DNA of 64,000 nucleotides from Sedimenticola selenatireducens. GTDB taxonomy: Bacteria; Pseudomonadota; Gammaproteobacteria; Chromatiales; Chromatiaceae. Both the position numbers and the translations under genes were made by a program. Below, piece after piece: positions 1 to 64,000 of the stretch. Every line of letters starts with the position of its first letter. Positions within the stretch are counted from its first letter, which is position 1. Under the pieces are notes generated by a model. The model saw only the letters and a list, made by a program, of their open reading frames with translations, was not told the DNA's origin and searched no databases. Location of the stretch: assembly GCF_007625115.1 (NCBI RefSeq), contig NZ_VMNH01000005.1:248001-312000 (forward strand), in the 5' to 3' direction.

Positions 1-190
<190 letters not shown>

Positions 191-339
191 TTAGGTTTTC
201 CTTTAATTACACTAGTTAACTATATAGCAGTAAATGATTTTCTTGTGAAGTCTTTTTTGCCCAAGACTGTCACAGTTGCTCATATTTGGTAGTATAACGG
301 CATATATCTGATATTCTGGATTCCTAAATTACTCAATCC

Positions 340-2748
340 GTGAACTGGCTCATGAAGTGGTTAAAGAAACTAACAAAGCTTTTTCTCTGGCTTACCCTCG
401 TCGGTAGCGCCGCTGCTGCAATCAGTATAGCCGCTCTCTATTACCATCTTGAACCCACTCTACCCTCCACGGAGAGCCTTAAGAGTGTCAAATTCCAGGT
501 TCCCCTGCGCGTCTTCTCCAACGACAACAAGCTAATTGCCGAATTTGGTGAGATGCGCCGTATACCCTTGTCCTACCAAGAGATTCCTGAACAGATGGTT
601 CAAGCCTTCCTTGCGGCAGAGGACGACCGTTTTTTTGAGCACCCCGGAGTTGATTACAAGGGCCTCCTTCGTGCAGCCTATCAACTGCTGCTAACCGGCG
701 AGCGCCGCCAGGGAGGCAGTACCATCACCATGCAGGTGGCGCGTAATTTCTTCCTTTCCAGCGAAAAGACTTTTACCCGTAAGTTTAGTGAAATTTTTCT
801 TTCTCTGCGTATTGAACACGACCTGACCAAACAAGAGATTCTGGAGCTATACCTTAATAAGATATACATGGGCAACCGCGCCTACGGGGTGGGCGCTGCC
901 GCCATGGTCTATTATGGAAAGTCCGTCGATCAACTGACACTGCCACAAATTGCGATGATTGCCGGGCTTCCAAAGGCACCTTCCCGCTACAATCCCCTCG
1001 CCGATCCAGAGCGATCACTCCAACGACGCGACTATGTGCTTGGGCGAATGACCAAGCTCGGCTTTATCACTGAATCGGACGAGCAAAATGCTCGCTCAAC
1101 CCCTATCACCGCCTCACTGCATATCGCTAAAACAGAGGCCGACGCGCCCTATATCGCCGAAATGGTGCGCGCAGAAATGTTCGCCCGCTATGGGAACGAC
1201 GCCTATACAACAGGCTTTAACGTATACACCACCATCGACAGTGCGCTTCAGACTGTGGCCAACAGATCTCTAAGGAATAACTTACAGGCCTATGATCAAC
1301 GGCATGGCTATCGGGGCGCTGAGCAGCACCTAAACATTACCGGCACTGAAGATGACATTACCCTCGACGCCTTACTTAAAGACCATAGAACTGTTGGCGA
1401 CTTACCGCCAGCAATCGTCACTGAGATCGGTGAGAAGAGCGCAGCAGTTTATCTTGGCGAGGGAAGGCGACTCACCATTCCCTGGGAAGGGCTTGAATGG
1501 GCACGGCCTTACAAAAGTGACAATCACGTCGGCGCCGCACCAAAGAAAACCGAGGAAATCATCAAGCCCGGCGATCTCATCCGCATTCTAGAGCGCCAGG
1601 ATGAAGAAGGTCCTCAGATCCGGTTAGCGCAGATACCGGCGGCCGAAAGTGCACTGGTGGCCCTCCATCCTGACAATGGCGCAATCAAGGTTCTTGCCGG
1701 AGGCTATGACTTCTATCACAGCAAGTTTAACCGGGTGACCCAGGCACTGCGGCAGCCCGGCTCGGGATTTAAGGCCATTATATATTCTGCAGCACTGGAG
1801 TCAGGATTCACCCCAGCAAGCCTCATCAATGATGCGCCTGTTGTTTTTGATGATCCGAGTCTCGAAGGTGCCTGGCGACCTGAAAATTACAGCGGTAAAT
1901 TTTTTGGCCCCACCAGACTTCGCTATGCACTAACCAAATCGCGTAACTTAGTCTCTATACGACTCCTTAGATCAATCGGCATACAAAAGGCGCTGGAGCA
2001 TGCGCAGAGATTCGGCTTCAATCCGGACGAACTGCCTCACAACCTCTCACTGGCATTGGGAAGCGGATCCGTCACTCCCTTACAGATGGCGTCAGCCTAT
2101 GCAGTTTTGGCCAATGGCGGCTTTAAGGTTGAGCCCTTTTTCATCGACCGGATCGAGAGGGATACCGGTGAGTTGGTCGAGAAAAGTAACCCTGTCACGG
2201 TCTGCGAAGAGTGTACGCAAGAAGCCTCCGGGGATCTGCTGATCGCCCCCCGGGTTATTTCGCCACAAAACCATTACTTAATGAATTCCATGATGCGGGA
2301 CGTCATTACCCGGGGTACTGCGATAAAGGCACGTAGCCTAGGCCGCGGGGATCTTGCGGGTAAAACCGGCACCACTAACGATCAACGCGATGCCTGGTTC
2401 AATGGCTTCAACCGTTCACTGGTGGCAATTGCCTGGGTAGGGTTTGACACATCAAAGCCCCTGGGAAGAGGAGAGGTCGGTGGGCGCGCCGCATTACCCG
2501 CCTGGATTGACTTCATGAAAGTGGCCCTGAAAGATGTACCGGAGCTTCCCTTAAAGCTACCGAGCGGCATGGTCACAGTAAGAATCGACCCAAAAACCGG
2601 AAAACGGGCAAGTGTCGATCAAGCCGATGCCATTTTTGAGGTTTTCAGGAGTGAAAATGCACCGGAGGAGCCCGCAAACAATGCCACCACCAGCCAGCAG
2701 CAGGGGAAATCGACAAAGGAAGGGGCAGGCGAACAACAAATTTTCTAG
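340..2748 (+). CDS. mrcA: Penicillin-binding protein 1A, bifunctional transglycosylase/transpeptidase
   Basis: Class A PBP that polymerises lipid II and cross-links peptidoglycan in the periplasm. It has one N-terminal membrane anchor (residues about 12-34). The GT51 transglycosylase domain carries EDDRFFEHPG at 94-103 (catalytic E94) and GGSTITMQ at 125-132. A long insert (about 320-440, OB-like in PBP1A) comes before the transpeptidase domain, which has SGFK (S475, K478), SRN (534-536) and KTGTT (675-679). The tail is low-complexity and Gln/Glu-rich. The 802-residue length is close to the usual size of about 800-850. The start at 340 is GTG; an ATG at 352 is an alternative. It is divergent from pilM. 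Confidence 0.95.
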   Translation: MNWLMKWLKKLTKLFLWLTLVGSAAAAISIAALYYHLEPTLPSTESLKSVKFQVPLRVFSNDNKLIAEFGEMRRIPLSYQEIPEQMVQAFLAAEDDRFFEHPGVDYKGLLRAAYQLLLTGERRQGGSTITMQVARNFFLSSEKTFTRKFSEIFLSLRIEHDLTKQEILELYLNKIYMGNRAYGVGAAAMVYYGKSVDQLTLPQIAMIAGLPKAPSRYNPLADPERSLQRRDYVLGRMTKLGFITESDEQNARSTPITASLHIAKTEADAPYIAEMVRAEMFARYGNDAYTTGFNVYTTIDSALQTVANRSLRNNLQAYDQRHGYRGAEQHLNITGTEDDITLDALLKDHRTVGDLPPAIVTEIGEKSAAVYLGEGRRLTIPWEGLEWARPYKSDNHVGAAPKKTEEIIKPGDLIRILERQDEEGPQIRLAQIPAAESALVALHPDNGAIKVLAGGYDFYHSKFNRVTQALRQPGSGFKAIIYSAALESGFTPASLINDAPVVFDDPSLEGAWRPENYSGKFFGPTRLRYALTKSRNLVSIRLLRSIGIQKALEHAQRFGFNPDELPHNLSLALGSGSVTPLQMASAYAVLANGGFKVEPFFIDRIERDTGELVEKSNPVTVCEECTQEASGDLLIAPRVISPQNHYLMNSMMRDVITRGTAIKARSLGRGDLAGKTGTTNDQRDAWFNGFNRSLVAIAWVGFDTSKPLGRGEVGGRAALPAWIDFMKVALKDVPELPLKLPSGMVTVRIDPKTGKRASVDQADAIFEVFRSENAPEEPANNATTSQQQGKSTKEGAGEQQIF

Positions 2749-2757
2749 CCCACAGCC

Positions 2758-3360
2758 ATGCCGAAACAGCCAACACACCTTAATATAAGACAGCGCATTG
2801 CTATACAGGCCGCACAACTGATCGCTCGGCACCACATCTCCTTTGCCCGAGCACGGGATAAAGCGGCCAAGCGTCTAAACTGTACCGACCCACACCAACT
2901 CCCTGAAAATCGAGAAATCGAAGCGGCACTCCGTGATCATCAGCAGTTATTTCAAGCTACCAGACAGCCAGAACAACTCAAGTCACTCCGAAAAGCGGCA
3001 CTCAATGCGATGCGCTCACTCAAATCATTCAATCCGCTATTGATTGGCCAGGTATTGTCAGGAACTGCATTTCAACACACCCCCATTGAAATCATTCTCT
3101 TTGCTGACACCAATGAAGAAGTGATTCTTGAGCTAATGGCGCAAAGAATACCCTGGAGACAGAGGGAGATACGCGCCGACTATACACAGAAGAAACATGT
3201 AAAAAGATCTATCCTGAGCTTTATTGCCGGGGAGGATGAAATTCATCTGCTTATCCTACCCATAGCGGACCGCCACAACCTTCCCTTAGACCCCATAGAA
3301 CGACGCCCCCATAAGGGGGCGTCGATCAACAAGGTACTGAAAATGCTCGATCCTGATTAG
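2758..3360 (+). CDS. Conserved protein with a nucleotidyltransferase-like segment
   Basis: A 200-residue soluble protein that starts 9 nt after mrcA and is probably cotranscribed with it. The N-terminal half is basic and helical (residues 1-80). The centre, around [11 protein letters not shown] then IEIILFAD (about 95-118), resembles the first strand-loop-strand of nucleotidyltransferase-fold proteins (G-S/V-x-x-G-T-A ... D), followed by an alpha/beta stretch. I recall similar proteins annotated as nucleotidyltransferases in other proteobacteria, but I see no full GS...DxD catalytic set, so activity is not claimed. Its last codons contain a strong hairpin (3301-3324), and its stop overlaps the stop of convergent gltA by 4 nt. 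Confidence 0.6.
3301..3324. terminator. Hairpin inside the end of a coding region, possible gltA terminator
   Basis: A perfect 10-bp stem (CGACGCCCCC / GGGGGCGTCG) with a 4-nt loop. It lies in the last codons of the plus-strand gene and 33 nt past the gltA stop on the minus strand. No clean U-tract follows on either strand: the minus strand reads TTCTATGG after the stem. It may therefore act as a weak or Rho-assisted terminator, or protect the gltA 3' end. The convergent genes share their stop codons, so there is no room for a terminator outside coding sequence. Confidence 0.5.
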
Positions 3361-4655
3361 CGCTTGTCCACAGGAACATAATCACGCATCGGTGCACCGG
3401 TATAAAGCTGGCGCGGACGGCCGATTCGGAACTCGGGGTCATCCATCATCTCCATCCAATGCGCAACCCAGCCAACTGTTCTGGCAACTGCAAACATCAC
3501 AGTAAACATGCTGGTTGGAATTCCCAGGGCCTGGTAAATAATGCCGGAGTAAAAATCAACATTGGGGTAGAGTTTGCGTTCAACAAAGTACTCATCTTCA
3601 AGCGCAACCTGCTCAAGACGCAATGCCAATTCAAATAGCGGATTGTCATCATTACCCTTCATATTGGCCAGCACTTCATGACACACTTCACGTATTAGCG
3701 TGGCACGTGGGTCGAAGTTCTTGTAGACACGATGTCCGAAGCCCATCAAGCGGAATGGATCATCCTTATCCTTCGCCTTGGCAATGTACTTATCGATCTG
3801 TGAGACATCACCGATCTCATTCAACATATCAAGGACCGCTTCGTTGGCACCGCCATGTGACGGCCCCCACAAAGAAGCAATACCGGCCGCGATACAGGCA
3901 AACGGATTGGCCTGTGAACTACCTGAGAGACGAACGGTAGAGGTACTTGCGTTTTGCTCATGATCGGCATGCAGGATGAACAGCGTATTAATCGCCTTCA
4001 CAGCTACCGGATCAGGCGTGTACTCCTCACAAGGATTACTGAACATCATATGCAGGAAGTTTTCACAGTAATCCAGATCATTCTGGGGATAGATGAACGC
4101 CTCACCCACATTGTGCTTATAGCTGGCAGCCGCGATGGTTGGCATCTTGGCTATCAGACGATGCGCAGAAATTTCACGATGGCGAGGATTGTTGATATCC
4201 AAAGAGTCATGATAGAAGGCGGAGAGCGATCCAACCACACCCACCATAATACCCATCGGATGTGCATCATACTGGAAACCATCAAAGAAACTTTTCAGAG
4301 TCTCCTTAATCATGGTGTGATGACGAATGGTATTATCAAATTTCGTCATCTCTTCAGCAGAAGGCAAGTCACCGTACATCAGTAGGTAGGCCACCTCGAG
4401 AAAGCTTGCTTCCTTGGCCAACTGCTCGATAGGGTAGCCGCGGTAACGCAAGATGCCCTTATCACCGTCAATATAAGTAATGGCGCTACGACAACTCGCC
4501 GTGGCTACAAAACCTGGGTCATAGGTAAACATCCCGGTATGCTTGTAAAGGGTCGAAATATCCGCAACATCCGGCCCTTCAGTGCCCGAATAAACAGGCA
4601 GATCTACAGAGGTTCCATCCGCTTCATTGGTTAAGGTTACTTTTTTATCTGACAT
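3357..4655 (-). CDS. gltA: Citrate synthase (type II, hexameric class)
   Basis: Condenses oxaloacetate and acetyl-CoA to citrate, the entry step of the TCA cycle. The protein has 432 residues, close to E. coli GltA at 427. Signatures include [27 protein letters not shown] (catalytic His region) and [14 protein letters not shown] (second catalytic His), with the conserved aspartate in a later [11 protein letters not shown] stretch. I chose the ATG at 4653-4655 (MSDKKVTL) because AGGAGAAAG sits about 9 nt upstream. The longer reading from 4676 would place that Shine-Dalgarno inside the gene. It is convergent with the preceding gene and overlaps it by 4 nt. Confidence 0.95.
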
Positions 4656-5082
4656 AAGCTCACTTTCTCCTGCCATAAACTGGCTAACTGGCCTTTTATA
4701 TAACAGTCGGCCGATCAGAACAACCCCTTAGGCATTTAATAGGACGATCATCCAAGTGATGAGCGTGTTGTTTTTTACTCTATTTACCTAAATGCCTACC
4801 CATAAATTGGCAATAATGGTCGTACTACGTGAATTTTACGGGATAAATACCTACAGCACTCCGTCATGAAGGAAATATTTGGACGCAATGACTGCAATAT
4901 TTAATACTACGTATTGAAATAATGCATAGTACAAAAGGGCGAGACTGGAACAATATTACCCGCCTCGCTGACGCCTCTAAGCATAGACCATTAGACAGTC
5001 GTACGGACTAATGCCTGATTCGTCGCATAGACAAAATAAAAGGCACCGAAGTGCCCTTTATTTTCTCAGCATTTCGCTGGCG
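4656..5082. other. Intergenic region between rpmE and gltA
   Basis: About 430 bp without a supported gene. It holds the upstream region of gltA (minus strand) and, at its left-to-right end, the rpmE terminator. The sequence is A+T-rich around 4740-4930, suitable for promoters, but I cannot fix a single -35/-10 pair. A short imperfect dyad lies at about 4991-5012. No small protein is convincing; a small RNA cannot be excluded. Confidence 0.5.
5034..5066 (-). terminator. Rho-independent terminator of rpmE
   Basis: On the minus strand the sequence reads GGGCAC-TTCG-GTGCC followed by TTTTATTTT, starting 17 nt after the rpmE stop. The UUCG-type tetraloop and the U-run are typical of an intrinsic terminator. 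Confidence 0.85.
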
Positions 5083-5286
5083 TTAACCGCGTGAATAGCG
5101 CTTGCGGAATTTATCTACACGGCCAGCGGTATCCATAATCTTCTGCTTACCGGTGAAGAAAGGATGACAGGCAGAGCAGACTTCCACGTGCAGATCCTCA
5201 CACAGTGCTGAACGGGTGGTAAACTCGTTCCCGCAGCTGCAAGCCACTTTGATCTCTTCATAATTTGGGTGGATATCTGCTTTCAT
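5083..5286 (-). CDS. rpmE: 50S ribosomal protein L31, zinc-binding form
   Basis: A 67-residue ribosomal protein of the large subunit that contributes to the inter-subunit bridge. It has the four-cysteine zinc motif of the L31 A-type (CSCGN at 16-20 and [13 protein letters not shown] at 37-49), which separates it from the zinc-free YkgM paralogue. The length matches E. coli RpmE (70). It is a single-gene unit with its own terminator. Confidence 0.95.
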
Positions 5287-5389
5287 GACAGCCTCTGAAT
5301 TAACTCAAACTACCCGCAAATAGGGGCGGGGTGAACGCACCATTATAGTAGAGCCAAGAACGCTTGGCAATATCAAGAAATAAGAAAAC

Positions 5390-5743
5390 CTAATCAAATA
5401 CACCGCGAGTCAAGGGTATGACATCAGCTCCCTTCATTTTTTTCGCCTGACTCCCCAAACCACGCCTATGAAGCCCACTCAGATGTTCAACGAGCCCCCC
5501 TTGCCCAACCATCTGCTCCCACATCATGCGTGATATGCGAATACAGGCGCCCATTGGACTGGCAGATAGCCTGCGCTCCTGATCAATGCGCCACTGAAGC
5601 CGCCTGAGACGGTCCCGCTGTGACTCCGGCGCCTGCTCGATCACCTGATCAATCATACTGCGACGCAATGCTTCAAACGCTTGTCGGTCTTTGGCCAGTT
5701 CAAGCCAATGATCAAAATCAAGTTTTTTTCTTGACCGCTCCAT
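5390..5743 (-). CDS. DUF3135 family protein
   Basis: A 117-residue soluble protein of unknown function. The N-terminus (FDHWLELAKD then AFEALRRSMIDQVIEQAPE) and the central LRRLQWRIDQERR followed by PMGACIRISRMMWEQM are the features I associate with DUF3135, a small family in gammaproteobacteria. It is largely alpha-helical and highly charged, with no signal peptide or membrane segment. It lies downstream of hemW on the same strand with a 188-bp gap, so it may have its own promoter. No function is inferred. Confidence 0.7.
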   Translation of the reverse strand: MERSRKKLDFDHWLELAKDRQAFEALRRSMIDQVIEQAPESQRDRLRRLQWRIDQERRLSASPMGACIRISRMMWEQMVGQGGLVEHLSGLHRRGLGSQAKKMKGADVIPLTRGVFD

Positions 5744-5931
5744 TGATCACCTCACAATCTTGGCTGGACGAAATGAAATATCCACAATCCGCCCGCATAG
5801 CTGTAGCACCAGACTAGCACAACCCTCGCTCGAATGTCTCCCTAAACAGAGACCCAATAAAAATCATAACGGACTGTTTTTTAAGGGTATATTTAGATAG
5901 TTGCGCTAAACAGCCGCCATTACATGGCTTT

Positions 5932-7101
5932 TCACTCCAGAAAAAGCGAGACGCAATCATCCAGGAACTGCCACCCCAGCTCCGATGCACAAATTCTGTC
6001 GCCCCCTACCAAAAGCAATCCCTTATTTACCCCCACATCTAACCGCCGCCTATAGTGCGCTTCACCCAATCCCGTCCGTTCGGTAAAGAGCCCTGTCCTG
6101 AATCCCTTCTTCAATCGGAGCGCATTCAACATAAACTCCATAACCAAATCATCTTCTTCCAGATGGCTGAAGCCAGACACCGCCAGCTCGGTTCCTGCTG
6201 ATTGCAGGTACACCTCAGGCCTGCGCACTCGCCAACGCCGTGATACAGACCAGGGATCAGCATACGTAATCTTAGAGTGAGCCCCCGCACCAATGCCTAA
6301 ATAGTCGCCAAACTGCCAATAGTTCATATTGTGCCTGCACACGCGCCCATCCCTGGCAAACGCTGATACCTCATACTGCGCAAAACCAGCAGCAGCAAGT
6401 AACGCCTGCCCGTGCCTTTGAATTTCAAAGGCGTCATCCTCATCGGGCAAGCGGCTGGGCGGCTGCCGATAAAAAGGCGTGTTTGGCTCAAGGGTCAACT
6501 GATAATAGGATATGTGATCAGGGGATAATTCAATGGCCATTCTTATATCGGCCAGGGCCATCTCCAGAGTTTGCCCCGGCAGGCCACACATCAAGTCAAT
6601 ATTCACTCTGTCAAAACCAGCGGACTTTGCAGCAGCAACAGCTGCTTGCGCTTCTTCCGCCCCATGGATCCTGCCAATCTGCTGCAACGACGACGCATTA
6701 AAACTTTGCACCCCAATGGAGAGCCGATTGACACCCGCCGCCGCGTAAGCCTCAAAGCGCCCCCATTCAAGCGTGCCAGGATTGGCCTCAAGGGTAACCT
6801 CCAAATCATCCCGGCAGTTGATTTGATCACGCACGCCACTGAGCAAGGTTTCGATCGCGTTGGCCGAAAACAGGCTTGGTGTTCCGCCCCCGATGAACAG
6901 GGTATCCACACAACGCCCCTCCATACCGGGATGGATTGATAACTCAAAACGCAAATCGGCTAACAGCGCCTCTATGTAGGTAGCCTCATTGGTATCACTC
7001 ATCGCTTGATGTGAATTGAAGTCACAGTAGGGGCACTTCCGCACACACCAAGGTATGTGCACATAGAGACCTAACGGCGGCAACGGTGAAACATGGTTCA
7101 T
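5932..7101 (-). CDS. hemW: HemW, radical SAM heme chaperone (HemN-like)
   Basis: A 389-residue radical SAM protein. The 4Fe-4S cluster motif CVRKCPYC lies at residues 19-26, followed by the SAM-binding [10 protein letters not shown] segment. The HemN-like C-terminal domain includes [16 protein letters not shown]. HemW proteins of about 380 residues lack the N-terminal extension of true coproporphyrinogen dehydrogenase HemN (about 455 aa) and deliver heme to respiratory enzymes. I chose the ATG at 7099-7101 because AGGAG lies 7 nt upstream; the upstream frame extension to 7119 adds only six residues. It is divergent from the aminotransferase gene. Confidence 0.9.
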
Positions 7102-7246
7102 TCTCAAGCTCCTAATCAACCGTCAGCAACAGCGATTATTATCAATTCTGGTTTTCAGCCTATCAGCATTAACTACTTTGCAACACCACCCACAGGGAGT
7201 AGCATATTGGCCGATTTGTCAATTAATAACTCGCATGAGGGTAAAA

Positions 7247-8437
7247 ATGTTCGAACAGCTTAGCGCCGCACCAGCCGACCCGATCCTTGGTTTAACTGAG
7301 GCCTTTAAGGCGGATTCTCGCACCGGCAAAATTAACCTTGGTGTCGGCATCTATAAAGATGAGGCAGGGACTACCCCCATTCTCTCATGCGTTAAAAAAG
7401 CTGAAGAGGCCCTGCTATCGCAGGAGACGAGCAAAAGCTATCTCAGCATAGAGGGCACAGCAGAATACGGCCAAGGCGTGCAACGCCTGCTGTTTGGAAA
7501 AGAGAGCGAAATCATCAACACCGGACGCGCACGCTCAGCACACGCGCCAGGCGGAACCGGTGCATTGCGCATTTGCGCGGAGTTTATTGCTCAGCATATG
7601 CCAAGCAAAAGGATCTGGGTAAGCAATCCAACCTGGGCCAATCACGGCAATATCTTTAAGGCAGCAGGTCTTGAAGTGGTCAACTATGACTACTATGACG
7701 CCGAGGCTAAAGATAAAGATTTCAATGCCATGAAAAAGTCTCTGCACCAAGCCGCTGCAGGTGACACCATCCTGTTTCATGGTTGTTGCCATAACCCAAC
7801 CGGCATCGATCCTACGGCAGAAGAGTGGGAAGAGTTGGCAAAGCTTTCCGCAGAACGTGGCTGGCTCCCCCTATTTGATTTCGCCTATCAGGGATTTGGC
7901 AGTGGCATTGAAGAGGACGCGGCCGGCCTGCGTGTCTTCACCCAGCACAATCCAGAACTCCTGGTGGCAAGCTCATTCTCCAAAAACTTCGGCCTCTATA
8001 ACGAGCGGGTCGGGGGTATAACGCTTGTGGCAAACGATGCGACCCAGGCCGAGACCGCTTTCAGTCAGGTTAAGTCGATTATTCGCGCCAACTACTCCAA
8101 TCCTCCCTTTCATGGTAGCGGCATCGTGACCACCATCCTCAACAACGCATCACTGTATGTCGAATGGGAGAAAGAAGTGGCAGAGATGCGAGATCGTATC
8201 CAGGCCATGCGGGATCTGTTTGTGCAGACGCTGAAAGAGAAAGGTGTGGCGCAGGACTTCAGTTTCATTAGCCGTCAGTGCGGCATGTTCTCATTCTCTG
8301 GCCTGAATCCCGATCAGGTCAAAAGACTAAAGGATGAGTTCGCGATCTATATCGTTGGTTCTGGAAGAATCAGCGTGGCAGGCATGACCCGCAATAATAT
8401 GGATGCCCTGTGTAACGGTATAGCCCAAGTACTGTAA
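7247..8437 (+). CDS. aspC: Aspartate/aromatic aminotransferase (class I PLP enzyme)
   Basis: Interconverts aspartate (and often aromatic amino acids) and 2-oxoglutarate with oxaloacetate and glutamate. From the ATG at 7247 the protein is 396 residues, the same length as E. coli AspC. The PLP lysine falls at residue 246 in [15 protein letters not shown], and the [11 protein letters not shown] segment is present. I preferred 7247 over the longer reading from 7178 because GAGGG precedes the ATG and [16 protein letters not shown] is the usual family start. AspC versus TyrB cannot be settled by eye. The neighbour mdh supplies oxaloacetate. Confidence 0.9.
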
Positions 8438-8469
8438 CGTCGTACTTCACCATATATTACGCCAAAAAA

Positions 8470-8504
8470 CAGAACGCCCGACAAAATGCCGGGCGTTCTG
8501 TTTA
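8470..8504. terminator. Bidirectional terminator between aspC and mdh
   Basis: A stem AGAACGCCCG(G) / CCGGGCGTTCT with A-rich sequence on the left and a T-run on the right, so it can serve both convergent genes. Confidence 0.85.
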
Positions 8505-8524
8505 CATCGACAACCTTGTAAGCG

Positions 8525-9457
8525 TTAGCTGTTCGCGAACTCAACACCCTTCGCAATATTGCTTTCTAGGGTAGGCAGCATCTCGTCAAACAATTTCTGC
8601 TCATAGGCACTCAAAGTACCTGCAGGCAAAATCTCCTCAACACCATTCTTACCCAGACGAACAGGCAGAGAGAGGAAACGGGTTGGCTGGTCTTCCACTT
8701 CAACATAAGTACAGGCGACAGACTCTTCACCGCCCAAAGCCTTCAGCAGGGTCAGTGCAAAGCGTGCACCAGCATCAGCCATAGAAAGTGTAGCGGATCC
8801 GCCACCTGCTTTCGCCTCAACCACCTCGGTACCCGCATTCTGGATGCGTGGTGTCAGTGCTTCAACCTCTTCTTGGGTAAACTCAATACCAATCTGTGAA
8901 AGCAATGGCAGGATGGTGTTACCACTGTGGCCACCGATAACGGGGATATTCAATTCCGTTGGATCAAGACCTTTCAACTCTGCAACGAAGGTGTTGGAGC
9001 GGATGATGTCGAGGGTGGTGATTCCAAAAAGCTTGCGCTTGTCATAAACACCGGCGTTTTTCAGCACTTCAGCAGCAATAGCCACAGTAGAGTTAACTGG
9101 ATTGGTGATAATACCGTAGCAGGCATTCGGGCAAACTTTTGCACCGGTTTCGACCAGGGTCTTAACGATTCCAGCATTTACGTTAAACAGATCATCACGA
9201 GACATACCGGGCTTACGAGGAACGCCTGCAGGAATGATCACGATATCGCAATCCTTCATGGCCGCTTCCAGTTGATCTGCACCATGACCCGTTACTTTGA
9301 CCGGGGTAGGGATGTGGCTAAGATCGGCAGCAACACCTGGAACCATAGGATTAACGTCGTATAGCGCCAACTCAGAACCGGCGGGCATAGCGTTTTTGAG
9401 TAAGAGGGCCAGTGGTTGACCAATGCCGCCTGCGGCGCCAAGAACGGATACCTTCAT
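8525..9457 (-). CDS. mdh: Malate dehydrogenase (NAD-dependent, E. coli type)
   Basis: Interconverts malate and oxaloacetate in the TCA cycle. The 310-residue protein matches the E. coli-type enzyme (312). It has the NAD fold [14 protein letters not shown] at 7-20, the substrate loop with [10 protein letters not shown] at 81-90 (R81, R87 type arginines), and the catalytic pair D150 and H177 (GGHSGNT). Many free-living bacteria have the other, LDH-like Mdh; the type here is the gammaproteobacterial one. It is divergent from maeB across a 295-bp region. Confidence 0.95.
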
Positions 9458-9669
9458 GAGATTAATCCTCTGCAGTAATGTTAGGTAATAACTTAGAATA
9501 GCTCAAAATCGGACGAAATCTTACGGCATTTCTAAGAAAGAATCCATTCTGCCCTGAAAAAACCAGCCAATTAATAGGACAATTGTACTAAAATACACAA
9601 AAAACACTGTGAATTCATAAATTTTGGTTGCAAACAGACAAAAATAGCGTTACTGACGCTTGGAATTGG

Positions 9670-9675
9670 TATAAT
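9670..9675 (+). promoter_or_regulatory. Candidate -10 element upstream of maeB
   Basis: A perfect TATAAT lies 78 nt before the maeB start in the 295-bp mdh-maeB intergenic region. A good -35 at 17 bp spacing is not visible (gcgtta), so the promoter may need an activator. The rest of the region is A+T-rich and must also hold the mdh promoter. Confidence 0.45.
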
Positions 9676-9752
9676 CTATTCGATAAATCTATAGTCATTA
9701 TTTATTTTTTAAATCCATCTTTTGCAAAACCCTATAATTAAAGGAATAGAAC

Positions 9753-12041
9753 ATGTCAGACGAGTTTCGTGAGGCGTCACTTGATTACCATCGTTTTCCG
9801 AAACCCGGAAAGATGGAGATTGTTGCCACAAAAAAGATGGTCAACCAGCGTGACCTGGCACTTGCCTACTCACCAGGAGTGGCGGCCGCCTGTGAAGAGA
9901 TTGTGCGCGACCCAAATGAAGCCGCCAATCTAACCTCCAGGGGTAATCTGGTTGCCGTCATCACCAACGGTACCGCCGTGCTCGGATTAGGTGCCATTGG
10001 CCCACTCGCCGCCAAACCTGTCATGGAAGGAAAAGCGGTGCTGTTCAAAAAGTTTGCCGGCGTGGACGTCTTCGATCTTGAACTGGATCTAAAAGATCCG
10101 GAAAAAATTATTGAGACCGTGGCCGCCCTTGAGCCCACCTTCGGTGGAATCAATCTTGAAGACATCAAGTCGCCCGAATGTTTCGAGATTGAGAGACGCC
10201 TGCGTGAACGGATGAAAATCCCTGTGTTCCATGACGATCAGCATGGCACAGCGATTGTTGTGGCCGCTGCAATCAGAAACGGTTTGCGGGTGGCAGGAAA
10301 AAACATTGAAGATGTCAAACTGGTCTGCACCGGCGCAGGCGCCGCGGCCCTTGCCTGCCTTAATCTACTGGTCAGCATGGGCCTTAAGAAAGAGAATATT
10401 CGCGTCGTAGATCGGGACGGCGTCGTCCACAAAGGCCGTAAAGCCGACATGGACCCCTACAAAGAAGTTTACGCGGTAGAGACAGATCAACGCACACTGG
10501 ATGATGTGATTGAGGGCGCGGATATCTTCATGGGACTTTCCGGACCTGGCGTGATCAAGAAGCATCAGATCGCCAAGATGGCCAAACCACCCTTTGTGCT
10601 GGCTCTCGCCAACCCGACTCCGGAAATCACACCCGAAGAGGTACTCGAAGTCGCACCCGACGCCATCATCGCAACTGGTCGCTCTGACTATCCCAACCAA
10701 GTCAACAACGTCCTCTGTTTCCCGTTCCTATTCAGGGGCGCACTTGATGTGGGCGCGACCACCATCAATGAGCAAATGAAAATTGCCTGCGTTGAGGCAC
10801 TTTCCGATCTGGCAAAGAAAGAGGCCTCGGACCAGGTGCAAGCCGCCTATGGTGGCCAAGCACTTCAATTTGGACGAGAGTACCTGATCCCCAAACCATT
10901 CGACCCAAGGCTGATGACCGACCTGCCGCCAAAAATTGCCCAGGCGGCGATGGACTCCGGCGTCGCCACTCGACCCATAAAAGACTTTCACGAATATCGT
11001 CGTACATTACGTGAGTTTGTATTCCGTTCCGGTCTGGTAATGAAGCCTGTGTTCGAACGCGCCATCGCGAATCCACAACGCGTGGTTTTTGCAGAAGGCG
11101 AGTCGAACCGCGTACTACAGGCTGTGCAAGTGCTTGTCGATGACGGCATCTGTAAACCTATTCTCATCGGTCATCCTGATGTCATCCAGGAAAAAGCAAA
11201 GGACCTGGGATTGCGTTTCAAACTTGGCACAGATGTAGAGGTTGTCAACATGAATGACAACCCGAACTATGAAAGGGACTGGCAATATTATCATGAAATA
11301 GAGGGGCGCAACGGTGTTTCACCTGCCTTTGCACGAAGGGTTGTAAGGACACGCTCAACGGTGCTGGCCTCACTGCTGACCATTCAGGGTGATGCAGATG
11401 CCATGATCTGTGGTGTAGAAGGGGCCTATATTCAACACCTCAAATATATCCGCAATGTCATTGGTGTACGACCCGATACAACGGATTGTTCAGCAGTCAC
11501 TATGCTGATTCTGTCCAAGGGTACATTTTTCCTGACGGATACTCATGTAACCACAGACCCAACAGCTCAGCAGATTGCTAAAAAGACGGCTATGGCATCC
11601 GATATTGTCAGGCGCTTCGGCATGTCGCCCAAAGCGGCGTTGCTTTCTAACTCTAATTTCGGCAGTCGGAATAATGAGTTCTCACGTAAAATGAAAGAGG
11701 CACGTCAAATCTTACATGAGCAGTATCCCGGTGTAGTGGTAGAAGGAGAGATGCACGCAGACTCCGCACTTTCTGATGAAGTCAGGGACAAGATTTTTCC
11801 CCATTCCCGCTTTAAAGGTGCCGCCAATCTCTTGGTTATGCCTAATCTGGACTCAGCCAACATCGCCTACAATATGGTCAAGGTACTGGCAGATGCTGTA
11901 CCTGTTGGACCGATGTTAACTGGATTAAAATTTCCCGCTCACGTGGTTTCCGATTCAATCACGGTTCGAGGTATCGTCAACATGAGCGCCGTTGCGGTAG
12001 TTGATGCCATCGACTGGAAAACCAATCAATCTTCCGGCTAA
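9753..12041 (+). CDS. maeB: NADP-dependent malic enzyme with C-terminal phosphotransacetylase-like domain
   Basis: Decarboxylates malate to pyruvate with NADP reduction. The 762-residue protein is a two-domain MaeB (E. coli 759). The malic enzyme part covers about 1-425 ([35 protein letters not shown] with metal-binding residues, and the [16 protein letters not shown] nucleotide fold). A phosphate acetyltransferase-like domain covers about 430-760 and in MaeB is regulatory, sensing acetyl-CoA. Enzymes feeding and draining malate (Mdh, GltA, aminotransferase) are neighbours. The gene stands alone with its own terminator. Confidence 0.95.
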
Positions 12042-12070
12042 CCGTTAAGAGTTGGCTGGCTTAGACATCC

Positions 12071-12106
12071 AGGCGCGATCGTCGCACTTACCGATCGCGC
12101 CTTTTT
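12071..12106 (+). terminator. Rho-independent terminator of maeB
   Basis: An 11-bp stem AGGCGCGATCG / CGATCGCGCCT followed by TTTTT, 30 nt after the maeB stop. Confidence 0.9.
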
Positions 12107-12295
12107 ATATTCCCAAGCGTTTCAAACAAGGACTAAGTGGCGAGTCAATCGCTACCAAACAAGTATCTCCTTAGGTTTTCTAAAGTTATTAATATACGAT
12201 TCCATTTGCACTCCCTTGGTCGATCGCATATATATAGGTTTCTGAGCTGTTCAGAACAAACCGATAATAACTCTACAAAACTAGAGGAGATCCAG

Positions 12296-13402
12296 ATGAA
12301 GCGTCGCGACTTTCTAAAAAAGGCGGCAGTTGGTGCTGCGGTAGCCGGGGCCTCAGCCACCCTAATTTCTTGCAGTCAAAAGCAAGAAGCACAAACCACT
12401 ACAACGGCACAAAAGAAAATTAAATGGCGTATGGCCACTAGCTGGCCGAAAGCATTTGACACCATCTATGGTGGTGCTGAAACGGTTGCTGCACGAGTAA
12501 AGGCCATGACCAATGGTCAGTTTGAAATCATCCCTTATGCCGGTGGTGAGATCGTTGGTGGCCTTGAAGTATTTGATGCCGTATCACAAGGAACAGTAGA
12601 GATGGGGCACACGGCCTCTTACTACTACATCGGCAAGAATCCCGCATTAGCATTCGATACCGCCGTTCCATTCGGACTCAACTATCGTCAACAGAATGCG
12701 TGGCTTTATAACGGTGGTGGACTGGAGCAGTTACGTAAGGTCTTTGCAGAACACAATATCGTCAACTTCCCTGCGGGTAATACCGGCGTTCAGATGGGTG
12801 GCTGGTTCCGTGAAGAGGTTAATACCGTAGCCGACCTGCAGGGCCTGAAGATGCGTATCCCCGGACTGGGCGGTAAGGTGATGAGTCGTCTGGGTGTCAC
12901 CGTACAGGTACTCCCCGGCGCTGAAATCTACCCCGCTCTTGAGCGTGGCGTGATTGATGCCACAGAATGGGTTGGCCCCTATGATGATGAGAAGGCCGGC
13001 TTCTACAAAGTAGCCAAGTACTTCTATCACCCAGGATGGTGGGAGCCCGCTCCAACCCTCAGTCTCTATGTCAACCAGAAGGCATGGGATAGCCTGCCAA
13101 AAGATTTCCAGGAGATCGTCAGTTCAGCCGCCGCAGAGGCCAATCTGAACATGATGGTTGACTATGACTCTAAAAACCCCAAAGCGCTTAGGAGCCTTCT
13201 GGACAAAGGTGTTCAGATGCGTGAATTCTCCCAGGAAATCCTGGAAGCAACTCGTAAAGAAGCCTATGCGCTCTATGATGAACTGTCCGCAGACAATCCT
13301 CAATTTAAAGAAATCTATGACGGATGGAAGGCGTTCAAAGCAGGTTCCGATACTTGGTTCAGTACCGCCGAGACATCCTACGCCCGCTTTAACTTCAAGT
13401 AA
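12296..13402 (+). CDS. takP: TRAP transporter substrate-binding protein, TakP family
   Basis: A 368-residue extracytoplasmic binding protein for a TRAP transporter. Its sequence follows the Rhodobacter TakP (2-oxoacid) family closely, for example HNIVNFPAGNTGVQMGGWFR, the ATEWVGPYDDEK loop and YHPGWWEPAPT. Related members bind pyruvate, other 2-oxoacids or lactate. The N-terminus MKRRDFLKK is a Tat signal, and LISC at about 23-26 fits a lipobox, so it may be a Tat-exported lipoprotein. The ATG at 12296 follows GAGGAGATCC and is preferred over an upstream extension from 12137. The matching permease genes are convergent at 13486-15419. Confidence 0.88.
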   Translation: MKRRDFLKKAAVGAAVAGASATLISCSQKQEAQTTTTAQKKIKWRMATSWPKAFDTIYGGAETVAARVKAMTNGQFEIIPYAGGEIVGGLEVFDAVSQGTVEMGHTASYYYIGKNPALAFDTAVPFGLNYRQQNAWLYNGGGLEQLRKVFAEHNIVNFPAGNTGVQMGGWFREEVNTVADLQGLKMRIPGLGGKVMSRLGVTVQVLPGAEIYPALERGVIDATEWVGPYDDEKAGFYKVAKYFYHPGWWEPAPTLSLYVNQKAWDSLPKDFQEIVSSAAAEANLNMMVDYDSKNPKALRSLLDKGVQMREFSQEILEATRKEAYALYDELSADNPQFKEIYDGWKAFKAGSDTWFSTAETSYARFNFK

Positions 13403-13423
13403 TTGCACTTGGTGTGAAGCCTA

Positions 13424-13460
13424 AAAAAAGCCCCATCTCTTTTTTGAGATGGGGCTTTTT
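13424..13460. terminator. Bidirectional terminator between takP and the TRAP permease genes
   Basis: A long stem AAAGCCCCATCTC / GAGATGGGGCTTT with an A-run on the left and a T-run on the right. It serves both convergent units. Confidence 0.9.
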
Positions 13461-13485
13461 CATTCCACATAACTAAGCACTGCAA

Positions 13486-14865
13486 CTAATAAGATTGACC
13501 CACACCCGCACTGAGTAGTCCCGTCACCAGTTGTGGGAAATAGAACAGTGATATCAATCCGATCAACTGAATGATAATAAAGGGGACCGCTCCCCGATAA
13601 ATATCGCCCGTCGTTACCGACTTGGGTGCCACGCCCCGCAGATAGAAAAGTGAGAAGCCAAATGGCGGGGTCAAAAAGGATGTTTGCAAGTTCATTCCGA
13701 TCATCACACCAAACCAGACAAGGGCCATTCGAGCAGGTTCGTCAAACTCGGCAAACATTGGCGACAGAATCCTGACCACCACGGGTGCTAACAAGGGCAC
13801 GATGATAAAGGCGATCTCGAAGAAATCAATAAAGAAGCCGAGAACAAACACCACCAGGTTAACCAGTATCAGAAAACCAATTGCACCGCCCGGCAGCGAC
13901 GTCAACAGATCCTCAACCCAAAGATCCCCATAAAGGCCGCGGAATACCAGAGAAAATGCCTGTGAGCCCACCAGGATAAACATCACCATACTGGTCAGCT
14001 TGGCAGTCTCGGTCATGCTGTCGAGTACAGAAGCCAAGGTCAGGCGCCGCTTGGCTACCGCTAATACCATCGCACCAACCGCACCAAAGGCCCCTGCTTC
14101 TGTGGGGGTTGCCCAACCCGCAAAGATACTCCCCAGTACAACCACAATCAGCGCCAAAGGCGGAATCATTACCACCAATATTTCACGGCTCAGTTTTTTG
14201 CCACCTAAATCGCGAGCCTCTTTCGGCATCGCCGGCGCCTTCTTTGGCTGGAGCAGAGCGATGATGCCGATATACACCATATAGAGTCCTGACAGCATCA
14301 GGCCAGGGATCAGCGAACCCACAAACAGATCGCCCACCGGCGCACCTAGCTGATCCGCCAATACAATCAGAACTATACTCGGCGGAATCACCTGGCCCAA
14401 GGTACCCGATGCCGAAATGATGCCGCAGGCAAGTGACTTCGAATATCTGTTCTCAAGCATAATCGGCAGGGCAATCAGCCCCATCGCGACTACCGTAGCA
14501 CCCACCACACCAGTTGCTGCGGCCAACAGGGTACCCACAATCACAACGGAGAAACCGAGCCCACCGCGCACCCGACCGAAGGCAATACCCATGGTCTTCA
14601 ACAGGTCTTCTGCCAATCCCGTTCGCTCCAGCAACATACCCATCAGAATAAAGAAGGGTACTGCGAGCAGGGTGTAGTTTTGCATCACGCCAAAAATACG
14701 CTGCGACATGGCCTGCAGCAGGGCAAAATCAAGCAACCCCATATTGATGCCAATCGCAGCAAAACCTAATGCGGTCCCACCCAAAGCAAAGGCAACAGGG
14801 TATCCCATAAAGATCAGCAACAATGCACCCCCAAACATGATGGGGCCTAATAGATCCGGGTTCAT
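13486..14865 (-). CDS. TRAP transporter large permease subunit (DctM/TakM-like)
   Basis: A 459-residue integral membrane protein with about 12 hydrophobic segments; it is the sodium-dependent transport subunit of the TRAP system. Typical DctM stretches include MGYPVAFALGG near the start, the repeat MGLIALPIMLENRYSK with GIISASGTLGQVIPPSIVLIV, and TPPFGFSLFYLRGV near the end. The start overlaps the stop of the small permease gene (ATGA), with GAGGAGGGA as its ribosome binding site. Together with the convergent takP it should form one transporter. Confidence 0.92.
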   Translation of the reverse strand: MNPDLLGPIMFGGALLLIFMGYPVAFALGGTALGFAAIGINMGLLDFALLQAMSQRIFGVMQNYTLLAVPFFILMGMLLERTGLAEDLLKTMGIAFGRVRGGLGFSVVIVGTLLAAATGVVGATVVAMGLIALPIMLENRYSKSLACGIISASGTLGQVIPPSIVLIVLADQLGAPVGDLFVGSLIPGLMLSGLYMVYIGIIALLQPKKAPAMPKEARDLGGKKLSREILVVMIPPLALIVVVLGSIFAGWATPTEAGAFGAVGAMVLAVAKRRLTLASVLDSMTETAKLTSMVMFILVGSQAFSLVFRGLYGDLWVEDLLTSLPGGAIGFLILVNLVVFVLGFFIDFFEIAFIIVPLLAPVVVRILSPMFAEFDEPARMALVWFGVMIGMNLQTSFLTPPFGFSLFYLRGVAPKSVTTGDIYRGAVPFIIIQLIGLISLFYFPQLVTGLLSAGVGQSY

Positions 14866-15419
14866 ATTCCCTCCTCCGCGTGATCAGGTCGAGGGAAGGG
14901 GATGAGCCCCCTGAGAAAGGCAATATGCTTAATCAATTCGCTGAAACCCTGCATAATCAGAAGCAAAAAGGCGATAGGTATCGCCGACTTAATAAGGTAC
15001 CGCGGCAATCCGCCTGGATCAGGGGACCCTTCCATGACACCCCAGGAATCGGCCGCATAGGTGTAACTGACCCAGATGATCAGTACCGACAGCGGAATAA
15101 GAAAGAAACAGGTCCCAAAGATTTCAATCCAAGCCTTGGCTCGCTCTGATACCCGGGAATAGAGAATGTCCACGCGCACATGGGCCTGATGTTTCAGCGC
15201 ATAACCCGCCCCCCACAAAAACACCAGGCTGAACATAAACCATTGGCCTTCGATGTAGGCATTGGAACTCAGATCAACCCCAATCGTCTGGCTTAATTTG
15301 CGCGTGACGGCGTTGTAAACACCCAACAACACCATAATCAGAACCAACCAGGAGATCAGCCGGCCAATCCGTTCATTCACGGTATCAATCAGTCCGGAAA
15401 AACGTAAAAGCTTCTGCAT
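14862..15419 (-). CDS. TRAP transporter small permease subunit (DctQ/TakQ-like)
   Basis: A 185-residue protein with four predicted membrane helices (about 20-40, 62-80, 98-120 and 145-165), the DctQ pattern. The segment YIEGQWFMFSLVFLWGAGYA then LKHQAHVRVDILYSRVS is the usual E/W...H-VRVD signature of these subunits. It is the first gene of the permease pair and overlaps the large subunit by 4 nt. Its upstream region (15420-15712) is shared with the divergent D-lactate dehydrogenase-like gene. Confidence 0.9.
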   Translation of the reverse strand: MQKLLRFSGLIDTVNERIGRLISWLVLIMVLLGVYNAVTRKLSQTIGVDLSSNAYIEGQWFMFSLVFLWGAGYALKHQAHVRVDILYSRVSERAKAWIEIFGTCFFLIPLSVLIIWVSYTYAADSWGVMEGSPDPGGLPRYLIKSAIPIAFLLLIMQGFSELIKHIAFLRGLIPFPRPDHAEEGI

Positions 15420-15712
15420 AGATTAAAACCCCTCAAGGGTAATTATTATGGGGTACAACCGTTAAACCCCTGAACAATACAAGATTCAACCAAGAGAAAC
15501 CACCTCCATCAGTAAAACGGAACGCTATGAAATACCCCTACAAACATGGGCTATAACCAAACAGCCTCCCATGGTTGCATATGATACTTTTTAATGGCTG
15601 GATATAATGCATGCCAACATCTTATTCTACGGCTATATTATGTCTGCATACTGAGTAATGTGTAGATTAAATAGCCACCAAAAAACTCTCAAACAGTCAG
15701 GTATACATCATC

Positions 15713-17101
15713 ATGCGCGCTCATTACGGCCCTGTAGAAAACGCAATCTCACAGCTGACCGGGCTGCTGGGTGACCGACTAGCAACCACAGCCGCAGTAC
15801 GGGAGCATCATGGACATGATGAGTCCGGCTTTAAGCCATTACCACCTGATGCTGTAGCATTTGCACAAAGCACCGAAGAGGTCAGCGAAATTATTAAGAT
15901 CTGCGCACAGCACAGCGTGCCCATCATTGCCTACGGCACCGGAACAGCAATTGAGGGCCATGTACAGGCGATCCATGGTGGCATCTGTATCGACATGGGA
16001 CAGATGGATCAGATCCTGCGAGTCAACCAAGAAGATCTAGATTGCACCGTGCAAGCCGGCGTTACCCGCCTGCAGCTGGAGAGCCATCTACGCGATACGG
16101 GCCTCTTCTTTCCAGTTGATCCTGGCGCTGATGCATCACTCGGCGGCATGGCCGCCACCAGTGCATCAGGCACCAATGCCGTACGCTACGGCACCATGAA
16201 AGAGAACGTCCTGTCACTCACAGTCGTGCTAGCAGACGGCCGCATTATCAAAACCGGCACGCGCGCGAAAAAATCTTCGGCCGGTTATGACCTGACCCAC
16301 CTGTTTATCGGTTCTGAGGGTACACTTGGCATTATTACCGAGATAACTCTGAGGCTGCATGGTTTGCAGGAGGCGATCTCTTCAGCCGTATGCAGCTTCC
16401 CCACAGTGGATGACGCCATCAATATGGTAATCCTGACCATTCAATCCGGCATCCCCATAGCCCGGATTGAGTTGCTTGATGCGTTGATGATGCATGCCAT
16501 CAACCGCTATTCAAAAACAGATTATCCAGAGCAGCCCCATCTGTTCCTCGAGTTTCACGGTAGTGAAGCGGGGGTAATAGAGCAGGCTGAAGCGGTTCAG
16601 CAGATCGCCAGTGATTTCAATGGCAGTGATTTTACCTGGGCGACGCTCAGTGAGGATCGCAACCGCCTCTGGAAGGCGCGTCACGATGCTTACCCCTCGG
16701 CACTGCAACTTCAGCCAGGGACTCAGGCGATCACTACCGATGTCTGCGTACCCATCTCCCGTCTGGCAGAATGTATCCGCGAAACCCGCAAAGATATCGA
16801 TGCCGCCAGCATGCCGATTGTGATGTTGGGACACGTCGGCGACGGCAATTTCCACTTGGCCATTCTTCCGCATCCAGACCACCCAGAGGAAATCGAAGAG
16901 GCCGAAGCACTTAATCACCGACTGGTACGCCGCGCCTTGGCAATGGATGGTACTTGCAGTGGAGAGCACGGCATTGGTCAAGGAAAGATAAGATTTCTCG
17001 AAGAGCAAAACCCCGAAGGCGTGGTACTGATGCGGCAGATCAAGCAGGCGATGGACCCCCACAACCTGCTCAATCCTGGCAAAGTACTTCGTATGGACTG
17101 A
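15713..17101 (+). CDS. FAD-binding oxidoreductase, D-lactate dehydrogenase/glycolate oxidase (GlcD/LDHD) family
   Basis: A 462-residue VAO-type flavoprotein. The FAD-binding domain contains IIAYGTGTAIEGH, DPGADASLGGMAATSASGTN and YDLTHLFIGSEGTLGIITE. The C-terminal cap has MLGHVGDGNFH (metal and substrate histidines) and GTCSGEHGIGQGK. This set matches mitochondrial-type D-lactate dehydrogenase, which oxidises D-lactate or other D-2-hydroxyacids to the 2-oxoacid. The gene is divergent from the TRAP permease genes for a lactate/2-oxoacid-type transporter, which supports that substrate class. No strong Shine-Dalgarno precedes the ATG, so the start is less certain. Confidence 0.85.
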   Translation: MRAHYGPVENAISQLTGLLGDRLATTAAVREHHGHDESGFKPLPPDAVAFAQSTEEVSEIIKICAQHSVPIIAYGTGTAIEGHVQAIHGGICIDMGQMDQILRVNQEDLDCTVQAGVTRLQLESHLRDTGLFFPVDPGADASLGGMAATSASGTNAVRYGTMKENVLSLTVVLADGRIIKTGTRAKKSSAGYDLTHLFIGSEGTLGIITEITLRLHGLQEAISSAVCSFPTVDDAINMVILTIQSGIPIARIELLDALMMHAINRYSKTDYPEQPHLFLEFHGSEAGVIEQAEAVQQIASDFNGSDFTWATLSEDRNRLWKARHDAYPSALQLQPGTQAITTDVCVPISRLAECIRETRKDIDAASMPIVMLGHVGDGNFHLAILPHPDHPEEIEEAEALNHRLVRRALAMDGTCSGEHGIGQGKIRFLEEQNPEGVVLMRQIKQAMDPHNLLNPGKVLRMD

Positions 17102-17114
17102 AGGCAAAACTAAC

Positions 17115-17756
17115 GTGGTTGAAAAACTCTTTTGGAGCGATCCTTACCAAACCCGTGCTGAAGCTCGGATCACCAGTGTCCAGGATAATTGTATAACCCT
17201 GGACAGAACCATCTTCTTTGCATTCTCTGGCGGGCAGGAGAGCGACCAGGGTACGATCAATCAAATACCGGTTCTCGCCGCAAACTGGCATCAACAAGAG
17301 ATCATCTACACCCTGGTAGCGGATCACGGACTCATACCGGGGCAAGTGGTCTCCGTTGAGATCAACTGGCCACGTCGCTATCGCCTGATGCGGCTGCACT
17401 TCGCCTGCGAAATCACCCTTGAGTTGATCTACAAGGCGAGACCCGGCATTGAGAAGATAGGGGCCCATATCGCAGAGGATAAAGCACGCATTGATTTTCT
17501 TTCACAGGACAATCTCAGTGCGCTATTGCCCGATCTCAAACAGCGTATTGATGCACTCGTTCAGCAGAATCTTCCCATACACAGTGACTACAGCGATCAG
17601 TCAAAGGGACGGCGCTATTGGCGCATTGATGGATTTGCCCAGGTTCCCTGTGGGGGCACGCATCTGCGCCACACCCAGGAGATCGGCACCGTCACATTAA
17701 AGCGCAAGAACCCGGGCAAAGGTAAGGAACGCATCGAAATCTATGTCGACGAATAG
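17115..17756 (+). CDS. AlaX-like alanyl-tRNA editing domain protein with an altered zinc site
   Basis: A 213-residue homologue of the editing domain of alanyl-tRNA synthetase (AlaX), which hydrolyses Ser- or Gly-tRNA(Ala). The early segment FFAFSGGQESDQGTI matches the usual FYPxxGGQxxDxG. The second metal pair is present as C179-G-G-T-H183. In the first pair, where HxxxH is expected, the sequence is H95-F-A-C-E99, so one histidine is glutamate. The start is GTG at 17115, 13 nt after the flavoprotein gene. It overlaps rluA by 14 nt, so the three genes are probably cotranscribed. Confidence 0.8.
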   Translation: MVEKLFWSDPYQTRAEARITSVQDNCITLDRTIFFAFSGGQESDQGTINQIPVLAANWHQQEIIYTLVADHGLIPGQVVSVEINWPRRYRLMRLHFACEITLELIYKARPGIEKIGAHIAEDKARIDFLSQDNLSALLPDLKQRIDALVQQNLPIHSDYSDQSKGRRYWRIDGFAQVPCGGTHLRHTQEIGTVTLKRKNPGKGKERIEIYVDE

Positions 17757-18432
17757 TTCATGCAAATTGCGACTGGGGGATTACACACCTCCCGTCGATT
17801 CGGGTCTGGATATCATCTACCAGGATGACGCCATTCTGATTGTAAACAAACCCAGTGGTCTTTTGTCGGTACCGGGCAGAGGGGAAGAGAAACGGGACTC
17901 GTTGGCCACCCGTGTTCAATCCCGAATAGCGGATGCGATGATCGTACATCGCCTGGACATGTGCACTTCCGGGATTATGGTGATGGCACGGGGTAGGGAG
18001 ATGCATCGAGTTCTGAATCGAATGTTCCAGGAACGGCGGATTGATAAACGCTACCGAGCCCTTGTAGACGGCAAGATCGACCCTCCAGAAGGGACGATAA
18101 ATTTGCCCCTGATTACCGATTGGCCCAACCGTCCCTTACAGAAAGTGGACCATGAAATGGGCAAGCCCTCCATCACTCACTTTCGGTTGCTTTCTTACAC
18201 CACTGAGAATAACAGCAGTTTGGTTGAGCTGATCCCTGAGACAGGTCGCTCCCACCAACTTCGGGTTCATATGCTCGCTATCGGGCATGCCATACTGGGT
18301 GATAACCTGTATGGCGATGCGACCAGCCAAAATAAGGCCGATCGGTTACAGTTACATGCCACTGAGCTGGCCTTTGAGCATCCCATGACACATGCGCGTA
18401 TGACCTTTCGATCTACGCCACCCTTTGGGTAA
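17743..18432 (+). CDS. rluA: RluA-type pseudouridine synthase (23S rRNA/tRNA)
   Basis: A 229-residue pseudouridine synthase close to E. coli RluA (219), which modifies 23S rRNA U746 and U32 of some tRNAs. Signature stretches are VNKPSGLLSVPGRG, the catalytic HRLDMCTSGIMVMA (Asp in HRLD), PLITDWPNRPLQKV and ETGRSHQLRVHMLA. There is no S4 domain, as expected for RluA. It starts inside the end of the AlaX-like gene. Confidence 0.9.
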   Translation: MSTNSSCKLRLGDYTPPVDSGLDIIYQDDAILIVNKPSGLLSVPGRGEEKRDSLATRVQSRIADAMIVHRLDMCTSGIMVMARGREMHRVLNRMFQERRIDKRYRALVDGKIDPPEGTINLPLITDWPNRPLQKVDHEMGKPSITHFRLLSYTTENNSSLVELIPETGRSHQLRVHMLAIGHAILGDNLYGDATSQNKADRLQLHATELAFEHPMTHARMTFRSTPPFG

Positions 18433-18537
18433 GGCATGCAGACAAAAAAACACGGGTTAAAATAATTCTGCCATACTATGAACGTGGTTATACGTTATTT
18501 GTGCCATCCTGGCGCCAGTTGAAAAAGGGATAGATCA

Positions 18538-18903
18538 ATGGCTTCGAACACCATCCTACTGCTTGAAGATGACCAGCCCCTGAGGGAGTACTACAGTCTA
18601 AGCCTGGAGGCACATGACTATGAGGTCGTACAGGCTGAGAACAGTGAGCGCATCGTAGAATTGATCGAGAAATATCAGCCCGCTCTGGTTGTGACGGACC
18701 TAGTCATGCCTGATCACGACGGCCTGGAGGGGATCTTTAAACTGATCGGCAAGTATTCAATACCTGTCATGGTGCTGTCCGCTTATCCGGAATTTATCCA
18801 GTTATCCAGGCCAGTGGTGACCGCCACCTATCTTAAACCCCTGTCAGCAGAAGATTTCGTTAACGCCATTAGGAAAATTCTGGCCCGACCTATACATCCC
18901 TGA
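18538..18903 (+). CDS. Single-domain response regulator receiver protein
   Basis: A 121-residue CheY-like receiver with no output domain. The acidic pocket is E10-D11-D12, the phosphoacceptor is D54 in VVTDLVMPDHDG, the conserved Ser is in VMVLSAYP (about 80), and the Lys is in YLKPLS (about 98). There is no kinase next to it, so its partner is elsewhere. It is convergent with uvrD and ends 12 nt from it. Confidence 0.9.
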   Translation: MASNTILLLEDDQPLREYYSLSLEAHDYEVVQAENSERIVELIEKYQPALVVTDLVMPDHDGLEGIFKLIGKYSIPVMVLSAYPEFIQLSRPVVTATYLKPLSAEDFVNAIRKILARPIHP

Positions 18904-18915
18904 GAGTGATGCTGA

Positions 18916-21081
18916 TCAGATCGGCTGTAGATTGGCATAGGCGGCCACCAGCCACTTCGCCCCCACCTGCTCGAAGTTGACATGTACCCGCGCACTCCCG
19001 CCCTGACCTTCGGCATTGAGTACCACACCTTCACCAAATTTTGGGTGTAGTACACGCTGTCCCAGCTGGTATCCGCTTTCATGCAGGGTATAGCCGGTTG
19101 AGGCCGCCGCGTAAACCGGCCGACTTATTTGTGGCCTGGATCGCACCTCACGAATCAGGTCAACGGGAATCTCTCGCAGAAACCGGGAGGGCAGGGGATA
19201 GGACTCACTGCCATGCAGGCGGCGGCTTTCCGCATAGGTGAGATAGAGTTGCTCCATCGCACGGGTCATACCTACATAACAGAGCCTCCGCTCCTCTTCG
19301 AGCCTTTCCGGATCTTCCGCCGACATGCTGTGGGGAAAAAGTTTCTCCTCAACGCCGGCAATAAACACCAGCGGAAACTCCAGCCCCTTGGCCGAATGCA
19401 AAGTCATCAGCTGCACGCAATCCTCAAACTGGTCACCCTGATTCTCACCGGCCTCCAGCGCCGCATGAGCCAGAAAGGCCGACAGTGGGTCCATCTCCTC
19501 CTCTTCAGCTGACAATTCGTAGCTGAACTCACGTGTAGCATTGACCAGTTCCTCCAGATTTTCCACCCGGTCTTGTCCTTTGCCATCTCGGCTTTTACGA
19601 AAATGATCCGCCAAGCCGGACGCAGAGACGACCTGGTCCGTCATCTCGTGCAGGGAAAGCCCCTGAACACTGGCCTGCTGCTCGGCAATCAGTTCCAGAA
19701 AGGCATTTAAGGCCGTAGCGGCCCGCTTGGTCATCGCACCACCCTTAATCAACTCATGGGCTGCCTGCCAGAGCGAACAGCCAAAATCACGGGCATGGGC
19801 ACGTACTGCATCCAAGGTGCGAGGGCCTATCCCACGAGGCGGCTGATTGACTGCCCGCTCAAAAGAGGGATCTTCCTGGGGATTGGCCATCAAGCGAAGA
19901 TAGGCCAGCGCATCCTTGATCTCAGCGCGTTCAAAAAATCGCAACCCACCATACACCCGGTAGGGCAGTTGAGCCTGGATGAGCGCCTCTTCAAACTGTC
20001 GTGACTGGGCATTGGAACGATACAGAATCGCGCACTCATCCCGACGATGTCCCTCTGTAGCAAAGTGCCTGATCCGTTCGACTACAAAGCGCGCCTCATC
20101 CACCTCATTGAAGGCGTTATAGAGATTGATCGGTTCGCCCTCGCTACCGTCCGTCCAGAGCTCCTTGCCCAGACGAGAGGGATTATTGGCAATCACCGCA
20201 TTGGCTGCCTTAAGGATGGTAGCCGTGGAACGGTAATTTTGCTCCAGTCGCAGCAGTGGTGCATCAGTGAAATGTTTTCTGAAATCCCGAATGTGTTCCA
20301 CCCGGGCGCCGCGCCAACCGTAGATTGATTGGTCATCATCGCCTACGGCAAAGAGACTGTTCTGCTCACCTGCCAACAGTCTCAGCCAGGCATACTGAAT
20401 GGTATTGGTATCCTGAAACTCATCCACCAGAATATGCTGAAAGCGCTCTCTGTAGTGGTGCAGAATATCCGGTCGATCCCGTAGCAGCTCATGGGCACGC
20501 AGCAGCAACTCCGCAAAATCCACCACGCCACCCCGGTCACAGGCAGACTGGTACTCGCTATAGATACGAATCATGGTGCGCTGATAGGGATCACCCCCGT
20601 CATCCATGTGCTGTGGTCTCACCCCCTCATCCTTGCGACCGTTGATAAACCACTGTGCCTGGCGGGGTGGCCAGCGCGCTTCGTCCAGATCCATCGCCTT
20701 CAGCAGGCGTTTTATCATGCGAAACTGGTCATCTGAATCGAGGATTTGAAAATTCTGAGGGAGATTGGCATCTTTCCAGTGGGCGCGTAGCAACCTATGA
20801 GCCAATCCATGAAAAGTCCCCACCCACATACCACCCACCGGATGCCCCAGCAGGACCTCGATCCGCCCCTTCATCTCCTTGGCCGCCTTATTGGTGAATG
20901 TGACGGCCAAAATATTCCAGGGCGAAGCCCCGATAACCTGCAGCAACCAAGCGATGCGATGCACCAGCACTCGCGTCTTGCCACTTCCGGCACCCGCTAA
21001 AACCAGCATCCCACCCGGCGGGGCAGTGACTGCCTCGCGCTGGGCATCGTTTAAACCTTCAAGAATATGTGATACGTCCAT
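18916..21081 (-). CDS. uvrD: DNA helicase II (UvrD)
   Basis: An SF1A 3'-5' helicase for nucleotide excision and mismatch repair. The 721 residues match E. coli UvrD (720). Motifs seen are Q (LNDAQREAVTAPPG), I (LAGAGSGKTRVL), II (VDEFQDTN), III (GDDDQSIYGWRGA), IV (LEQNYRS), V (LMTLHSAKGLEFPLVFI) and VI (VGMTRAMEQLYLTYA). The C-terminal Tudor-like tail is present (RVLHPKFGEGVVLNAEGQG). It is a single-gene unit. Confidence 0.96.
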   Translation of the reverse strand: MDVSHILEGLNDAQREAVTAPPGGMLVLAGAGSGKTRVLVHRIAWLLQVIGASPWNILAVTFTNKAAKEMKGRIEVLLGHPVGGMWVGTFHGLAHRLLRAHWKDANLPQNFQILDSDDQFRMIKRLLKAMDLDEARWPPRQAQWFINGRKDEGVRPQHMDDGGDPYQRTMIRIYSEYQSACDRGGVVDFAELLLRAHELLRDRPDILHHYRERFQHILVDEFQDTNTIQYAWLRLLAGEQNSLFAVGDDDQSIYGWRGARVEHIRDFRKHFTDAPLLRLEQNYRSTATILKAANAVIANNPSRLGKELWTDGSEGEPINLYNAFNEVDEARFVVERIRHFATEGHRRDECAILYRSNAQSRQFEEALIQAQLPYRVYGGLRFFERAEIKDALAYLRLMANPQEDPSFERAVNQPPRGIGPRTLDAVRAHARDFGCSLWQAAHELIKGGAMTKRAATALNAFLELIAEQQASVQGLSLHEMTDQVVSASGLADHFRKSRDGKGQDRVENLEELVNATREFSYELSAEEEEMDPLSAFLAHAALEAGENQGDQFEDCVQLMTLHSAKGLEFPLVFIAGVEEKLFPHSMSAEDPERLEEERRLCYVGMTRAMEQLYLTYAESRRLHGSESYPLPSRFLREIPVDLIREVRSRPQISRPVYAAASTGYTLHESGYQLGQRVLHPKFGEGVVLNAEGQGGSARVHVNFEQVGAKWLVAAYANLQPI

Positions 21082-21350
21082 GGGATTATCTTAACAGTGG
21101 TTGCGCAGGATCACGACCGCCAACAAAAAGTAAACTCCGACAACCAGCGAGAACCGTTTATTGATCGGCATCATTTCCCTACGCTTCATGGCGTTTTATA
21201 AGAGAGACGTAGAGTTTGAACAGGGCAAGGGAAGGAATAACGATATCAGACTAACAATAAACCCCGCGTCAGGATTGCACGCATTAAGGGGTTCCAGGAG
21301 GGAGTCTCACGGGTATTGATCGCGTCATGCCCGTTTTTTTTGCCATTAAA

Positions 21351-22916
21351 TTAGGCTGGCAGCAGCACACCATAGCGTTCGCGTAATTTAGGCTTCTCAA
21401 TCTTTCCCGTTGCATTGCGCGGTATCAGATCAAAGTGGATGCACCGAGGACGTTTATATTTGGGTAGGCGCTGAGCAAAAACAGTAGCCTCCTCGTCGGT
21501 CATATCACAACCCGGCTTGAGTTGAATAATCGCCGTTACTATTTCCCCGAGGCGCTGATCCGGCGTCCCAATGACCGCAACATCCTGAATATGGGGATGC
21601 TCCATAAAAAAGTGCTCGACCTCCACGGGGGAGACATTTTCACCCCCGGTAATAATCAGGTCTTTTTTACGATCGACCAGCCAGATAAAACCCTCTGTAT
21701 CTGTCATGGCGATATCCCCGGTATGCAACCACCCGTCACGAAGCGCCTCCCGCGTCGCCTCCGGATTGCGATAGTAACCGCGCATGACACCAGGGCCCTT
21801 CACAATCAACTCACCCGGTTCACCCGGTGGTAACTGACAGTTACTGTCGTCAACAATACAGGCCTCCCAATCAAACCCAGGCTTTCCTATTGACCCGATT
21901 TTATGGGTATTACCCAGACCCAGATGGAGACAGCCGGGCCCGGTACTTTCAGTCAGGCCATAGTTGGTATCATACTCATGATGTGGAAACAGCTTGCGCC
22001 ACGCCTTGATCAGATTGGGTGGTACTGGCTGGGCGCCAATATGCATCAAACGCCACTGGTCCAGTTTGTAACGGCCAAAATCGATATCGCCATTCTCCCA
22101 GGCAATCAGGATATCGTGCGCCCAAGGCACTAACAGCCAGACAATGGTCGCTTGCTCTTCTGATACCGCTTTAAGTACCCAATCGGGCCTTGCTCCCTTC
22201 AACAGTACCGCTTTTGCTCCCACCAAAAAATTTCCAAACCAGTGCATCTTGGCACCAGTATGATACAGCGGCGGAATACAGAGGAAGTTGTCTTCATGGG
22301 TCTGCCGGTGGTGCTGATTTTCCACATAGCAGGCGTGCTCAAGATTTCTGTGGGTCAGACTCACGGCCTTCGGCAGCCCGGTTGTCCCCGATGTGAAATA
22401 GAGCGCTGCGTCATCCATCAGATCAATCGCTAATTGGGGAGACCCTGAATCTTCACCATCAACAAAACAAGCATAATCAACCGCAAAGTCAGGGCACAGA
22501 CGCTCTGGTCCGATATAAATATAGTGCTCAATGGTACGATCGAGCGCGGCTTTTACTTCACAGATTCGCTCAATAAACTCCGGTCCAAATAACAGAACTC
22601 TGGCCTCCACAATATCGTTGCTGGCCTGGATAATCTCGGACTCAAAACGGAAGTTAAGCGGTGCAACAATGGCCCCTGATCGAAGGACACCAAAATAGCA
22701 GGGCAGCCACTCAAGGGAATTCATCATCAGATGAAGTACTCGATCACCCTTGCGAACACCACAGGCGATCAAGGCATTGGCAAAGCGGTTTGCCTCCTGA
22801 TCAAATACGCGCCAACTGATCTCTCGCCGACTGTTGATTTCAGGATCACGTTCAATCAACGCGATCTCATCGGCATACATACGCCCATTGCGGGACAATA
22901 TTTCGGTAATTAACAT
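21351..22916 (-). CDS. Acyl-CoA synthetase / AMP-dependent ligase
   Basis: A 521-residue class I adenylate-forming enzyme that activates a carboxylic acid to its CoA thioester. The P-loop is YFTSGTTGLPKAVSLTH (about 170-186), then YGLTEST, WLHTGDIAMTD, the DRKKDLIITGGENVSPVEVE hinge, and the C-terminal catalytic Lys in PRNATGKIEKPKL. It resembles fatty-acyl or aryl-CoA ligases, but the substrate cannot be read from the sequence. It stands alone with no beta-oxidation genes nearby. The 270-bp region between it and uvrD holds nothing I can identify. Confidence 0.88.
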   Translation of the reverse strand: MLITEILSRNGRMYADEIALIERDPEINSRREISWRVFDQEANRFANALIACGVRKGDRVLHLMMNSLEWLPCYFGVLRSGAIVAPLNFRFESEIIQASNDIVEARVLLFGPEFIERICEVKAALDRTIEHYIYIGPERLCPDFAVDYACFVDGEDSGSPQLAIDLMDDAALYFTSGTTGLPKAVSLTHRNLEHACYVENQHHRQTHEDNFLCIPPLYHTGAKMHWFGNFLVGAKAVLLKGARPDWVLKAVSEEQATIVWLLVPWAHDILIAWENGDIDFGRYKLDQWRLMHIGAQPVPPNLIKAWRKLFPHHEYDTNYGLTESTGPGCLHLGLGNTHKIGSIGKPGFDWEACIVDDSNCQLPPGEPGELIVKGPGVMRGYYRNPEATREALRDGWLHTGDIAMTDTEGFIWLVDRKKDLIITGGENVSPVEVEHFFMEHPHIQDVAVIGTPDQRLGEIVTAIIQLKPGCDMTDEEATVFAQRLPKYKRPRCIHFDLIPRNATGKIEKPKLRERYGVLLPA

Positions 22917-23074
22917 CTTTAGAATTAGCCTGACATTCTATTGGCGATACCCCCTGGAAACTCAACAATGCCCCAATATCAATTGAGAGTATGAATTGTT
23001 GAGAGACAGCACAGGACTTGTGGGGTTAATCTACCACATAAGATAAGGCTAATGCTTCCCCATCAAGGCAGTGA

Positions 23075-23629
23075 CTAGAGCTTGATGGTCGCGATAGGGC
23101 CGAGAGCCGCCTCAATCTCCATAAACAGGGGCAAATCCGCCTCTGGAAGACCGGCCATTGCGCCATAGCAGGTGACCCGCATAACATTAGGCTGCTGATC
23201 AGACGTTAGCCAAAGATGGTACAAACGGGACACCAGTGGATTTCCACCATCCCATACGGCTAGCCGGCTCAGGTTAAGCGCCGCCACCTGGACAGGCGCA
23301 AGGCCAACGATCTCTGTCTCACCTTGTTGTACCCTGACAACTGAAAAACTATCGGGCTGAATCTGCTGAGGCGTCTCCTTAAGATCCCGCACCTCGAAAC
23401 TGCAACTGGGCCAATACTGGTCCAGATCAGAATGCTTTGTCACAACCCCACGCTGTACAAACAGTCGCGTGTGTCCGGGTTTGATCTCCAGCGTATCATG
23501 GAGCACCAAGATGCTCCCTACGGGCACTTGGAAAAAAGCCGAATTACGATCTCTAATCGACTGCTGAACACAGCCCGTAACAAGCATCAGCGTGACGATA
23601 GCTATAATCGATTTTAATAAGGAACTCAT
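23075..23629 (-). CDS. Conserved lipoprotein of unknown function
   Basis: A 184-residue protein with a lipoprotein signal peptide: hydrophobic stretch SIIAIVTLMLVTGC with the lipobox LVTGC and Cys at 20. The mature part has a segment GSILVLHDTLEIKPGHTRLFVQRG typical of a conserved proteobacterial lipoprotein family without assigned function. Residue +2 is Val, so outer-membrane sorting is likely. No operon partner is seen. Confidence 0.75.
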   Translation of the reverse strand: MSSLLKSIIAIVTLMLVTGCVQQSIRDRNSAFFQVPVGSILVLHDTLEIKPGHTRLFVQRGVVTKHSDLDQYWPSCSFEVRDLKETPQQIQPDSFSVVRVQQGETEIVGLAPVQVAALNLSRLAVWDGGNPLVSRLYHLWLTSDQQPNVMRVTCYGAMAGLPEADLPLFMEIEAALGPIATIKL

Positions 23630-23803
23630 CCTGCACCTCCGCAGTCCAATCTACCCAATAGACAAATCAAATCCCATACGGTTTCACTAGCCTATCGAAA
23701 GCGGGTTAAATCTTCACGGTATTTGCAATAGTTAGCAATCCTATATCAATTCTCTGGTCTATACTGGGGTTTATTGATTCGTTCTGTCGTAGAGGAAATA
23801 CCA

Positions 23804-24064
23804 ATGAAGTCCCTGTTAGCAGTTGTTCTTAGCACCTTACTTATGATCACCGCCAGCAACGCATTAGCCGCCAAGAAAGAGGGTAAAGCCTATGGGGCCG
23901 GTGGCGTTTCCGAAGAAAAAATGAGTGACACCGCTGCCGAACATCGCAAGGCCTATGCGGGTGAGAAAGAGAAGAAAGTGAAAGAAGAAAAGGAGATGAA
24001 GGAAGAGAAAGAAGTGAAGGAGAAAAAAGCGAAGAAAGAAAAGAAGGTAAAGAAAGAGAAATAG
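23804..24064 (+). CDS. Small secreted Lys/Glu-rich protein
   Basis: An 86-residue protein with a clear Sec signal peptide (MKSLLAVVLSTLLMI then TASNALAA, cleavage after about residue 23). A short middle section (GKAYGAGGVSEEKMSDTAAEHRKAYAG) precedes about 33 residues made almost only of Lys and Glu in EKEKKVKEEKEMKEEKE-type repeats. The start at 23804 has AGAGGAAA upstream. The tail would form a highly charged helix. No family is recognised; the repeat could vary in copy number among strains. Confidence 0.65.
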   Translation: MKSLLAVVLSTLLMITASNALAAKKEGKAYGAGGVSEEKMSDTAAEHRKAYAGEKEKKVKEEKEMKEEKEVKEKKAKKEKKVKKEK

Positions 24065-24075
24065 CCCTTTCCCTT

Positions 24076-24110
24076 GCCAGTAAGCCACCTTATTAAGGTG
24101 GCTTACTGGC
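24076..24110. repeat. Perfect 17-bp inverted repeat with 1-nt centre
   Basis: The arms GCCAGTAAGCCACCTTA and TAAGGTGGCTTACTGGC are perfectly complementary around a single T. It sits 12 nt after the Lys/Glu-rich gene, so it may work as a transcript-end hairpin. It lacks a U-tract, so a protein-binding dyad or a small palindromic repeat is also possible. Confidence 0.75.
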
Positions 24111-24188
24111 CTGTCAAAACGCCTGCCGTCATCTATGCTAACGTATAAATTAATCTAAATTGCCCGCTACCGTTTTAATGGGGGATTG

Positions 24189-24488
24189 ATGTTTGTAGCA
24201 ATGAGCAAGTTTGTCGTCGCCAATAATATGAGTGACCAGGTTCGGGAGGCATTTCGAAATCGGCCAGGGCTTGTCGATAGTGCAGAAGGCTTTATCCGTA
24301 TGGAGGTACTTAATCCTGACGATAACCCAGACGAATTCTGGCTCGTCACATACTGGCAGAAAAGTGAAGATTGGCATGAATGGTATCACGGCCATCAGTA
24401 CAAAGCCTCGCACAGCAACATACCCAAAGGATTGAAGCTCGATCCCGAAGCAACCATGATTCGGACTTTTAACTGTATCGCAAGTTAA
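24189..24488 (+). CDS. Antibiotic biosynthesis monooxygenase (ABM) domain protein
   Basis: A protein of 99 residues with the dimeric alpha/beta barrel (ABM) fold: MSKFVVANNMSDQVREAF at the start, then GFIRMEVLNPDDNPDEFWLVTYWQKSEDWHEWYHGHQY. The W-x-S-x-E-D-W-x-x-W pattern resembles the family of heme-degrading or quinol-type monooxygenases (HmoA/IsdG-like). Catalysis cannot be assigned from sequence. ATG at 24189 is chosen; TTG at 24186 and ATG at 24201 are alternatives. It is the first gene of an operon with the B12-binding protein (18-nt gap) and the diguanylate cyclase. Confidence 0.75.
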   Translation: MFVAMSKFVVANNMSDQVREAFRNRPGLVDSAEGFIRMEVLNPDDNPDEFWLVTYWQKSEDWHEWYHGHQYKASHSNIPKGLKLDPEATMIRTFNCIAS

Positions 24489-24506
24489 GCGTAGGAGTCT
24501 TCCAGC

Positions 24507-25538
24507 ATGTCCGCTGAACAATCGAATCACTTCCCTGCTATTAACAAGGCCCATGTAGTCGACGCTATCATTAACGCCTATCGCCTGCAGCAGCCAGAAC
24601 CGTTCCAGCGTGGAGGTACTGCATTTGAACAGAAATGCCGGGAAGACATTGCCTATCATCTGGATTATCTCAACATGGCGGCTGATGCCGATGCACCCGA
24701 GATATTTGCCGAGTACTCACGCTGGCTGCGAGATGTTCTGAACAGCAGAAATGTTCCGGCACGTTGTGTTGCTTTCTCTTACGAACTGCTGATAACCCAT
24801 TTTGCTAACCACCACCCAGAAGAAAGCGTATTGCTCGGTAATATTCTGGAAGCCGGGATTCAAGCCATAGATGATGACAAGCTACCTCAGGTAGCGCAAA
24901 CATTACCTGCCAACGCCCTGGAAGCAGAAAAGTTTAGTCTCCTGATCAGTCAGGGTGCCCGGGAGCAGAGTCGCAATCTCTATTTCGACAAACTGAAACA
25001 GAGCTCTTCTCTTGCACAAACTAATCTGGATCTGTTGCAACCTTCACTCTATGAAGTGGGTAGACGTTGGCAGATCAATCAACTCAGCGTCGCCCAGGAA
25101 CATATGGCTACCGCAATCTGTCAAAACTTAATGGCACAAGGATTTGGCAAAGTCCCTTTTGCGGCGAACAATGGCAAACGCGCAGTCTTTGCAGCAGTCG
25201 AAGGCGCACAACATGCCCTGGGTATCCAGATGGTTGCAGACGGTTTTGAAGAGGCCGGCTGGGCGTGTGACTTCATTGGTGCAAATACGCCTTTGGCAGA
25301 TCTTCTTGTCTATCTGGATCGTGAGAAGCCCGATTTGTTGGGACTCTCCGCCACCTTACCGGTAGACATCGCCCAGGCAAAGCGGATGACCGCCCAGATA
25401 CGCGCCGAGCTGGGAAATAGCTGCCCGGTCATTATGGTGGGTGGCCTGACTACCAATTACCTACCGCGCAGTTGGGAGCTAACCGGTGCAGACATCTGGG
25501 CAGTAAATGCCGTTGAAGCGATCAAAGAGAGCAAATGA
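24507..25538 (+). CDS. Cobalamin-binding protein with CarH-type (Wx9EH) photosensor motif
   Basis: A 343-residue protein with three parts. An N-terminal helical domain (1-130) contains CREDIAYHLDYL. A B12 cap four-helix bundle (about 135-215) follows, and then a Rossmann B12-binding domain (about 222-340). The cap carries W188 followed by nine residues and E198-H199, the Wx9EH motif known from adenosylcobalamin photoreceptors of the CarH class. The Rossmann domain has H236-A-L-G (lower axial histidine), GWACDFIGANTP and VGGLTTN. There is no DNA-binding domain. Its stop overlaps the start of the GGDEF gene (ATGA), so the output is probably the diguanylate cyclase. The sensor role is inferred from the motif and the coupling. 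Confidence 0.85.
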   Translation: MSAEQSNHFPAINKAHVVDAIINAYRLQQPEPFQRGGTAFEQKCREDIAYHLDYLNMAADADAPEIFAEYSRWLRDVLNSRNVPARCVAFSYELLITHFANHHPEESVLLGNILEAGIQAIDDDKLPQVAQTLPANALEAEKFSLLISQGAREQSRNLYFDKLKQSSSLAQTNLDLLQPSLYEVGRRWQINQLSVAQEHMATAICQNLMAQGFGKVPFAANNGKRAVFAAVEGAQHALGIQMVADGFEEAGWACDFIGANTPLADLLVYLDREKPDLLGLSATLPVDIAQAKRMTAQIRAELGNSCPVIMVGGLTTNYLPRSWELTGADIWAVNAVEAIKESK

Positions 25539-26494
25539 ACCCACTGACTGACGCACCCGAAAAACGTTATATACCGCTATCACTTCTACGGTTCAGAACA
25601 CTGCTTGTGGGTGTGTTTGATCAGGGTGGACAGGTACTCGAATCCAACGCCGGATTTCAGATGCTCTGCACAGAGGAAGAGAGCGCCAACGATTGGAACT
25701 GCAGTGAATACTTAATTAATCCCTCATGGGATCAATTGCATCTTTCTACCTCATCCGATGATACTGATGCACCAATTTATCAAGGTATTCTCACACTACG
25801 ATTTCCAGAAGAGAACTACCAATCAGTAACGGCGATGATCTTCCGGCAAGAGGGACTCTATTATCTGGTCGCCGAATATAATGTGGAAGAGTTGGGATTG
25901 CTGAACACCAGTGTCACCGCGCTGAATGACGAACTGATGCGAATGCAACGGGAACTGGTACGCACCAATCATAAATTGGAAGAACAGCGCGAACTCTTTC
26001 GTATGGCCAGTATCACGGATGTATTAACCGGCCTGTACAATCGTCGCTTCTTCATTGAATCACTCACTGAAGAGATGGAAAGAAGTGATCGCTATGGAAA
26101 AAGCCTCTCATTGATATTGTGCGATGTTGATCACTTCAAACAAGTCAATGACACCTATGGTCACGACCAGGGTGATCAGGTCTTACGCGCCTTTTCCCAA
26201 TTAATAAATGAGTCCTTGCGTAGTTTCGATATTGCCGCCCGCTTTGGCGGTGAAGAGTTCATCCTGCTGCTTCCGGAAACAACCATCGAACAAGCAGTAA
26301 TGACGGCAGAGCGCTTGCGAAAGCAGTTTAAGCAACAGAACATGACAACGCCACCCACAACAATAACCGCCAGCTTTGGGGTGGCAGAATACACCAAAGG
26401 CGAAACAGAGGACGAAATAATTAAGCGTGCAGACCTGGCTCTCTACCAAGCGAAAAAAACTGGCCGAAATCGCGTTGAAAAAGCGACTGATTAA
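25535..26494 (+). CDS. Diguanylate cyclase (PAS-like sensor, coiled coil, GGDEF)
   Basis: A 319-residue protein predicted to make cyclic di-GMP. An N-terminal PAS-like domain (about 18-118, LLVGVFDQGGQVLESNAGFQ) is followed by a coiled coil (about 121-157) and a GGDEF domain (about 160-316). The active site is G238-G-E-E-F, and the I-site R229-S-F-D232 lies five residues before it, so the enzyme should be active and product-inhibited. Other conserved parts are ITDVLTGLYNRRFF and LCDVDHFKQVNDTYGHDQGD. There is no transmembrane segment, so it is cytoplasmic. It is translationally coupled to the B12-binding gene by a 4-nt overlap. Confidence 0.93.
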   Translation: MNPLTDAPEKRYIPLSLLRFRTLLVGVFDQGGQVLESNAGFQMLCTEEESANDWNCSEYLINPSWDQLHLSTSSDDTDAPIYQGILTLRFPEENYQSVTAMIFRQEGLYYLVAEYNVEELGLLNTSVTALNDELMRMQRELVRTNHKLEEQRELFRMASITDVLTGLYNRRFFIESLTEEMERSDRYGKSLSLILCDVDHFKQVNDTYGHDQGDQVLRAFSQLINESLRSFDIAARFGGEEFILLLPETTIEQAVMTAERLRKQFKQQNMTTPPTTITASFGVAEYTKGETEDEIIKRADLALYQAKKTGRNRVEKATD

Positions 26495-26708
26495 ACGCTG
26501 GAAATAGCGCCCTGTTTTATTCTGATGATTTTCACAACTGGTAGATACGATCGCCTGGCTCGTTAATTCAATCAGGTTAAACTCCGCATTTGCATGGTGG
26601 AGATGACTCGTTATCCCTTAGTGCTTACACTGAAAAAAAACAAACACACTGCCCCTTATTATCTGTTTTCATTTGCTGCCGCAAATATCCAACAATGGAC
26701 CCCTGACT

Positions 26709-27122
26709 TTAACTCAGCTTAGTAGGCCGGATTATATTTCGATAAGAAATAATAGAAATCACAGTCCATACCGCTGTTCGTAAAGTCATGGCACCAACGG
26801 TGCGGAACTCAAATAAACCATCGTTCAGTATATGTAACCCCAGCAGGCCAAATACAACAAGCGTGGCAAGTGCGATAACGATCGACAGCCATACGCTCCA
26901 ACGTTGCACCATGAACAGGCCTGCCCCTGCGATCAGATAGACAAATCCAATGACAAAATTAAACCAGAGTACAAAAGGCACATAGTGGCCAGCATTTTCG
27001 CGTGCGGCCCCTTCAAAAAATAGAACCGACCCACCTGATTTGATAGTCAGTAAACCAAATACAATGGCAATGATGCTGACAATCCAGATACTCATCGGCT
27101 TAGATCCAATCTTTGATTGCAT
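26709..27122 (-). CDS. Small four-helix membrane protein
   Basis: A 137-residue protein with four hydrophobic segments (about 11-32, 46-68, 76-97, 108-128). It is not recognised beyond being an inner-membrane protein. No motifs, and no close partner: the OmpA-like gene is upstream on the same strand with a 145-bp gap. The 214-bp stretch between it and the diguanylate cyclase gene contains nothing I can name. Confidence 0.6.
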   Translation of the reverse strand: MQSKIGSKPMSIWIVSIIAIVFGLLTIKSGGSVLFFEGAARENAGHYVPFVLWFNFVIGFVYLIAGAGLFMVQRWSVWLSIVIALATLVVFGLLGLHILNDGLFEFRTVGAMTLRTAVWTVISIISYRNIIRPTKLS

Positions 27123-27267
27123 GATGGTTTCCTTTAATGAGATGTTGCAAATGTACCTTTACGTTTCTGCTCTTTTACCTATCTTCTTTGTCAGTGGGTC
27201 ATCGCTTACCTATCTACTCAGGCAGACTGATTGATAGAAAATTATTGTTTGAAACTGACGCTCAGTC

Positions 27268-28512
27268 TCAGTGGCATACGATTTCGACGCGTCGATTCAG
27301 TGAACGGCCTGATCCAGTCGAGTTGTCTGCAATGGGTTGCGTCTCACCGCGGCCAACTGCTGAGATGCGCATTGCATCAACACCCCGTCCAACAACTGCG
27401 GCAACGACGGCTTCTGCACGGCGCTGCGATAGCTTGTCGTTATATGCATCAGAACCTTCGCTTGACGTATGACCTGTCACGGTAATTTTTGATGCGGCTG
27501 AAGCCTTGAGTCCGGTGGACAACGTATCCAAAAGCGGGGCAGACTCTGCTTTGATGGTCGCCGAATCAAAGTCAAAATTGATGCCATGAATGATCGAACC
27601 ACATCCGAGAGCCGGTACACGCTGCTCGGAACACTCTGTTTTCAGATTTGGTGAAGCATCCCCCGAGTAAAACCGAAATGGCGCACCGTTGGTTGATCGA
27701 ACACCGGTGATCTTACCTTGGTCGTCAACGGCCAACATGAACGTGCTTGAGATCGCTCCCTTACGCGTTTTGCCGGTTGCGCGTAAAAGGTTGCCACTGA
27801 CTGTGCCCTTGAGATCACCCACCCGGTCATAACAACCAGAGACGCTTGCCCCCTCCTGCTTGAGTTCCAATAAAGCACCCCGGCCTTTCCACTTACCCTG
27901 AAAATCTTGCGACAGTGGTACTGATTCCTGACTTCCGTACCCAATGATTTCACTGAATTCAAAAAAGGTCTTGTCGCGTTGGATATCAATCCCGCCCTCC
28001 AGGGTAACTCGAACCCAACGGACTGGCGTTTCGAGTGTTGCTGGAATTGTGGTCGTTTGCCCCTTGGCAGAATGGGTTACAAGCGTCGCAGTGGCGAGTA
28101 CACGAAACTGCTTGGGATCGCTGTCAGAGCCAGCGATCTCTACTTTTCTAACAAATGTTTGCGATGGGCTGGGGGTTTCGAGCACGCTAGGAATGGCAAA
28201 TTCTTTAAAGAGTGTTAACGCAGGCAATTTGTAAACAAAGACCACGCTGGTTTGCGCTGCACCCGGCTTAGGTGTTAAAACGAAACTACCATCATTGCCA
28301 TCAATTGCCAGAAGCGCCTGCTCCATTCCAACTTTCAGACCATTTGCGTCACCCTCGATTACAACCGGAATAGCACCTTGCGCAAAGCTGATATAGTCGA
28401 CACCCTGCTGATGCTCTTTAGCTGTAATTGGTGCCACATGCGTCACAATCGCAGCAAGCAACAGTGACTTGATGTAATTGGAATAGGTGCCTAAGTGCAT
28501 CATTCTATTCAC
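27268..28512 (-). CDS. OmpA-family outer membrane/peptidoglycan-associated protein
   Basis: A 414-residue exported protein. The N-terminal hydrophobic segment (about 15-31, ending in ITAKE) looks like a signal peptide. The C-terminal 110 residues are an OmpA-like peptidoglycan-binding domain (INFDFDSATIKAESAPLLD, then ITVTGHTSSEGSDAYNDKLSQRRAEAV, and NRRVEI). The middle 300 residues are beta-rich with no family recognised. It has paired cysteines (C254-type SGCYDR, C298/C307 region, and a terminal C413). Probably anchors something to the cell wall; the N-terminal part is likely the functional module. Confidence 0.8.
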   Translation of the reverse strand: MNRMMHLGTYSNYIKSLLLAAIVTHVAPITAKEHQQGVDYISFAQGAIPVVIEGDANGLKVGMEQALLAIDGNDGSFVLTPKPGAAQTSVVFVYKLPALTLFKEFAIPSVLETPSPSQTFVRKVEIAGSDSDPKQFRVLATATLVTHSAKGQTTTIPATLETPVRWVRVTLEGGIDIQRDKTFFEFSEIIGYGSQESVPLSQDFQGKWKGRGALLELKQEGASVSGCYDRVGDLKGTVSGNLLRATGKTRKGAISSTFMLAVDDQGKITGVRSTNGAPFRFYSGDASPNLKTECSEQRVPALGCGSIIHGINFDFDSATIKAESAPLLDTLSTGLKASAASKITVTGHTSSEGSDAYNDKLSQRRAEAVVAAVVGRGVDAMRISAVGRGETQPIADNSTGSGRSLNRRVEIVCH

Positions 28513-28734
28513 CCCAGTTTAGTAACCCGGGCATGCTCTAAATACCCATGCTTTCGTTTGCCAAACATCTTGATCGAAAAAAATAATGGCTAACGTCGAA
28601 TATAACAGCGTAATTCTGATCGTAGTAGAGAGATAACTATCGCTGCATTACTCAAGCCCAGAAAAAATACTCGCGACTACCGAATCGTTTATCGGCATCG
28701 GATATTTTCGTATATGAATTATTGGGTTGACCCG

Positions 28735-28765
28735 CGTTGGCACATAAAACCTGCCCACCCTACCT
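28735..28765. repeat. Possible remnant of a dispersed non-coding repeat
   Basis: The minus strand reads GGTAGGGTGGGCAGG then TTTTATGTGCCAACGCGG. Elements of the type GTAGGGTGGGCA...GTGCCCACGCG are common dispersed repeats in proteobacterial genomes, from memory. Only one copy is in the window, so this cannot be tested here. Confidence 0.25.
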
Positions 28766-28785
28766 GGCTTATAAAGTGTGTCTGA

Positions 28786-29376
28786 TTATTTCGGTTCATA
28801 CATTACTTTCCCATTACAGACCGCTTTCAGTACATAATCTGGTATTGATCCAGGTTTCGAATATTGACGTTGAATATCGTCTACATTTATTGCGCGTGAA
28901 GAATTTAACTTCACCCCGCCTATAGGGCGAGAATAGTAATCAATATTGCCTATGCCAATCTCATTATGCGCGCAATCGATGGTATAAGTTACTTTTTGAC
29001 TACGGTATTTCTTGCCAGCCTCGAGTGATTGATCTCGGAAATAAACACGATAAGCATCAACAATGATCACTTCAACCTCGACAGGTGCCAGCAGAGCTAC
29101 GTACATTCCCTTTCTCACATACTTAGATGAGGTATCTAGGAACAAAGTACTCGCGATTCCTATGTCTTCATTAAAATGATCTGGTCGCAGAAAAAGCGCG
29201 ATGATCGGGTCGTGGCTGTCATTCGCATGGATTACTATTGTACGTTTGAGATCACTTAGAGATTTCGGTGTCCATGGATCTGTTGTGTTTGTTTGCTCAG
29301 CCGCTGCTGCACTGAAACTCGCCATACTCATTGATATTAATATTGATGCCGCAAACAATGGGAACTTATATGTCAT
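28786..29376 (-). CDS. Periplasmic protein of unknown function, likely cassette-borne
   Basis: A 196-residue protein with a Sec signal peptide (MTYKFPLFAASILISMSMAS then FSAAAAEQ, cleavage near residue 26). The mature part is a mixed alpha/beta domain with two cysteines (TIDCAHN and KAVCNGK) that could form a disulfide. No family recognised. I chose the ATG at 29374-29376 because AGAGGAG lies 7 nt upstream; the longer frame to 29622 runs through an attC-like site. The start lies 41 nt from that site (29417-29480), as expected for an integron cassette gene. No attC-like site is seen after its stop. Confidence 0.7.
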   Translation of the reverse strand: MTYKFPLFAASILISMSMASFSAAAAEQTNTTDPWTPKSLSDLKRTIVIHANDSHDPIIALFLRPDHFNEDIGIASTLFLDTSSKYVRKGMYVALLAPVEVEVIIVDAYRVYFRDQSLEAGKKYRSQKVTYTIDCAHNEIGIGNIDYYSRPIGGVKLNSSRAINVDDIQRQYSKPGSIPDYVLKAVCNGKVMYEPK

Positions 29377-29416
29377 ATATTTACTCCTCTCTGAAGCTAT
29401 AGAACCTGAATTTACT

Positions 29417-29480
29417 GTTAACGTTTGAATTAAACGGCCTGCGCGGCTTTTCGTGCAGGTCCGCTCGAATGGTGGATTAG
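29417..29480 (-). repeat. attC-like site 3 (integron recombination site)
   Basis: On the minus strand: R''-like CTAATC, then L'' GAGCGGACCTGC, a central loop, L' GCAGGCCGTTT, a spacer and R' GTTAAC. The L arms pair with one extra unpaired A, a hallmark of attC. R'' is degenerate (AAC replaced by AATC). It follows the stop of the flavodoxin-fold gene by 17 nt. Confidence 0.65.
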
Positions 29481-29497
29481 CCAGCCGATTGGTGGGA

Positions 29498-30091
29498 CTA
29501 CGACCATTTAACAAGCCCCTTCTGAATACGCGAGCAGAACACATCGACCTCTTTGGCAGAAAGGCACTCTGCCTTGTAGATCGACAACATCTCGAACCGG
29601 CATGCGGGCGCACAGGTGCCAAGGAGTGCCGTTTTCAACACCCGTTTCACGGGCTGCCACAACAGCAGGCGGTCAACCCACCACGGCGAGCCAAGCGACG
29701 TAACAACTAGCGCTCGCCGCAAGCTGTGAAGTCTTGGCTTGATTGGGCCAAGGTCGGTAGCGTGGTCGTAGGCAATGCCGGGAGCCCAGACTCGGTCGAA
29801 CCACCCCTTCAGGATGGCGGGAAAGCCAAACCACCAAGTAGGGAACACCAGAACGAGGGCTTCAGCCGAAAGCAGCCGCTCTATCTGTGCTTGAGTGGCA
29901 GAGGAATCAAATGGAGGATCGTAATAGCTTTGGCGTTCGCTGACAGTAAGCGAGGGCGAGAATTCGGTTTCGTAGAGATTTTCCACTTGTACTTCGTGTC
30001 CAGCTTCAGTCAACACTTGGATAGTGAATCGAGCCAAGGAATGGCACAGGCTGTCGGCAATTGGATGGGCGACTACGACAAGACACTTCAT
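29498..30091 (-). CDS. NAD(P)H quinone oxidoreductase-like flavodoxin-fold protein
   Basis: A 197-residue protein of the NQO1/KefF/MdaB-type flavodoxin fold (FMN or FAD binding). Signs are MKCLVVVAHPIADSLCHSLAR at the start (N-terminal phosphate loop), VFPTWWFGFPAILKGWFDRV (isoalloxazine loop) and APGIAYD. It probably reduces quinones or similar electrophiles in the cytoplasm. It is flanked by attC-like sites at 30127-30194 and 29417-29480, so it looks like an integron gene cassette. Its local composition is about 58% G+C on one sampled line, against 38% on one line of the next cassette. Confidence 0.82.
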   Translation of the reverse strand: MKCLVVVAHPIADSLCHSLARFTIQVLTEAGHEVQVENLYETEFSPSLTVSERQSYYDPPFDSSATQAQIERLLSAEALVLVFPTWWFGFPAILKGWFDRVWAPGIAYDHATDLGPIKPRLHSLRRALVVTSLGSPWWVDRLLLWQPVKRVLKTALLGTCAPACRFEMLSIYKAECLSAKEVDVFCSRIQKGLVKWS

Positions 30092-30126
30092 GTTAAAAAT
30101 GGCCTACGCGATACGGTGCTCATGCT

Positions 30127-30194
30127 GGCTAACGCCGTGCTTTGTGGCTGGTTTGTAGCGAAAAAACGGTCCATTAACAGCACCTTGTTAGGGC
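30127..30194 (-). repeat. attC-like site 2 (integron recombination site)
   Basis: On the minus strand: R'' GCCCTAAC, spacer AAG, L'' GTGCTGT, a central region including GGACCGTTTTTTCGC and CCAGCC, then L' ACAAAGCAC, spacer GGC and R' GTTAGCC. The stop codon of the DUF2971 gene (30188-30190) lies inside the R'' box, a common arrangement in integron cassettes. Confidence 0.75.
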
Positions 30195-31144
30195 CTATAC
30201 GGTATAGTTGAAGCGAAAACTTTATTCGACAGCTCCAATTTTCCCTTTATTTGTAGCATTCTCCTGACAGATCTCATTGATAATTCAGAGGACACAGTGG
30301 GTCCTAGAATAATCCTATCTATTAACCCATCTACGGTAAGTGGTGCATTCATGCCAGGAATCTGACTGAGTTTTAATTTCAATTTCGGCTCTACACCTTT
30401 TTCAGTAATATTGTATCCAAACATTGATGCAAAATGACCCTCAGGGTCTTTATCATTGAGATACACAAACCGCCATTCTTTCTCTTCCTTGAATCCTATG
30501 TGCTTAGTAAAGAGTGAGAATACTTTGAGCCTTTCAATCCAATACCAAGCTATGGCATTTAGGACCTCATCTGACTTCTCTTGTTCTTTGAGTAGCTCGG
30601 CCAAACTATGAATTTTATGCTTTATCCATTCAAGCCTAGATTCTTTAGTAACATACTTAACCGAACTAAGTATTAGAGGTGATTTTTCGTTTGGCTCTAT
30701 TTGCTTTGTATCAATTACAAAAGCTACGCCATCTCCATTTGCCCCATAACCACGCCACATCGAAAGAACACCGTCAAAGTCATCTTTATCATGCAAAGAG
30801 AAACACGAAATATACGTGTCTAACACATGGTTCTCATCAAACTGATTAAAGTAGTGATCAAAATAGTGTAGCAGTTGACCAAATACCTTCTCACTTCCAC
30901 AAGCTTCAATTAGAGCTTCATTTCCTCTAAATTCTGCCGCCCCCTGATTCATACCAAAAACCAGCTCATCTAAGTCATTCATATTCAGAGGGTTAGAAAA
31001 CCAGATTTCTTCACCTTCAACTATATAATCAAAGTTTTGGATTGACGTGTAATGAGCCAGCAACGGAGTTTTGCTCGGAAACTCTGATACATCGTCATAA
31101 TCTTCCCACAAGGACCTATGAATTAAGTCGTTAATTGTATCCAT
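30188..31144 (-). CDS. DUF2971 domain protein, integron cassette gene
   Basis: A 318-residue soluble protein. LLAHYTSIQNFDYIVEGEEIW then FSNPLNMNDLDELVFGM (residues about 28-65) is the characteristic N-terminus of DUF2971, followed by ...SCFSLHDKDD, MWRGYGANGDGVAFVID and EKEWRFVYLND. The function of the family is unknown to me. I chose the ATG at 31142-31144 (AGAAGG upstream); the frame extension beyond it enters an attC-like site. The gene lies between two such sites and its stop is within one, so it is a complete cassette. It is A+T-rich compared with the core genes. Confidence 0.8.
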   Translation of the reverse strand: MDTINDLIHRSLWEDYDDVSEFPSKTPLLAHYTSIQNFDYIVEGEEIWFSNPLNMNDLDELVFGMNQGAAEFRGNEALIEACGSEKVFGQLLHYFDHYFNQFDENHVLDTYISCFSLHDKDDFDGVLSMWRGYGANGDGVAFVIDTKQIEPNEKSPLILSSVKYVTKESRLEWIKHKIHSLAELLKEQEKSDEVLNAIAWYWIERLKVFSLFTKHIGFKEEKEWRFVYLNDKDPEGHFASMFGYNITEKGVEPKLKLKLSQIPGMNAPLTVDGLIDRIILGPTVSSELSMRSVRRMLQIKGKLELSNKVFASTIPYRP

Positions 31145-31155
31145 ATACCTTCTCA

Positions 31156-31225
31156 GCCCTAACGTTTCGCACAGCCGAAAGGAGCCGCGTAGCGGCAACG
31201 CATCGGCTGGTGCGACTGGTTAAAT
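31156..31225 (-). repeat. attC-like site 1 (integron recombination site)
   Basis: On the minus strand: R'' ATTTAAC, spacer, L'' GCACCAGCCGA, central hairpin GCCGC-TAC-GCGGC, L' TCGGCTGTGC, spacer GAAAC, R' GTTAGGGC. The L arms pair with a single extrahelical base, and the R boxes have the AAC/GTT core. This is the clearest of the three sites. It lies 11 nt upstream of the DUF2971 start. Confidence 0.8.
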
Positions 31226-31399
31226 GACACGATTTCAACAAAGTGATTAACTGTGTGACCCAATGCTATTGCCATTACCTGGTTTCCTTTCTTTGGCCAA
31301 CATCCATTGCTCGATTAATGGCCCTGATTACGACTATTGACGCCTACCACTGCGCTTACCATTTTGGGCTATGCATTGTTCCCGCACGGCCAAATGCTC

Positions 31400-31552
31400 T
31401 TATGCATTTTCTTGGTTGATAAAAGCCTTTCTTTTCCTTTCGTCCTCTTGCCCTTCTCTTACCATTCGTACCAATTGCTTTGCTTGCTTTTCATTTAACC
31501 TCTGATTATGCGGCTTCTTCGCTGCCTTGAGTGATAAATGCAGCGAGCTCAC
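31400..31552 (-). CDS. Possible 50-residue charged small protein
   Basis: Frame from a GTG at 31550-31552: VSSLHLSLKAAKKPHNQRLN followed by EKQAKQLVRMVREGQ and EDERKRKAFINQENA. The composition looks protein-like (amphipathic, Lys/Arg/Glu-rich), and the frame is open a further 12 codons upstream without an ATG. There is no ribosome binding site. It could be the end of a degraded gene. Confidence 0.3.
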   Translation of the reverse strand: MSSLHLSLKAAKKPHNQRLNEKQAKQLVRMVREGQEDERKRKAFINQENA

Positions 31553-31584
31553 TCGGTTAATTATATTAAGCGACTTATTGTTCT

Positions 31585-31713
31585 ATGCCTGATTTGGCAG
31601 ACATGGGGAGCGTGATTGTTCAGCTTCGTGCCCCAGATATGACTTTAACCGCAGCAGGCTATCAAAGAATAGAATTAGGGGAAATAATACATGAGCATGT
31701 CTGGTCACGATAA
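31585..31713 (+). CDS. Possible 42-residue small protein
   Basis: ATG at 31585: MPDLADMGSVIVQLRAPDMT then LTAAGYQRIELGEIIHEHVWSR. The frame reads like a protein, but no ribosome binding site precedes it and nothing similar is recalled. It begins within one copy of a 13-bp direct repeat. Confidence 0.25.
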   Translation: MPDLADMGSVIVQLRAPDMTLTAAGYQRIELGEIIHEHVWSR

Positions 31714-31827
31714 ATTTATTGGTACAAGAAGAGATGCCTGATTTGGTAGAACGCCTGGTAATGAATTGAGTGCAGGAGTAGGCACTGATCTACCCCTGCA
31801 CTTAAACAGATGAACGACTCTGGACGA

Positions 31828-33654
31828 TTATTCAACTGTAACCGATTTGGCTAGGTTTCTCGGCTGATCCACATCGGTGCCTTTGAGTAGGGCGACATAA
31901 TAGGAGAGCAGTTGCAGGGGTACGGTGTAGACAATCGGTGCCGTGGTGGGGCAGATATCATCCAGGGTCAAGCTCTGGTAGTTATCCAGTTCGATTTTTA
32001 CGCGCTTGTCACTGAACAGGAACAGTTCACCGCCGCGGGCTCTAACCTCTTGCAGATTCGATAACACTTTTTCCAAGAGTGGATCATCGGGTAGGGCGCA
32101 GACCACTGGCATCTCAGCGTCAACTAAAGCAAGTGGTCCGTGTTTCAGTTCACCGGCGGGGTAGGCCTCGGCATGGATGTAAGAGATCTCTTTGAGTTTC
32201 AGGGCGCCTTCCATTGCGATGGGATAGAAGGGGCCGCGACCGAGAAAGAGGGCGTTGCTGCGGTCGGCAAATCCTTCAGCCATTTTTTCGATGGCATCAT
32301 TCAATTGCAATACCACTTCCATCTGGCGGGGCAGGGCGTGCAGCTCTTCAACCCACTCTTTGAGTTGGGCTTCATCAATGCCTTGGCGACGTGCCATCGC
32401 CAACACCAGCAGTCGCAGGGCAACCAACTGGGTCGTGAAGGCCTTGGTGGAGGCCACGCCAATCTCGGGGCCGGCACGGGTCATCAACGCCACATCGGAT
32501 TCCCGTACCAGGGAACTCTCGGGTACGTTGCAGATGACAAGGCTCCCCAGGAAACCCTGCGAACGACTGCTGCGCAAGGCCGCCAGGGTATCGGCGGTTT
32601 CACCGGACTGGGAGATGGTGACGAACAGGGTATCTGGTGCAACGACCGTTTTGCGATAACGGTATTCACTGGCGACTTCCACATTACAGGGGATGCCAAC
32701 CTCTTCAAACCAATAACGGGCGACCATACCGGCGTGGTACGAAGTACCACAGGCGATGATCTGTACTTGTTTGGTCTTATCCAACAGCGCCTTGGTTTCG
32801 TATCCAAAGCTCTCTTCCAACAATCGTCCATTATGGATGCGGCCTTCGAGTGTCTCCGCAACCACGGCCGGCTGCTCAAAAATCTCTTTCAGCATGTAGT
32901 GTCGATAAGGGCCCTTATCGGTTGCGGAGGCATTCAGCTTGGAAGAGACGACAGGACGTTCAACCGGTGCGCCTGTGCAGTCAAATATCTGTACCCCTTC
33001 ACGTCGAACATCGGCCAGATCCCCCTCTTCAAGGAAGATGAAGTTCTGGGTCTCGGTGAGTAGGGCAAAGACATCCGAGGCAACGAAGTTTTCACCATCA
33101 CCCAGACCGATGACCAGCGGTGATCCGGCACGGGCGACTACAATCCGATCAGCATCATCGGGGCTGGCCACCGCCAGAGAGTAAGCGCCGACTAACCTTG
33201 AGACAATTGATTTAAACGCCTCGCAGAGATCACTGTTTTGCTTAAGCGCTTCTGCCATCAGATGGGCGATTACTTCGGTGTCGGTCTCGGAGGAGAAGTG
33301 GTAACCCTTGGCCTTCAGCTCTTCCCGAAGCTCGGCATGATTTTCGATAATGCCGTTATGCACCACGGCGATCTGCTCGCCACTCATGTGAGGATGGGCA
33401 TTGCGCTCGGCCGGCATGCCGTGGGTTGCCCAGCGGGTATGCGCAATACCTAACTCGCCTTCTATCGGACTCTCTTTCATTCGCTCCTGCAGGGAAGCCA
33501 CTTTACCCACAGAACGGATGCGCTGGATATGCCCCGCCGCATCCCTGATGGCGATACCCGCAGAATCATAGCCGCGATACTCCAGGCGACGCAGTCCCTC
33601 TATCAGAATTGGGGTGATATTCCGTCTTGCTACTGCGCCTACGATGCCACACAT
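31828..33654 (-). CDS. glmS: Glucosamine-6-phosphate synthase (glutamine-hydrolysing)
   Basis: Makes glucosamine-6-phosphate from fructose-6-phosphate and glutamine, the first step to UDP-GlcNAc. The 608 residues match E. coli GlmS (609). The N-terminal glutaminase starts MCGIVGAVA with the catalytic Cys exposed after Met removal. The isomerase half has two SIS domains (ACGTSYHAGMVAR, TISQSGETADTLAAL). The C-terminus DQPRNLAKSVTVE is the usual one, and its coding sequence is the TnsD target of Tn7. It follows glmU on the same strand, separated by a palindrome at 33701-33737. Confidence 0.97.
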   Translation of the reverse strand: MCGIVGAVARRNITPILIEGLRRLEYRGYDSAGIAIRDAAGHIQRIRSVGKVASLQERMKESPIEGELGIAHTRWATHGMPAERNAHPHMSGEQIAVVHNGIIENHAELREELKAKGYHFSSETDTEVIAHLMAEALKQNSDLCEAFKSIVSRLVGAYSLAVASPDDADRIVVARAGSPLVIGLGDGENFVASDVFALLTETQNFIFLEEGDLADVRREGVQIFDCTGAPVERPVVSSKLNASATDKGPYRHYMLKEIFEQPAVVAETLEGRIHNGRLLEESFGYETKALLDKTKQVQIIACGTSYHAGMVARYWFEEVGIPCNVEVASEYRYRKTVVAPDTLFVTISQSGETADTLAALRSSRSQGFLGSLVICNVPESSLVRESDVALMTRAGPEIGVASTKAFTTQLVALRLLVLAMARRQGIDEAQLKEWVEELHALPRQMEVVLQLNDAIEKMAEGFADRSNALFLGRGPFYPIAMEGALKLKEISYIHAEAYPAGELKHGPLALVDAEMPVVCALPDDPLLEKVLSNLQEVRARGGELFLFSDKRVKIELDNYQSLTLDDICPTTAPIVYTVPLQLLSYYVALLKGTDVDQPRNLAKSVTVE

Positions 33655-33700
33655 ATTCCGTTATCCTTTATTTTGTCGCTTTCGCGGTACCTATACGCAC

Positions 33701-33737
33701 AGGGTCGGAGTCAAATTTTTAATTTGACTCCGACCCT
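33701..33737. repeat. REP-like palindrome between glmU and glmS
   Basis: Arms AGGGTCGGAGTCAAATT and AATTTGACTCCGACCCT are 17 bp, perfectly complementary, around a TTT loop. Sequences of the type GGGTCGGAGTCAAA are, from memory, dispersed palindromic repeats in gammaproteobacteria associated with REP-type transposases. No transposase is nearby. It would fold in the glmU-glmS transcript and may affect processing or termination between the two genes. Confidence 0.7.
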
Positions 33738-33744
33738 TGGTAAG

Positions 33745-35109
33745 TTAGTTACTCTTTTTTTCCGGCCGTTTCCAACCCTTAAGGCTGAGCTGTTTGGAGC
33801 GACTGAGCGTCAGGGTTTCTTCAGGCGTATCGCGGGTGATCGTGGACCCGGCACCGATAGTTGCACCCGCACCCACCGTAACCGGAGCGACCAGTTGTGT
33901 GTCCGAACCAATAAAGGCGTTATCACCAATAACCGTACGGAACTTGTTTACGCCATCATAATTACAGGTGATGGTTCCCGCACCGACATTAACTGTACGG
34001 CCGATGGTGGCATCACCAATGTAGCTGAGATGATTGATCTTGCTGCCCTCCGCAACATCACTCTTTTTGATCTCGACAAAATTACCGACATGCACCCGTT
34101 CGGCCAATACGGTTGCCGGACGTAATCGGGCAAAAGGGCCAATGATGGAGTCGCGACCAATCACGGCATCTTCAATGACACAGTTCTCTTTGATCCAAAC
34201 ACCGTCGGCAATCTTGCTGTTGCGGATCACGGTATTGGCACCGACCCGTACCCGATCACCCATTGTTACTTCACCCTCAATCAGCACATTGATGTCCAGT
34301 TCAATATCCTGTCCGGCCTGCAAACGGCCACGCAAATCAAACCGTGCGGGATCGCGTAAGGTAACGCCCTGACGCATGAGTTGTGCGGCCTGATTCTGTT
34401 GATGCTGGCGTTCAAGTGCCGCGAGTTGCAGCCGGTCATTCACACCTTCTACCTCGTATGGGGCAGACGGATGCGCTGTCGTTACCTGAATACCTTCGGC
34501 AACCGCCATGGCAACAATGTCAGTAAGATAGTATTCACCCTGAGCGTTATTGCTCTCCAAGCGGGTCAGCCATCCGGCAAGCTTTCCCCGATTGGCGATC
34601 AAAATTCCGGTATTGATCTCACAGATAGCCAGTTCGGCCGGTGAGGCATCTTTTTGTTCTACGATGCGCGTTACTTGGCCCCTTTCACGTACGATGCGGC
34701 CATAACCCTGTGGGTTATCCAGGGTGACCGTCAGTAACGCCAGGTCTGTAGCAGCCGATTGTTGAATGAGCGCATTCAGGGTCTCTGTACTGGTAAGTGG
34801 GACATCGCCATACAGCACCAGCACACGGTCCATATCGGCCATGGCGAACATCGCCTGTTCAACCGCATGGCCGGTGCCCAATTGCTCAGCTTGCTCAGCC
34901 CAGATCAGGGTTGCATCCGTTATCGCTTGCTGTACCTGTTCGCCACCGTGACCATAGACCACGGCCACTTTTTCTGCACCCAGACCCTGGGCTGTCTGAA
35001 TGACATGCGCTACCAGTGGACGGCCAGCAATGCTGTGTAACACCTTGGGGAGTGACGATCGCATCCTTGTTCCTTGCCCAGCAGCAAGTATCACAACACC
35101 CAACTTCAT
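33745..35109 (-). CDS. glmU: Bifunctional GlmU: GlcNAc-1-P uridyltransferase / glucosamine-1-P acetyltransferase
   Basis: Completes UDP-GlcNAc synthesis in the cytoplasm. The 454 residues match E. coli (456). The N-terminal nucleotidyltransferase has LAAGQGTRMRSSLPKVLH (5-24 region) and VLYGDVPL. The C-terminal left-handed beta-helix is made of hexapeptide repeats (VRVGANTVIRNS, IGPFARLRP, VHVGNFVEIKKS, NHLSYIGDATIG, GAGTITCNYDG, IGAGSTI). It precedes glmS in the same direction. Confidence 0.97.
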   Translation of the reverse strand: MKLGVVILAAGQGTRMRSSLPKVLHSIAGRPLVAHVIQTAQGLGAEKVAVVYGHGGEQVQQAITDATLIWAEQAEQLGTGHAVEQAMFAMADMDRVLVLYGDVPLTSTETLNALIQQSAATDLALLTVTLDNPQGYGRIVRERGQVTRIVEQKDASPAELAICEINTGILIANRGKLAGWLTRLESNNAQGEYYLTDIVAMAVAEGIQVTTAHPSAPYEVEGVNDRLQLAALERQHQQNQAAQLMRQGVTLRDPARFDLRGRLQAGQDIELDINVLIEGEVTMGDRVRVGANTVIRNSKIADGVWIKENCVIEDAVIGRDSIIGPFARLRPATVLAERVHVGNFVEIKKSDVAEGSKINHLSYIGDATIGRTVNVGAGTITCNYDGVNKFRTVIGDNAFIGSDTQLVAPVTVGAGATIGAGSTITRDTPEETLTLSRSKQLSLKGWKRPEKKSN

Positions 35110-35141
35110 AGCTTTCCCTCTTCCTGTGACCTTAATTCAGA

Positions 35142-35621
35142 TTAATTGATCGAACAGCTGCCACTGGCAGGTGCCATATCTTCCACTGTAGCGTCACGCA
35201 CCTCAACAATCTTTATCATCACCTTGAGGGTTTTTCCAGCGAGGGGGTGGTTGCCATCCACGGTCAGCTTGTCGCCCTCTATTTTACTCACATAGAAGGT
35301 CTTGGTCTCACCCTCCTGATTCTGCATCTGCACCTCGGCACCCAACTGTCGAAACTGGGGAGGCACATTCTCAATATCATCGGTAAAGGTCAGCTCTGGA
35401 TCGTGCTCACCAAAGCCATCCTCCGGCTGTACTTCCATCTCAACCTCATCCCCCACGCCCTTGCCTGCAATGACTTTATCCATACTGCCAATGAGTTCAG
35501 TTTCGCCGCCGTGAACATAGCTGACAGGGATATCATTCTGTTCTAAGACATTGCCTTCCAAATCGGTGATATGGTAGGTGAGTGAGACAAATTTTCCGGG
35601 TTTTATGACTTCGCTGGACAT
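35142..35621 (-). CDS. FKBP-type peptidyl-prolyl isomerase, SlyD-like
   Basis: A 159-residue cytoplasmic isomerase/chaperone. The FKBP core is interrupted by an insert-in-flap domain (residues about 75-125) as in SlyD: EDGFGEHDPELTFTDD, then the FKBP return VDGNHPLAGKTLKVMIKI. The His-rich metal-binding tail of E. coli SlyD is absent, leaving only a short C-terminus with one Cys. It ends 32 nt upstream of glmU and could be transcribed with it. Confidence 0.88.
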   Translation of the reverse strand: MSSEVIKPGKFVSLTYHITDLEGNVLEQNDIPVSYVHGGETELIGSMDKVIAGKGVGDEVEMEVQPEDGFGEHDPELTFTDDIENVPPQFRQLGAEVQMQNQEGETKTFYVSKIEGDKLTVDGNHPLAGKTLKVMIKIVEVRDATVEDMAPASGSCSIN

Positions 35622-35815
35622 AGCTTACTGCTCCGCTTGATTAAAAGACCTCCCAGTGGAAGGCTCGTGATTATACCATCCACATCCGTCTGCTGCGCCT
35701 AAACTCGCCCCTACACCTTCATAGGTAATTATTTCCAACCAGCGGAACTGTCACGCCCGATTACTGCTATTGTTTAAAGAGTGGCGGAATACCCTCTCTC
35801 GAAACTACCAATATG

Positions 35816-35829
35816 GGTGGAAATCCGCC
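35816..35829. promoter_or_regulatory. Candidate activator (DctD) binding dyad upstream of dctP
   Basis: GGTGGA-AA-TCCGCC is an almost perfect dyad (5 of 6 pairs) about 90 bp upstream of the sigma-54 promoter. A related half-site GGCGGA lies at 35783-35788. The spacing is right for an enhancer of an NtrC-type activator. Assignment to DctD is inference. Confidence 0.4.
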
Positions 35830-35917
35830 AATTTTCAATTATTGACGGACTTCAAAAAAACGATCTAAGTTATTTATAATCAATAAGATAGCCTATTTTT
35901 AGTGGCAAGTTTTCTTA

Positions 35918-35934
35918 TTGGCACCGCCTTTGCA
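35918..35934 (+). promoter_or_regulatory. Sigma-54 promoter for dctPQM
   Basis: TTGGCACCGCCTTTGCA has the invariant GG (35920-35921) and GC (35932-35933) exactly 10 nt apart and matches the -24/-12 consensus TGGCACN5TTGCA. It lies 86 nt before the dctP start. The region 35622-36019 holds no gene; it is A+T-rich upstream, as expected for an enhancer-dependent promoter. Confidence 0.85.
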
Positions 35935-36019
35935 GCATAGAGTGAACCAGATTGGCATACCCCACTAGGAAAGCATGCCAAGCATGGAACACCAAAGACA
36001 ACGCAACAGGAGGAATCCA

Positions 36020-37021
36020 ATGCACAAAACTCTGATCGGTCTCGCCGTAACCGCAGCAATCACCCTTTCATCCACCGCTGCCATCGCGAACTGCGACCCC
36101 GGTGAAATGGTGATCAAATTCAGTCATGTAACCAATACCGACAAACATCCCAAGGGTATTGCCGCCTCTCTGCTTGAGAGCCGTGTCAACTCCGAGATGA
36201 ATGGCAAGGCCTGTATGCAGGTCTATCCAAACTCTACCCTGTACGATGACAACAAGGTCTTGGAAGCCATGTTGAATGGTGATGTGCAGTTGGCCGCACC
36301 TTCACTCTCAAAGTTCGAAAAATTCACCAAGAAATTCCGCATCTTCGACCTGCCTTTCCTGTTCGAAGATGTCGAAGCGGTGGATCGTTTCCAGAACTCT
36401 GCCTCTGGCGAGAAGCTGAAAAACTCCATGAAGAAGCGCGGCCTGCTGGGACTCTCATACTGGCATAACGGTATGAAACAGCTTTCCGCTAACAAGCCAC
36501 TGATCAAACCTGAAGATGCACAAGGCCTTAAATTCCGTGTGCAGGCCTCTGATGTATTGGTCGCTCAATTTGAGCAACTCGGCGCCAACCCTCAGAAGAT
36601 GTCTTTCAAAGAGGTTTATGGTGGACTTCAGACCAAGGTTATCGATGGCCAGGAGAACAGCTGGTCCAACATCTACGGCAAGAAATTCTTTGAAGTACAA
36701 GACGGCGTAACTGCCAGTAACCACGGTATCCTCGATTACCTGGTTGTGACCTCCGACGAGTGGTGGAATGGCCTGCCAGCAGACATTCGTGGACAGCTTG
36801 CACAGATTCTGCAGGAAGTCACTGAGACCCGTAACTCTGAGTCTGCCAAGGTGAACCAGCAGAGCATGCAGCGTGTTATTGAAGCAGGCGGTGTGGTCCG
36901 CACACTGACTCCAGAACAGCGTCAGGCATGGGTTGTTGCCATGAAACCTGTCTGGAAAAAGTTTGAGGATGATATCGGTGCAGACCTGCTGGAGGCCGCC
37001 GAGGCTTCCAACAAAAAATAA
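36020..37021 (+). CDS. dctP: TRAP transporter C4-dicarboxylate-binding protein DctP
   Basis: A 333-residue periplasmic binding protein that delivers C4-dicarboxylates (malate, fumarate, succinate) to DctQM. It has a Sec signal peptide (MHKTLIGLAVTAAITLSSTA then AIA). DctP signatures are IKFSHVTNTDKHPKGIAA, the RVQASDVLVAQFEQLGANPQ region with the ligand-binding Arg, and GGLQTKVIDGQENSWSNIY. ATG at 36020 follows AGGAGGAATCC; an upstream extension from 35975 is rejected. It is driven by the sigma-54 promoter at 35918, and the regulators DctB/DctD are close. Confidence 0.92.
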   Translation: MHKTLIGLAVTAAITLSSTAAIANCDPGEMVIKFSHVTNTDKHPKGIAASLLESRVNSEMNGKACMQVYPNSTLYDDNKVLEAMLNGDVQLAAPSLSKFEKFTKKFRIFDLPFLFEDVEAVDRFQNSASGEKLKNSMKKRGLLGLSYWHNGMKQLSANKPLIKPEDAQGLKFRVQASDVLVAQFEQLGANPQKMSFKEVYGGLQTKVIDGQENSWSNIYGKKFFEVQDGVTASNHGILDYLVVTSDEWWNGLPADIRGQLAQILQEVTETRNSESAKVNQQSMQRVIEAGGVVRTLTPEQRQAWVVAMKPVWKKFEDDIGADLLEAAEASNKK

Positions 37022-37035
37022 GTTGTAGCAATACC

Positions 37036-37059
37036 AGGCGACCGCCCATGCGGTCGCCT
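37036..37059 (+). terminator. Intra-operon hairpin between dctP and dctQ
   Basis: A 10-bp perfect stem AGGCGACCGC-CCAT-GCGGTCGCCT 14 nt after the dctP stop. No strong U-tract follows. It is best read as a partial terminator or 3'-end stabiliser that makes the binding protein more abundant than the permease. Confidence 0.65.
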
Positions 37060-37103
37060 GTCCTATAAATCAAACCTGTTTTTATGCCTTCGAGGAGGCT
37101 TTG

Positions 37104-37730
37104 ATGGATTCCGCACCCACGTCCCGGCTCGGCAGAGTGATGGATCAGATCGAGGAGACTTCAATCGCAGTCTGCCTTGGTCTTATGACCCTGATCACCT
37201 TTGCCAATGTGATTGCCCGTTATGTTTTCAACAACAATATCCTCTGGGCCCTGGAGACCACCGTTTTTCTGTTTGCCTGGCTTGTGCTGATGGGCTGTTC
37301 CTATGGGGTAAAAAAACAGTTCCATATTGGCGTTGATGTGGTGATCAATATGGTTTCACCCAAGACACGCAAAATCATGGCACTGTTATCCATAACAGCG
37401 TGCTTGGCCTTTGCCATATTGCTACTGATCGGATCCTGGGATTACTGGTATGCGTTTGCAACCAAACGCGCCTTCCTCGAAACCAATGATGTACCGATGC
37501 CAGATTTCCTGCAGTTCTTTGCGGTCTGGCTAAACGATGGCGAACTTTACGAAAAGATGCCGCGATTTATACCTTATCTTGCACTGCCCCTGGGCATGGC
37601 ATTGTTAACCCTACGCTTCCTTGAGATCGCCTGGAAAGTAATCAAAGGCGAGCAAGACTCGATCATCGCCAGTCACGAAGCTGAAGCCAGCATGAGCGAA
37701 GATCCACACCATCCTGCAGGAGAGAAATAA
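37104..37730 (+). CDS. dctQ: TRAP transporter small permease DctQ
   Basis: A 208-residue membrane protein with four predicted helices (about 17-38, 48-70, 90-112, 150-170). The stretch NNNILWALETTVFLFAWLVL then MGCSYGVKKQFHIGVDV is the DctQ signature. ATG at 37104 follows GAGGAGG; a TTG just before it is less likely. It is the second gene of the dctPQM operon, 2 nt upstream of dctM. Confidence 0.93.
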   Translation: MDSAPTSRLGRVMDQIEETSIAVCLGLMTLITFANVIARYVFNNNILWALETTVFLFAWLVLMGCSYGVKKQFHIGVDVVINMVSPKTRKIMALLSITACLAFAILLLIGSWDYWYAFATKRAFLETNDVPMPDFLQFFAVWLNDGELYEKMPRFIPYLALPLGMALLTLRFLEIAWKVIKGEQDSIIASHEAEASMSEDPHHPAGEK

Positions 37731-37732
37731 TA

Positions 37733-39091
37733 ATGGATATCTTATTCCTCTTCTCGATGGTTATTGGCTTGATGCTGATCGGCGTACCGATCGCCATTGC
37801 CCTGGGTCTCTCCAGTATCATTTTCCTGTTTATCCATTCAGATGCTTCTTTGGCATCTGTGGCACAAACGCTATTCTCCGCCTTTGAAGGGCACTACACC
37901 CTGTTGGCCATTCCGTTCTTCATTCTGGCTTCCAGTTTTATGTCGACCGGTGGTGTGGCGCGGCGAATCATTCGTTTTGCTATTGCTGTAGTGGGCTGGT
38001 TCCCCGGTGGCTTGGCCATGGCCTCTGTATTTGCCTGTATGATGTTCGCCGCATTGTCCGGTTCCTCTCCGGCCACCGTGGTCGCAATTGGTAGTATCGT
38101 CATTGCCGGTATGGTCAAGGCTGGCTATACGAAAGAGTTCGCTGCCGGAGTTATCTGTAACGCCGGTACACTGGGCATTCTGATTCCACCCTCTATCGTG
38201 ATGGTGGTATACGCAGCCGCCACGGATGTATCAGTCGGCCGCATGTTCCTGGCCGGTGTCATACCTGGCACCCTGGCCGGTGTGATGCTGATGATCGGTA
38301 TTTATATTGCTGCCCGGGTAAAGGGTCTCCCCGCTCAACCCTTTGCCGGTTGGGGTGAAGTATTTGATTCTGCCAAGGATGCCGGCTGGGGTCTGATGCT
38401 GATCGTCATTATCCTGGGGGGTATCTATGGCGGTATCTTTACACCGACCGAGGCTGCAGCAGTAGCCGCTGTTTACGCCTTTTTCATTGCCAATTTCATT
38501 TATAAGGACATGGGGCCGCTGGCAGACAAAACTAAAGGCAACTTCTTTACTGCATTGATCTCTGTCTTCTGGCACAAAGATACCAAGCACACCCTTTATG
38601 ATGCGGGCAAGCTCACCATCATGCTGCTGTTTATCATTGCCAATGCGTTGATCCTCAAGCATGTACTGACGGAAGAACGTATTCCACAGATGATTACCGA
38701 AGCCATGTTATCTGCCGGTTTCGGTCCTATTATGTTCCTGATTGTGGTAAACGTGCTACTGCTTATCGGCGGTCAGTTCATGGAGCCTTCAGGTCTATTA
38801 ATCATTGTGGCGCCTTTGGTATTCCCGATTGCAATGACACTGGGTATTGATCCGATTCATCTGGGTATCATCATGGTCGTGAACATGGAGATCGGCATGA
38901 TTACGCCGCCCGTTGGCCTCAATCTGTTCGTGACGGCCGGTGTTGCCCACATGTCGATGATGCGCATTGTCAAAGCAGCCGCTCCTTGGCTTGGTATCAT
39001 GTTCCTGTTCTTGATCATCGTCACTTATGTACCCGCAATCTCCACCTGGTTACCCACGCTAATGATGGGGCCAGAGATCATTACTAAGTAG
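37733..39091 (+). CDS. dctM: TRAP transporter large permease DctM
   Basis: A 452-residue polytopic protein (about 12 helices), the sodium-coupled translocation subunit. Characteristic segments are MLIGVPIAIALGLSS, FAALSGSSPATVVAIGSIVI, GVICNAGTLGILIPPSIVMVVYA and EIGMITPPVGLNLFVTAGV. The gene is followed immediately by the universal stress protein gene. Confidence 0.95.
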   Translation: MDILFLFSMVIGLMLIGVPIAIALGLSSIIFLFIHSDASLASVAQTLFSAFEGHYTLLAIPFFILASSFMSTGGVARRIIRFAIAVVGWFPGGLAMASVFACMMFAALSGSSPATVVAIGSIVIAGMVKAGYTKEFAAGVICNAGTLGILIPPSIVMVVYAAATDVSVGRMFLAGVIPGTLAGVMLMIGIYIAARVKGLPAQPFAGWGEVFDSAKDAGWGLMLIVIILGGIYGGIFTPTEAAAVAAVYAFFIANFIYKDMGPLADKTKGNFFTALISVFWHKDTKHTLYDAGKLTIMLLFIIANALILKHVLTEERIPQMITEAMLSAGFGPIMFLIVVNVLLLIGGQFMEPSGLLIIVAPLVFPIAMTLGIDPIHLGIIMVVNMEIGMITPPVGLNLFVTAGVAHMSMMRIVKAAAPWLGIMFLFLIIVTYVPAISTWLPTLMMGPEIITK

Positions 39092-39158
39092 CATGGGAAG
39101 ATTGGCGCAGCGTGCTTCGGCACCTGCGCCGTCCATAACCACATTTGAGATAGACACC

Positions 39159-39638
39159 ATGAGCATTCCAACACTGAAGACAATCCTCTATGCCACGGAC
39201 CTGGGAAAAAACATGCGGCCGGCATTTCGTCATGCAATCGGTCTTGCCCAGCAGTATCAGGCCAAGATCATCATGCTGCATGTCGCTGAACCGATCGGTA
39301 ATACCGGTATGGCCGTGCTTGAACTCTATGTGCCCGACATGAGTGACGATTTTGAGCATGAGGAGTTAAGAGGGATTCTGACTAAGATGGAGCAGCGCCT
39401 AGAGGATTTTTATATCGAGGAGCTTGGTGAGGATTCAGACTTGGTCTCTAATGTAGCCGTAGTTACCGGGCGACCAGCGGAAGAAATTAAAAAATATGCA
39501 GACGCCAATGACGTAGACTTGATTGTCATGGGAACTCACACCAGTCCAAGCTTAGGGGCAGTGCTGTTGGGTTCGACCGCACGTAAGTTGATCAATATTA
39601 GTCAATGTCCTGTAATGGTTGTACCCGTAAAAAAATAA
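39159..39638 (+). CDS. Universal stress protein (UspA fold) in the dct operon
   Basis: A 159-residue UspA-domain protein with the ATP-binding pattern GTHTSPSLGAVLLGSTARKL (G-x2-G-x9-G-S/T, here in a variant form) and VMVVP at the end. I chose the ATG at 39159 (MSIPTLKTILYATDLG); the longer frame from 39093 lacks support. Its place after dctM recalls TeaD, a UspA protein that modulates the TeaABC TRAP transporter in Halomonas, so a role in tuning DctPQM is likely but inferred. It is followed by a terminator. Confidence 0.85.
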   Translation: MSIPTLKTILYATDLGKNMRPAFRHAIGLAQQYQAKIIMLHVAEPIGNTGMAVLELYVPDMSDDFEHEELRGILTKMEQRLEDFYIEELGEDSDLVSNVAVVTGRPAEEIKKYADANDVDLIVMGTHTSPSLGAVLLGSTARKLINISQCPVMVVPVKK

Positions 39639-39660
39639 CCCTTGGCATGGAGGCAATAAT

Positions 39661-39700
39661 AACGCGGTGATCCAGGAAGGGTCATCGCGTTTTTCTTTTT
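39661..39700 (+). terminator. Rho-independent terminator of the dctPQM-usp operon
   Basis: Stem AACGCGGTGA / TCATCGCGTT (one G-U pair) followed by TTTTTCTTTTTT. It ends 21 nt before the 3' end of convergent dctD. Confidence 0.85.
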
Positions 39701-39720
39701 TGGCTCTTTTGCTGGATGAG

Positions 39721-41091
39721 TTACTCTTTGAAGTGACTCTTATCCAATCCGTATTTTTTCATTTTATCGTAGAGCGTTTTTCTCGGAACACCCAGTGCCG
39801 ACATCGTCTCTTTTATATTGCCTTTATGACTCTGTAGTACTTGCTCAATAATGCTCTTCTCGAAACAGTCTACTTGTTCAGGCAATGATACCGGATGTTC
39901 AGATTGATCATCATCTGTTCCATGTAACAGATGTTCCAAATCATAACCACAACTCTCACCCAGCAAAGCGTAACGTTCGGCCACATTTCTTAACTCGCGG
40001 ACATTACCTGGCCAGTTATGCGTCAGGAGTGTGCGTATTTGATGGCTTGATGGAAGCGGCGCTTCCATTTGGTAACGCGCATTTGCGACTAAAAGAAAAT
40101 GATGGAACAGGAGCGGAATATCTTCCCGGCGATCTCTTAATGGTGGAACCTCCAAGGTCACCACATTGAGGCGATAGAGCAGGTCCTGGCGAAACTGTCC
40201 TGCTTCACTGGCCTCTTTAAGATCTATCTTCGTGGCTGCCACCACGCGCATATCCAGCGGTATTAATGTGTTCGACCCGAGCCTTTCTACCACGCGTTCC
40301 TGTAATACTCTGAGCAGTCTCACTTGAACGGGCATTGGCATACTCTCAATCTCGTCAAGAAAGAGGGTGCCTCCATTGGCATGTTCAAACTTTCCTATGC
40401 GTCGTTCATTGGCCCCGGTGAAAGCGCCGGATTCATGTCCAAACAGCTCGCTCTCAATCAGACTCTCGGGTACTGCACCACAATTGATTGCAACAAAGTT
40501 TTTATCACGTCTTTTTGAGTGCTCGTGTAGTGAACGCGAAATCAGCTCTTTACCTGTGCCTGTTTCGCCCAGCACCAGTATATCGGCAGCCGCATTCGAT
40601 ACCTGGGCAATCGTTGCACGCAGTTTTTGCATCGCCGGGGTGCGGCCAATAATGCGTGGACCCGGTACGGCCTGTGCCTCAAGTTCCAGCTTCAGCGACC
40701 GATTCTCCAATGTCAGCGCACGCTTATCGACCGCACGACGAACCGTATCGATGAGCTTTTCAGCGGCAAAGGGTTTTTCAATAAAATCATAAGCACCATC
40801 CTGGATTGCACTGACTGCCATGGTAATGTCGCCATGACCGGTAACGAGGATAACCGGGATATCCCGATCAATCTGCAATGCCTTTTCAAGAAACGTGAGG
40901 CCATCCATACCTGGCATTTTAATGTCACAGACCACCGCGCCATTCCATTCCAAAGAGAGTAGTGGCAATACTTTTTCAGCACCGTTGAAACTTTGTACAT
41001 CAAAGCCCGCTAATTCCAACGTCTGTTGATTGGCCATTCGAATGTGTTTTTCATCATCAATGAAAAATATGATTGGGTTTATATTACTCAT
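39721..41091 (-). CDS. dctD: DctD, sigma-54-dependent C4-dicarboxylate response regulator
   Basis: A 456-residue NtrC-family activator. The receiver is at 5-120 with D56 as phosphoacceptor (CDIKMPGMDG). The AAA+ domain (about 145-385) has the Walker A GETGTGKE, the sigma-54 contact loop GAFTGA (as ESGAFTGANERR) and an R-finger region. A Fis-type helix-turn-helix lies at the C-terminus (GNIKETMSALGVPRKTLYDKMKKYG). With DctB upstream it should activate the sigma-54 promoter of dctPQM on the other strand. Confidence 0.93.
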   Translation of the reverse strand: MSNINPIIFFIDDEKHIRMANQQTLELAGFDVQSFNGAEKVLPLLSLEWNGAVVCDIKMPGMDGLTFLEKALQIDRDIPVILVTGHGDITMAVSAIQDGAYDFIEKPFAAEKLIDTVRRAVDKRALTLENRSLKLELEAQAVPGPRIIGRTPAMQKLRATIAQVSNAAADILVLGETGTGKELISRSLHEHSKRRDKNFVAINCGAVPESLIESELFGHESGAFTGANERRIGKFEHANGGTLFLDEIESMPMPVQVRLLRVLQERVVERLGSNTLIPLDMRVVAATKIDLKEASEAGQFRQDLLYRLNVVTLEVPPLRDRREDIPLLFHHFLLVANARYQMEAPLPSSHQIRTLLTHNWPGNVRELRNVAERYALLGESCGYDLEHLLHGTDDDQSEHPVSLPEQVDCFEKSIIEQVLQSHKGNIKETMSALGVPRKTLYDKMKKYGLDKSHFKE

Positions 41092-41142
41092 TGCTTGGTA
41101 TAATTTCCCAGCTTATGCAGCTGTAAGATTGGAAAGTTAACG

Positions 41143-43017
41143 TTAGGTCGTCACTATACGTTGATCTACTTGTTTTTCACGCAAAACGGCCAAGTCTAAA
41201 CGCAAGGTAAAAATTGCCCCACCTTTTTCCTGGTTGCCTGCCGTTAATGAGCCATGCAACATCTCAACAATCCGATAGGATATTGAGAGCCCAAGCCCAA
41301 GCCCTCGCTCTTCAGATTTTGTTGTAAAGAATGGATCGAAGATACGCTCTAAATTTTCCTCGGCGATTCCGGGGCCGTTATCCAGTATCTGAATTGAAGC
41401 CTTGTTATCATCAGTAGCGACTCTTAGCTGAATCCACCGAGTGGATTGTTGTTCAACCGCATGAACCGCATTGGAGATCAAGTTAACCAAAACCTGTTCA
41501 AGCTGAACCATATCAGCCATCACATAGACCTCTTCTGCAGGGAGGAAACGACGGAATTCCGTTTCAGTATCTTTCAGCTGTGGCCCCACAATTTTTAGCG
41601 CATTCTCAATAACGGCTTGAAGTGATACGGTCACTAACTGACCCGTCGTCTTACGTGAAAACACTTTCAACTGTCGGCTGATCTTTGCCATCCGCTCGGT
41701 TAGTTCAGCAATCTGTTCGAGGTTCCAGCTTGCTTCCTCTTTTCTGTCTCGAGCGAGATAGGCTCTAGCATTATCCGCGTACGACCGAATAGCCGCGAGT
41801 GGCTGATTCAATTCGTGATTGATACCGGAAGACATCTGCCCTAGTGCAGCCATCTTCGCCGCTTGTATCAGTTCATCCTGTGTTTTACGCAGTGTTTCAT
41901 CGGTACGCCGATGTTCTTCAATTTCTCTAAGCAGGCGGATGTTTGCATTGGTGAGATCAGACGTACGTTCTTTCACGCGCTGTTCAAGAATACGTTTTGC
42001 CCGTTGCTCATAGCGTTCCCGCTCTTTCAATCGTCGGCTTCTTTGCACGAAATAAAAAACCAGAAAGACCAAAGCAATATAAACTATCGTGGTAATAAAG
42101 AGTGACTTGAGCACTTGCGCATTGACCACACCAAGTCCCGCAAAGATATGGACTTGCCAACCCGCATCAGGCATGGCTCTTACAAGCATAAGGTGATCAC
42201 TTTTCCTTGGGTCGCCAATATTGACGACCTGCGCCTGACCAGTAAGCTCATCTTTCAGTGTAACGTTTAATGTGCCGATTTTGGCATTACCATAACGACG
42301 GCTGTCTTGTACTCGGCTAATGACTTCTTCATCCAGTGGATAGAGGCTTTTATAGCGCCAATCATCATTGGTCGAAATGAAAATCACCCCGTCGGGGTCG
42401 GTAACGACAAACTCCTCTTTCAGCTCCCGCCAACTCTCTTCGAAACCCTGAAGCTCGATTTTGATCACAACCGCGCCAAGAATTCCGGCATCACCTTTAA
42501 CGGGATACGCAAAATAGTAGCCCCGTTTATTGGAGGTTGAACCCAGTGCAAAATAGCGCCCGAGCTTACCTTTCATCGCCTCTTGGAAATAGGGGCGATA
42601 GGCGAAGTTTCGACCAATGAAGGGGCGCTCTGAAAGCCAGTTTGATGCCGCAATGGTCCAACCTTCCGCATTCATCAGATAGGTATCAGAGGCATTCGCC
42701 ACCTCGTTAATCGTTTCAAGATAGCGGTTTAAGGCGGTGATGCTTTTTACATCATTGGGGTTTTCAAGAAAATTAATCAGGAGACTGTTTGTTGCCAGCA
42801 GTTCAGGCAAAAACTTGTACTTTTCAAGCTCCCCTTCCAGGTTCGCAATGAACAGGCGGAGTTGATGCTGATTCTGTTGTTGTAGATTTTCGAGGGCCAA
42901 TTGGCGCGACCAGTGCCCGGTCTGCCATAACAGTATAATGAGGAATAAACCCACCCCCAGAAACAGCGATCGCTGAATCACACTAAAGTGTTTTATTTGT
43001 AGGCTGTTTTTATCCAT
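41143..43017 (-). CDS. dctB: DctB, C4-dicarboxylate sensor histidine kinase
   Basis: A 624-residue membrane kinase. Two transmembrane helices (about 14-34 and 295-315) enclose a periplasmic double-Cache (PAS-like) sensor domain. A cytoplasmic coiled coil follows, then HisKA with the phosphorylated His in SSGINHELNQPLAAIRSYAD (a DctB signature), and HATPase with DNGPGI and RGLGLGLSIS. I chose ATG 43015-43017 (MDKNSLQIKHF). A longer frame to 43200 would read through the atpC terminator and into atpC, so it is rejected. It is 51 nt upstream of dctD. Confidence 0.93.
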   Translation of the reverse strand: MDKNSLQIKHFSVIQRSLFLGVGLFLIILLWQTGHWSRQLALENLQQQNQHQLRLFIANLEGELEKYKFLPELLATNSLLINFLENPNDVKSITALNRYLETINEVANASDTYLMNAEGWTIAASNWLSERPFIGRNFAYRPYFQEAMKGKLGRYFALGSTSNKRGYYFAYPVKGDAGILGAVVIKIELQGFEESWRELKEEFVVTDPDGVIFISTNDDWRYKSLYPLDEEVISRVQDSRRYGNAKIGTLNVTLKDELTGQAQVVNIGDPRKSDHLMLVRAMPDAGWQVHIFAGLGVVNAQVLKSLFITTIVYIALVFLVFYFVQRSRRLKERERYEQRAKRILEQRVKERTSDLTNANIRLLREIEEHRRTDETLRKTQDELIQAAKMAALGQMSSGINHELNQPLAAIRSYADNARAYLARDRKEEASWNLEQIAELTERMAKISRQLKVFSRKTTGQLVTVSLQAVIENALKIVGPQLKDTETEFRRFLPAEEVYVMADMVQLEQVLVNLISNAVHAVEQQSTRWIQLRVATDDNKASIQILDNGPGIAEENLERIFDPFFTTKSEERGLGLGLSISYRIVEMLHGSLTAGNQEKGGAIFTLRLDLAVLREKQVDQRIVTT

Positions 43018-43065
43018 AACTTGAAACCAAGTATAGGCCGTATAAAAGAGATATACCCCATACAA

Positions 43066-43098
43066 ACAAAAAACCCCGCCAGATTGGCGGGGTTTTTT
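43066..43098 (-). terminator. Rho-independent terminator of the atp operon
   Basis: On the minus strand AACCCCGCC-AATCT-GGCGGGGTT followed by TTTTTGTTTGT, 14 nt after the atpC stop. It separates the ATP synthase operon from dctB. Confidence 0.92.
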
Positions 43099-43111
43099 GC
43101 ACAACATACAC

Positions 43112-43537
43112 TCAGGACTTTTTGATTTTCCGAAGTTTTTCGATTGCTCGTAACTGAGCGACTGCTTCTGCCAATTCAGCTTGCGCCTTGGCATACTCAA
43201 ACTCTTCTTTTTGACCCGCTAGCGCATCTTCTGCTCTACGTTTGGCTTCGATAGCCGCTGCTTCGTCAATATCTTTAGCACGTATAGCCGTATCCGCCAA
43301 GACAGTCACCAGATGAGGTTGTACCTCAAGGATTCCGCCCGAGACATAGAAATGTTCCATCTCTCCTTTACCTGTATCTACCCGGACATCACCTGGTTTC
43401 AGACGTGTCACAAGCGGGGTGTGGCGTGGCGCAATACCGAGTTCGCCCATCACACCAGGCGCATATACCATCTCTGCCTGACCCGAATGAATCGCTCCCT
43501 CTGCACTAACAATGTCCACATGAATAGTCATGGCCAT
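43112..43537 (-). CDS. atpC: ATP synthase F1 epsilon subunit
   Basis: A 141-residue central stalk subunit with an N-terminal beta-sandwich ([39 protein letters not shown]) and a C-terminal helical hairpin ([19 protein letters not shown]) that inhibits ATP hydrolysis. It is the last gene of the operon, 19 nt after atpD. The first Met or the third could be the start. Confidence 0.95.
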
Positions 43538-43556
43538 TTAGTTTCTCCAGCTTCGA

Positions 43557-44972
<1,416 letters not shown>

Positions 44973-45002
44973 TTAAAATCTTAACCTGTTCTACACAAGG
45001 AC

Positions 45003-45863
45003 TTATACTGCGGCGGCGCCAGCCACGATCTCAGAGATCTCCTGGGTAATGGCTGCCTGACGTGCCTTGTTGTAGACCAGCTGTAGCTCATCAATAAGGT
45101 CGCCTGCATTATCGGTAGCGGATTTCATCGCCACCATACGTGCAGACTGCTCACAAGCTCCATTTTCTACCACCGATTGATAGACCAATGACTCGATGTA
45201 TCGTGTCAACAGTCCATCTAGAACCTCTTTAGCATCAGGCTCATAAATGTAGTCCCAGTGATGCTTCAGTTCTTTTTCTGTGCTTCCGGCGATGGGCACC
45301 AGCTGCTCAACAGTTGGGGCTTGTGTCATGGTATTTACAAAAGCGTTGTAGGCTATGTAGATCCGATCAATTTCGCCTTTTTCATACGCATCAAGCATCA
45401 CCTTAACCGTACCGATCAACTGTTCGATATGCGGTGCATCGCCAAGATGGGTTGCCTGGGCAAGTACCTTGCCACCGAAGCGCTTGAAAAAGCCCAATGC
45501 CTTGGATCCGATGGTGCAGAAATCAACCTGTATACCCGCTTCCTGCTGTGCCCGAATATCTTTCGACAACTTACGAAACAGGTTGCTGTTCAAACCGCCA
45601 CAGAGCCCTCGGTCTGAAGAGATAACGATATAGCCAACCCGGCTAATATCGCGCTCCTTCATAAAGGTATGGGTATACTCTGGATGCGCGTGATACAGGT
45701 GTCCGATAACATTTCGCATCTTGTCCGCATAGGGACGCGTTGCGTCTTTCCGGTCCTGCGCCTTGCGCATCTTGGCAGCTGCCACCATCTCCATAGCAGA
45801 AGTGATCTTCTGCGTATTTTTGATGCTGGCAATCTTGGTGCGTATCTCTTTTGCGCCTGCCAT
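45003..45863 (-). CDS. atpG: ATP synthase F1 gamma subunit
   Basis: A 286-residue rotor subunit. The N-terminal coiled coil starts [20 protein letters not shown] then [11 protein letters not shown], and the C-terminal helix has [20 protein letters not shown]. Length as in E. coli (287). Confidence 0.97.
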
Positions 45864-45900
45864 GATTAAACCTTATCTTTCAGCTTTATAGACTTCATGC

Positions 45901-47442
45901 TTACCAAGTATGGTTGGCCTTGAAATCCTTGATGGCGTCATGCAGTGACTTGGCAATCTCGTCATTGTAATCAGCCGATGCATTGATCTGATCGCTCAGT
46001 GCTTTCTGATTGCTACGCATGTAGGAGTGCAGCGCTGCTTCAAAATCAACGATCTTGTTTGCAGGTACATCGTCCAGATAGCCTTCGTTGGCAGCGAACA
46101 GGGAGGTTGCCATCTCAGCAATAGAGAGCGGGCTGTACTGTGGCTGTTTCATCAGCTCAGTTACACGCTCACCACGCTCCAGCTGGGCACGGGTTGCGTC
46201 ATCCAGATCCGAAGCAAACTGAGAGAAAGCCGCCAACTCACGGAACTGAGCCAGTGCGAGACGAACACCACCACCCAACTTCTTGATGATCTTGGTCTGT
46301 GCGGCACCACCTACACGAGATACCGAAAGACCTGCATTAATAGCAGGACGGATACCTGCGTTGAACAGATCGGCTTCGAGGAAGATCTGACCATCCGTAA
46401 TGGAGATTACGTTGGTCGGTACGAACGCTGATACGTCACCGCCCTGGGTTTCAATGATGGGGAAGGCGGTCAATGAACCGGTCTTACCTTTCACTTCGCC
46501 GTTGGTAACCTTCTCAACAAACTCAGCATTAACTCGAGCAGAACGCTCCAGCAAACGAGAGTGGAGATAGAAAACGTCACCAGGATAGGCTTCACGACCG
46601 GGTGGACGACGCAGCAACAGGGAAACTTGACGATAAGCCCAAGCCTGCTTGGTCAAATCATCATAGATAATCATGGCGTCTTCGCCGCGATCACGGAAGT
46701 ACTCACCCATGGTTGCGCCAGCATAAGGTGCGATAAACTGCATTGCTGCAGAATCTGCTGCTGGTGCCGCAACGATGATGGTGTGGTCCATGGCACCGTG
46801 CTCTTCGAGCTTACGGACAACCTGTGCAATGGTAGAGTTTTTCTGACCAATCGCTACATAGATACACTTAACACCGGTACCTTTCTGGTTAATGATCGCG
46901 TCAATAGCGATAGCCGACTTACCCGTTTGACGATCGCCAATGATCAACTCACGCTGACCACGACCTACCGGTACCATAGCATCGATAGCTTTCAAACCAG
47001 TCTGAACAGGTTGATCAACCGACTTACGATCAATAACGCCTGGTGCTACCTTCTCAATTGGGGAGGTCTGGGTAAACTCCACAGCACCTTTACCGTCAAG
47101 AGGGTTACCCAATGAATCAACCACGCGACCGAGCAGACCTTCGCCGATCGGCACCTCCAGTACACGGCCGGTACACTTGACTGCATCGCCTTCTGAAAGG
47201 TGGGTGTATTCACCCAGGATTACCGCACCTACGGAGTCACGCTCCAGGTTGAGAACCAGACCATAGGTATTGCCTGGGAACTCCAGCATCTCGTATGACA
47301 TGGCATCTTCGAGGCCATGGATACGGGCGATACCGTCGGTGAGACTGATAATAGTGCCCTCGTTACGGGCTTCAGTCTTTAGATCGAACTTTTCGATCTT
47401 CTTTTTGATCAGCTCGCTGATCTCGGATGGATTGAGTTGCAT
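45901..47442 (-). CDS. atpA: ATP synthase F1 alpha subunit
   Basis: A 513-residue non-catalytic nucleotide-binding subunit, the same length as in E. coli. The P-loop GDRQTGKS is at 169-176, followed by [20 protein letters not shown] and the [17 protein letters not shown] signature. Confidence 0.97.
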
Positions 47443-47455
47443 GATGGCTTCTCGC

Positions 47456-47995
47456 TTAGATTCCTAATTCGTTCGCCAGTTGCTGCAGCTGCCCGCTGAC
47501 GGAACCGTCTATTACCATGTCACCTGCTCGGATGTGGAGACCACCAATCAGGCTGGCATCCTCTTCGCTTGTGACAATAATGTCGTATCCCAGTTTGGCT
47601 TTCAGCGCATCGGCTATTTGAGTTTCCTGATCCTGCTCCAAAGCATAAGCAGAGGTCACATGCACATGCAGTATCCTCTGGCTTTCCGCCTTGAACTGCT
47701 CGTAAAGAGCGGCTATCTCACCCGCAAGGGCAAGGCGACCATTCTCTACCAACACTCGAATCAGGTTCTGCCCCTCTTCATTGAAGCGGTCATCACCAAT
47801 TTCAAGGACAAGCTCGATCAAGCTGTTCTTGTCGAATTTGGGATTGGTAATAACCCCGGCCATGGTTGATTCTGCAACCACCGCCGCGAGAAACTCTAAA
47901 GTTTCTGACCATGGACCCAGTGTCTCGGTCTCTTGGGCTCGGCTAAATACCGCTTCGGCATAAGGACGGGCTATTGTGGTTGTTTCTCCAGCCAT
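47456..47995 (-). CDS. atpH: ATP synthase F1 delta subunit
   Basis: A 179-residue peripheral stalk subunit that joins b to alpha. The N-terminal helical domain has [16 protein letters not shown], and the C-terminal part has [26 protein letters not shown], the OSCP/delta signature. Confidence 0.95.
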
Positions 47996-48004
47996 AGCTG
48001 CGCC

Positions 48005-48475
48005 TTAGATCTGTTGGGCCAGTTTTTCGACGATATCTTTGTGGGCTGCGATGTCGATCTCCTTACGAAGAATCTTTTCCGCACCCGATACCGCCAGCTC
48101 AGCTACCTGTCGACGCAGTTGTTCACGAGCACGATTAACTTCCTGCTCGATCTCCGCCTGGGCAGCAACAATAATACGTTCGCTTTCTGAACGTGCATTG
48201 CCTGTAGATTCATCAACAATCTCGGAAGCACGCTTCTGAGCTTGATTAACGATTTCTGCTGCTTGGCCTTTTGCTTCACGGATAACTTCTTTGGCGCGTT
48301 CTTTAGCCAACTCTTGTTCGTGTTGACCATGTTCCGCGGCCGCCAAGCCGTCTGCAATCTCCTTACGCCGTGTATCGAGTGCGCCCATGATGGGAGTCCA
48401 TACGAACTTCATCGTGAACCACACAAACACTGCAAAGGATAGAAGCTGACCAATAAGAGTCAGATTTATGTTCAT
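48005..48475 (-). CDS. atpF: ATP synthase Fo subunit b
   Basis: A 156-residue stator subunit, the length of E. coli AtpF. One N-terminal membrane helix ([20 protein letters not shown] then TMKFVW) is followed by a long charged helix. The usual motif [20 protein letters not shown] is present. Confidence 0.96.
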
Positions 48476-48533
48476 CCCGGATTTACCTCGCTTTTGACGA
48501 GATGAAAGTCAGTATGTTCGAGAGAAGCCAAAA

Positions 48534-49716
<1,183 letters not shown>

Positions 49717-50091
49717 TTAGTCCAAAAGTTGGATGATCACTATTGGCATCATCTGCACCAGCAGAAAAACGCCAAATAGGGCCCCAACACTCAGTGGCTT
49801 GATCCAGAGGATAACCCCTGCAAAAAGCAAACCCGTCAGAACGAGTTTCAAAATTTCTGCCCCGTAAAAGCGGGCGAGTAACTTACCTGGCTCTTGTGCG
49901 GTGTAGCGGACAAATATCCGATACGCAAAAAGGGCGTTCGCCAGGGTTGCGATCACACCCCCTGCTAAACCTGAGTAAGCAAAAACACCCCCTGCGACGA
50001 CCAGCAAGAGCAAAGCCGCAGTCAATGTAGCTACCAGTTGTACCAGGATGGTGCGGTAGGCTTGACGCTTATCTGCCAGATGCATCAGCAA
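49717..50091 (-). CDS. atpI: ATP synthase assembly protein I
   Basis: A 124-residue membrane protein with four predicted helices and the AtpI-type FLLVQMMPIVI end. It is the first gene of the atp operon, and its role is in c-ring assembly. Sequence conservation is low, so the call leans on position and topology. Confidence 0.88.
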   Translation of the reverse strand: MLMHLADKRQAYRTILVQLVATLTAALLLLVVAGGVFAYSGLAGGVIATLANALFAYRIFVRYTAQEPGKLLARFYGAEILKLVLTGLLFAGVILWIKPLSVGALFGVFLLVQMMPIVIIQLLD

Positions 50092-50116
50092 AGATCTCCA
50101 GCAGTCAAAAACCGTA

Positions 50117-50148
50117 CTTAAAAAGCCGGCGCAGTATAAATGCTGCGC
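50117..50148 (-). terminator. Rho-independent terminator of parAB
   Basis: On the minus strand the stem GCGCAG / CTGCGC (50129-50148) with an 8-nt loop is followed by CGGCTTTTT. It lies about 85 nt after the parB stop and before the atp operon. The rest of the 142-bp gap must contain the atp promoter. Confidence 0.7.
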
Positions 50149-50233
50149 TGCATAAGGTCAAACGATGGGCGAATAAATTTTTTGATTATCCACTGAAACA
50201 GGCTTAATGGTTTGCACAAAAACAGGATTTAAC

Positions 50234-51118
50234 CTACTGAATATGCTCAAGAATGCCGTCCAGCTCATCCAAACTGTTATAACTTATAATCAATTTTCCC
50301 TTACCGCCGCTACCTTGTTGTAGCTTCACACGAGCGCCTAATCGCTCGGTAAGGTCCGTCTCCAGTGAACGCACATTCGGATCTTCCTTGACCGGCGCTT
50401 TACTCTTAGCGCCTTCCGGCCCTTCACCCTGAAGTCGACGTACCAGCTTTTCAGTCTCACGCACTGATAGTCCCTGGAGACTCACTTGGCGTGCGGCTTC
50501 GCTCTGCAGGGCCCCTTTCAAGCCAAGCAGGGCACGGGCGTGGCCCATCTCTATGCGGCCCTCTTCAATCAGGGTTTTCACATCAGGATTAAGTTCAAGC
50601 AGACGTAGCAGGTTGGTGACCGTGGTGCGGGACTTGCCTACCGCACGAGCAATCTCCTGATGAGTCAGTTCGAATTCATTCAACAGACGGTGCAGCGCAC
50701 CGGCCTCTTCCAGAGGATTGAGATCATCTCGCTGAATATTTTCGATCAGCCCCATCGCCATGGCGGTCTGGTCATTCACATCCCGAATAACCACCGGAAT
50801 CTCGCTTAGCCCGGCTTGCTGTGTGGCGCGCCAACGTCGTTCACCGGCAATGATCTCGTACTCGTTATTATCGACAGGACGCACCACGATGGGCTGAACG
50901 ACACCCTGTGCCGCGATGGAATCTGCCAGTTCCTGCAAACTATCCGGATTGAAGTCCCGGCGCGGTTGATAACGACCCCGACGTATCCGATCCACCGGCA
51001 GGGAAGTCAGGTTATCGGAAGCCCTTGCTTCAGCCGGGGCATCTTCAGATTCTCTGCTTACGGCATTACCCAGGAGGGCATCCAGTCCGCGTCCGAGGCC
51101 TCTTTTCTTTGCTGCCAT
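50234..51118 (-). CDS. parB: Chromosome partitioning protein ParB
   Basis: A 294-residue CTP-dependent DNA clamp that loads at parS. The ParB N-domain has GRYQPRRDFNPDSLQELADS and the CTP motif EIIAGERRWRATQQAG. The helix-turn-helix is around LTHQEIARAVGKSRTTVTNLLRLL, and the C-terminal dimerisation domain contains GKGKLIISYNSLDELD. The start MAAKKRGLGRGLDALLG is canonical. It is 45 nt after parA. Confidence 0.96.
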   Translation of the reverse strand: MAAKKRGLGRGLDALLGNAVSRESEDAPAEARASDNLTSLPVDRIRRGRYQPRRDFNPDSLQELADSIAAQGVVQPIVVRPVDNNEYEIIAGERRWRATQQAGLSEIPVVIRDVNDQTAMAMGLIENIQRDDLNPLEEAGALHRLLNEFELTHQEIARAVGKSRTTVTNLLRLLELNPDVKTLIEEGRIEMGHARALLGLKGALQSEAARQVSLQGLSVRETEKLVRRLQGEGPEGAKSKAPVKEDPNVRSLETDLTERLGARVKLQQGSGGKGKLIISYNSLDELDGILEHIQ

Positions 51119-51163
51119 GTTCTGGTTCCAAAATACGCGTGTCGCAGTGCGACAAGATTTTTA

Positions 51164-51949
51164 TTATGCCTGTGCGGCCACTCGTTTTTCCTGTCGGCGC
51201 AGGAGCTCGCTGGCCATCGCCAGATAAGAGACTGCACCCCGTGAGCTTTTATCATACAGTAAAACCGGTAATCCATGGCTGGGCGCCTCGGCTACCCGCA
51301 CATTCCGCGGAATGATTGTCCGGAAAACCTGATCGCCGAAATGTTGGATCAGCTGAGCCGACACCTCATTGGTCAAATTGTTTCTCGGATCATGCATGGT
51401 GCGAACGATGCCGTCGATTACCAGATGACTGTTACGGCTGCCCTGAATCTGCTTGATGGTGCTGATCAGCGCCGATAGTCCCTCAAGGGCATAGTATTCA
51501 CACTGTAATGGGATCAATACACCGTCCGCGGCCACCAAGGCATTCACCGTCAACATATTGAGCGAGGGGGGGCAATCGATCACGATATAATCGTAGCGAT
51601 CTTTAGCGCCTGCAAGGGCCAGACTGAGCCGCTTCTCTTTTAGCGGCACATTCATCAAACCCACTTCTGCAGCCGTAAGATCAGCATTGGCAGGGAGTAC
51701 GTCAAAGCCCGCTGCAGGCGTCTTCACCACGGCTTCGGAGAAAGTCGATTCGCCGAGCAGGACATCACAGCTGGAGCTGGAGAGATTATGTTTATCCACG
51801 CCGCTGCCCATAGTCGCGTTGCCCTGTGGATCCAGATCCACCAGCAGCACCTTACGTCTGAATGAGGCCAACGAGGCCGCCAGGTTGACTGCCGTTGTGG
51901 TCTTCCCTACGCCACCCTTCTGATTTGCGACACAAATTATCCGACCCAT
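51164..51949 (-). CDS. parA: Chromosome partitioning ATPase ParA (Soj)
   Basis: A 261-residue Walker-type ATPase without an N-terminal DNA-binding domain (chromosomal class). It has the deviant Walker A KGGVGKTT at 11-18, VDLDPQGNATMGSG and YDYIVIDCPPSL. It pairs with parB for origin segregation. Confidence 0.96.
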   Translation of the reverse strand: MGRIICVANQKGGVGKTTTAVNLAASLASFRRKVLLVDLDPQGNATMGSGVDKHNLSSSSCDVLLGESTFSEAVVKTPAAGFDVLPANADLTAAEVGLMNVPLKEKRLSLALAGAKDRYDYIVIDCPPSLNMLTVNALVAADGVLIPLQCEYYALEGLSALISTIKQIQGSRNSHLVIDGIVRTMHDPRNNLTNEVSAQLIQHFGDQVFRTIIPRNVRVAEAPSHGLPVLLYDKSSRGAVSYLAMASELLRRQEKRVAAQA

Positions 51950-52145
51950 AACCTAATTCCACGCTTGTTAACCGGCTGTGCCAGGTATGCCTAATCCCTT
52001 TCTCGTCTAAAATATCGAGCGAGCCGTTGAGAATATCAGAAAGCAGGGGAGATGCACGACCTTTACCCCATGATTCCCCCTAAAATTTCTCATTGTGCAG
52101 GCAAATCTACTCAACTGGTCGAATATGAATCCCCTGAAGGCTGAA

Positions 52146-52439
52146 TTACTTGAACAGATCTTCAGCAGCCTGACGGAGATTCTGGTTGGCCGTGTTGCCT
52201 TCTGAATCAAGCTCCGCTGTGGCTTCGAAGAATTCGCAATAATTGGCCCGCTCCTTCGCCATAACCCTTTCTGCCATCGGTTCCTGGCACTGATTAGTCC
52301 GGGCAGGATCATACCAGCGGCAGTTACGACAGACTCGGGTGGGTTTACCGCAGGCTAGGCAGGCCGTCTCTCGCCCATAGTCGGCGGCTGACAATTCAGC
52401 ACCACAGTGCCAACATTTCCCAATGATTGATCTGGTCAC
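52146..52439 (-). CDS. Small zinc-ribbon protein, conserved hypothetical
   Basis: A 97-residue protein with eight cysteines in CWHCG, ACLACGK, VCRNCRWY and later CQEP / YCEFF, an arrangement for one or two zinc sites. I chose the GTG at 52437-52439 because AAAGGAGGAGAG lies just upstream. The Cys pattern followed by WYDPARTNQCQEP suggests a known conserved hypothetical family, but I cannot name its function. It lies upstream of parA with a 196-bp gap. Confidence 0.65.
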   Translation of the reverse strand: MTRSIIGKCWHCGAELSAADYGRETACLACGKPTRVCRNCRWYDPARTNQCQEPMAERVMAKERANYCEFFEATAELDSEGNTANQNLRQAAEDLFK

Positions 52440-52638
52440 CTGCTCTCCTCCTTTAGACGTTTGGAGCCACAACGATAGCTCACTAGCGGCGGCACAAGGC
52501 CAGTCTACTCCAAAAAAAGAATCCCGCGGAGTGATTCACAACCGGTTCTAACCTTGAAGTTCTGCCTTGGGTAACGCATATTTACCTGACATGGGTATTT
52601 ACCCTGACTCGTCACAACCGGTGGCAAAGGACTATCTA

Positions 52639-53019
52639 ATGTATGAAACATTGCGAGAACTGGGCGTTACCGATCTTGACCGGATTGAGAAATATACCCT
52701 GAGGCAAGAGGGTGATGAAGATATTCTGAAGATCTATTTCAAACGCAAGAAGGGCGATCTTTTCGCCCATAGCATGAAGTTCCGCCATGGTCGCTCCAAA
52801 AAGATGGTGCAAGTAGACAGTGGCACACACAAATACAAAGAGGTGAGCGAAATCTCACCGACCATGCTGAAATTAACCCAAGAGCTGGATCAGGTGGTGC
52901 GGCATGAAGAGAGTGTCTCTGACTTCAAGAAGCGGATCATCAACGATATCGATCACCTGGAGGCGGTAATGAAACGCAAACTGGATCAGCTGAGGAGTGA
53001 TATCGAAAACCTCGACTAA
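52639..53019 (+). CDS. DUF3461 family protein
   Basis: A 126-residue soluble protein. MYETLRELGVTDLDRIEKYT then LRQEGDEDILKIYF, with SGTHKYKEVSEISP, is the pattern of DUF3461, small gammaproteobacterial proteins of unknown function. The C-terminal third is a predicted coiled coil (LEAVMKRKLDQLRSDIENLD). ATG 52639 has AAGGA upstream and is preferred over 52567. Confidence 0.78.
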   Translation: MYETLRELGVTDLDRIEKYTLRQEGDEDILKIYFKRKKGDLFAHSMKFRHGRSKKMVQVDSGTHKYKEVSEISPTMLKLTQELDQVVRHEESVSDFKKRIINDIDHLEAVMKRKLDQLRSDIENLD

Positions 53020-53039
53020 ATCTGCCTGATCACACTTCC

Positions 53040-53489
53040 CTAGGATCGGTTTTTCGCCAGAAACCGATCCAGCTGATTGGCAAAGGCCTGACGATCACGT
53101 TTATCCAGGGTAGGGGGGCCTCCTGTGTTGACCCCACTGCTACGCAATTCTTCCATAAAATTGCGCATGGAAAGCCGCTCCCGAATATTCTCCCGGGTAT
53201 ACATCTCCCCGCGCGGATTGAGCGCATAGGCACCTTTCTCTATGGCGCCCGATGCCAGAGGGATGTCTGCGGTAATCACCAGATCACCAGCCACCGCCTG
53301 ACGAATAATCTCATTGTCCGCCACATCAAACCCGGCCGGTACCTGTATGGATCGAATAAAGGACGATGCAGGTGTCTTTATAGGCTGATTCGCCACCAGT
53401 ATTACCGGAAGGCTCAAGCGTTCGGCCACCCGAAACAGGATCTCTTTGATTACATTGGGGCAGGCATCCGCATCAACCCAGATCTGCAT
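53040..53489 (-). CDS. YaiI/YqxD family protein (DUF188)
   Basis: A 149-residue protein of the UPF0178/DUF188 family, a PIN-like fold. [35 protein letters not shown] and [20 protein letters not shown] are family hallmarks with conserved acidic residues suited to metal binding. Nuclease activity has not been shown here. It is 18 nt downstream of rsmG and probably in its operon. Confidence 0.9.
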
Positions 53490-53507
53490 TATATTCTCCT
53501 GCTAAGA

Positions 53508-54146
53508 TTAGGCTGGTTTTACCAGTAGGGCATGACGCTCGCCATCACTGCCATGCACCTTAAGGGCTTCAACATCAATTCGATAACCCTCCGCTACCAA
53601 TTCTGCAATCTCATCACTGGGTATGGTGCCTTTCATCGCCAGCAGTAGACCCTCTCTTGCCAAAAGATGGTGGGTCAATTGCACCATCTTCGGCAGGGCG
53701 GCAAAGGCACGTGAGGTAATGGTGTCAAAGGAAACATCCGAGCGGTAGGCCTCTACCCGTGCCTGCACAACCTCTACATTCTGCAACCCCAGTGTAGTTA
53801 TCGCCTGTTGGATGAAGCGGGTCTTTTTTCCGTTTGAATCGATCAGGGTGAATTGGCAGGCAGGTCTGGCCACGGCAAGGGGAATACCCGGCAATCCAGG
53901 ACCTGTACCCACATCCAGAATGCGCTGGCCTTGTATCAGATGCAGGATAGACAGGCTATCGAGCAGCTGCCGGGAAACCATCTCATTGGCATCCCGGATG
54001 GCGGTAAGATTAAAGGCCTGGTTCCATTTGAATAACAACGCGAGATAATCCAGCAAGGATTTCTGCTGCAGTTCAGACAGATCGACCTCCATCGCCTGAA
54101 GACCCTCATGGAGTTGGCGTTGCCACAACGCCCTATCAATGCTCAT
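53508..54146 (-). CDS. rsmG: 16S rRNA (guanine527-N7)-methyltransferase RsmG
   Basis: A 212-residue SAM-dependent enzyme modifying G527 of 16S rRNA. The SAM motif is [20 protein letters not shown], preceded by [12 protein letters not shown] and followed by [13 protein letters not shown]. It overlaps mnmG by 4 nt, the classical gidA-gidB order. Confidence 0.95.
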
Positions 54147-56014
54147 GATTTCCGCTTCAGATGGATCAGCAACAGAGAGATGGCGGCCGGCGTCATACCG
54201 GGAATCCTTCCGGCCTGACCAATGGTAGCAGGTTGGCTTTTAATCAACTTTTCACGGACCTCCGTTGAAAGACCGCGCACCTTGGCAAAATCAAAACCCT
54301 CTGGCAGTTTTAAGCTTTCGTTTGCCCGCTGTCGTTCAATCTCCACCTCCTGACGCTTGATGTAGCCGGCATATCGCGCTTGTATCTCCAACTGCTCCGC
54401 AGCAGCACCATCGGCTATTGGCGGACTCAACTCTGGGATCGCACAAAGCTCTGCGTAGTTCACATCCGGACGCGCAAGCAGATCCAACGCCCGTGTCTCT
54501 TTCGAAATAGGTGTACCAAATGCAGCCGTTACCTGCGCGGCGATGGCCGAGTTGGGCTGCACCCAGATATCGCGCAGACGCTGCTGTTCCCGTTCAATGG
54601 CCTCTCGTTTCTGTGCAAAACGTTGCCAACGTTCATCTGGAACAAGCCCCAGTTTCCGGCCTTGCGCCGTGAGACGCAGATCCGCGTTATCTTCCCGCAA
54701 CATCAATCGGAACTCTGCCCGACTGGTAAACATCCGGTAGGGCTCCTGAGTGCCCTTGGTAATCAAATCATCCACCAGAACACCTAAATAGGCTTCATCA
54801 CGACGCGGACACCAAGCATCTTGATCGCGAATTTTCAACACGGCATTCAGGCCCGCCAACAGACCCTGGGCAGCCGCTTCTTCGTAGCCCGTCGTACCAT
54901 TGATCTGTCCGGCAAAAAACAACCCATTGATAAAGCGTGTTTCGAGGCTCGGTCGCAGATCTCTAGGATCAAAATAATCATACTCAATCGCGTAACCCGG
55001 TCGCATAATCCTGGCCTGTTCAAAGCCAACCATTGAGCGCACCAGCTCATACTGCACATCAAAGGGAAGGGAGGTGGAGATACCGTTTGGATACACCTCA
55101 TTACAGTCCAGCCCTTCCGGCTCAATAAAGATCTGATGAGCATTTTTATCGGCAAAACGCACTACCTTATCCTCAATCGAGGGGCAGTAGCGTGGGCCGA
55201 CACCTTCAATCACACCGGTATACATGGGTGAACGGGACATGCCGCCACGGATAATCTCATGGGTCCGTTCATTGGTGTGGGTGATGTGACAGCTGACCTG
55301 ACGGGGATGCTCTTCCCTTGATCCCATAAATGAGAACACGGGTGCCGGGTCATCCCCTGGTTGCGCCTGTAACTGTGAATAGTCGATAGTCCGACTATCG
55401 ATCCGCGGAGGCGTGCCGGTCTTGAGCCGGGCCACATTGAGCGGCAGTTCCCGCAATCGCGCCGAAAGTGCATTAGCGGGTGGATCACCAGCACGCCCAC
55501 CTTCATAGTTGTTTAACCCAATATGAATACGGCCACCCAGAAAAGTGCCTGTCGTCAGTACCACCGCCTTAGCGAGAAACTTGAGACCCATCTGGGTTAT
55601 GACGCCGGTAACCTGGTCATTCTCTACAATCAGGTCATCCACCGCCTGCTGGAACAGATCCAGATTAGGCTGATTTTCTAAGGCATAGCGAACCGCCGCC
55701 TTATAGCGTACCCGATCGGCCTGGGCGCGAGTCGCCCTGACCGCAGGTCCCTTGCTTGCATTAAGTATGCGGAACTGAATGCCACCTAAATCCGTAGCCC
55801 TGGCCATTACGCCGCCTAAGGCATCGACCTCTTTGACTAGATGGCCTTTGCCTATCCCACCAATAGCAGGATTGCAGCTCATCTGACCTAGGGTCTCAAT
55901 ATTGTGACTGAGAAGGAGGGTACGCGCGCCCATTCGGGCCGCCGCCAAGGCCGCTTCTGTGCCGGCATGTCCGCCACCCACAACAATCACATCATAACTA
56001 TCGGTATAAAACAT
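54143..56014 (-). CDS. mnmG: tRNA uridine-5-carboxymethylaminomethyl modification enzyme MnmG (GidA)
   Basis: A 623-residue FAD enzyme that, with MnmE, modifies the wobble uridine of several tRNAs. It has the FAD motif [19 protein letters not shown] and the signatures [32 protein letters not shown] and [23 protein letters not shown]. MnmE is not in the window. The gene is usually close to oriC, but the flanks here do not contain one. Confidence 0.96.
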
Positions 56015-56154
56015 GTTGACTCAAGTGTTAAATAGATCAGCCTAATAGTGTACCCCTTGAGGACGATTTGCTGAAACAGGCCTGTTCCCATTTAAATTTA
56101 ATGGGAATGCTATTGAGGCAGGCGGCTCAACCACCCTATTTGCCGGGAACTGTC

Positions 56155-57156
56155 CTAAGGAACCGTATTGCGTAGGTCTCGAAAAGAAATTCCTAGACTG
56201 ATGAAACACCCGATGCCAACACCAAGCGGCACAACTGTAATCAACAAATTATAAAGTAATGAAGCCGCAATCGACTCCTCCTGGCTTATTCCAAAAGGTA
56301 ACAGACCCACTACAAAGGCCGCCTGAATGGTACCGATAAACCCAGGGGCGGTAGGCAATGACATCCCGACTGCGGATAGAAATAACACAATAGCCGCGGC
56401 CGCAAGCGATATCTCAATATTGAGTGCAAGCAGGGTCAAATAGAGTGAAGTCAGCATTGCTAACCAAGTCAGTACACTCAGAAAGATAACTTTGAGCAGA
56501 ATCGCTCCCTTTCGCAAAACTGTCACACCCTCTATGGCATCCTCAATCCATCTTTTAACGGTTATTAAAAATACTTTAGACGGCAGGGAGTCGAACAGGG
56601 CCTTCAGAAAAGATCTGGTATGCGGGGGAGAGAAGAGGAGCAGTGCAATTGGAATGATGGCAAGCAATATCAGGTAACTCACCGTCATTACAAAACTGTT
56701 CAGCAGATCTGAATGAAATGTGACGAAAACAAAAGAACATAACAAAAAAATAAGCACCATCAATAAATCAAATATTTTTTCTAACGCAATGGTTGATAGT
56801 GCAGTGAATGCCGCGACAGGATAGCGGCGAGAGAGGAGAATAGCCCGAGTGATCTCACCCGCTTGAAACGGCAGTAGAATATTTCCAGCATAACCTAGCA
56901 TCACATAGGGGATTAATTGTTCGGTTGAGAGATTAATTTTTGATGAGAGCAGTAAATGCCACCGGTATGTTTTAAAAACAAAAAAAAGCGCGTAGGCAAA
57001 AAGCGCCCAAAGAATCATTTTACCGTCTATCTGCTGGCTGCCAATTTGCCAAACATCCGCCAACTTGACATTGCGAAGTGCAAGCCACAGAAACAGTATT
57101 GATAAGGCAATACCACCCAGAAATAGTAAGCGCTTTCTAACGGTTGGCGAATTCAT
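56155..57156 (-). CDS. LPG-synthase/UPF0104-type membrane protein, putative lipid flippase
   Basis: A 333-residue protein with about eight membrane helices of the lysylphosphatidylglycerol synthase transmembrane (UPF0104/YbhN, AglD-type) family. Typical stretches are TYRWHLLL, MLGYAGNILLPFQAGEITRA (the G-N-xx-P-xx-GE-xx-RA core) and SLPTAPGFIGTIQAAFVVGL. Members are proposed to flip or handle lipid-linked glycans. It is the last gene of the six-gene glycan operon and overlaps the GT-C-like gene by 20 nt. Confidence 0.82.
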   Translation of the reverse strand: MNSPTVRKRLLFLGGIALSILFLWLALRNVKLADVWQIGSQQIDGKMILWALFAYALFFVFKTYRWHLLLSSKINLSTEQLIPYVMLGYAGNILLPFQAGEITRAILLSRRYPVAAFTALSTIALEKIFDLLMVLIFLLCSFVFVTFHSDLLNSFVMTVSYLILLAIIPIALLLFSPPHTRSFLKALFDSLPSKVFLITVKRWIEDAIEGVTVLRKGAILLKVIFLSVLTWLAMLTSLYLTLLALNIEISLAAAAIVLFLSAVGMSLPTAPGFIGTIQAAFVVGLLPFGISQEESIAASLLYNLLITVVPLGVGIGCFISLGISFRDLRNTVP

Positions 57157-58891
57157 TGGCTGGCATTACATAGGTGGACCCTACCTCTGATGAGGCGTGC
57201 ACTCGTTTCATTGCCCTTTGTAATCTTGTCAAAGAGTCTTGGTCTTTAGATAGGTTCATCGCAACCTTATTATTAGTTTGGTAAAACTCCTCAAATAGAA
57301 TAATTCTGCCTGACTTTTTTGCAGCCTGTTCAATTAGGGCCGTAATCGATTGCCCTCCAAAATCCCGACCAAAGGTAGAAATGGAAATGATAGGCAACCG
57401 TTTGTTCAATAGCGCATCGGCAAGCACTGGAGCAGTGCGCGAACTTATTAAGGCTATTTGGCTTTTTGACAGATAGCGCATGGCTTCTGCCAATCCGGCA
57501 TTATCTGTAACAATAACTAAATCATTTACAGTGGCTTGGCTAATAACCCAAGCACCTTTGACCCGGTCATACTCATGTTCAGGGTTTTTTACCAAGAACA
57601 TACCACCAACAAAATTGTGCACGAGTAATAGACCCGCAAATACCATCAGGGCACTTTGTTTTTGTTTTACAACACAGGCCTCAAAGAGAAACACCGCTAA
57701 TAGAATCATTAAAGGCGGCAAGGCCATAATCCAGGCCTCAATCCCTGCCGGATTCAACCGCCCAACCACAGCGCCGTATAGTAATAGCCATACAATAATG
57801 GTCACTGTTTGAGTATCAAGAACACGCTTAAGGGATAAAGGCCAAGATACAATCACGATACGCGACGCGACAACCAGTAACAATATCAATGACACAATTG
57901 GAAAATAAACTATCCATCCCGCACGTTGTGCTAAAAATACCTCCTCTGCAATAACATTATTAGAGAAAGCACGATTGATTAATTGCACGACAACATCAAA
58001 GCCGAAGATCCAATTAGCTGATACCAAATCATGTGATAGCGAAAATGCTGATCGAATAAGTGAAACAAATACCGTCTTAACAGAGAGGGTCGGAATCATA
58101 AACTCATCCGAGCGCTGTGATAGAAATGCAATAAAGCTATGGAGAGAAAAGGTCGCTTGCCAATAGAGAAAGTAGCCGGCCAGGTATCCTATCCCCACAA
58201 CTAGCGATCCAGGAATTAGATACTGCGCAAGCAAAACAAGGCCTTCTTTGTACTCCTTCGTGATAAAGAGCACTGGAAACGCAAAAAACAGGGGGATGAC
58301 AGCAGGCTGATAAAAAAGAACCCCTAATCCCGCCACACTTCCCACTAATGAGATTTTGAAACCTGTGCTACATTTTTCCAGCTTTTGGCTATCCAAATAC
58401 TGTGCTAATAAATGGTAGATCAACAAGCAGAGTAAAATAGCCGGTATATACACTTCTGCTTCCGATGCATAACGCCAAAACCCATAGCTGCTGCCTAATA
58501 CTATGGCTGCCATACCTGCTGTAAAGTTCGAAAGTTTGAAGTTCAGTGTTAAAATTCTAATTACAAGGATAAGGGCCGTGGCAGCACACATTGCCGAAAA
58601 GAATCGCATTAATGCAAGCGCAGAGATATCCAAGCTGAATGCAGAGCCTACTACGTACAGCCCGCGCATCAACATATGATAGAGCATTAAGCGCGGATCA
58701 GAGATGTGCGTAATGGGGAAATTTTCAGCACGATAAGCAAATGCATAAACATCGTCAGTTTCACTAAGATTACCAGCCGTAGTAAAATAGTAGAACGCTA
58801 CAATACCTACAAATAAAACACTTGTTGTAAACCTCCGGCCTTCGGCAACCTTCCGAACTAATACTGAAAGCGTATGACTGTGCATATTCAT
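57137..58891 (-). CDS. GT-C type polytopic glycosyltransferase (putative)
   Basis: A 584-residue membrane protein with about 11-12 predicted helices in the first 430 residues and a soluble C-terminal domain of about 150 residues. The first extracytoplasmic loop has SETDDVYAFAYRAE (D46, D47), where GT-C enzymes such as ArnT or PMT place their catalytic acid. It would transfer a sugar from a polyprenyl-phosphate donor on the periplasmic side. Family membership is by topology and this motif, so moderate confidence. It lies between the NodB hydrolase and flippase-like genes. Confidence 0.65.
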   Translation of the reverse strand: MNMHSHTLSVLVRKVAEGRRFTTSVLFVGIVAFYYFTTAGNLSETDDVYAFAYRAENFPITHISDPRLMLYHMLMRGLYVVGSAFSLDISALALMRFFSAMCAATALILVIRILTLNFKLSNFTAGMAAIVLGSSYGFWRYASEAEVYIPAILLCLLIYHLLAQYLDSQKLEKCSTGFKISLVGSVAGLGVLFYQPAVIPLFFAFPVLFITKEYKEGLVLLAQYLIPGSLVVGIGYLAGYFLYWQATFSLHSFIAFLSQRSDEFMIPTLSVKTVFVSLIRSAFSLSHDLVSANWIFGFDVVVQLINRAFSNNVIAEEVFLAQRAGWIVYFPIVSLILLLVVASRIVIVSWPLSLKRVLDTQTVTIIVWLLLYGAVVGRLNPAGIEAWIMALPPLMILLAVFLFEACVVKQKQSALMVFAGLLLVHNFVGGMFLVKNPEHEYDRVKGAWVISQATVNDLVIVTDNAGLAEAMRYLSKSQIALISSRTAPVLADALLNKRLPIISISTFGRDFGGQSITALIEQAAKKSGRIILFEEFYQTNNKVAMNLSKDQDSLTRLQRAMKRVHASSEVGSTYVMPANEFANR

Positions 58892-58895
58892 TTGT

Positions 58896-59867
58896 TTAAT
58901 TAAACTTGGGCACTATCTGTTTAAGGCTTTCGACATTAAGGTGATTTACTTGTGAAATCAGTGGTCGAATTTCAAATAGTTGACTGTAGCGTTTCATTAT
59001 CCTCGACATCAATGCGATCTTCTCTTGTGATGTTTTCCTCATACCAGGTATATAATGTACGTCAACAGAATCATCACTGCCCAAAAAATCCGTCGCATGC
59101 AAAAGGAATGAAGGTGTGATATTAAATGTGCGGCAAAGTGAAAACGCCATGTGAAAATAAATATTTGCTAAAAACTCTGATCTATCGGCAAGGTAATTGA
59201 TGTATGTGCCATGGAAGGGTAAACGTAACAATGGCAGGGTAGAAACAGGTAGTTCTACTATGCGTCCCATGTTAGTGATTAATGTATAGGGCTTTAGTGG
59301 TTGCCAGCACTCAGCCAAGCTACCGTACAGATGGTTATTCAACGTCGTTTCTGTTTTTAGGTTTGCCGATTGTGTACGCTGATACCAGCGCGCCAACATA
59401 CCGAGTGAGTTGGGCAATGATGAAGTATCATAAATATAATCACACTCTTGCAAGACCTCCAGCATTGCCTTGGAAATACCAAATGCGGGGCCACGAAATC
59501 CCCGTGGCTTTTGGCCCGTCGCGTTTTGAATAGAAACTTCGGCTCTTTTAATGTCTGCCAGAATGGTTTCTTTGGGAAGATCATGTAAATCGATAGCGTG
59601 ATCGTAAGAGTGGTTGCCTATTTCATGCCCACGCTGAGAACATTCAGATAACAGCGATTGCAGTGCACAATTTTCAGCATCACGTCCAACAATAAATACC
59701 GTCAAGCGTAATTCATGCTGATCTAAAAAATCGAGGATCCTTGGTAGGGCAATTTCTAAAAAAGAAGGATAGGTCTCCCAACCTTTAATGCCAAAGCTCC
59801 GTTGATAACACCACAGATTATCCAGATCAATAGACAGGGTAGCGGATTGCTTGGCGTCTATATCCAC
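58896..59867 (-). CDS. NodB-type polysaccharide deacetylase
   Basis: A 323-residue carbohydrate esterase family 4-like enzyme without a signal peptide, so cytoplasmic or peripheral. Motif 1 is LSIDLDN (D14, D16), motif 2 is H86-S-Y-D-H90 in HEIGNHSYDHA, motif 3 is FRGPAFGIS (R125-G-P). All metal and catalytic positions look intact. By analogy with ArnD it may remove an acyl or formyl group from a lipid-linked amino sugar. Gap to the next gene is 4 nt. Confidence 0.85.
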   Translation of the reverse strand: MDIDAKQSATLSIDLDNLWCYQRSFGIKGWETYPSFLEIALPRILDFLDQHELRLTVFIVGRDAENCALQSLLSECSQRGHEIGNHSYDHAIDLHDLPKETILADIKRAEVSIQNATGQKPRGFRGPAFGISKAMLEVLQECDYIYDTSSLPNSLGMLARWYQRTQSANLKTETTLNNHLYGSLAECWQPLKPYTLITNMGRIVELPVSTLPLLRLPFHGTYINYLADRSEFLANIYFHMAFSLCRTFNITPSFLLHATDFLGSDDSVDVHYIPGMRKTSQEKIALMSRIMKRYSQLFEIRPLISQVNHLNVESLKQIVPKFN

Positions 59868-59872
59868 TTCTT

Positions 59873-61210
59873 TTATACACCCGCTTCTTGTGCAAGAAAA
59901 TATTCGGCCCCGGTGTTCGCAAGATTAACCGTTTCATCCACACTTAATGAAGCATTCACAATGTGTGCAGAATTAATGATATAAAGGCCCGGAACAGAGG
60001 TAGCCATTGACGGTAATTTTGAAGTGTAGTTTTGTGTTGCAACAGCTACAACATGACGTGTTCGTGATATCTTAAATGCCAATATTTCTGATCTCTTTAG
60101 ATCCGGGAACATACGCACTAAGCCAGCAATAAAACGGGCTTCTATCACTTCATCTGCTGCAGCAAAAAGAGGATCATCAACGGGTAGGTACTTCGGAAGA
60201 TAGACTAAATGTTTGCCATTAAATTCTACTGCAGAATCCACCAACGTTGACATTTCAATAATGGTTGTGAAGGGTATTGTTTCATCGGTAATATAGGTCA
60301 GGTAAGCTTTGCCCAATGGTCGCGTCAAAATAAGTGATGCGCAAATAATCCCCTGATAAAGAATTTGACTATGAGCCTTTATCTCATCTTCACTCAGCGC
60401 TTTACAATGGTCTACTGCAATAGGTGATGCACATGTATCGATAATGCGATCAAATTTTAGGCTATCCTCTTTACTGTCCACCGTTAGCTCATTGATACCC
60501 TTGGTTATTGAGGATACGCGCAACCCCGTTTTGATAGTAACACCTTCTGATAAAGCCCTCTGTTCAAGCACAGATAATACTTTTTGGTAACCACCAGGGA
60601 CATAACCAAACATCTCTTTTTTCATTCCACCACGCCGCGCCGCATAAAAGCGCCGGATCACTGACCAAATATAGGCCGCAGATGCCTTTGAATAATTACT
60701 GCCTAATTTTGAACGCAGTAGAGGCCGCCATAAATTCTGGTATGTACTTTTTCCCGACAACTGCGTCAGCCACTTTTCAGCACTAATGGCTTCCAGCTTT
60801 TTACCCTTTTTGATCCGTGACCCATAAACAATGGTTGCAGCCAGACGTACTTTATCAATAAGCGTTAATGCGGGAAGGCGAATATAGTCCCACGCATTAT
60901 TCAAAGGATATAGATCCTGTCCGGTGTAGAAATTTGTCTTAGTCACTCGCCACTCAATCAGCGCTTCAATCGCCAATTCTTCTAGCAACGATCGTAACCG
61001 AAGATCCGACAACATAATGACATGATAATAACGATCCCAGCTTATACTGCCCAACTGCCAAGAAGAGACCAGCCCACCCAAATTGGAGGCCGCCTCTATC
61101 ACTGTAACACGGTAGCCAGCCTGGGTTAATCGGAGAGCAAGCGTCAAGCCGAGCATACCACCACCTACAACACCAACCGATGGCCTCTCTTTGTTGATAT
61201 CTTTACTCAT
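59873..61210 (-). CDS. FAD-dependent amine oxidase/protoporphyrinogen oxidase-like protein
   Basis: A 445-residue flavoprotein. The dinucleotide fold VGVVGGGMLGLTLALRLTQA then GYRVTVIEA and GGLVSSW is at residues about 12-52, and the C-terminal FAD contact is GLYIINSAHIVNASLSVDET. It belongs to the NAD(P)-binding amine oxidase/UDP-galactopyranose mutase-like superfamily often found in glycan loci. Its reaction is not predictable. Its start overlaps the preceding gene by 4 nt. Confidence 0.78.
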   Translation of the reverse strand: MSKDINKERPSVGVVGGGMLGLTLALRLTQAGYRVTVIEAASNLGGLVSSWQLGSISWDRYYHVIMLSDLRLRSLLEELAIEALIEWRVTKTNFYTGQDLYPLNNAWDYIRLPALTLIDKVRLAATIVYGSRIKKGKKLEAISAEKWLTQLSGKSTYQNLWRPLLRSKLGSNYSKASAAYIWSVIRRFYAARRGGMKKEMFGYVPGGYQKVLSVLEQRALSEGVTIKTGLRVSSITKGINELTVDSKEDSLKFDRIIDTCASPIAVDHCKALSEDEIKAHSQILYQGIICASLILTRPLGKAYLTYITDETIPFTTIIEMSTLVDSAVEFNGKHLVYLPKYLPVDDPLFAAADEVIEARFIAGLVRMFPDLKRSEILAFKISRTRHVVAVATQNYTSKLPSMATSVPGLYIINSAHIVNASLSVDETVNLANTGAEYFLAQEAGV

Positions 61211-62904
61211 ATGTGTGATGGGTCAATCCTAGGATCTTCCGGCATCGGCTTTCTAAACCAGCGCTTCGCTGCCAAATGGAAGATCAGTTTCAAATGATCT
61301 CCTGTTGTCTTAATCAAGTTAATTTTTGATTCGCCTAAAAGCCTTACTTCCAGGATTGCAGGGTATTCTTTGATCCTATATCCTGCTATATCCAGCCTCC
61401 CTAATATTTCAGTAACACCACAAAACCCATGATTATAGAGTTTCATATCCTGTACCGTCTTGAGACGATATAAGCGGAAGCAACTGGTATAGCTTGTTAA
61501 CTTATGCCTTAAAACACAGCGATACATCAATGCTGACCCACGCGATAATACTGTGCGCCATAATGGAACATTACGCATAGCCCCTCGTTCATGTGCGGGT
61601 GATGCGACAACCACATCAACATCCTCTCTGAGTAGCTCAATCATGTCCAGTAACTGGTCAGGTGAAAAAGTACAATCTGCATCAAGTACAGAAAGCAAAT
61701 CGGTAGTCGTATGTTGGATACCGGTTAATATTGCAGCCGCTATTCCCTGATTGTTTTCATGTCGTAGAAACTTGCAGTTCTCCTGTTCAGAAAACAACTG
61801 ATTCAACTCCACCCATGTGTTGTCTCTACTTCCATCATCTATGAATATGTACTGTAGGTTAAAAACAGATTTTGATTTTATTGCAAAACGATCCAGCGTC
61901 TTTTTTAAATAGGGCAGAGTGGCTTCTTCGTTATAGCACGGTATAAGCAATGTCAATGGCTGGCTGGCTGTTAATCGACCAAGGTGTTCTTGTACTGATA
62001 CTGATTCAATACGCCGAGTTAACTGTGGAGCGGGCTGTTGCATAATATCCAGCTCCAAATATTCAGCAACAGATGAAAATTGATGTGTTGTCAGGTAATA
62101 CTTAATCTTATCTGACATCGAATCCAGATTACGATAGTGGCGTAACCTCTGTAATATGTTTGCGGCGGCTATGATCGGTTGTCCTGTATCCAATTCCCAT
62201 GTGTGGAAATAGAGCACCAGTGGTTCTTCATGTTCAAGCAGCCATCTTTCAACACCCCATTTTAGTAACCCATGGGGTAACTGCCGAAAGTAATTTCCTC
62301 CCGAAATGGGTAAAGACCAATAGAGTAACTGTTGAGAGGAAATCGGTATCTCAAAAAGTGAACCCTTAATGCCACTATGTTGATGTATTACCGTACGAGA
62401 CGGTTGATTTGAAAACTCACGACCTAAACGGCAAATACTGGAATCATAACTAAATCCTTGTTCAATTAATTGGTCCAGAATCCATAACTCTTTTTCACCG
62501 ATCCAACCACGCCCTAAACGAAAGCCATAGATGGCTGTTCCTAGTGCATCCTCCATCGCATAGCGTGATCTTCTCAGGTCCTGAGCAAAAACATTTTCAG
62601 ATACTTCATTTATGTCATAGTGAAAATAGCCCTGACAGGCTACCTCATGCCCCGCACCTATAATATCTATCAACAAATCTGGATGATTATCAGCGATCCA
62701 GCCACAAGCAAAAAAAGTCGCTGTATTATTTGTTTCAGCTAACAATTCAAGCGTTGTGTATAAATTACTTTTTAACCTCGTCTCGAATCGTTCCCAGTGA
62801 TCCGTTGGTATGAGATTACGAAATGCACCCACCTGAAAGTAATCCTCCAACACAATAGTAAGGATATGCTTACGCTCTCCCATATTGGTAGAGCCTTCAA
62901 TCAT
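61207..62904 (-). CDS. Fusion of a degenerate NodB-like domain and a GT2 glycosyltransferase
   Basis: A 565-residue fusion. The N-terminal part (about 12-290) resembles PEP-CTERM/XrtA-type deacetylases (LEDYFQVGAF, GHEVAC, a C-terminal YFHTWELD), but motif 2 reads Q91-G-Y-F-H95 instead of HxxxH, and motif 3 reads R129-L-G instead of RAP. Deacetylase activity is therefore doubtful. The C-terminal part (about 317-565) is a GT2 domain (IPCYNEEATLPYL, DDGS at 356-359, DAD at 408-410), of the dolichol-phosphate mannosyltransferase/ArnC type but without clear membrane helices at the end. It probably loads a sugar on a polyprenyl phosphate. Confidence 0.85.
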   Translation of the reverse strand: MIEGSTNMGERKHILTIVLEDYFQVGAFRNLIPTDHWERFETRLKSNLYTTLELLAETNNTATFFACGWIADNHPDLLIDIIGAGHEVACQGYFHYDINEVSENVFAQDLRRSRYAMEDALGTAIYGFRLGRGWIGEKELWILDQLIEQGFSYDSSICRLGREFSNQPSRTVIHQHSGIKGSLFEIPISSQQLLYWSLPISGGNYFRQLPHGLLKWGVERWLLEHEEPLVLYFHTWELDTGQPIIAAANILQRLRHYRNLDSMSDKIKYYLTTHQFSSVAEYLELDIMQQPAPQLTRRIESVSVQEHLGRLTASQPLTLLIPCYNEEATLPYLKKTLDRFAIKSKSVFNLQYIFIDDGSRDNTWVELNQLFSEQENCKFLRHENNQGIAAAILTGIQHTTTDLLSVLDADCTFSPDQLLDMIELLREDVDVVVASPAHERGAMRNVPLWRTVLSRGSALMYRCVLRHKLTSYTSCFRLYRLKTVQDMKLYNHGFCGVTEILGRLDIAGYRIKEYPAILEVRLLGESKINLIKTTGDHLKLIFHLAAKRWFRKPMPEDPRIDPSHI

Positions 62905-63166
62905 TAGCTGATTTATCAGTTGGGTAATGCAAAGTGTACAGCGGATGCTTCAGGGTCTTTACGAGAAGATCATAGTCTATCTCTATCCGAAGATTACTTA
63001 ACAAGGCCGGTATAAGGCCCACCTGTTGTGAAGTGCAGACTATGTAAGTGTAAATCCGCGGATTGTCTTGTAGCACCTTAATAACCCGTTCCAGTTTGAT
63101 TATTTCAGACCAGGTTCCACGAACAAACATAACCACTTTGGGTTTTGTGACAGGATGCTGAATCAT
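62897..63166 (-). CDS. 89-residue UDP-GlcNAc 2-epimerase-like N-terminal fragment
   Basis: An 89-residue protein matching only the first strand-helix units of WecB-type UDP-GlcNAc 2-epimerase. KVVMFVRGTWSEIIKLERVI corresponds to the usual GTRPEAIK start, followed by a CTSQQ equivalent of the TAQH segment and DYDL. The family is normally about 370 residues, and the GTRPE arginine and proline are Trp and Ser here. It overlaps the next gene start by 8 nt and is the first gene of the operon. It is either a remnant or a retained small protein. Confidence 0.6.
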   Translation of the reverse strand: MIQHPVTKPKVVMFVRGTWSEIIKLERVIKVLQDNPRIYTYIVCTSQQVGLIPALLSNLRIEIDYDLLVKTLKHPLYTLHYPTDKSAND

Positions 63167-63348
63167 TCAGGCCAAACCCCCGCTTTATTTGAGGGAAATG
63201 TAAATCTTACTCTTGTCAGAGTGTACAAGATTCAGGTCTACATACCAGCCATAATTATACCGGACACAACTCGACTAATGACTTTTCAACTCAAAATAGC
63301 CTGAATTCCAGCCGTCCATTAAGCTTACCCTTTGAACAGATTGGTAGG

Positions 63349-64000
63349 TTACCGGTCATTTGCACTCAACAGACGCCCGAGCACCTTACACTGAGTTCCC
63401 ATGTGAACCATGACGGGAGTGGTAGCACCTTGCTCATCACAAAACTCGCGGCAGGTGCGGTAAACGCTGTTCAACTGCCAGATCAACTCATTGGCCAGCA
63501 GTTCCATCTCATTGATCTCTTCCATGGCGGATTCCTGTGGATCATTTTCCACACCTCGGGACCAGTCAATCAACTCATCCTGATCGAGTCCAGAACGCTG
63601 AATCATGTTAAGTACGTTAGTCGCGACCACTGTAGTTAATCGTCCTTGCTTATTGAGAGAGGGGAGTTCATGCGTCAGTCGGGTAAGTTTTTCAAGTACA
63701 GGTAACACCTTCTGCAGAGTGACCAGGCGATCCTGCAACCTTGCGGCTACTATCGCAAGCTCATCACGATCACAGCCTGTCATCTGCAGACCCGATTTTT
63801 TCAGGATCTGCATCATCGCCTCATAGACAGGTTCTGAGTGCTTCCCAACATTCAGTTGCAGATAGGGCCGAGCATCCATAAGATTGCGTCCCCGCCTTGA
63901 AAACTGCTTCATTCGCAGTGCCTGCAGTGTATCGACCAATCCAATGATATTACTCAAAATGCTCAGCCGGTTGCCAGAACGGCCAGTTGGATAGCCCGTA
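63349..64000 (-). CDS. Unidentified conserved-looking protein (5' end beyond the window)
   Basis: The frame is open from its stop at 63349-63351 to the window edge (at least 216 residues), so the start lies outside. An internal TTG at 63955-63957 is only a fallback start. The visible protein is helical and charged, with EEINEMELLANELIWQLNSV and CREFCDEQGATTPVMVH near the end. No signal peptide or membrane segment is visible. I do not recognise the family. The 182-bp stretch between this stop and the glycan operon holds that operon's promoter region. Confidence 0.6.
   Translation of the reverse strand, partial: TGYPTGRSGNRLSILSNIIGLVDTLQALRMKQFSRRGRNLMDARPYLQLNVGKHSEPVYEAMMQILKKSGLQMTGCDRDELAIVAARLQDRLVTLQKVLPVLEKLTRLTHELPSLNKQGRLTTVVATNVLNMIQRSGLDQDELIDWSRGVENDPQESAMEEINEMELLANELIWQLNSVYRTCREFCDEQGATTPVMVHMGTQCKVLGRLLSANDR

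Follow-up and report, generated by a model that had tools for sequence, protein, structure and literature searches.

The window (the whole 64,000-nt stretch of Sedimenticola selenatireducens DNA analysed here) contains an operon of three same-strand genes, which encode in order a small ABM-fold protein, a B12-binding sensor and a diguanylate cyclase (Table 1). A sequence-only reading that preceded this analysis had placed the three genes at the positions given here, and all three agree with the sequence. The 4-nt ATGA overlap between the B12 gene and the cyclase gene is also as it described, with the ATG at 25535–25537 and the TGA at 25536–25538. The ABM-fold gene heads the operon, as proposed (PF03992, 7.4e-13), and ends 18 nt before the B12 gene.

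Table 1. Features of the operon and its encoded proteins (positions in the window)
Feature	Position	Strand	Remarks
Perfect inverted repeat	24076..24110	.	17-nt arms, 1-nt loop; between an upstream small Lys-rich gene and the operon
ABM-fold gene, IsdG/HmuQ-like relative	24189..24488	+	99 aa; PF03992, IsdI and family alignments
Ser6, at the catalytic Asn position	24204-24206	+	IsdI alignment
Predicted photocobilin gene	24507..25538	+	343 aa; N-terminal photoglobin, four-helix cap, B12-binding Rossmann domain
Phycobiliprotein-like globin, residues 14-122	24546..24872	+	profile search
Cys44	24636-24638	+	putative bilin site
Asp47	24645-24647	+	putative bilin site
Trp73	24723-24725	+	putative bilin site
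Four-helix cap (B12-binding_2)	24915..25151	+	PF02607; alignment to SasPcob 8j2w
W188	25068-25070	+	cap
E198-H199	25098-25103	+	cap
B12-binding Rossmann domain	25176..25535	+	PF02310
Lower axial His236	25212-25214	+	Rossmann domain; His in 81/81
PAS-GGDEF diguanylate cyclase gene	25535..26494	+	319 aa
PAS-like domain, residues 23-114; coiled coil, 117-160; GGDEF, 160-313	within 25535..26494	+	
GGEEF, residues 238-242	26246-26260	+	cyclase active site

The inverted repeat upstream of the operon is possibly a boundary hairpin, with no clear T run. A promoter and terminator scan of the region gave no excess over shuffled sequences (four terminator-like sites against a shuffled mean of 3.2), and neither a cobalamin riboswitch nor any other Rfam element reached the gathering threshold in the whole 64 kb. 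The source genome (4.03 Mb, 99.99% complete) encodes an adenosyltransferase and CobS. The closest named relative at the locus is a Sedimenticola MAG (L021, 68% identity), and the same locus, with agreeing frames, is found in G004 of the same genus (L002). Full-length copies occur in two of the nine genomes of the window's genus, a patchy set.

The cap and Rossmann domain of the sensor carry W188-x9-E198-H199 and H236, as the sequence-only reading stated and as both sequence and alignment confirm. These residues are part of a complete light signature, GxxW/EH/GxxH/GxxxP (published in PMC11796333, accessible part), that is read here from the sequence and an alignment of 81 proteins as G185..W188, E198-H199, G233..H236 and G258..P262. 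Among the window sensor and the best 80 of 349 relatives, the W and EH are kept in 81 of 81, a figure that is partly selected because the scan patterns contained both motifs; the conservation of H236, and of D47 and W73 described below, is unaffected by this selection. Pfam and NCBIfam searches of the B12 protein returned no DNA-binding family, in agreement with the earlier claim. A CarH-like transcription regulator was accordingly rejected: there is no MerR-type domain, and the NCBIfam CarH model scores 41.9 bits against a cut-off of 400. The place of CarH His132 is taken by Q189 (alignment to SasPcob; the position is named in the accessible part of PMC11796333).

The top PDB sequence matches of the sensor are the photocobilins SasPcob (3.3e-26) and AbPcob (7.4e-19). 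The predicted structure of the whole sensor has a pLDDT of 93.5, and its B12 half matches CtMerR, SasPcob, AbPcob and CarH in Foldseek, with an rmsd of 2.0 Å over 208 columns for the B12 region on 8j2w. The Foldseek match covers the B12 half only (∼210 columns), probably because the domain order is reversed. In another genome of the family (L004), a cyclase gene adjoins a B12 protein that is more distant.

The first ∼125 residues of the sensor form a phycobiliprotein-type globin, a domain absent from the sequence-only reading. When a profile of 43 such N-terminal domains was compared with all PDB chains, the C-terminal bilin domain of SasPcob came first (4e-10), followed by phycocyanin and allophycocyanin chains from 1.7e-8 (phycocyanin alpha). 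The globin assignment rests on this profile search, as the superposition covered the B12 half. PF00502 (Phycobilisome) matches 24 of the 43 domains at E ≤ 0.1, with the window copy alone unmatched, and Pfam applied to the window sensor detects the B12 parts only. D47 and W73 align with SasPcob Asp270 and Trp296 (PDB alignment, with the numbering of PMC10979010), which are reported in the main text of that paper as key to biliverdin binding; AbPcob itself lacks the bilin-site Asp. C44 and D47 fall on the phycobilin CxRD motif in the profile alignment, C44 at the position of the attachment Cys, and this bilin-linking Cys is absent in the solved photocobilins (PMC10979010, main text). For the window sensor and the best 80 of 349 relatives, Asp is found at D47 in 71 of 74 ungapped sequences, Trp at W73 in 76 of 77 and Cys at C44 in 58 of 75. 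Because a bilin-type globin is present at the N-terminus, 'photocobilin' replaces 'B12 photosensor' as the description of this protein, and we identify it by sequence as a photocobilin of globin–B12 order.

In the cyclase, the GGEEF motif and an I-site (R229/D232) are intact, as had been stated, and are invariant in 16 of 16 aligned sequences, an alignment that leaves out rows L036, L040, L044, L047, L061 and L066 and in which the start of L022 is doubtful. The PAS domain and long coil read earlier from the letters are likewise supported by the predicted structure (mean pLDDT 86.5) and its fold matches; no Pfam PAS model matched the cyclase at E ≤ 1. Outputs were assigned at 67 of the 81 loci, 32 of them GGDEF (motif-based calls except in the window, L083 and L086) and 35 histidine kinases (34 called by Pfam HATPase, L077 by motif only). 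The GGDEF domain lies on the following same-strand gene in 31 of the 32 cases and is fused in the other, a single GGDEF–globin–B12 protein (L083). The 14 loci left unassigned include L026 and L085, where a GGDEF gene is convergent on the opposite strand; the remaining ones are cut, unclear or without an output domain, and at two Adhaeribacter loci the output place is occupied by no more than a 164- or 171-aa protein. At least 11 changes of output are required on a quick sensor tree with weak support at 26 of its 78 inner branches.

Of the 35 kinases, 22 match the window cyclase at E < 1e-3 though they have no GGDEF domain, and therefore the shared part is presumably the PAS/coil region. We do not extend a shared adaptor to the other 13 kinases because they have no match to the window cyclase at this threshold. 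The PAS/coil part is probably an adaptor, since the same sensor is paired elsewhere with a histidine kinase.

The computation shows directly the domains and motifs, the conserved linkage, the fusions and the swapping of outputs. The three-gene arrangement exceeds chance because the B12 protein recurs in several phyla, mostly adjoining a cyclase or kinase gene, and the case considered earlier, that sensor and output gene stand together only here, does not hold. A chance neighbourhood, with co-transcription of the B12 protein and the cyclase but no interaction between them, would fit the two convergent cyclases and the loci with no assigned output. It is nevertheless very improbable in view of the same-strand linkage across phyla, often with only a few bases of gap or overlap, the fused L083 protein and the exchange of one output for another.

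The ABM protein is less easily placed. The NCBIfam HmuQ model matches it at 4.6e-11, but with 42.9 bits against a cut-off of 130, and its solved relatives in a PDB search include IsdI, HmoB and MhuD. IsdG-type enzymes require an Asn-Trp-His triad (accessible parts of PMC6018153 and PMC5557675), and the Asn has a role in MhuD (PMC8801480, accessible part). The window protein has the ABM fold and, at the triad positions, Ser6, W65 and H75; it misses the defining IsdG triad because the catalytic Asn is Ser. Among 53 ABM proteins linked to sensors (window included), Ser is found at this position in 50 of 51, the exception being a single Cys in the broken L073 frame. The residues of the likely heme pocket are similarly constant in the linked proteins (W65, 51/52; H75, 51/52; R25, 51/51; W56, 51/52). 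One fused ABM has Gln at the heme His position. A conserved IPKGLKL stretch near the C-terminus is unaligned in weaker matches from the class. Of those 69 weaker matches, the 26 examined all have Asn, and the four high-scoring ABM proteins of the class carry Ser. With Ser in 50 of 51 linked proteins against Asn in 26 of 26 weaker matches, the Asn-to-Ser change looks diagnostic, at the sequence level, of a photocobilin-linked ABM branch.

Across the window and the best 80 of 349 relatives, 78 loci were assessable, and 54 of these have the ABM gene next to the sensor. Presence was scored as a phmmer match at E < 1e-3 to an ABM ending ≤650 nt before the sensor frame, and 53 of the 54 are of this kind, usually within 50 nt; in the 54th (L094), the ABM is fused to the downstream kinase. 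The 24 loci in which it was not seen include L041, where the sensor frame is short and upstream sequence is scarce, and the 78 leave out L048, L054 and L063, with too little upstream sequence. ABM calls at L031, L071, L073, L081 and L099 are on short or broken frames, and the sensor frame is broken or short in L052 and L025. The quick sensor tree requires at least 15 changes of ABM presence. By record title, carriers belong to the Pseudomonadota, Planctomycetota, Gemmatimonadota, Verrucomicrobiota and Bacteroidota, with a Nitrospirota MAG that groups with the Pseudomonadota on the tree and a fused copy in Chloroflexota; these names are the submitters' titles, and some MAG names look wrong. For 16 more distant B12 loci of the window genome and its relatives (L005–L020), no ABM was found within ∼1.5 kb.

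A separate draw of 369 genomes of the class was searched with a sensor profile (E ≤ 1e-30) and an ABM profile. Nine genomes, the window's own included, match the sensor profile, and seven of these have the globin on reading of the sequence. The ABM profile has 73 matches in 71 genomes: four at 110–165 bits, all beside photocobilins, and 69 at ≤69 bits. Two of the four lie upstream of the sensor (own genome and G285), one on the opposite strand (G141), and one is fused to a PAS-coil (G355). The hypergeometric probability of four out of four in seven of 369 genomes, computed post hoc, is 5e-8, or 2e-6 without the window's own. Sensors with no such ABM are those of G419, G475 (three copies) and G292 (461 nt of upstream sequence visible).

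The ABM gene has no second match in the window genome at E ≤ 1e-6. This genome also has no PHY domain and no heme oxygenase of the PF01126 family, the ABM and PF01126 types being the ones covered. Two possible roles for PF01126 were rejected or found no support. It does not appear to be the linked gene where the ABM is missing, as no 31-mer is common to the sensor loci and the PF01126 loci from eight genomes (seven without an ABM and one that could not be assessed). Nor does it clearly compensate for the ABM, being present in 10 of 52 genomes with an ABM and 7 of 22 without (p = 0.25; many are incomplete MAGs).

Two views of the ABM protein need to be weighed. In many bacteria a relative of enzymes that break heme recurs next to such sensors, which hints that the operon may supply its own pigment. 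This is the weakest step in our interpretation, and we put pigment supply at a little below even odds. It is also possible, though less likely than not, that the ABM makes no pigment and instead serves the signalling complex as a regulatory subunit, or as a scavenger, that binds heme or bilin. A near-invariant Ser at the position where IsdG-type catalysis needs Asn would suit such a subunit, as would the fusions to a PAS-histidine kinase directly after the sensor (L094) and to a PAS-coil directly before it (L107), and the loss of H75 in one fused copy. The near-invariance of W65, H75, R25 and W56 in the likely heme pocket counts against such a subunit, as does the fact that most copies are separate small genes directly before the sensor.

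Taken together, the data point to an operon that probably functions as a photocobilin-type light/AdoCbl switch on c-di-GMP, with an ABM partner that most likely makes, delivers or senses a tetrapyrrole. We assign this reading a probability of roughly 0.6. The sequence-only reading already proposed that a diguanylate cyclase is coupled to a CarH-type AdoCbl sensor, a proposal that the conserved adjacency, the L083 fusion and the precedent in PMC10979010 (main text) support; the account it gave of the sensor was incomplete in missing the globin.

In the published photocobilin model, AdoCbl holds a dimer in the dark, green light or bilin-caught red light breaks the Co–C bond, and the Glu-His helix then moves and the cyclase is activated, also in trans (PMC10979010, main text). 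Pigment binding, light chemistry and direct contact are inferred for the window proteins from the solved photocobilins. In the dark, AdoCbl would be held between the cap (W188, E198 and H199) and the Rossmann domain (H236) of a head-to-tail dimer. Green light, or red light by way of a bilin in the N-terminal globin, would break the Co–C bond, and loss of adenosine would allow the E198/H199 helix to move and the dimer to loosen. The light state should resemble that of SasPcob, with a water or hydroxide ligand; a CarH-type bis-His state is not expected because Gln189 replaces CarH His132, as in SasPcob. The cyclase, whose gene overlaps that of the sensor, would then receive the change through contact at its PAS-like domain and coil. 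The ABM, a heme-oxygenase relative with the Asn-to-Ser change, would make, deliver or sense the tetrapyrrole of the globin.

Results for the characterized proteins bear on individual steps of this scheme (PMC10979010, main text). In light, the apparent kcat of the cyclase-fused AbDPcob is more than 10-fold higher, and the separate cyclase domain is activated by AbPcob in its light state and by holo-SasPcob. Full-length AbDPcob is still a dimer under light, so the switch need not lie in dimer opening, and it binds biliverdin poorly, so the globin need not carry a bilin in cyclase-linked forms. AdoCbl-SasPcob without biliverdin activates the cyclase in the dark and seemingly inhibits it in the light. 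As the SasPcob and AbDPcob results complicate the simple model, neither the sign of the response nor the oligomer step can be predicted here.

The carriers also invite a different interpretation, in which the sensor reads AdoCbl supply or oxygen/redox, the ABM reports heme or oxygen, and light chemistry is incidental. Going by their genera and record titles, many presumably come from sediments, symbionts and reactors, where light may be scarce; titles naming symbionts, sediment or iron bacteria would favor this interpretation. So would the three Bacillota carriers without an ABM, two of them from anaerobic genera. Consistent with a cofactor sensor, AdoCbl binding alone lowers the cyclase activity of AbDPcob relative to the apo form (PMC10979010, main text). 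We consider this interpretation improbable, because the complete light signature is kept, including the adenosine-stacking Trp and the Glu-His pair (W and EH being partly selected), and the bilin-site Asp and Trp, which lie outside the scan pattern, are nearly as conserved.

A more specific version of the photocobilin-type switch is a self-supplied two-pigment switch, in which the Asn-to-Ser ABM would turn heme into a bilin, possibly non-canonical, that is attached at Cys44 as an antenna for AdoCbl photolysis, with the signal relayed by an exchangeable PAS-coil adaptor, at this locus to a cyclase and in relatives to histidine kinases. This full scheme is rather unlikely as it stands. If true, it would be a new class of synthesis in which a heme-derived chromophore is made for a single photoreceptor family.

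The sequence-only reading called the arrangement little described, which is not so for B12–cyclase coupling in general: photoglobin–B12 fusions, both domain orders and cyclase coupling are already in print. The least explained and most novel part of the operon is the ABM gene, for which the sequence-only reading proposed no role. A literature search that did not include the 2022 photoglobin paper or any supplements found no report of an ABM–photocobilin link. Schneider et al. 2022 reportedly linked photoglobin to signalling domains. Light control of a cyclase by a photocobilin has been demonstrated with a single fused protein and with its parts taken separately (PMC10979010, main text), and the present locus is a naturally occurring two-gene version, its sensor and output being already separate. 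Relatives use the same sensor to drive c-di-GMP in some cases and a kinase in others. The ABM branch is small, and its only high-scoring members in the 369 class genomes adjoin these sensors. Its single-residue difference from the heme oxygenases makes the source and identity of the photocobilin bilin testable with three small proteins.

Photocobilins were reported as a kind in 2024 by Zhang et al., who described the switching of a diguanylate cyclase by light and a B12 domain at either end of the protein (PMC10979010, main text). SasPcob, AbDPcob and the window sensor have in common a CarH-type B12 domain fused to a phycobiliprotein-like globin, the adenosine-site residues and cyclase coupling, and the window sensor resembles SasPcob in its bilin-site Asp and Trp and in the Gln that takes the place of CarH His132. 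It differs in its globin–B12 order, whereas SasPcob and AbDPcob are B12–globin, and in having the cyclase on a separate, overlapping gene; unlike either solved photocobilin, it also has a Cys at the position where phycobilins attach. The main text of PMC10979010 mentions neither 'monooxygenase' nor 'heme oxygenase'. The window sensor shares with CarH the W-x9-EH motif, the axial His and the cap and Rossmann fold, but has an extra globin and an enzyme output and lacks the MerR DNA-binding domain and His132. As in photoglobins and the BBAG-2 branch, its globin is linked to a B12-binding protein. Photoglobins carry a CxQD motif, and the BBAG-2 branch has a general link to canonical heme oxygenase (PMC10151467, PNAS 2023), in a main text with no mention of IsdG, HmuQ or monooxygenase. 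The linked tetrapyrrole gene of the window is an ABM/IsdG relative and not a PF01126 heme oxygenase. This protein resembles IsdG/IsdI, MhuD, LFO1 and HmuQ in its ABM fold, Trp, heme-ligand His, Arg and second Trp, and is set apart from the IsdG-family heme oxygenases by Ser in place of the catalytic Asn and by the extra IPKGLKL stretch.

Directly 5' of the operon lies a gene for a small protein that is rich in Lys and Glu and has a signal-like N-terminal start, for which a Pfam search gave 0 families above their cut-off; a gene resembling it occupies the equivalent position in the Sedimenticola MAG locus that matches the operon (L002). Elsewhere in the window, a 336-aa protein has a weak match (1.6e-5) to PDC-S31, a PADLOC candidate defence family, and the minus-strand gene run includes a 584-aa gene with no Pfam match at 1e-6.

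Features of the window and of loci from relatives
Sequence	Positions	Strand	Feature
Window	23804-24064		small Lys/Glu-rich protein
Window	30188-31198		336-aa protein
Window	56155-62904	minus	gene run: LPG_synthase_TM, polysaccharide deacetylase, amine oxidoreductase, glycosyltransferase domains
Window	57137-58891		584-aa gene
L002	724-975		gene resembling small protein
L084	8002-8670		output-position protein
L107	1432-3515		ABM fusion protein

Three photocobilin-like genes (L108, L111 and L112) occur in a single gammaproteobacterial genome, G475, and none of them (0/3) has an ABM neighbour within ~1.5 kb. At L084, the output position is taken by a protein in which a short tail rich in Cys (CMHCKK...CPEC) comes after the PAS/coil part, and a family search found no match to cyclase or kinase families. 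At L107, a single protein without an output domain joins ABM, a PAS domain and a coil, and its gene adjoins the photocobilin gene on the upstream side; the fused ABM (sequence L116) carries Gln at the heme-ligand His position.
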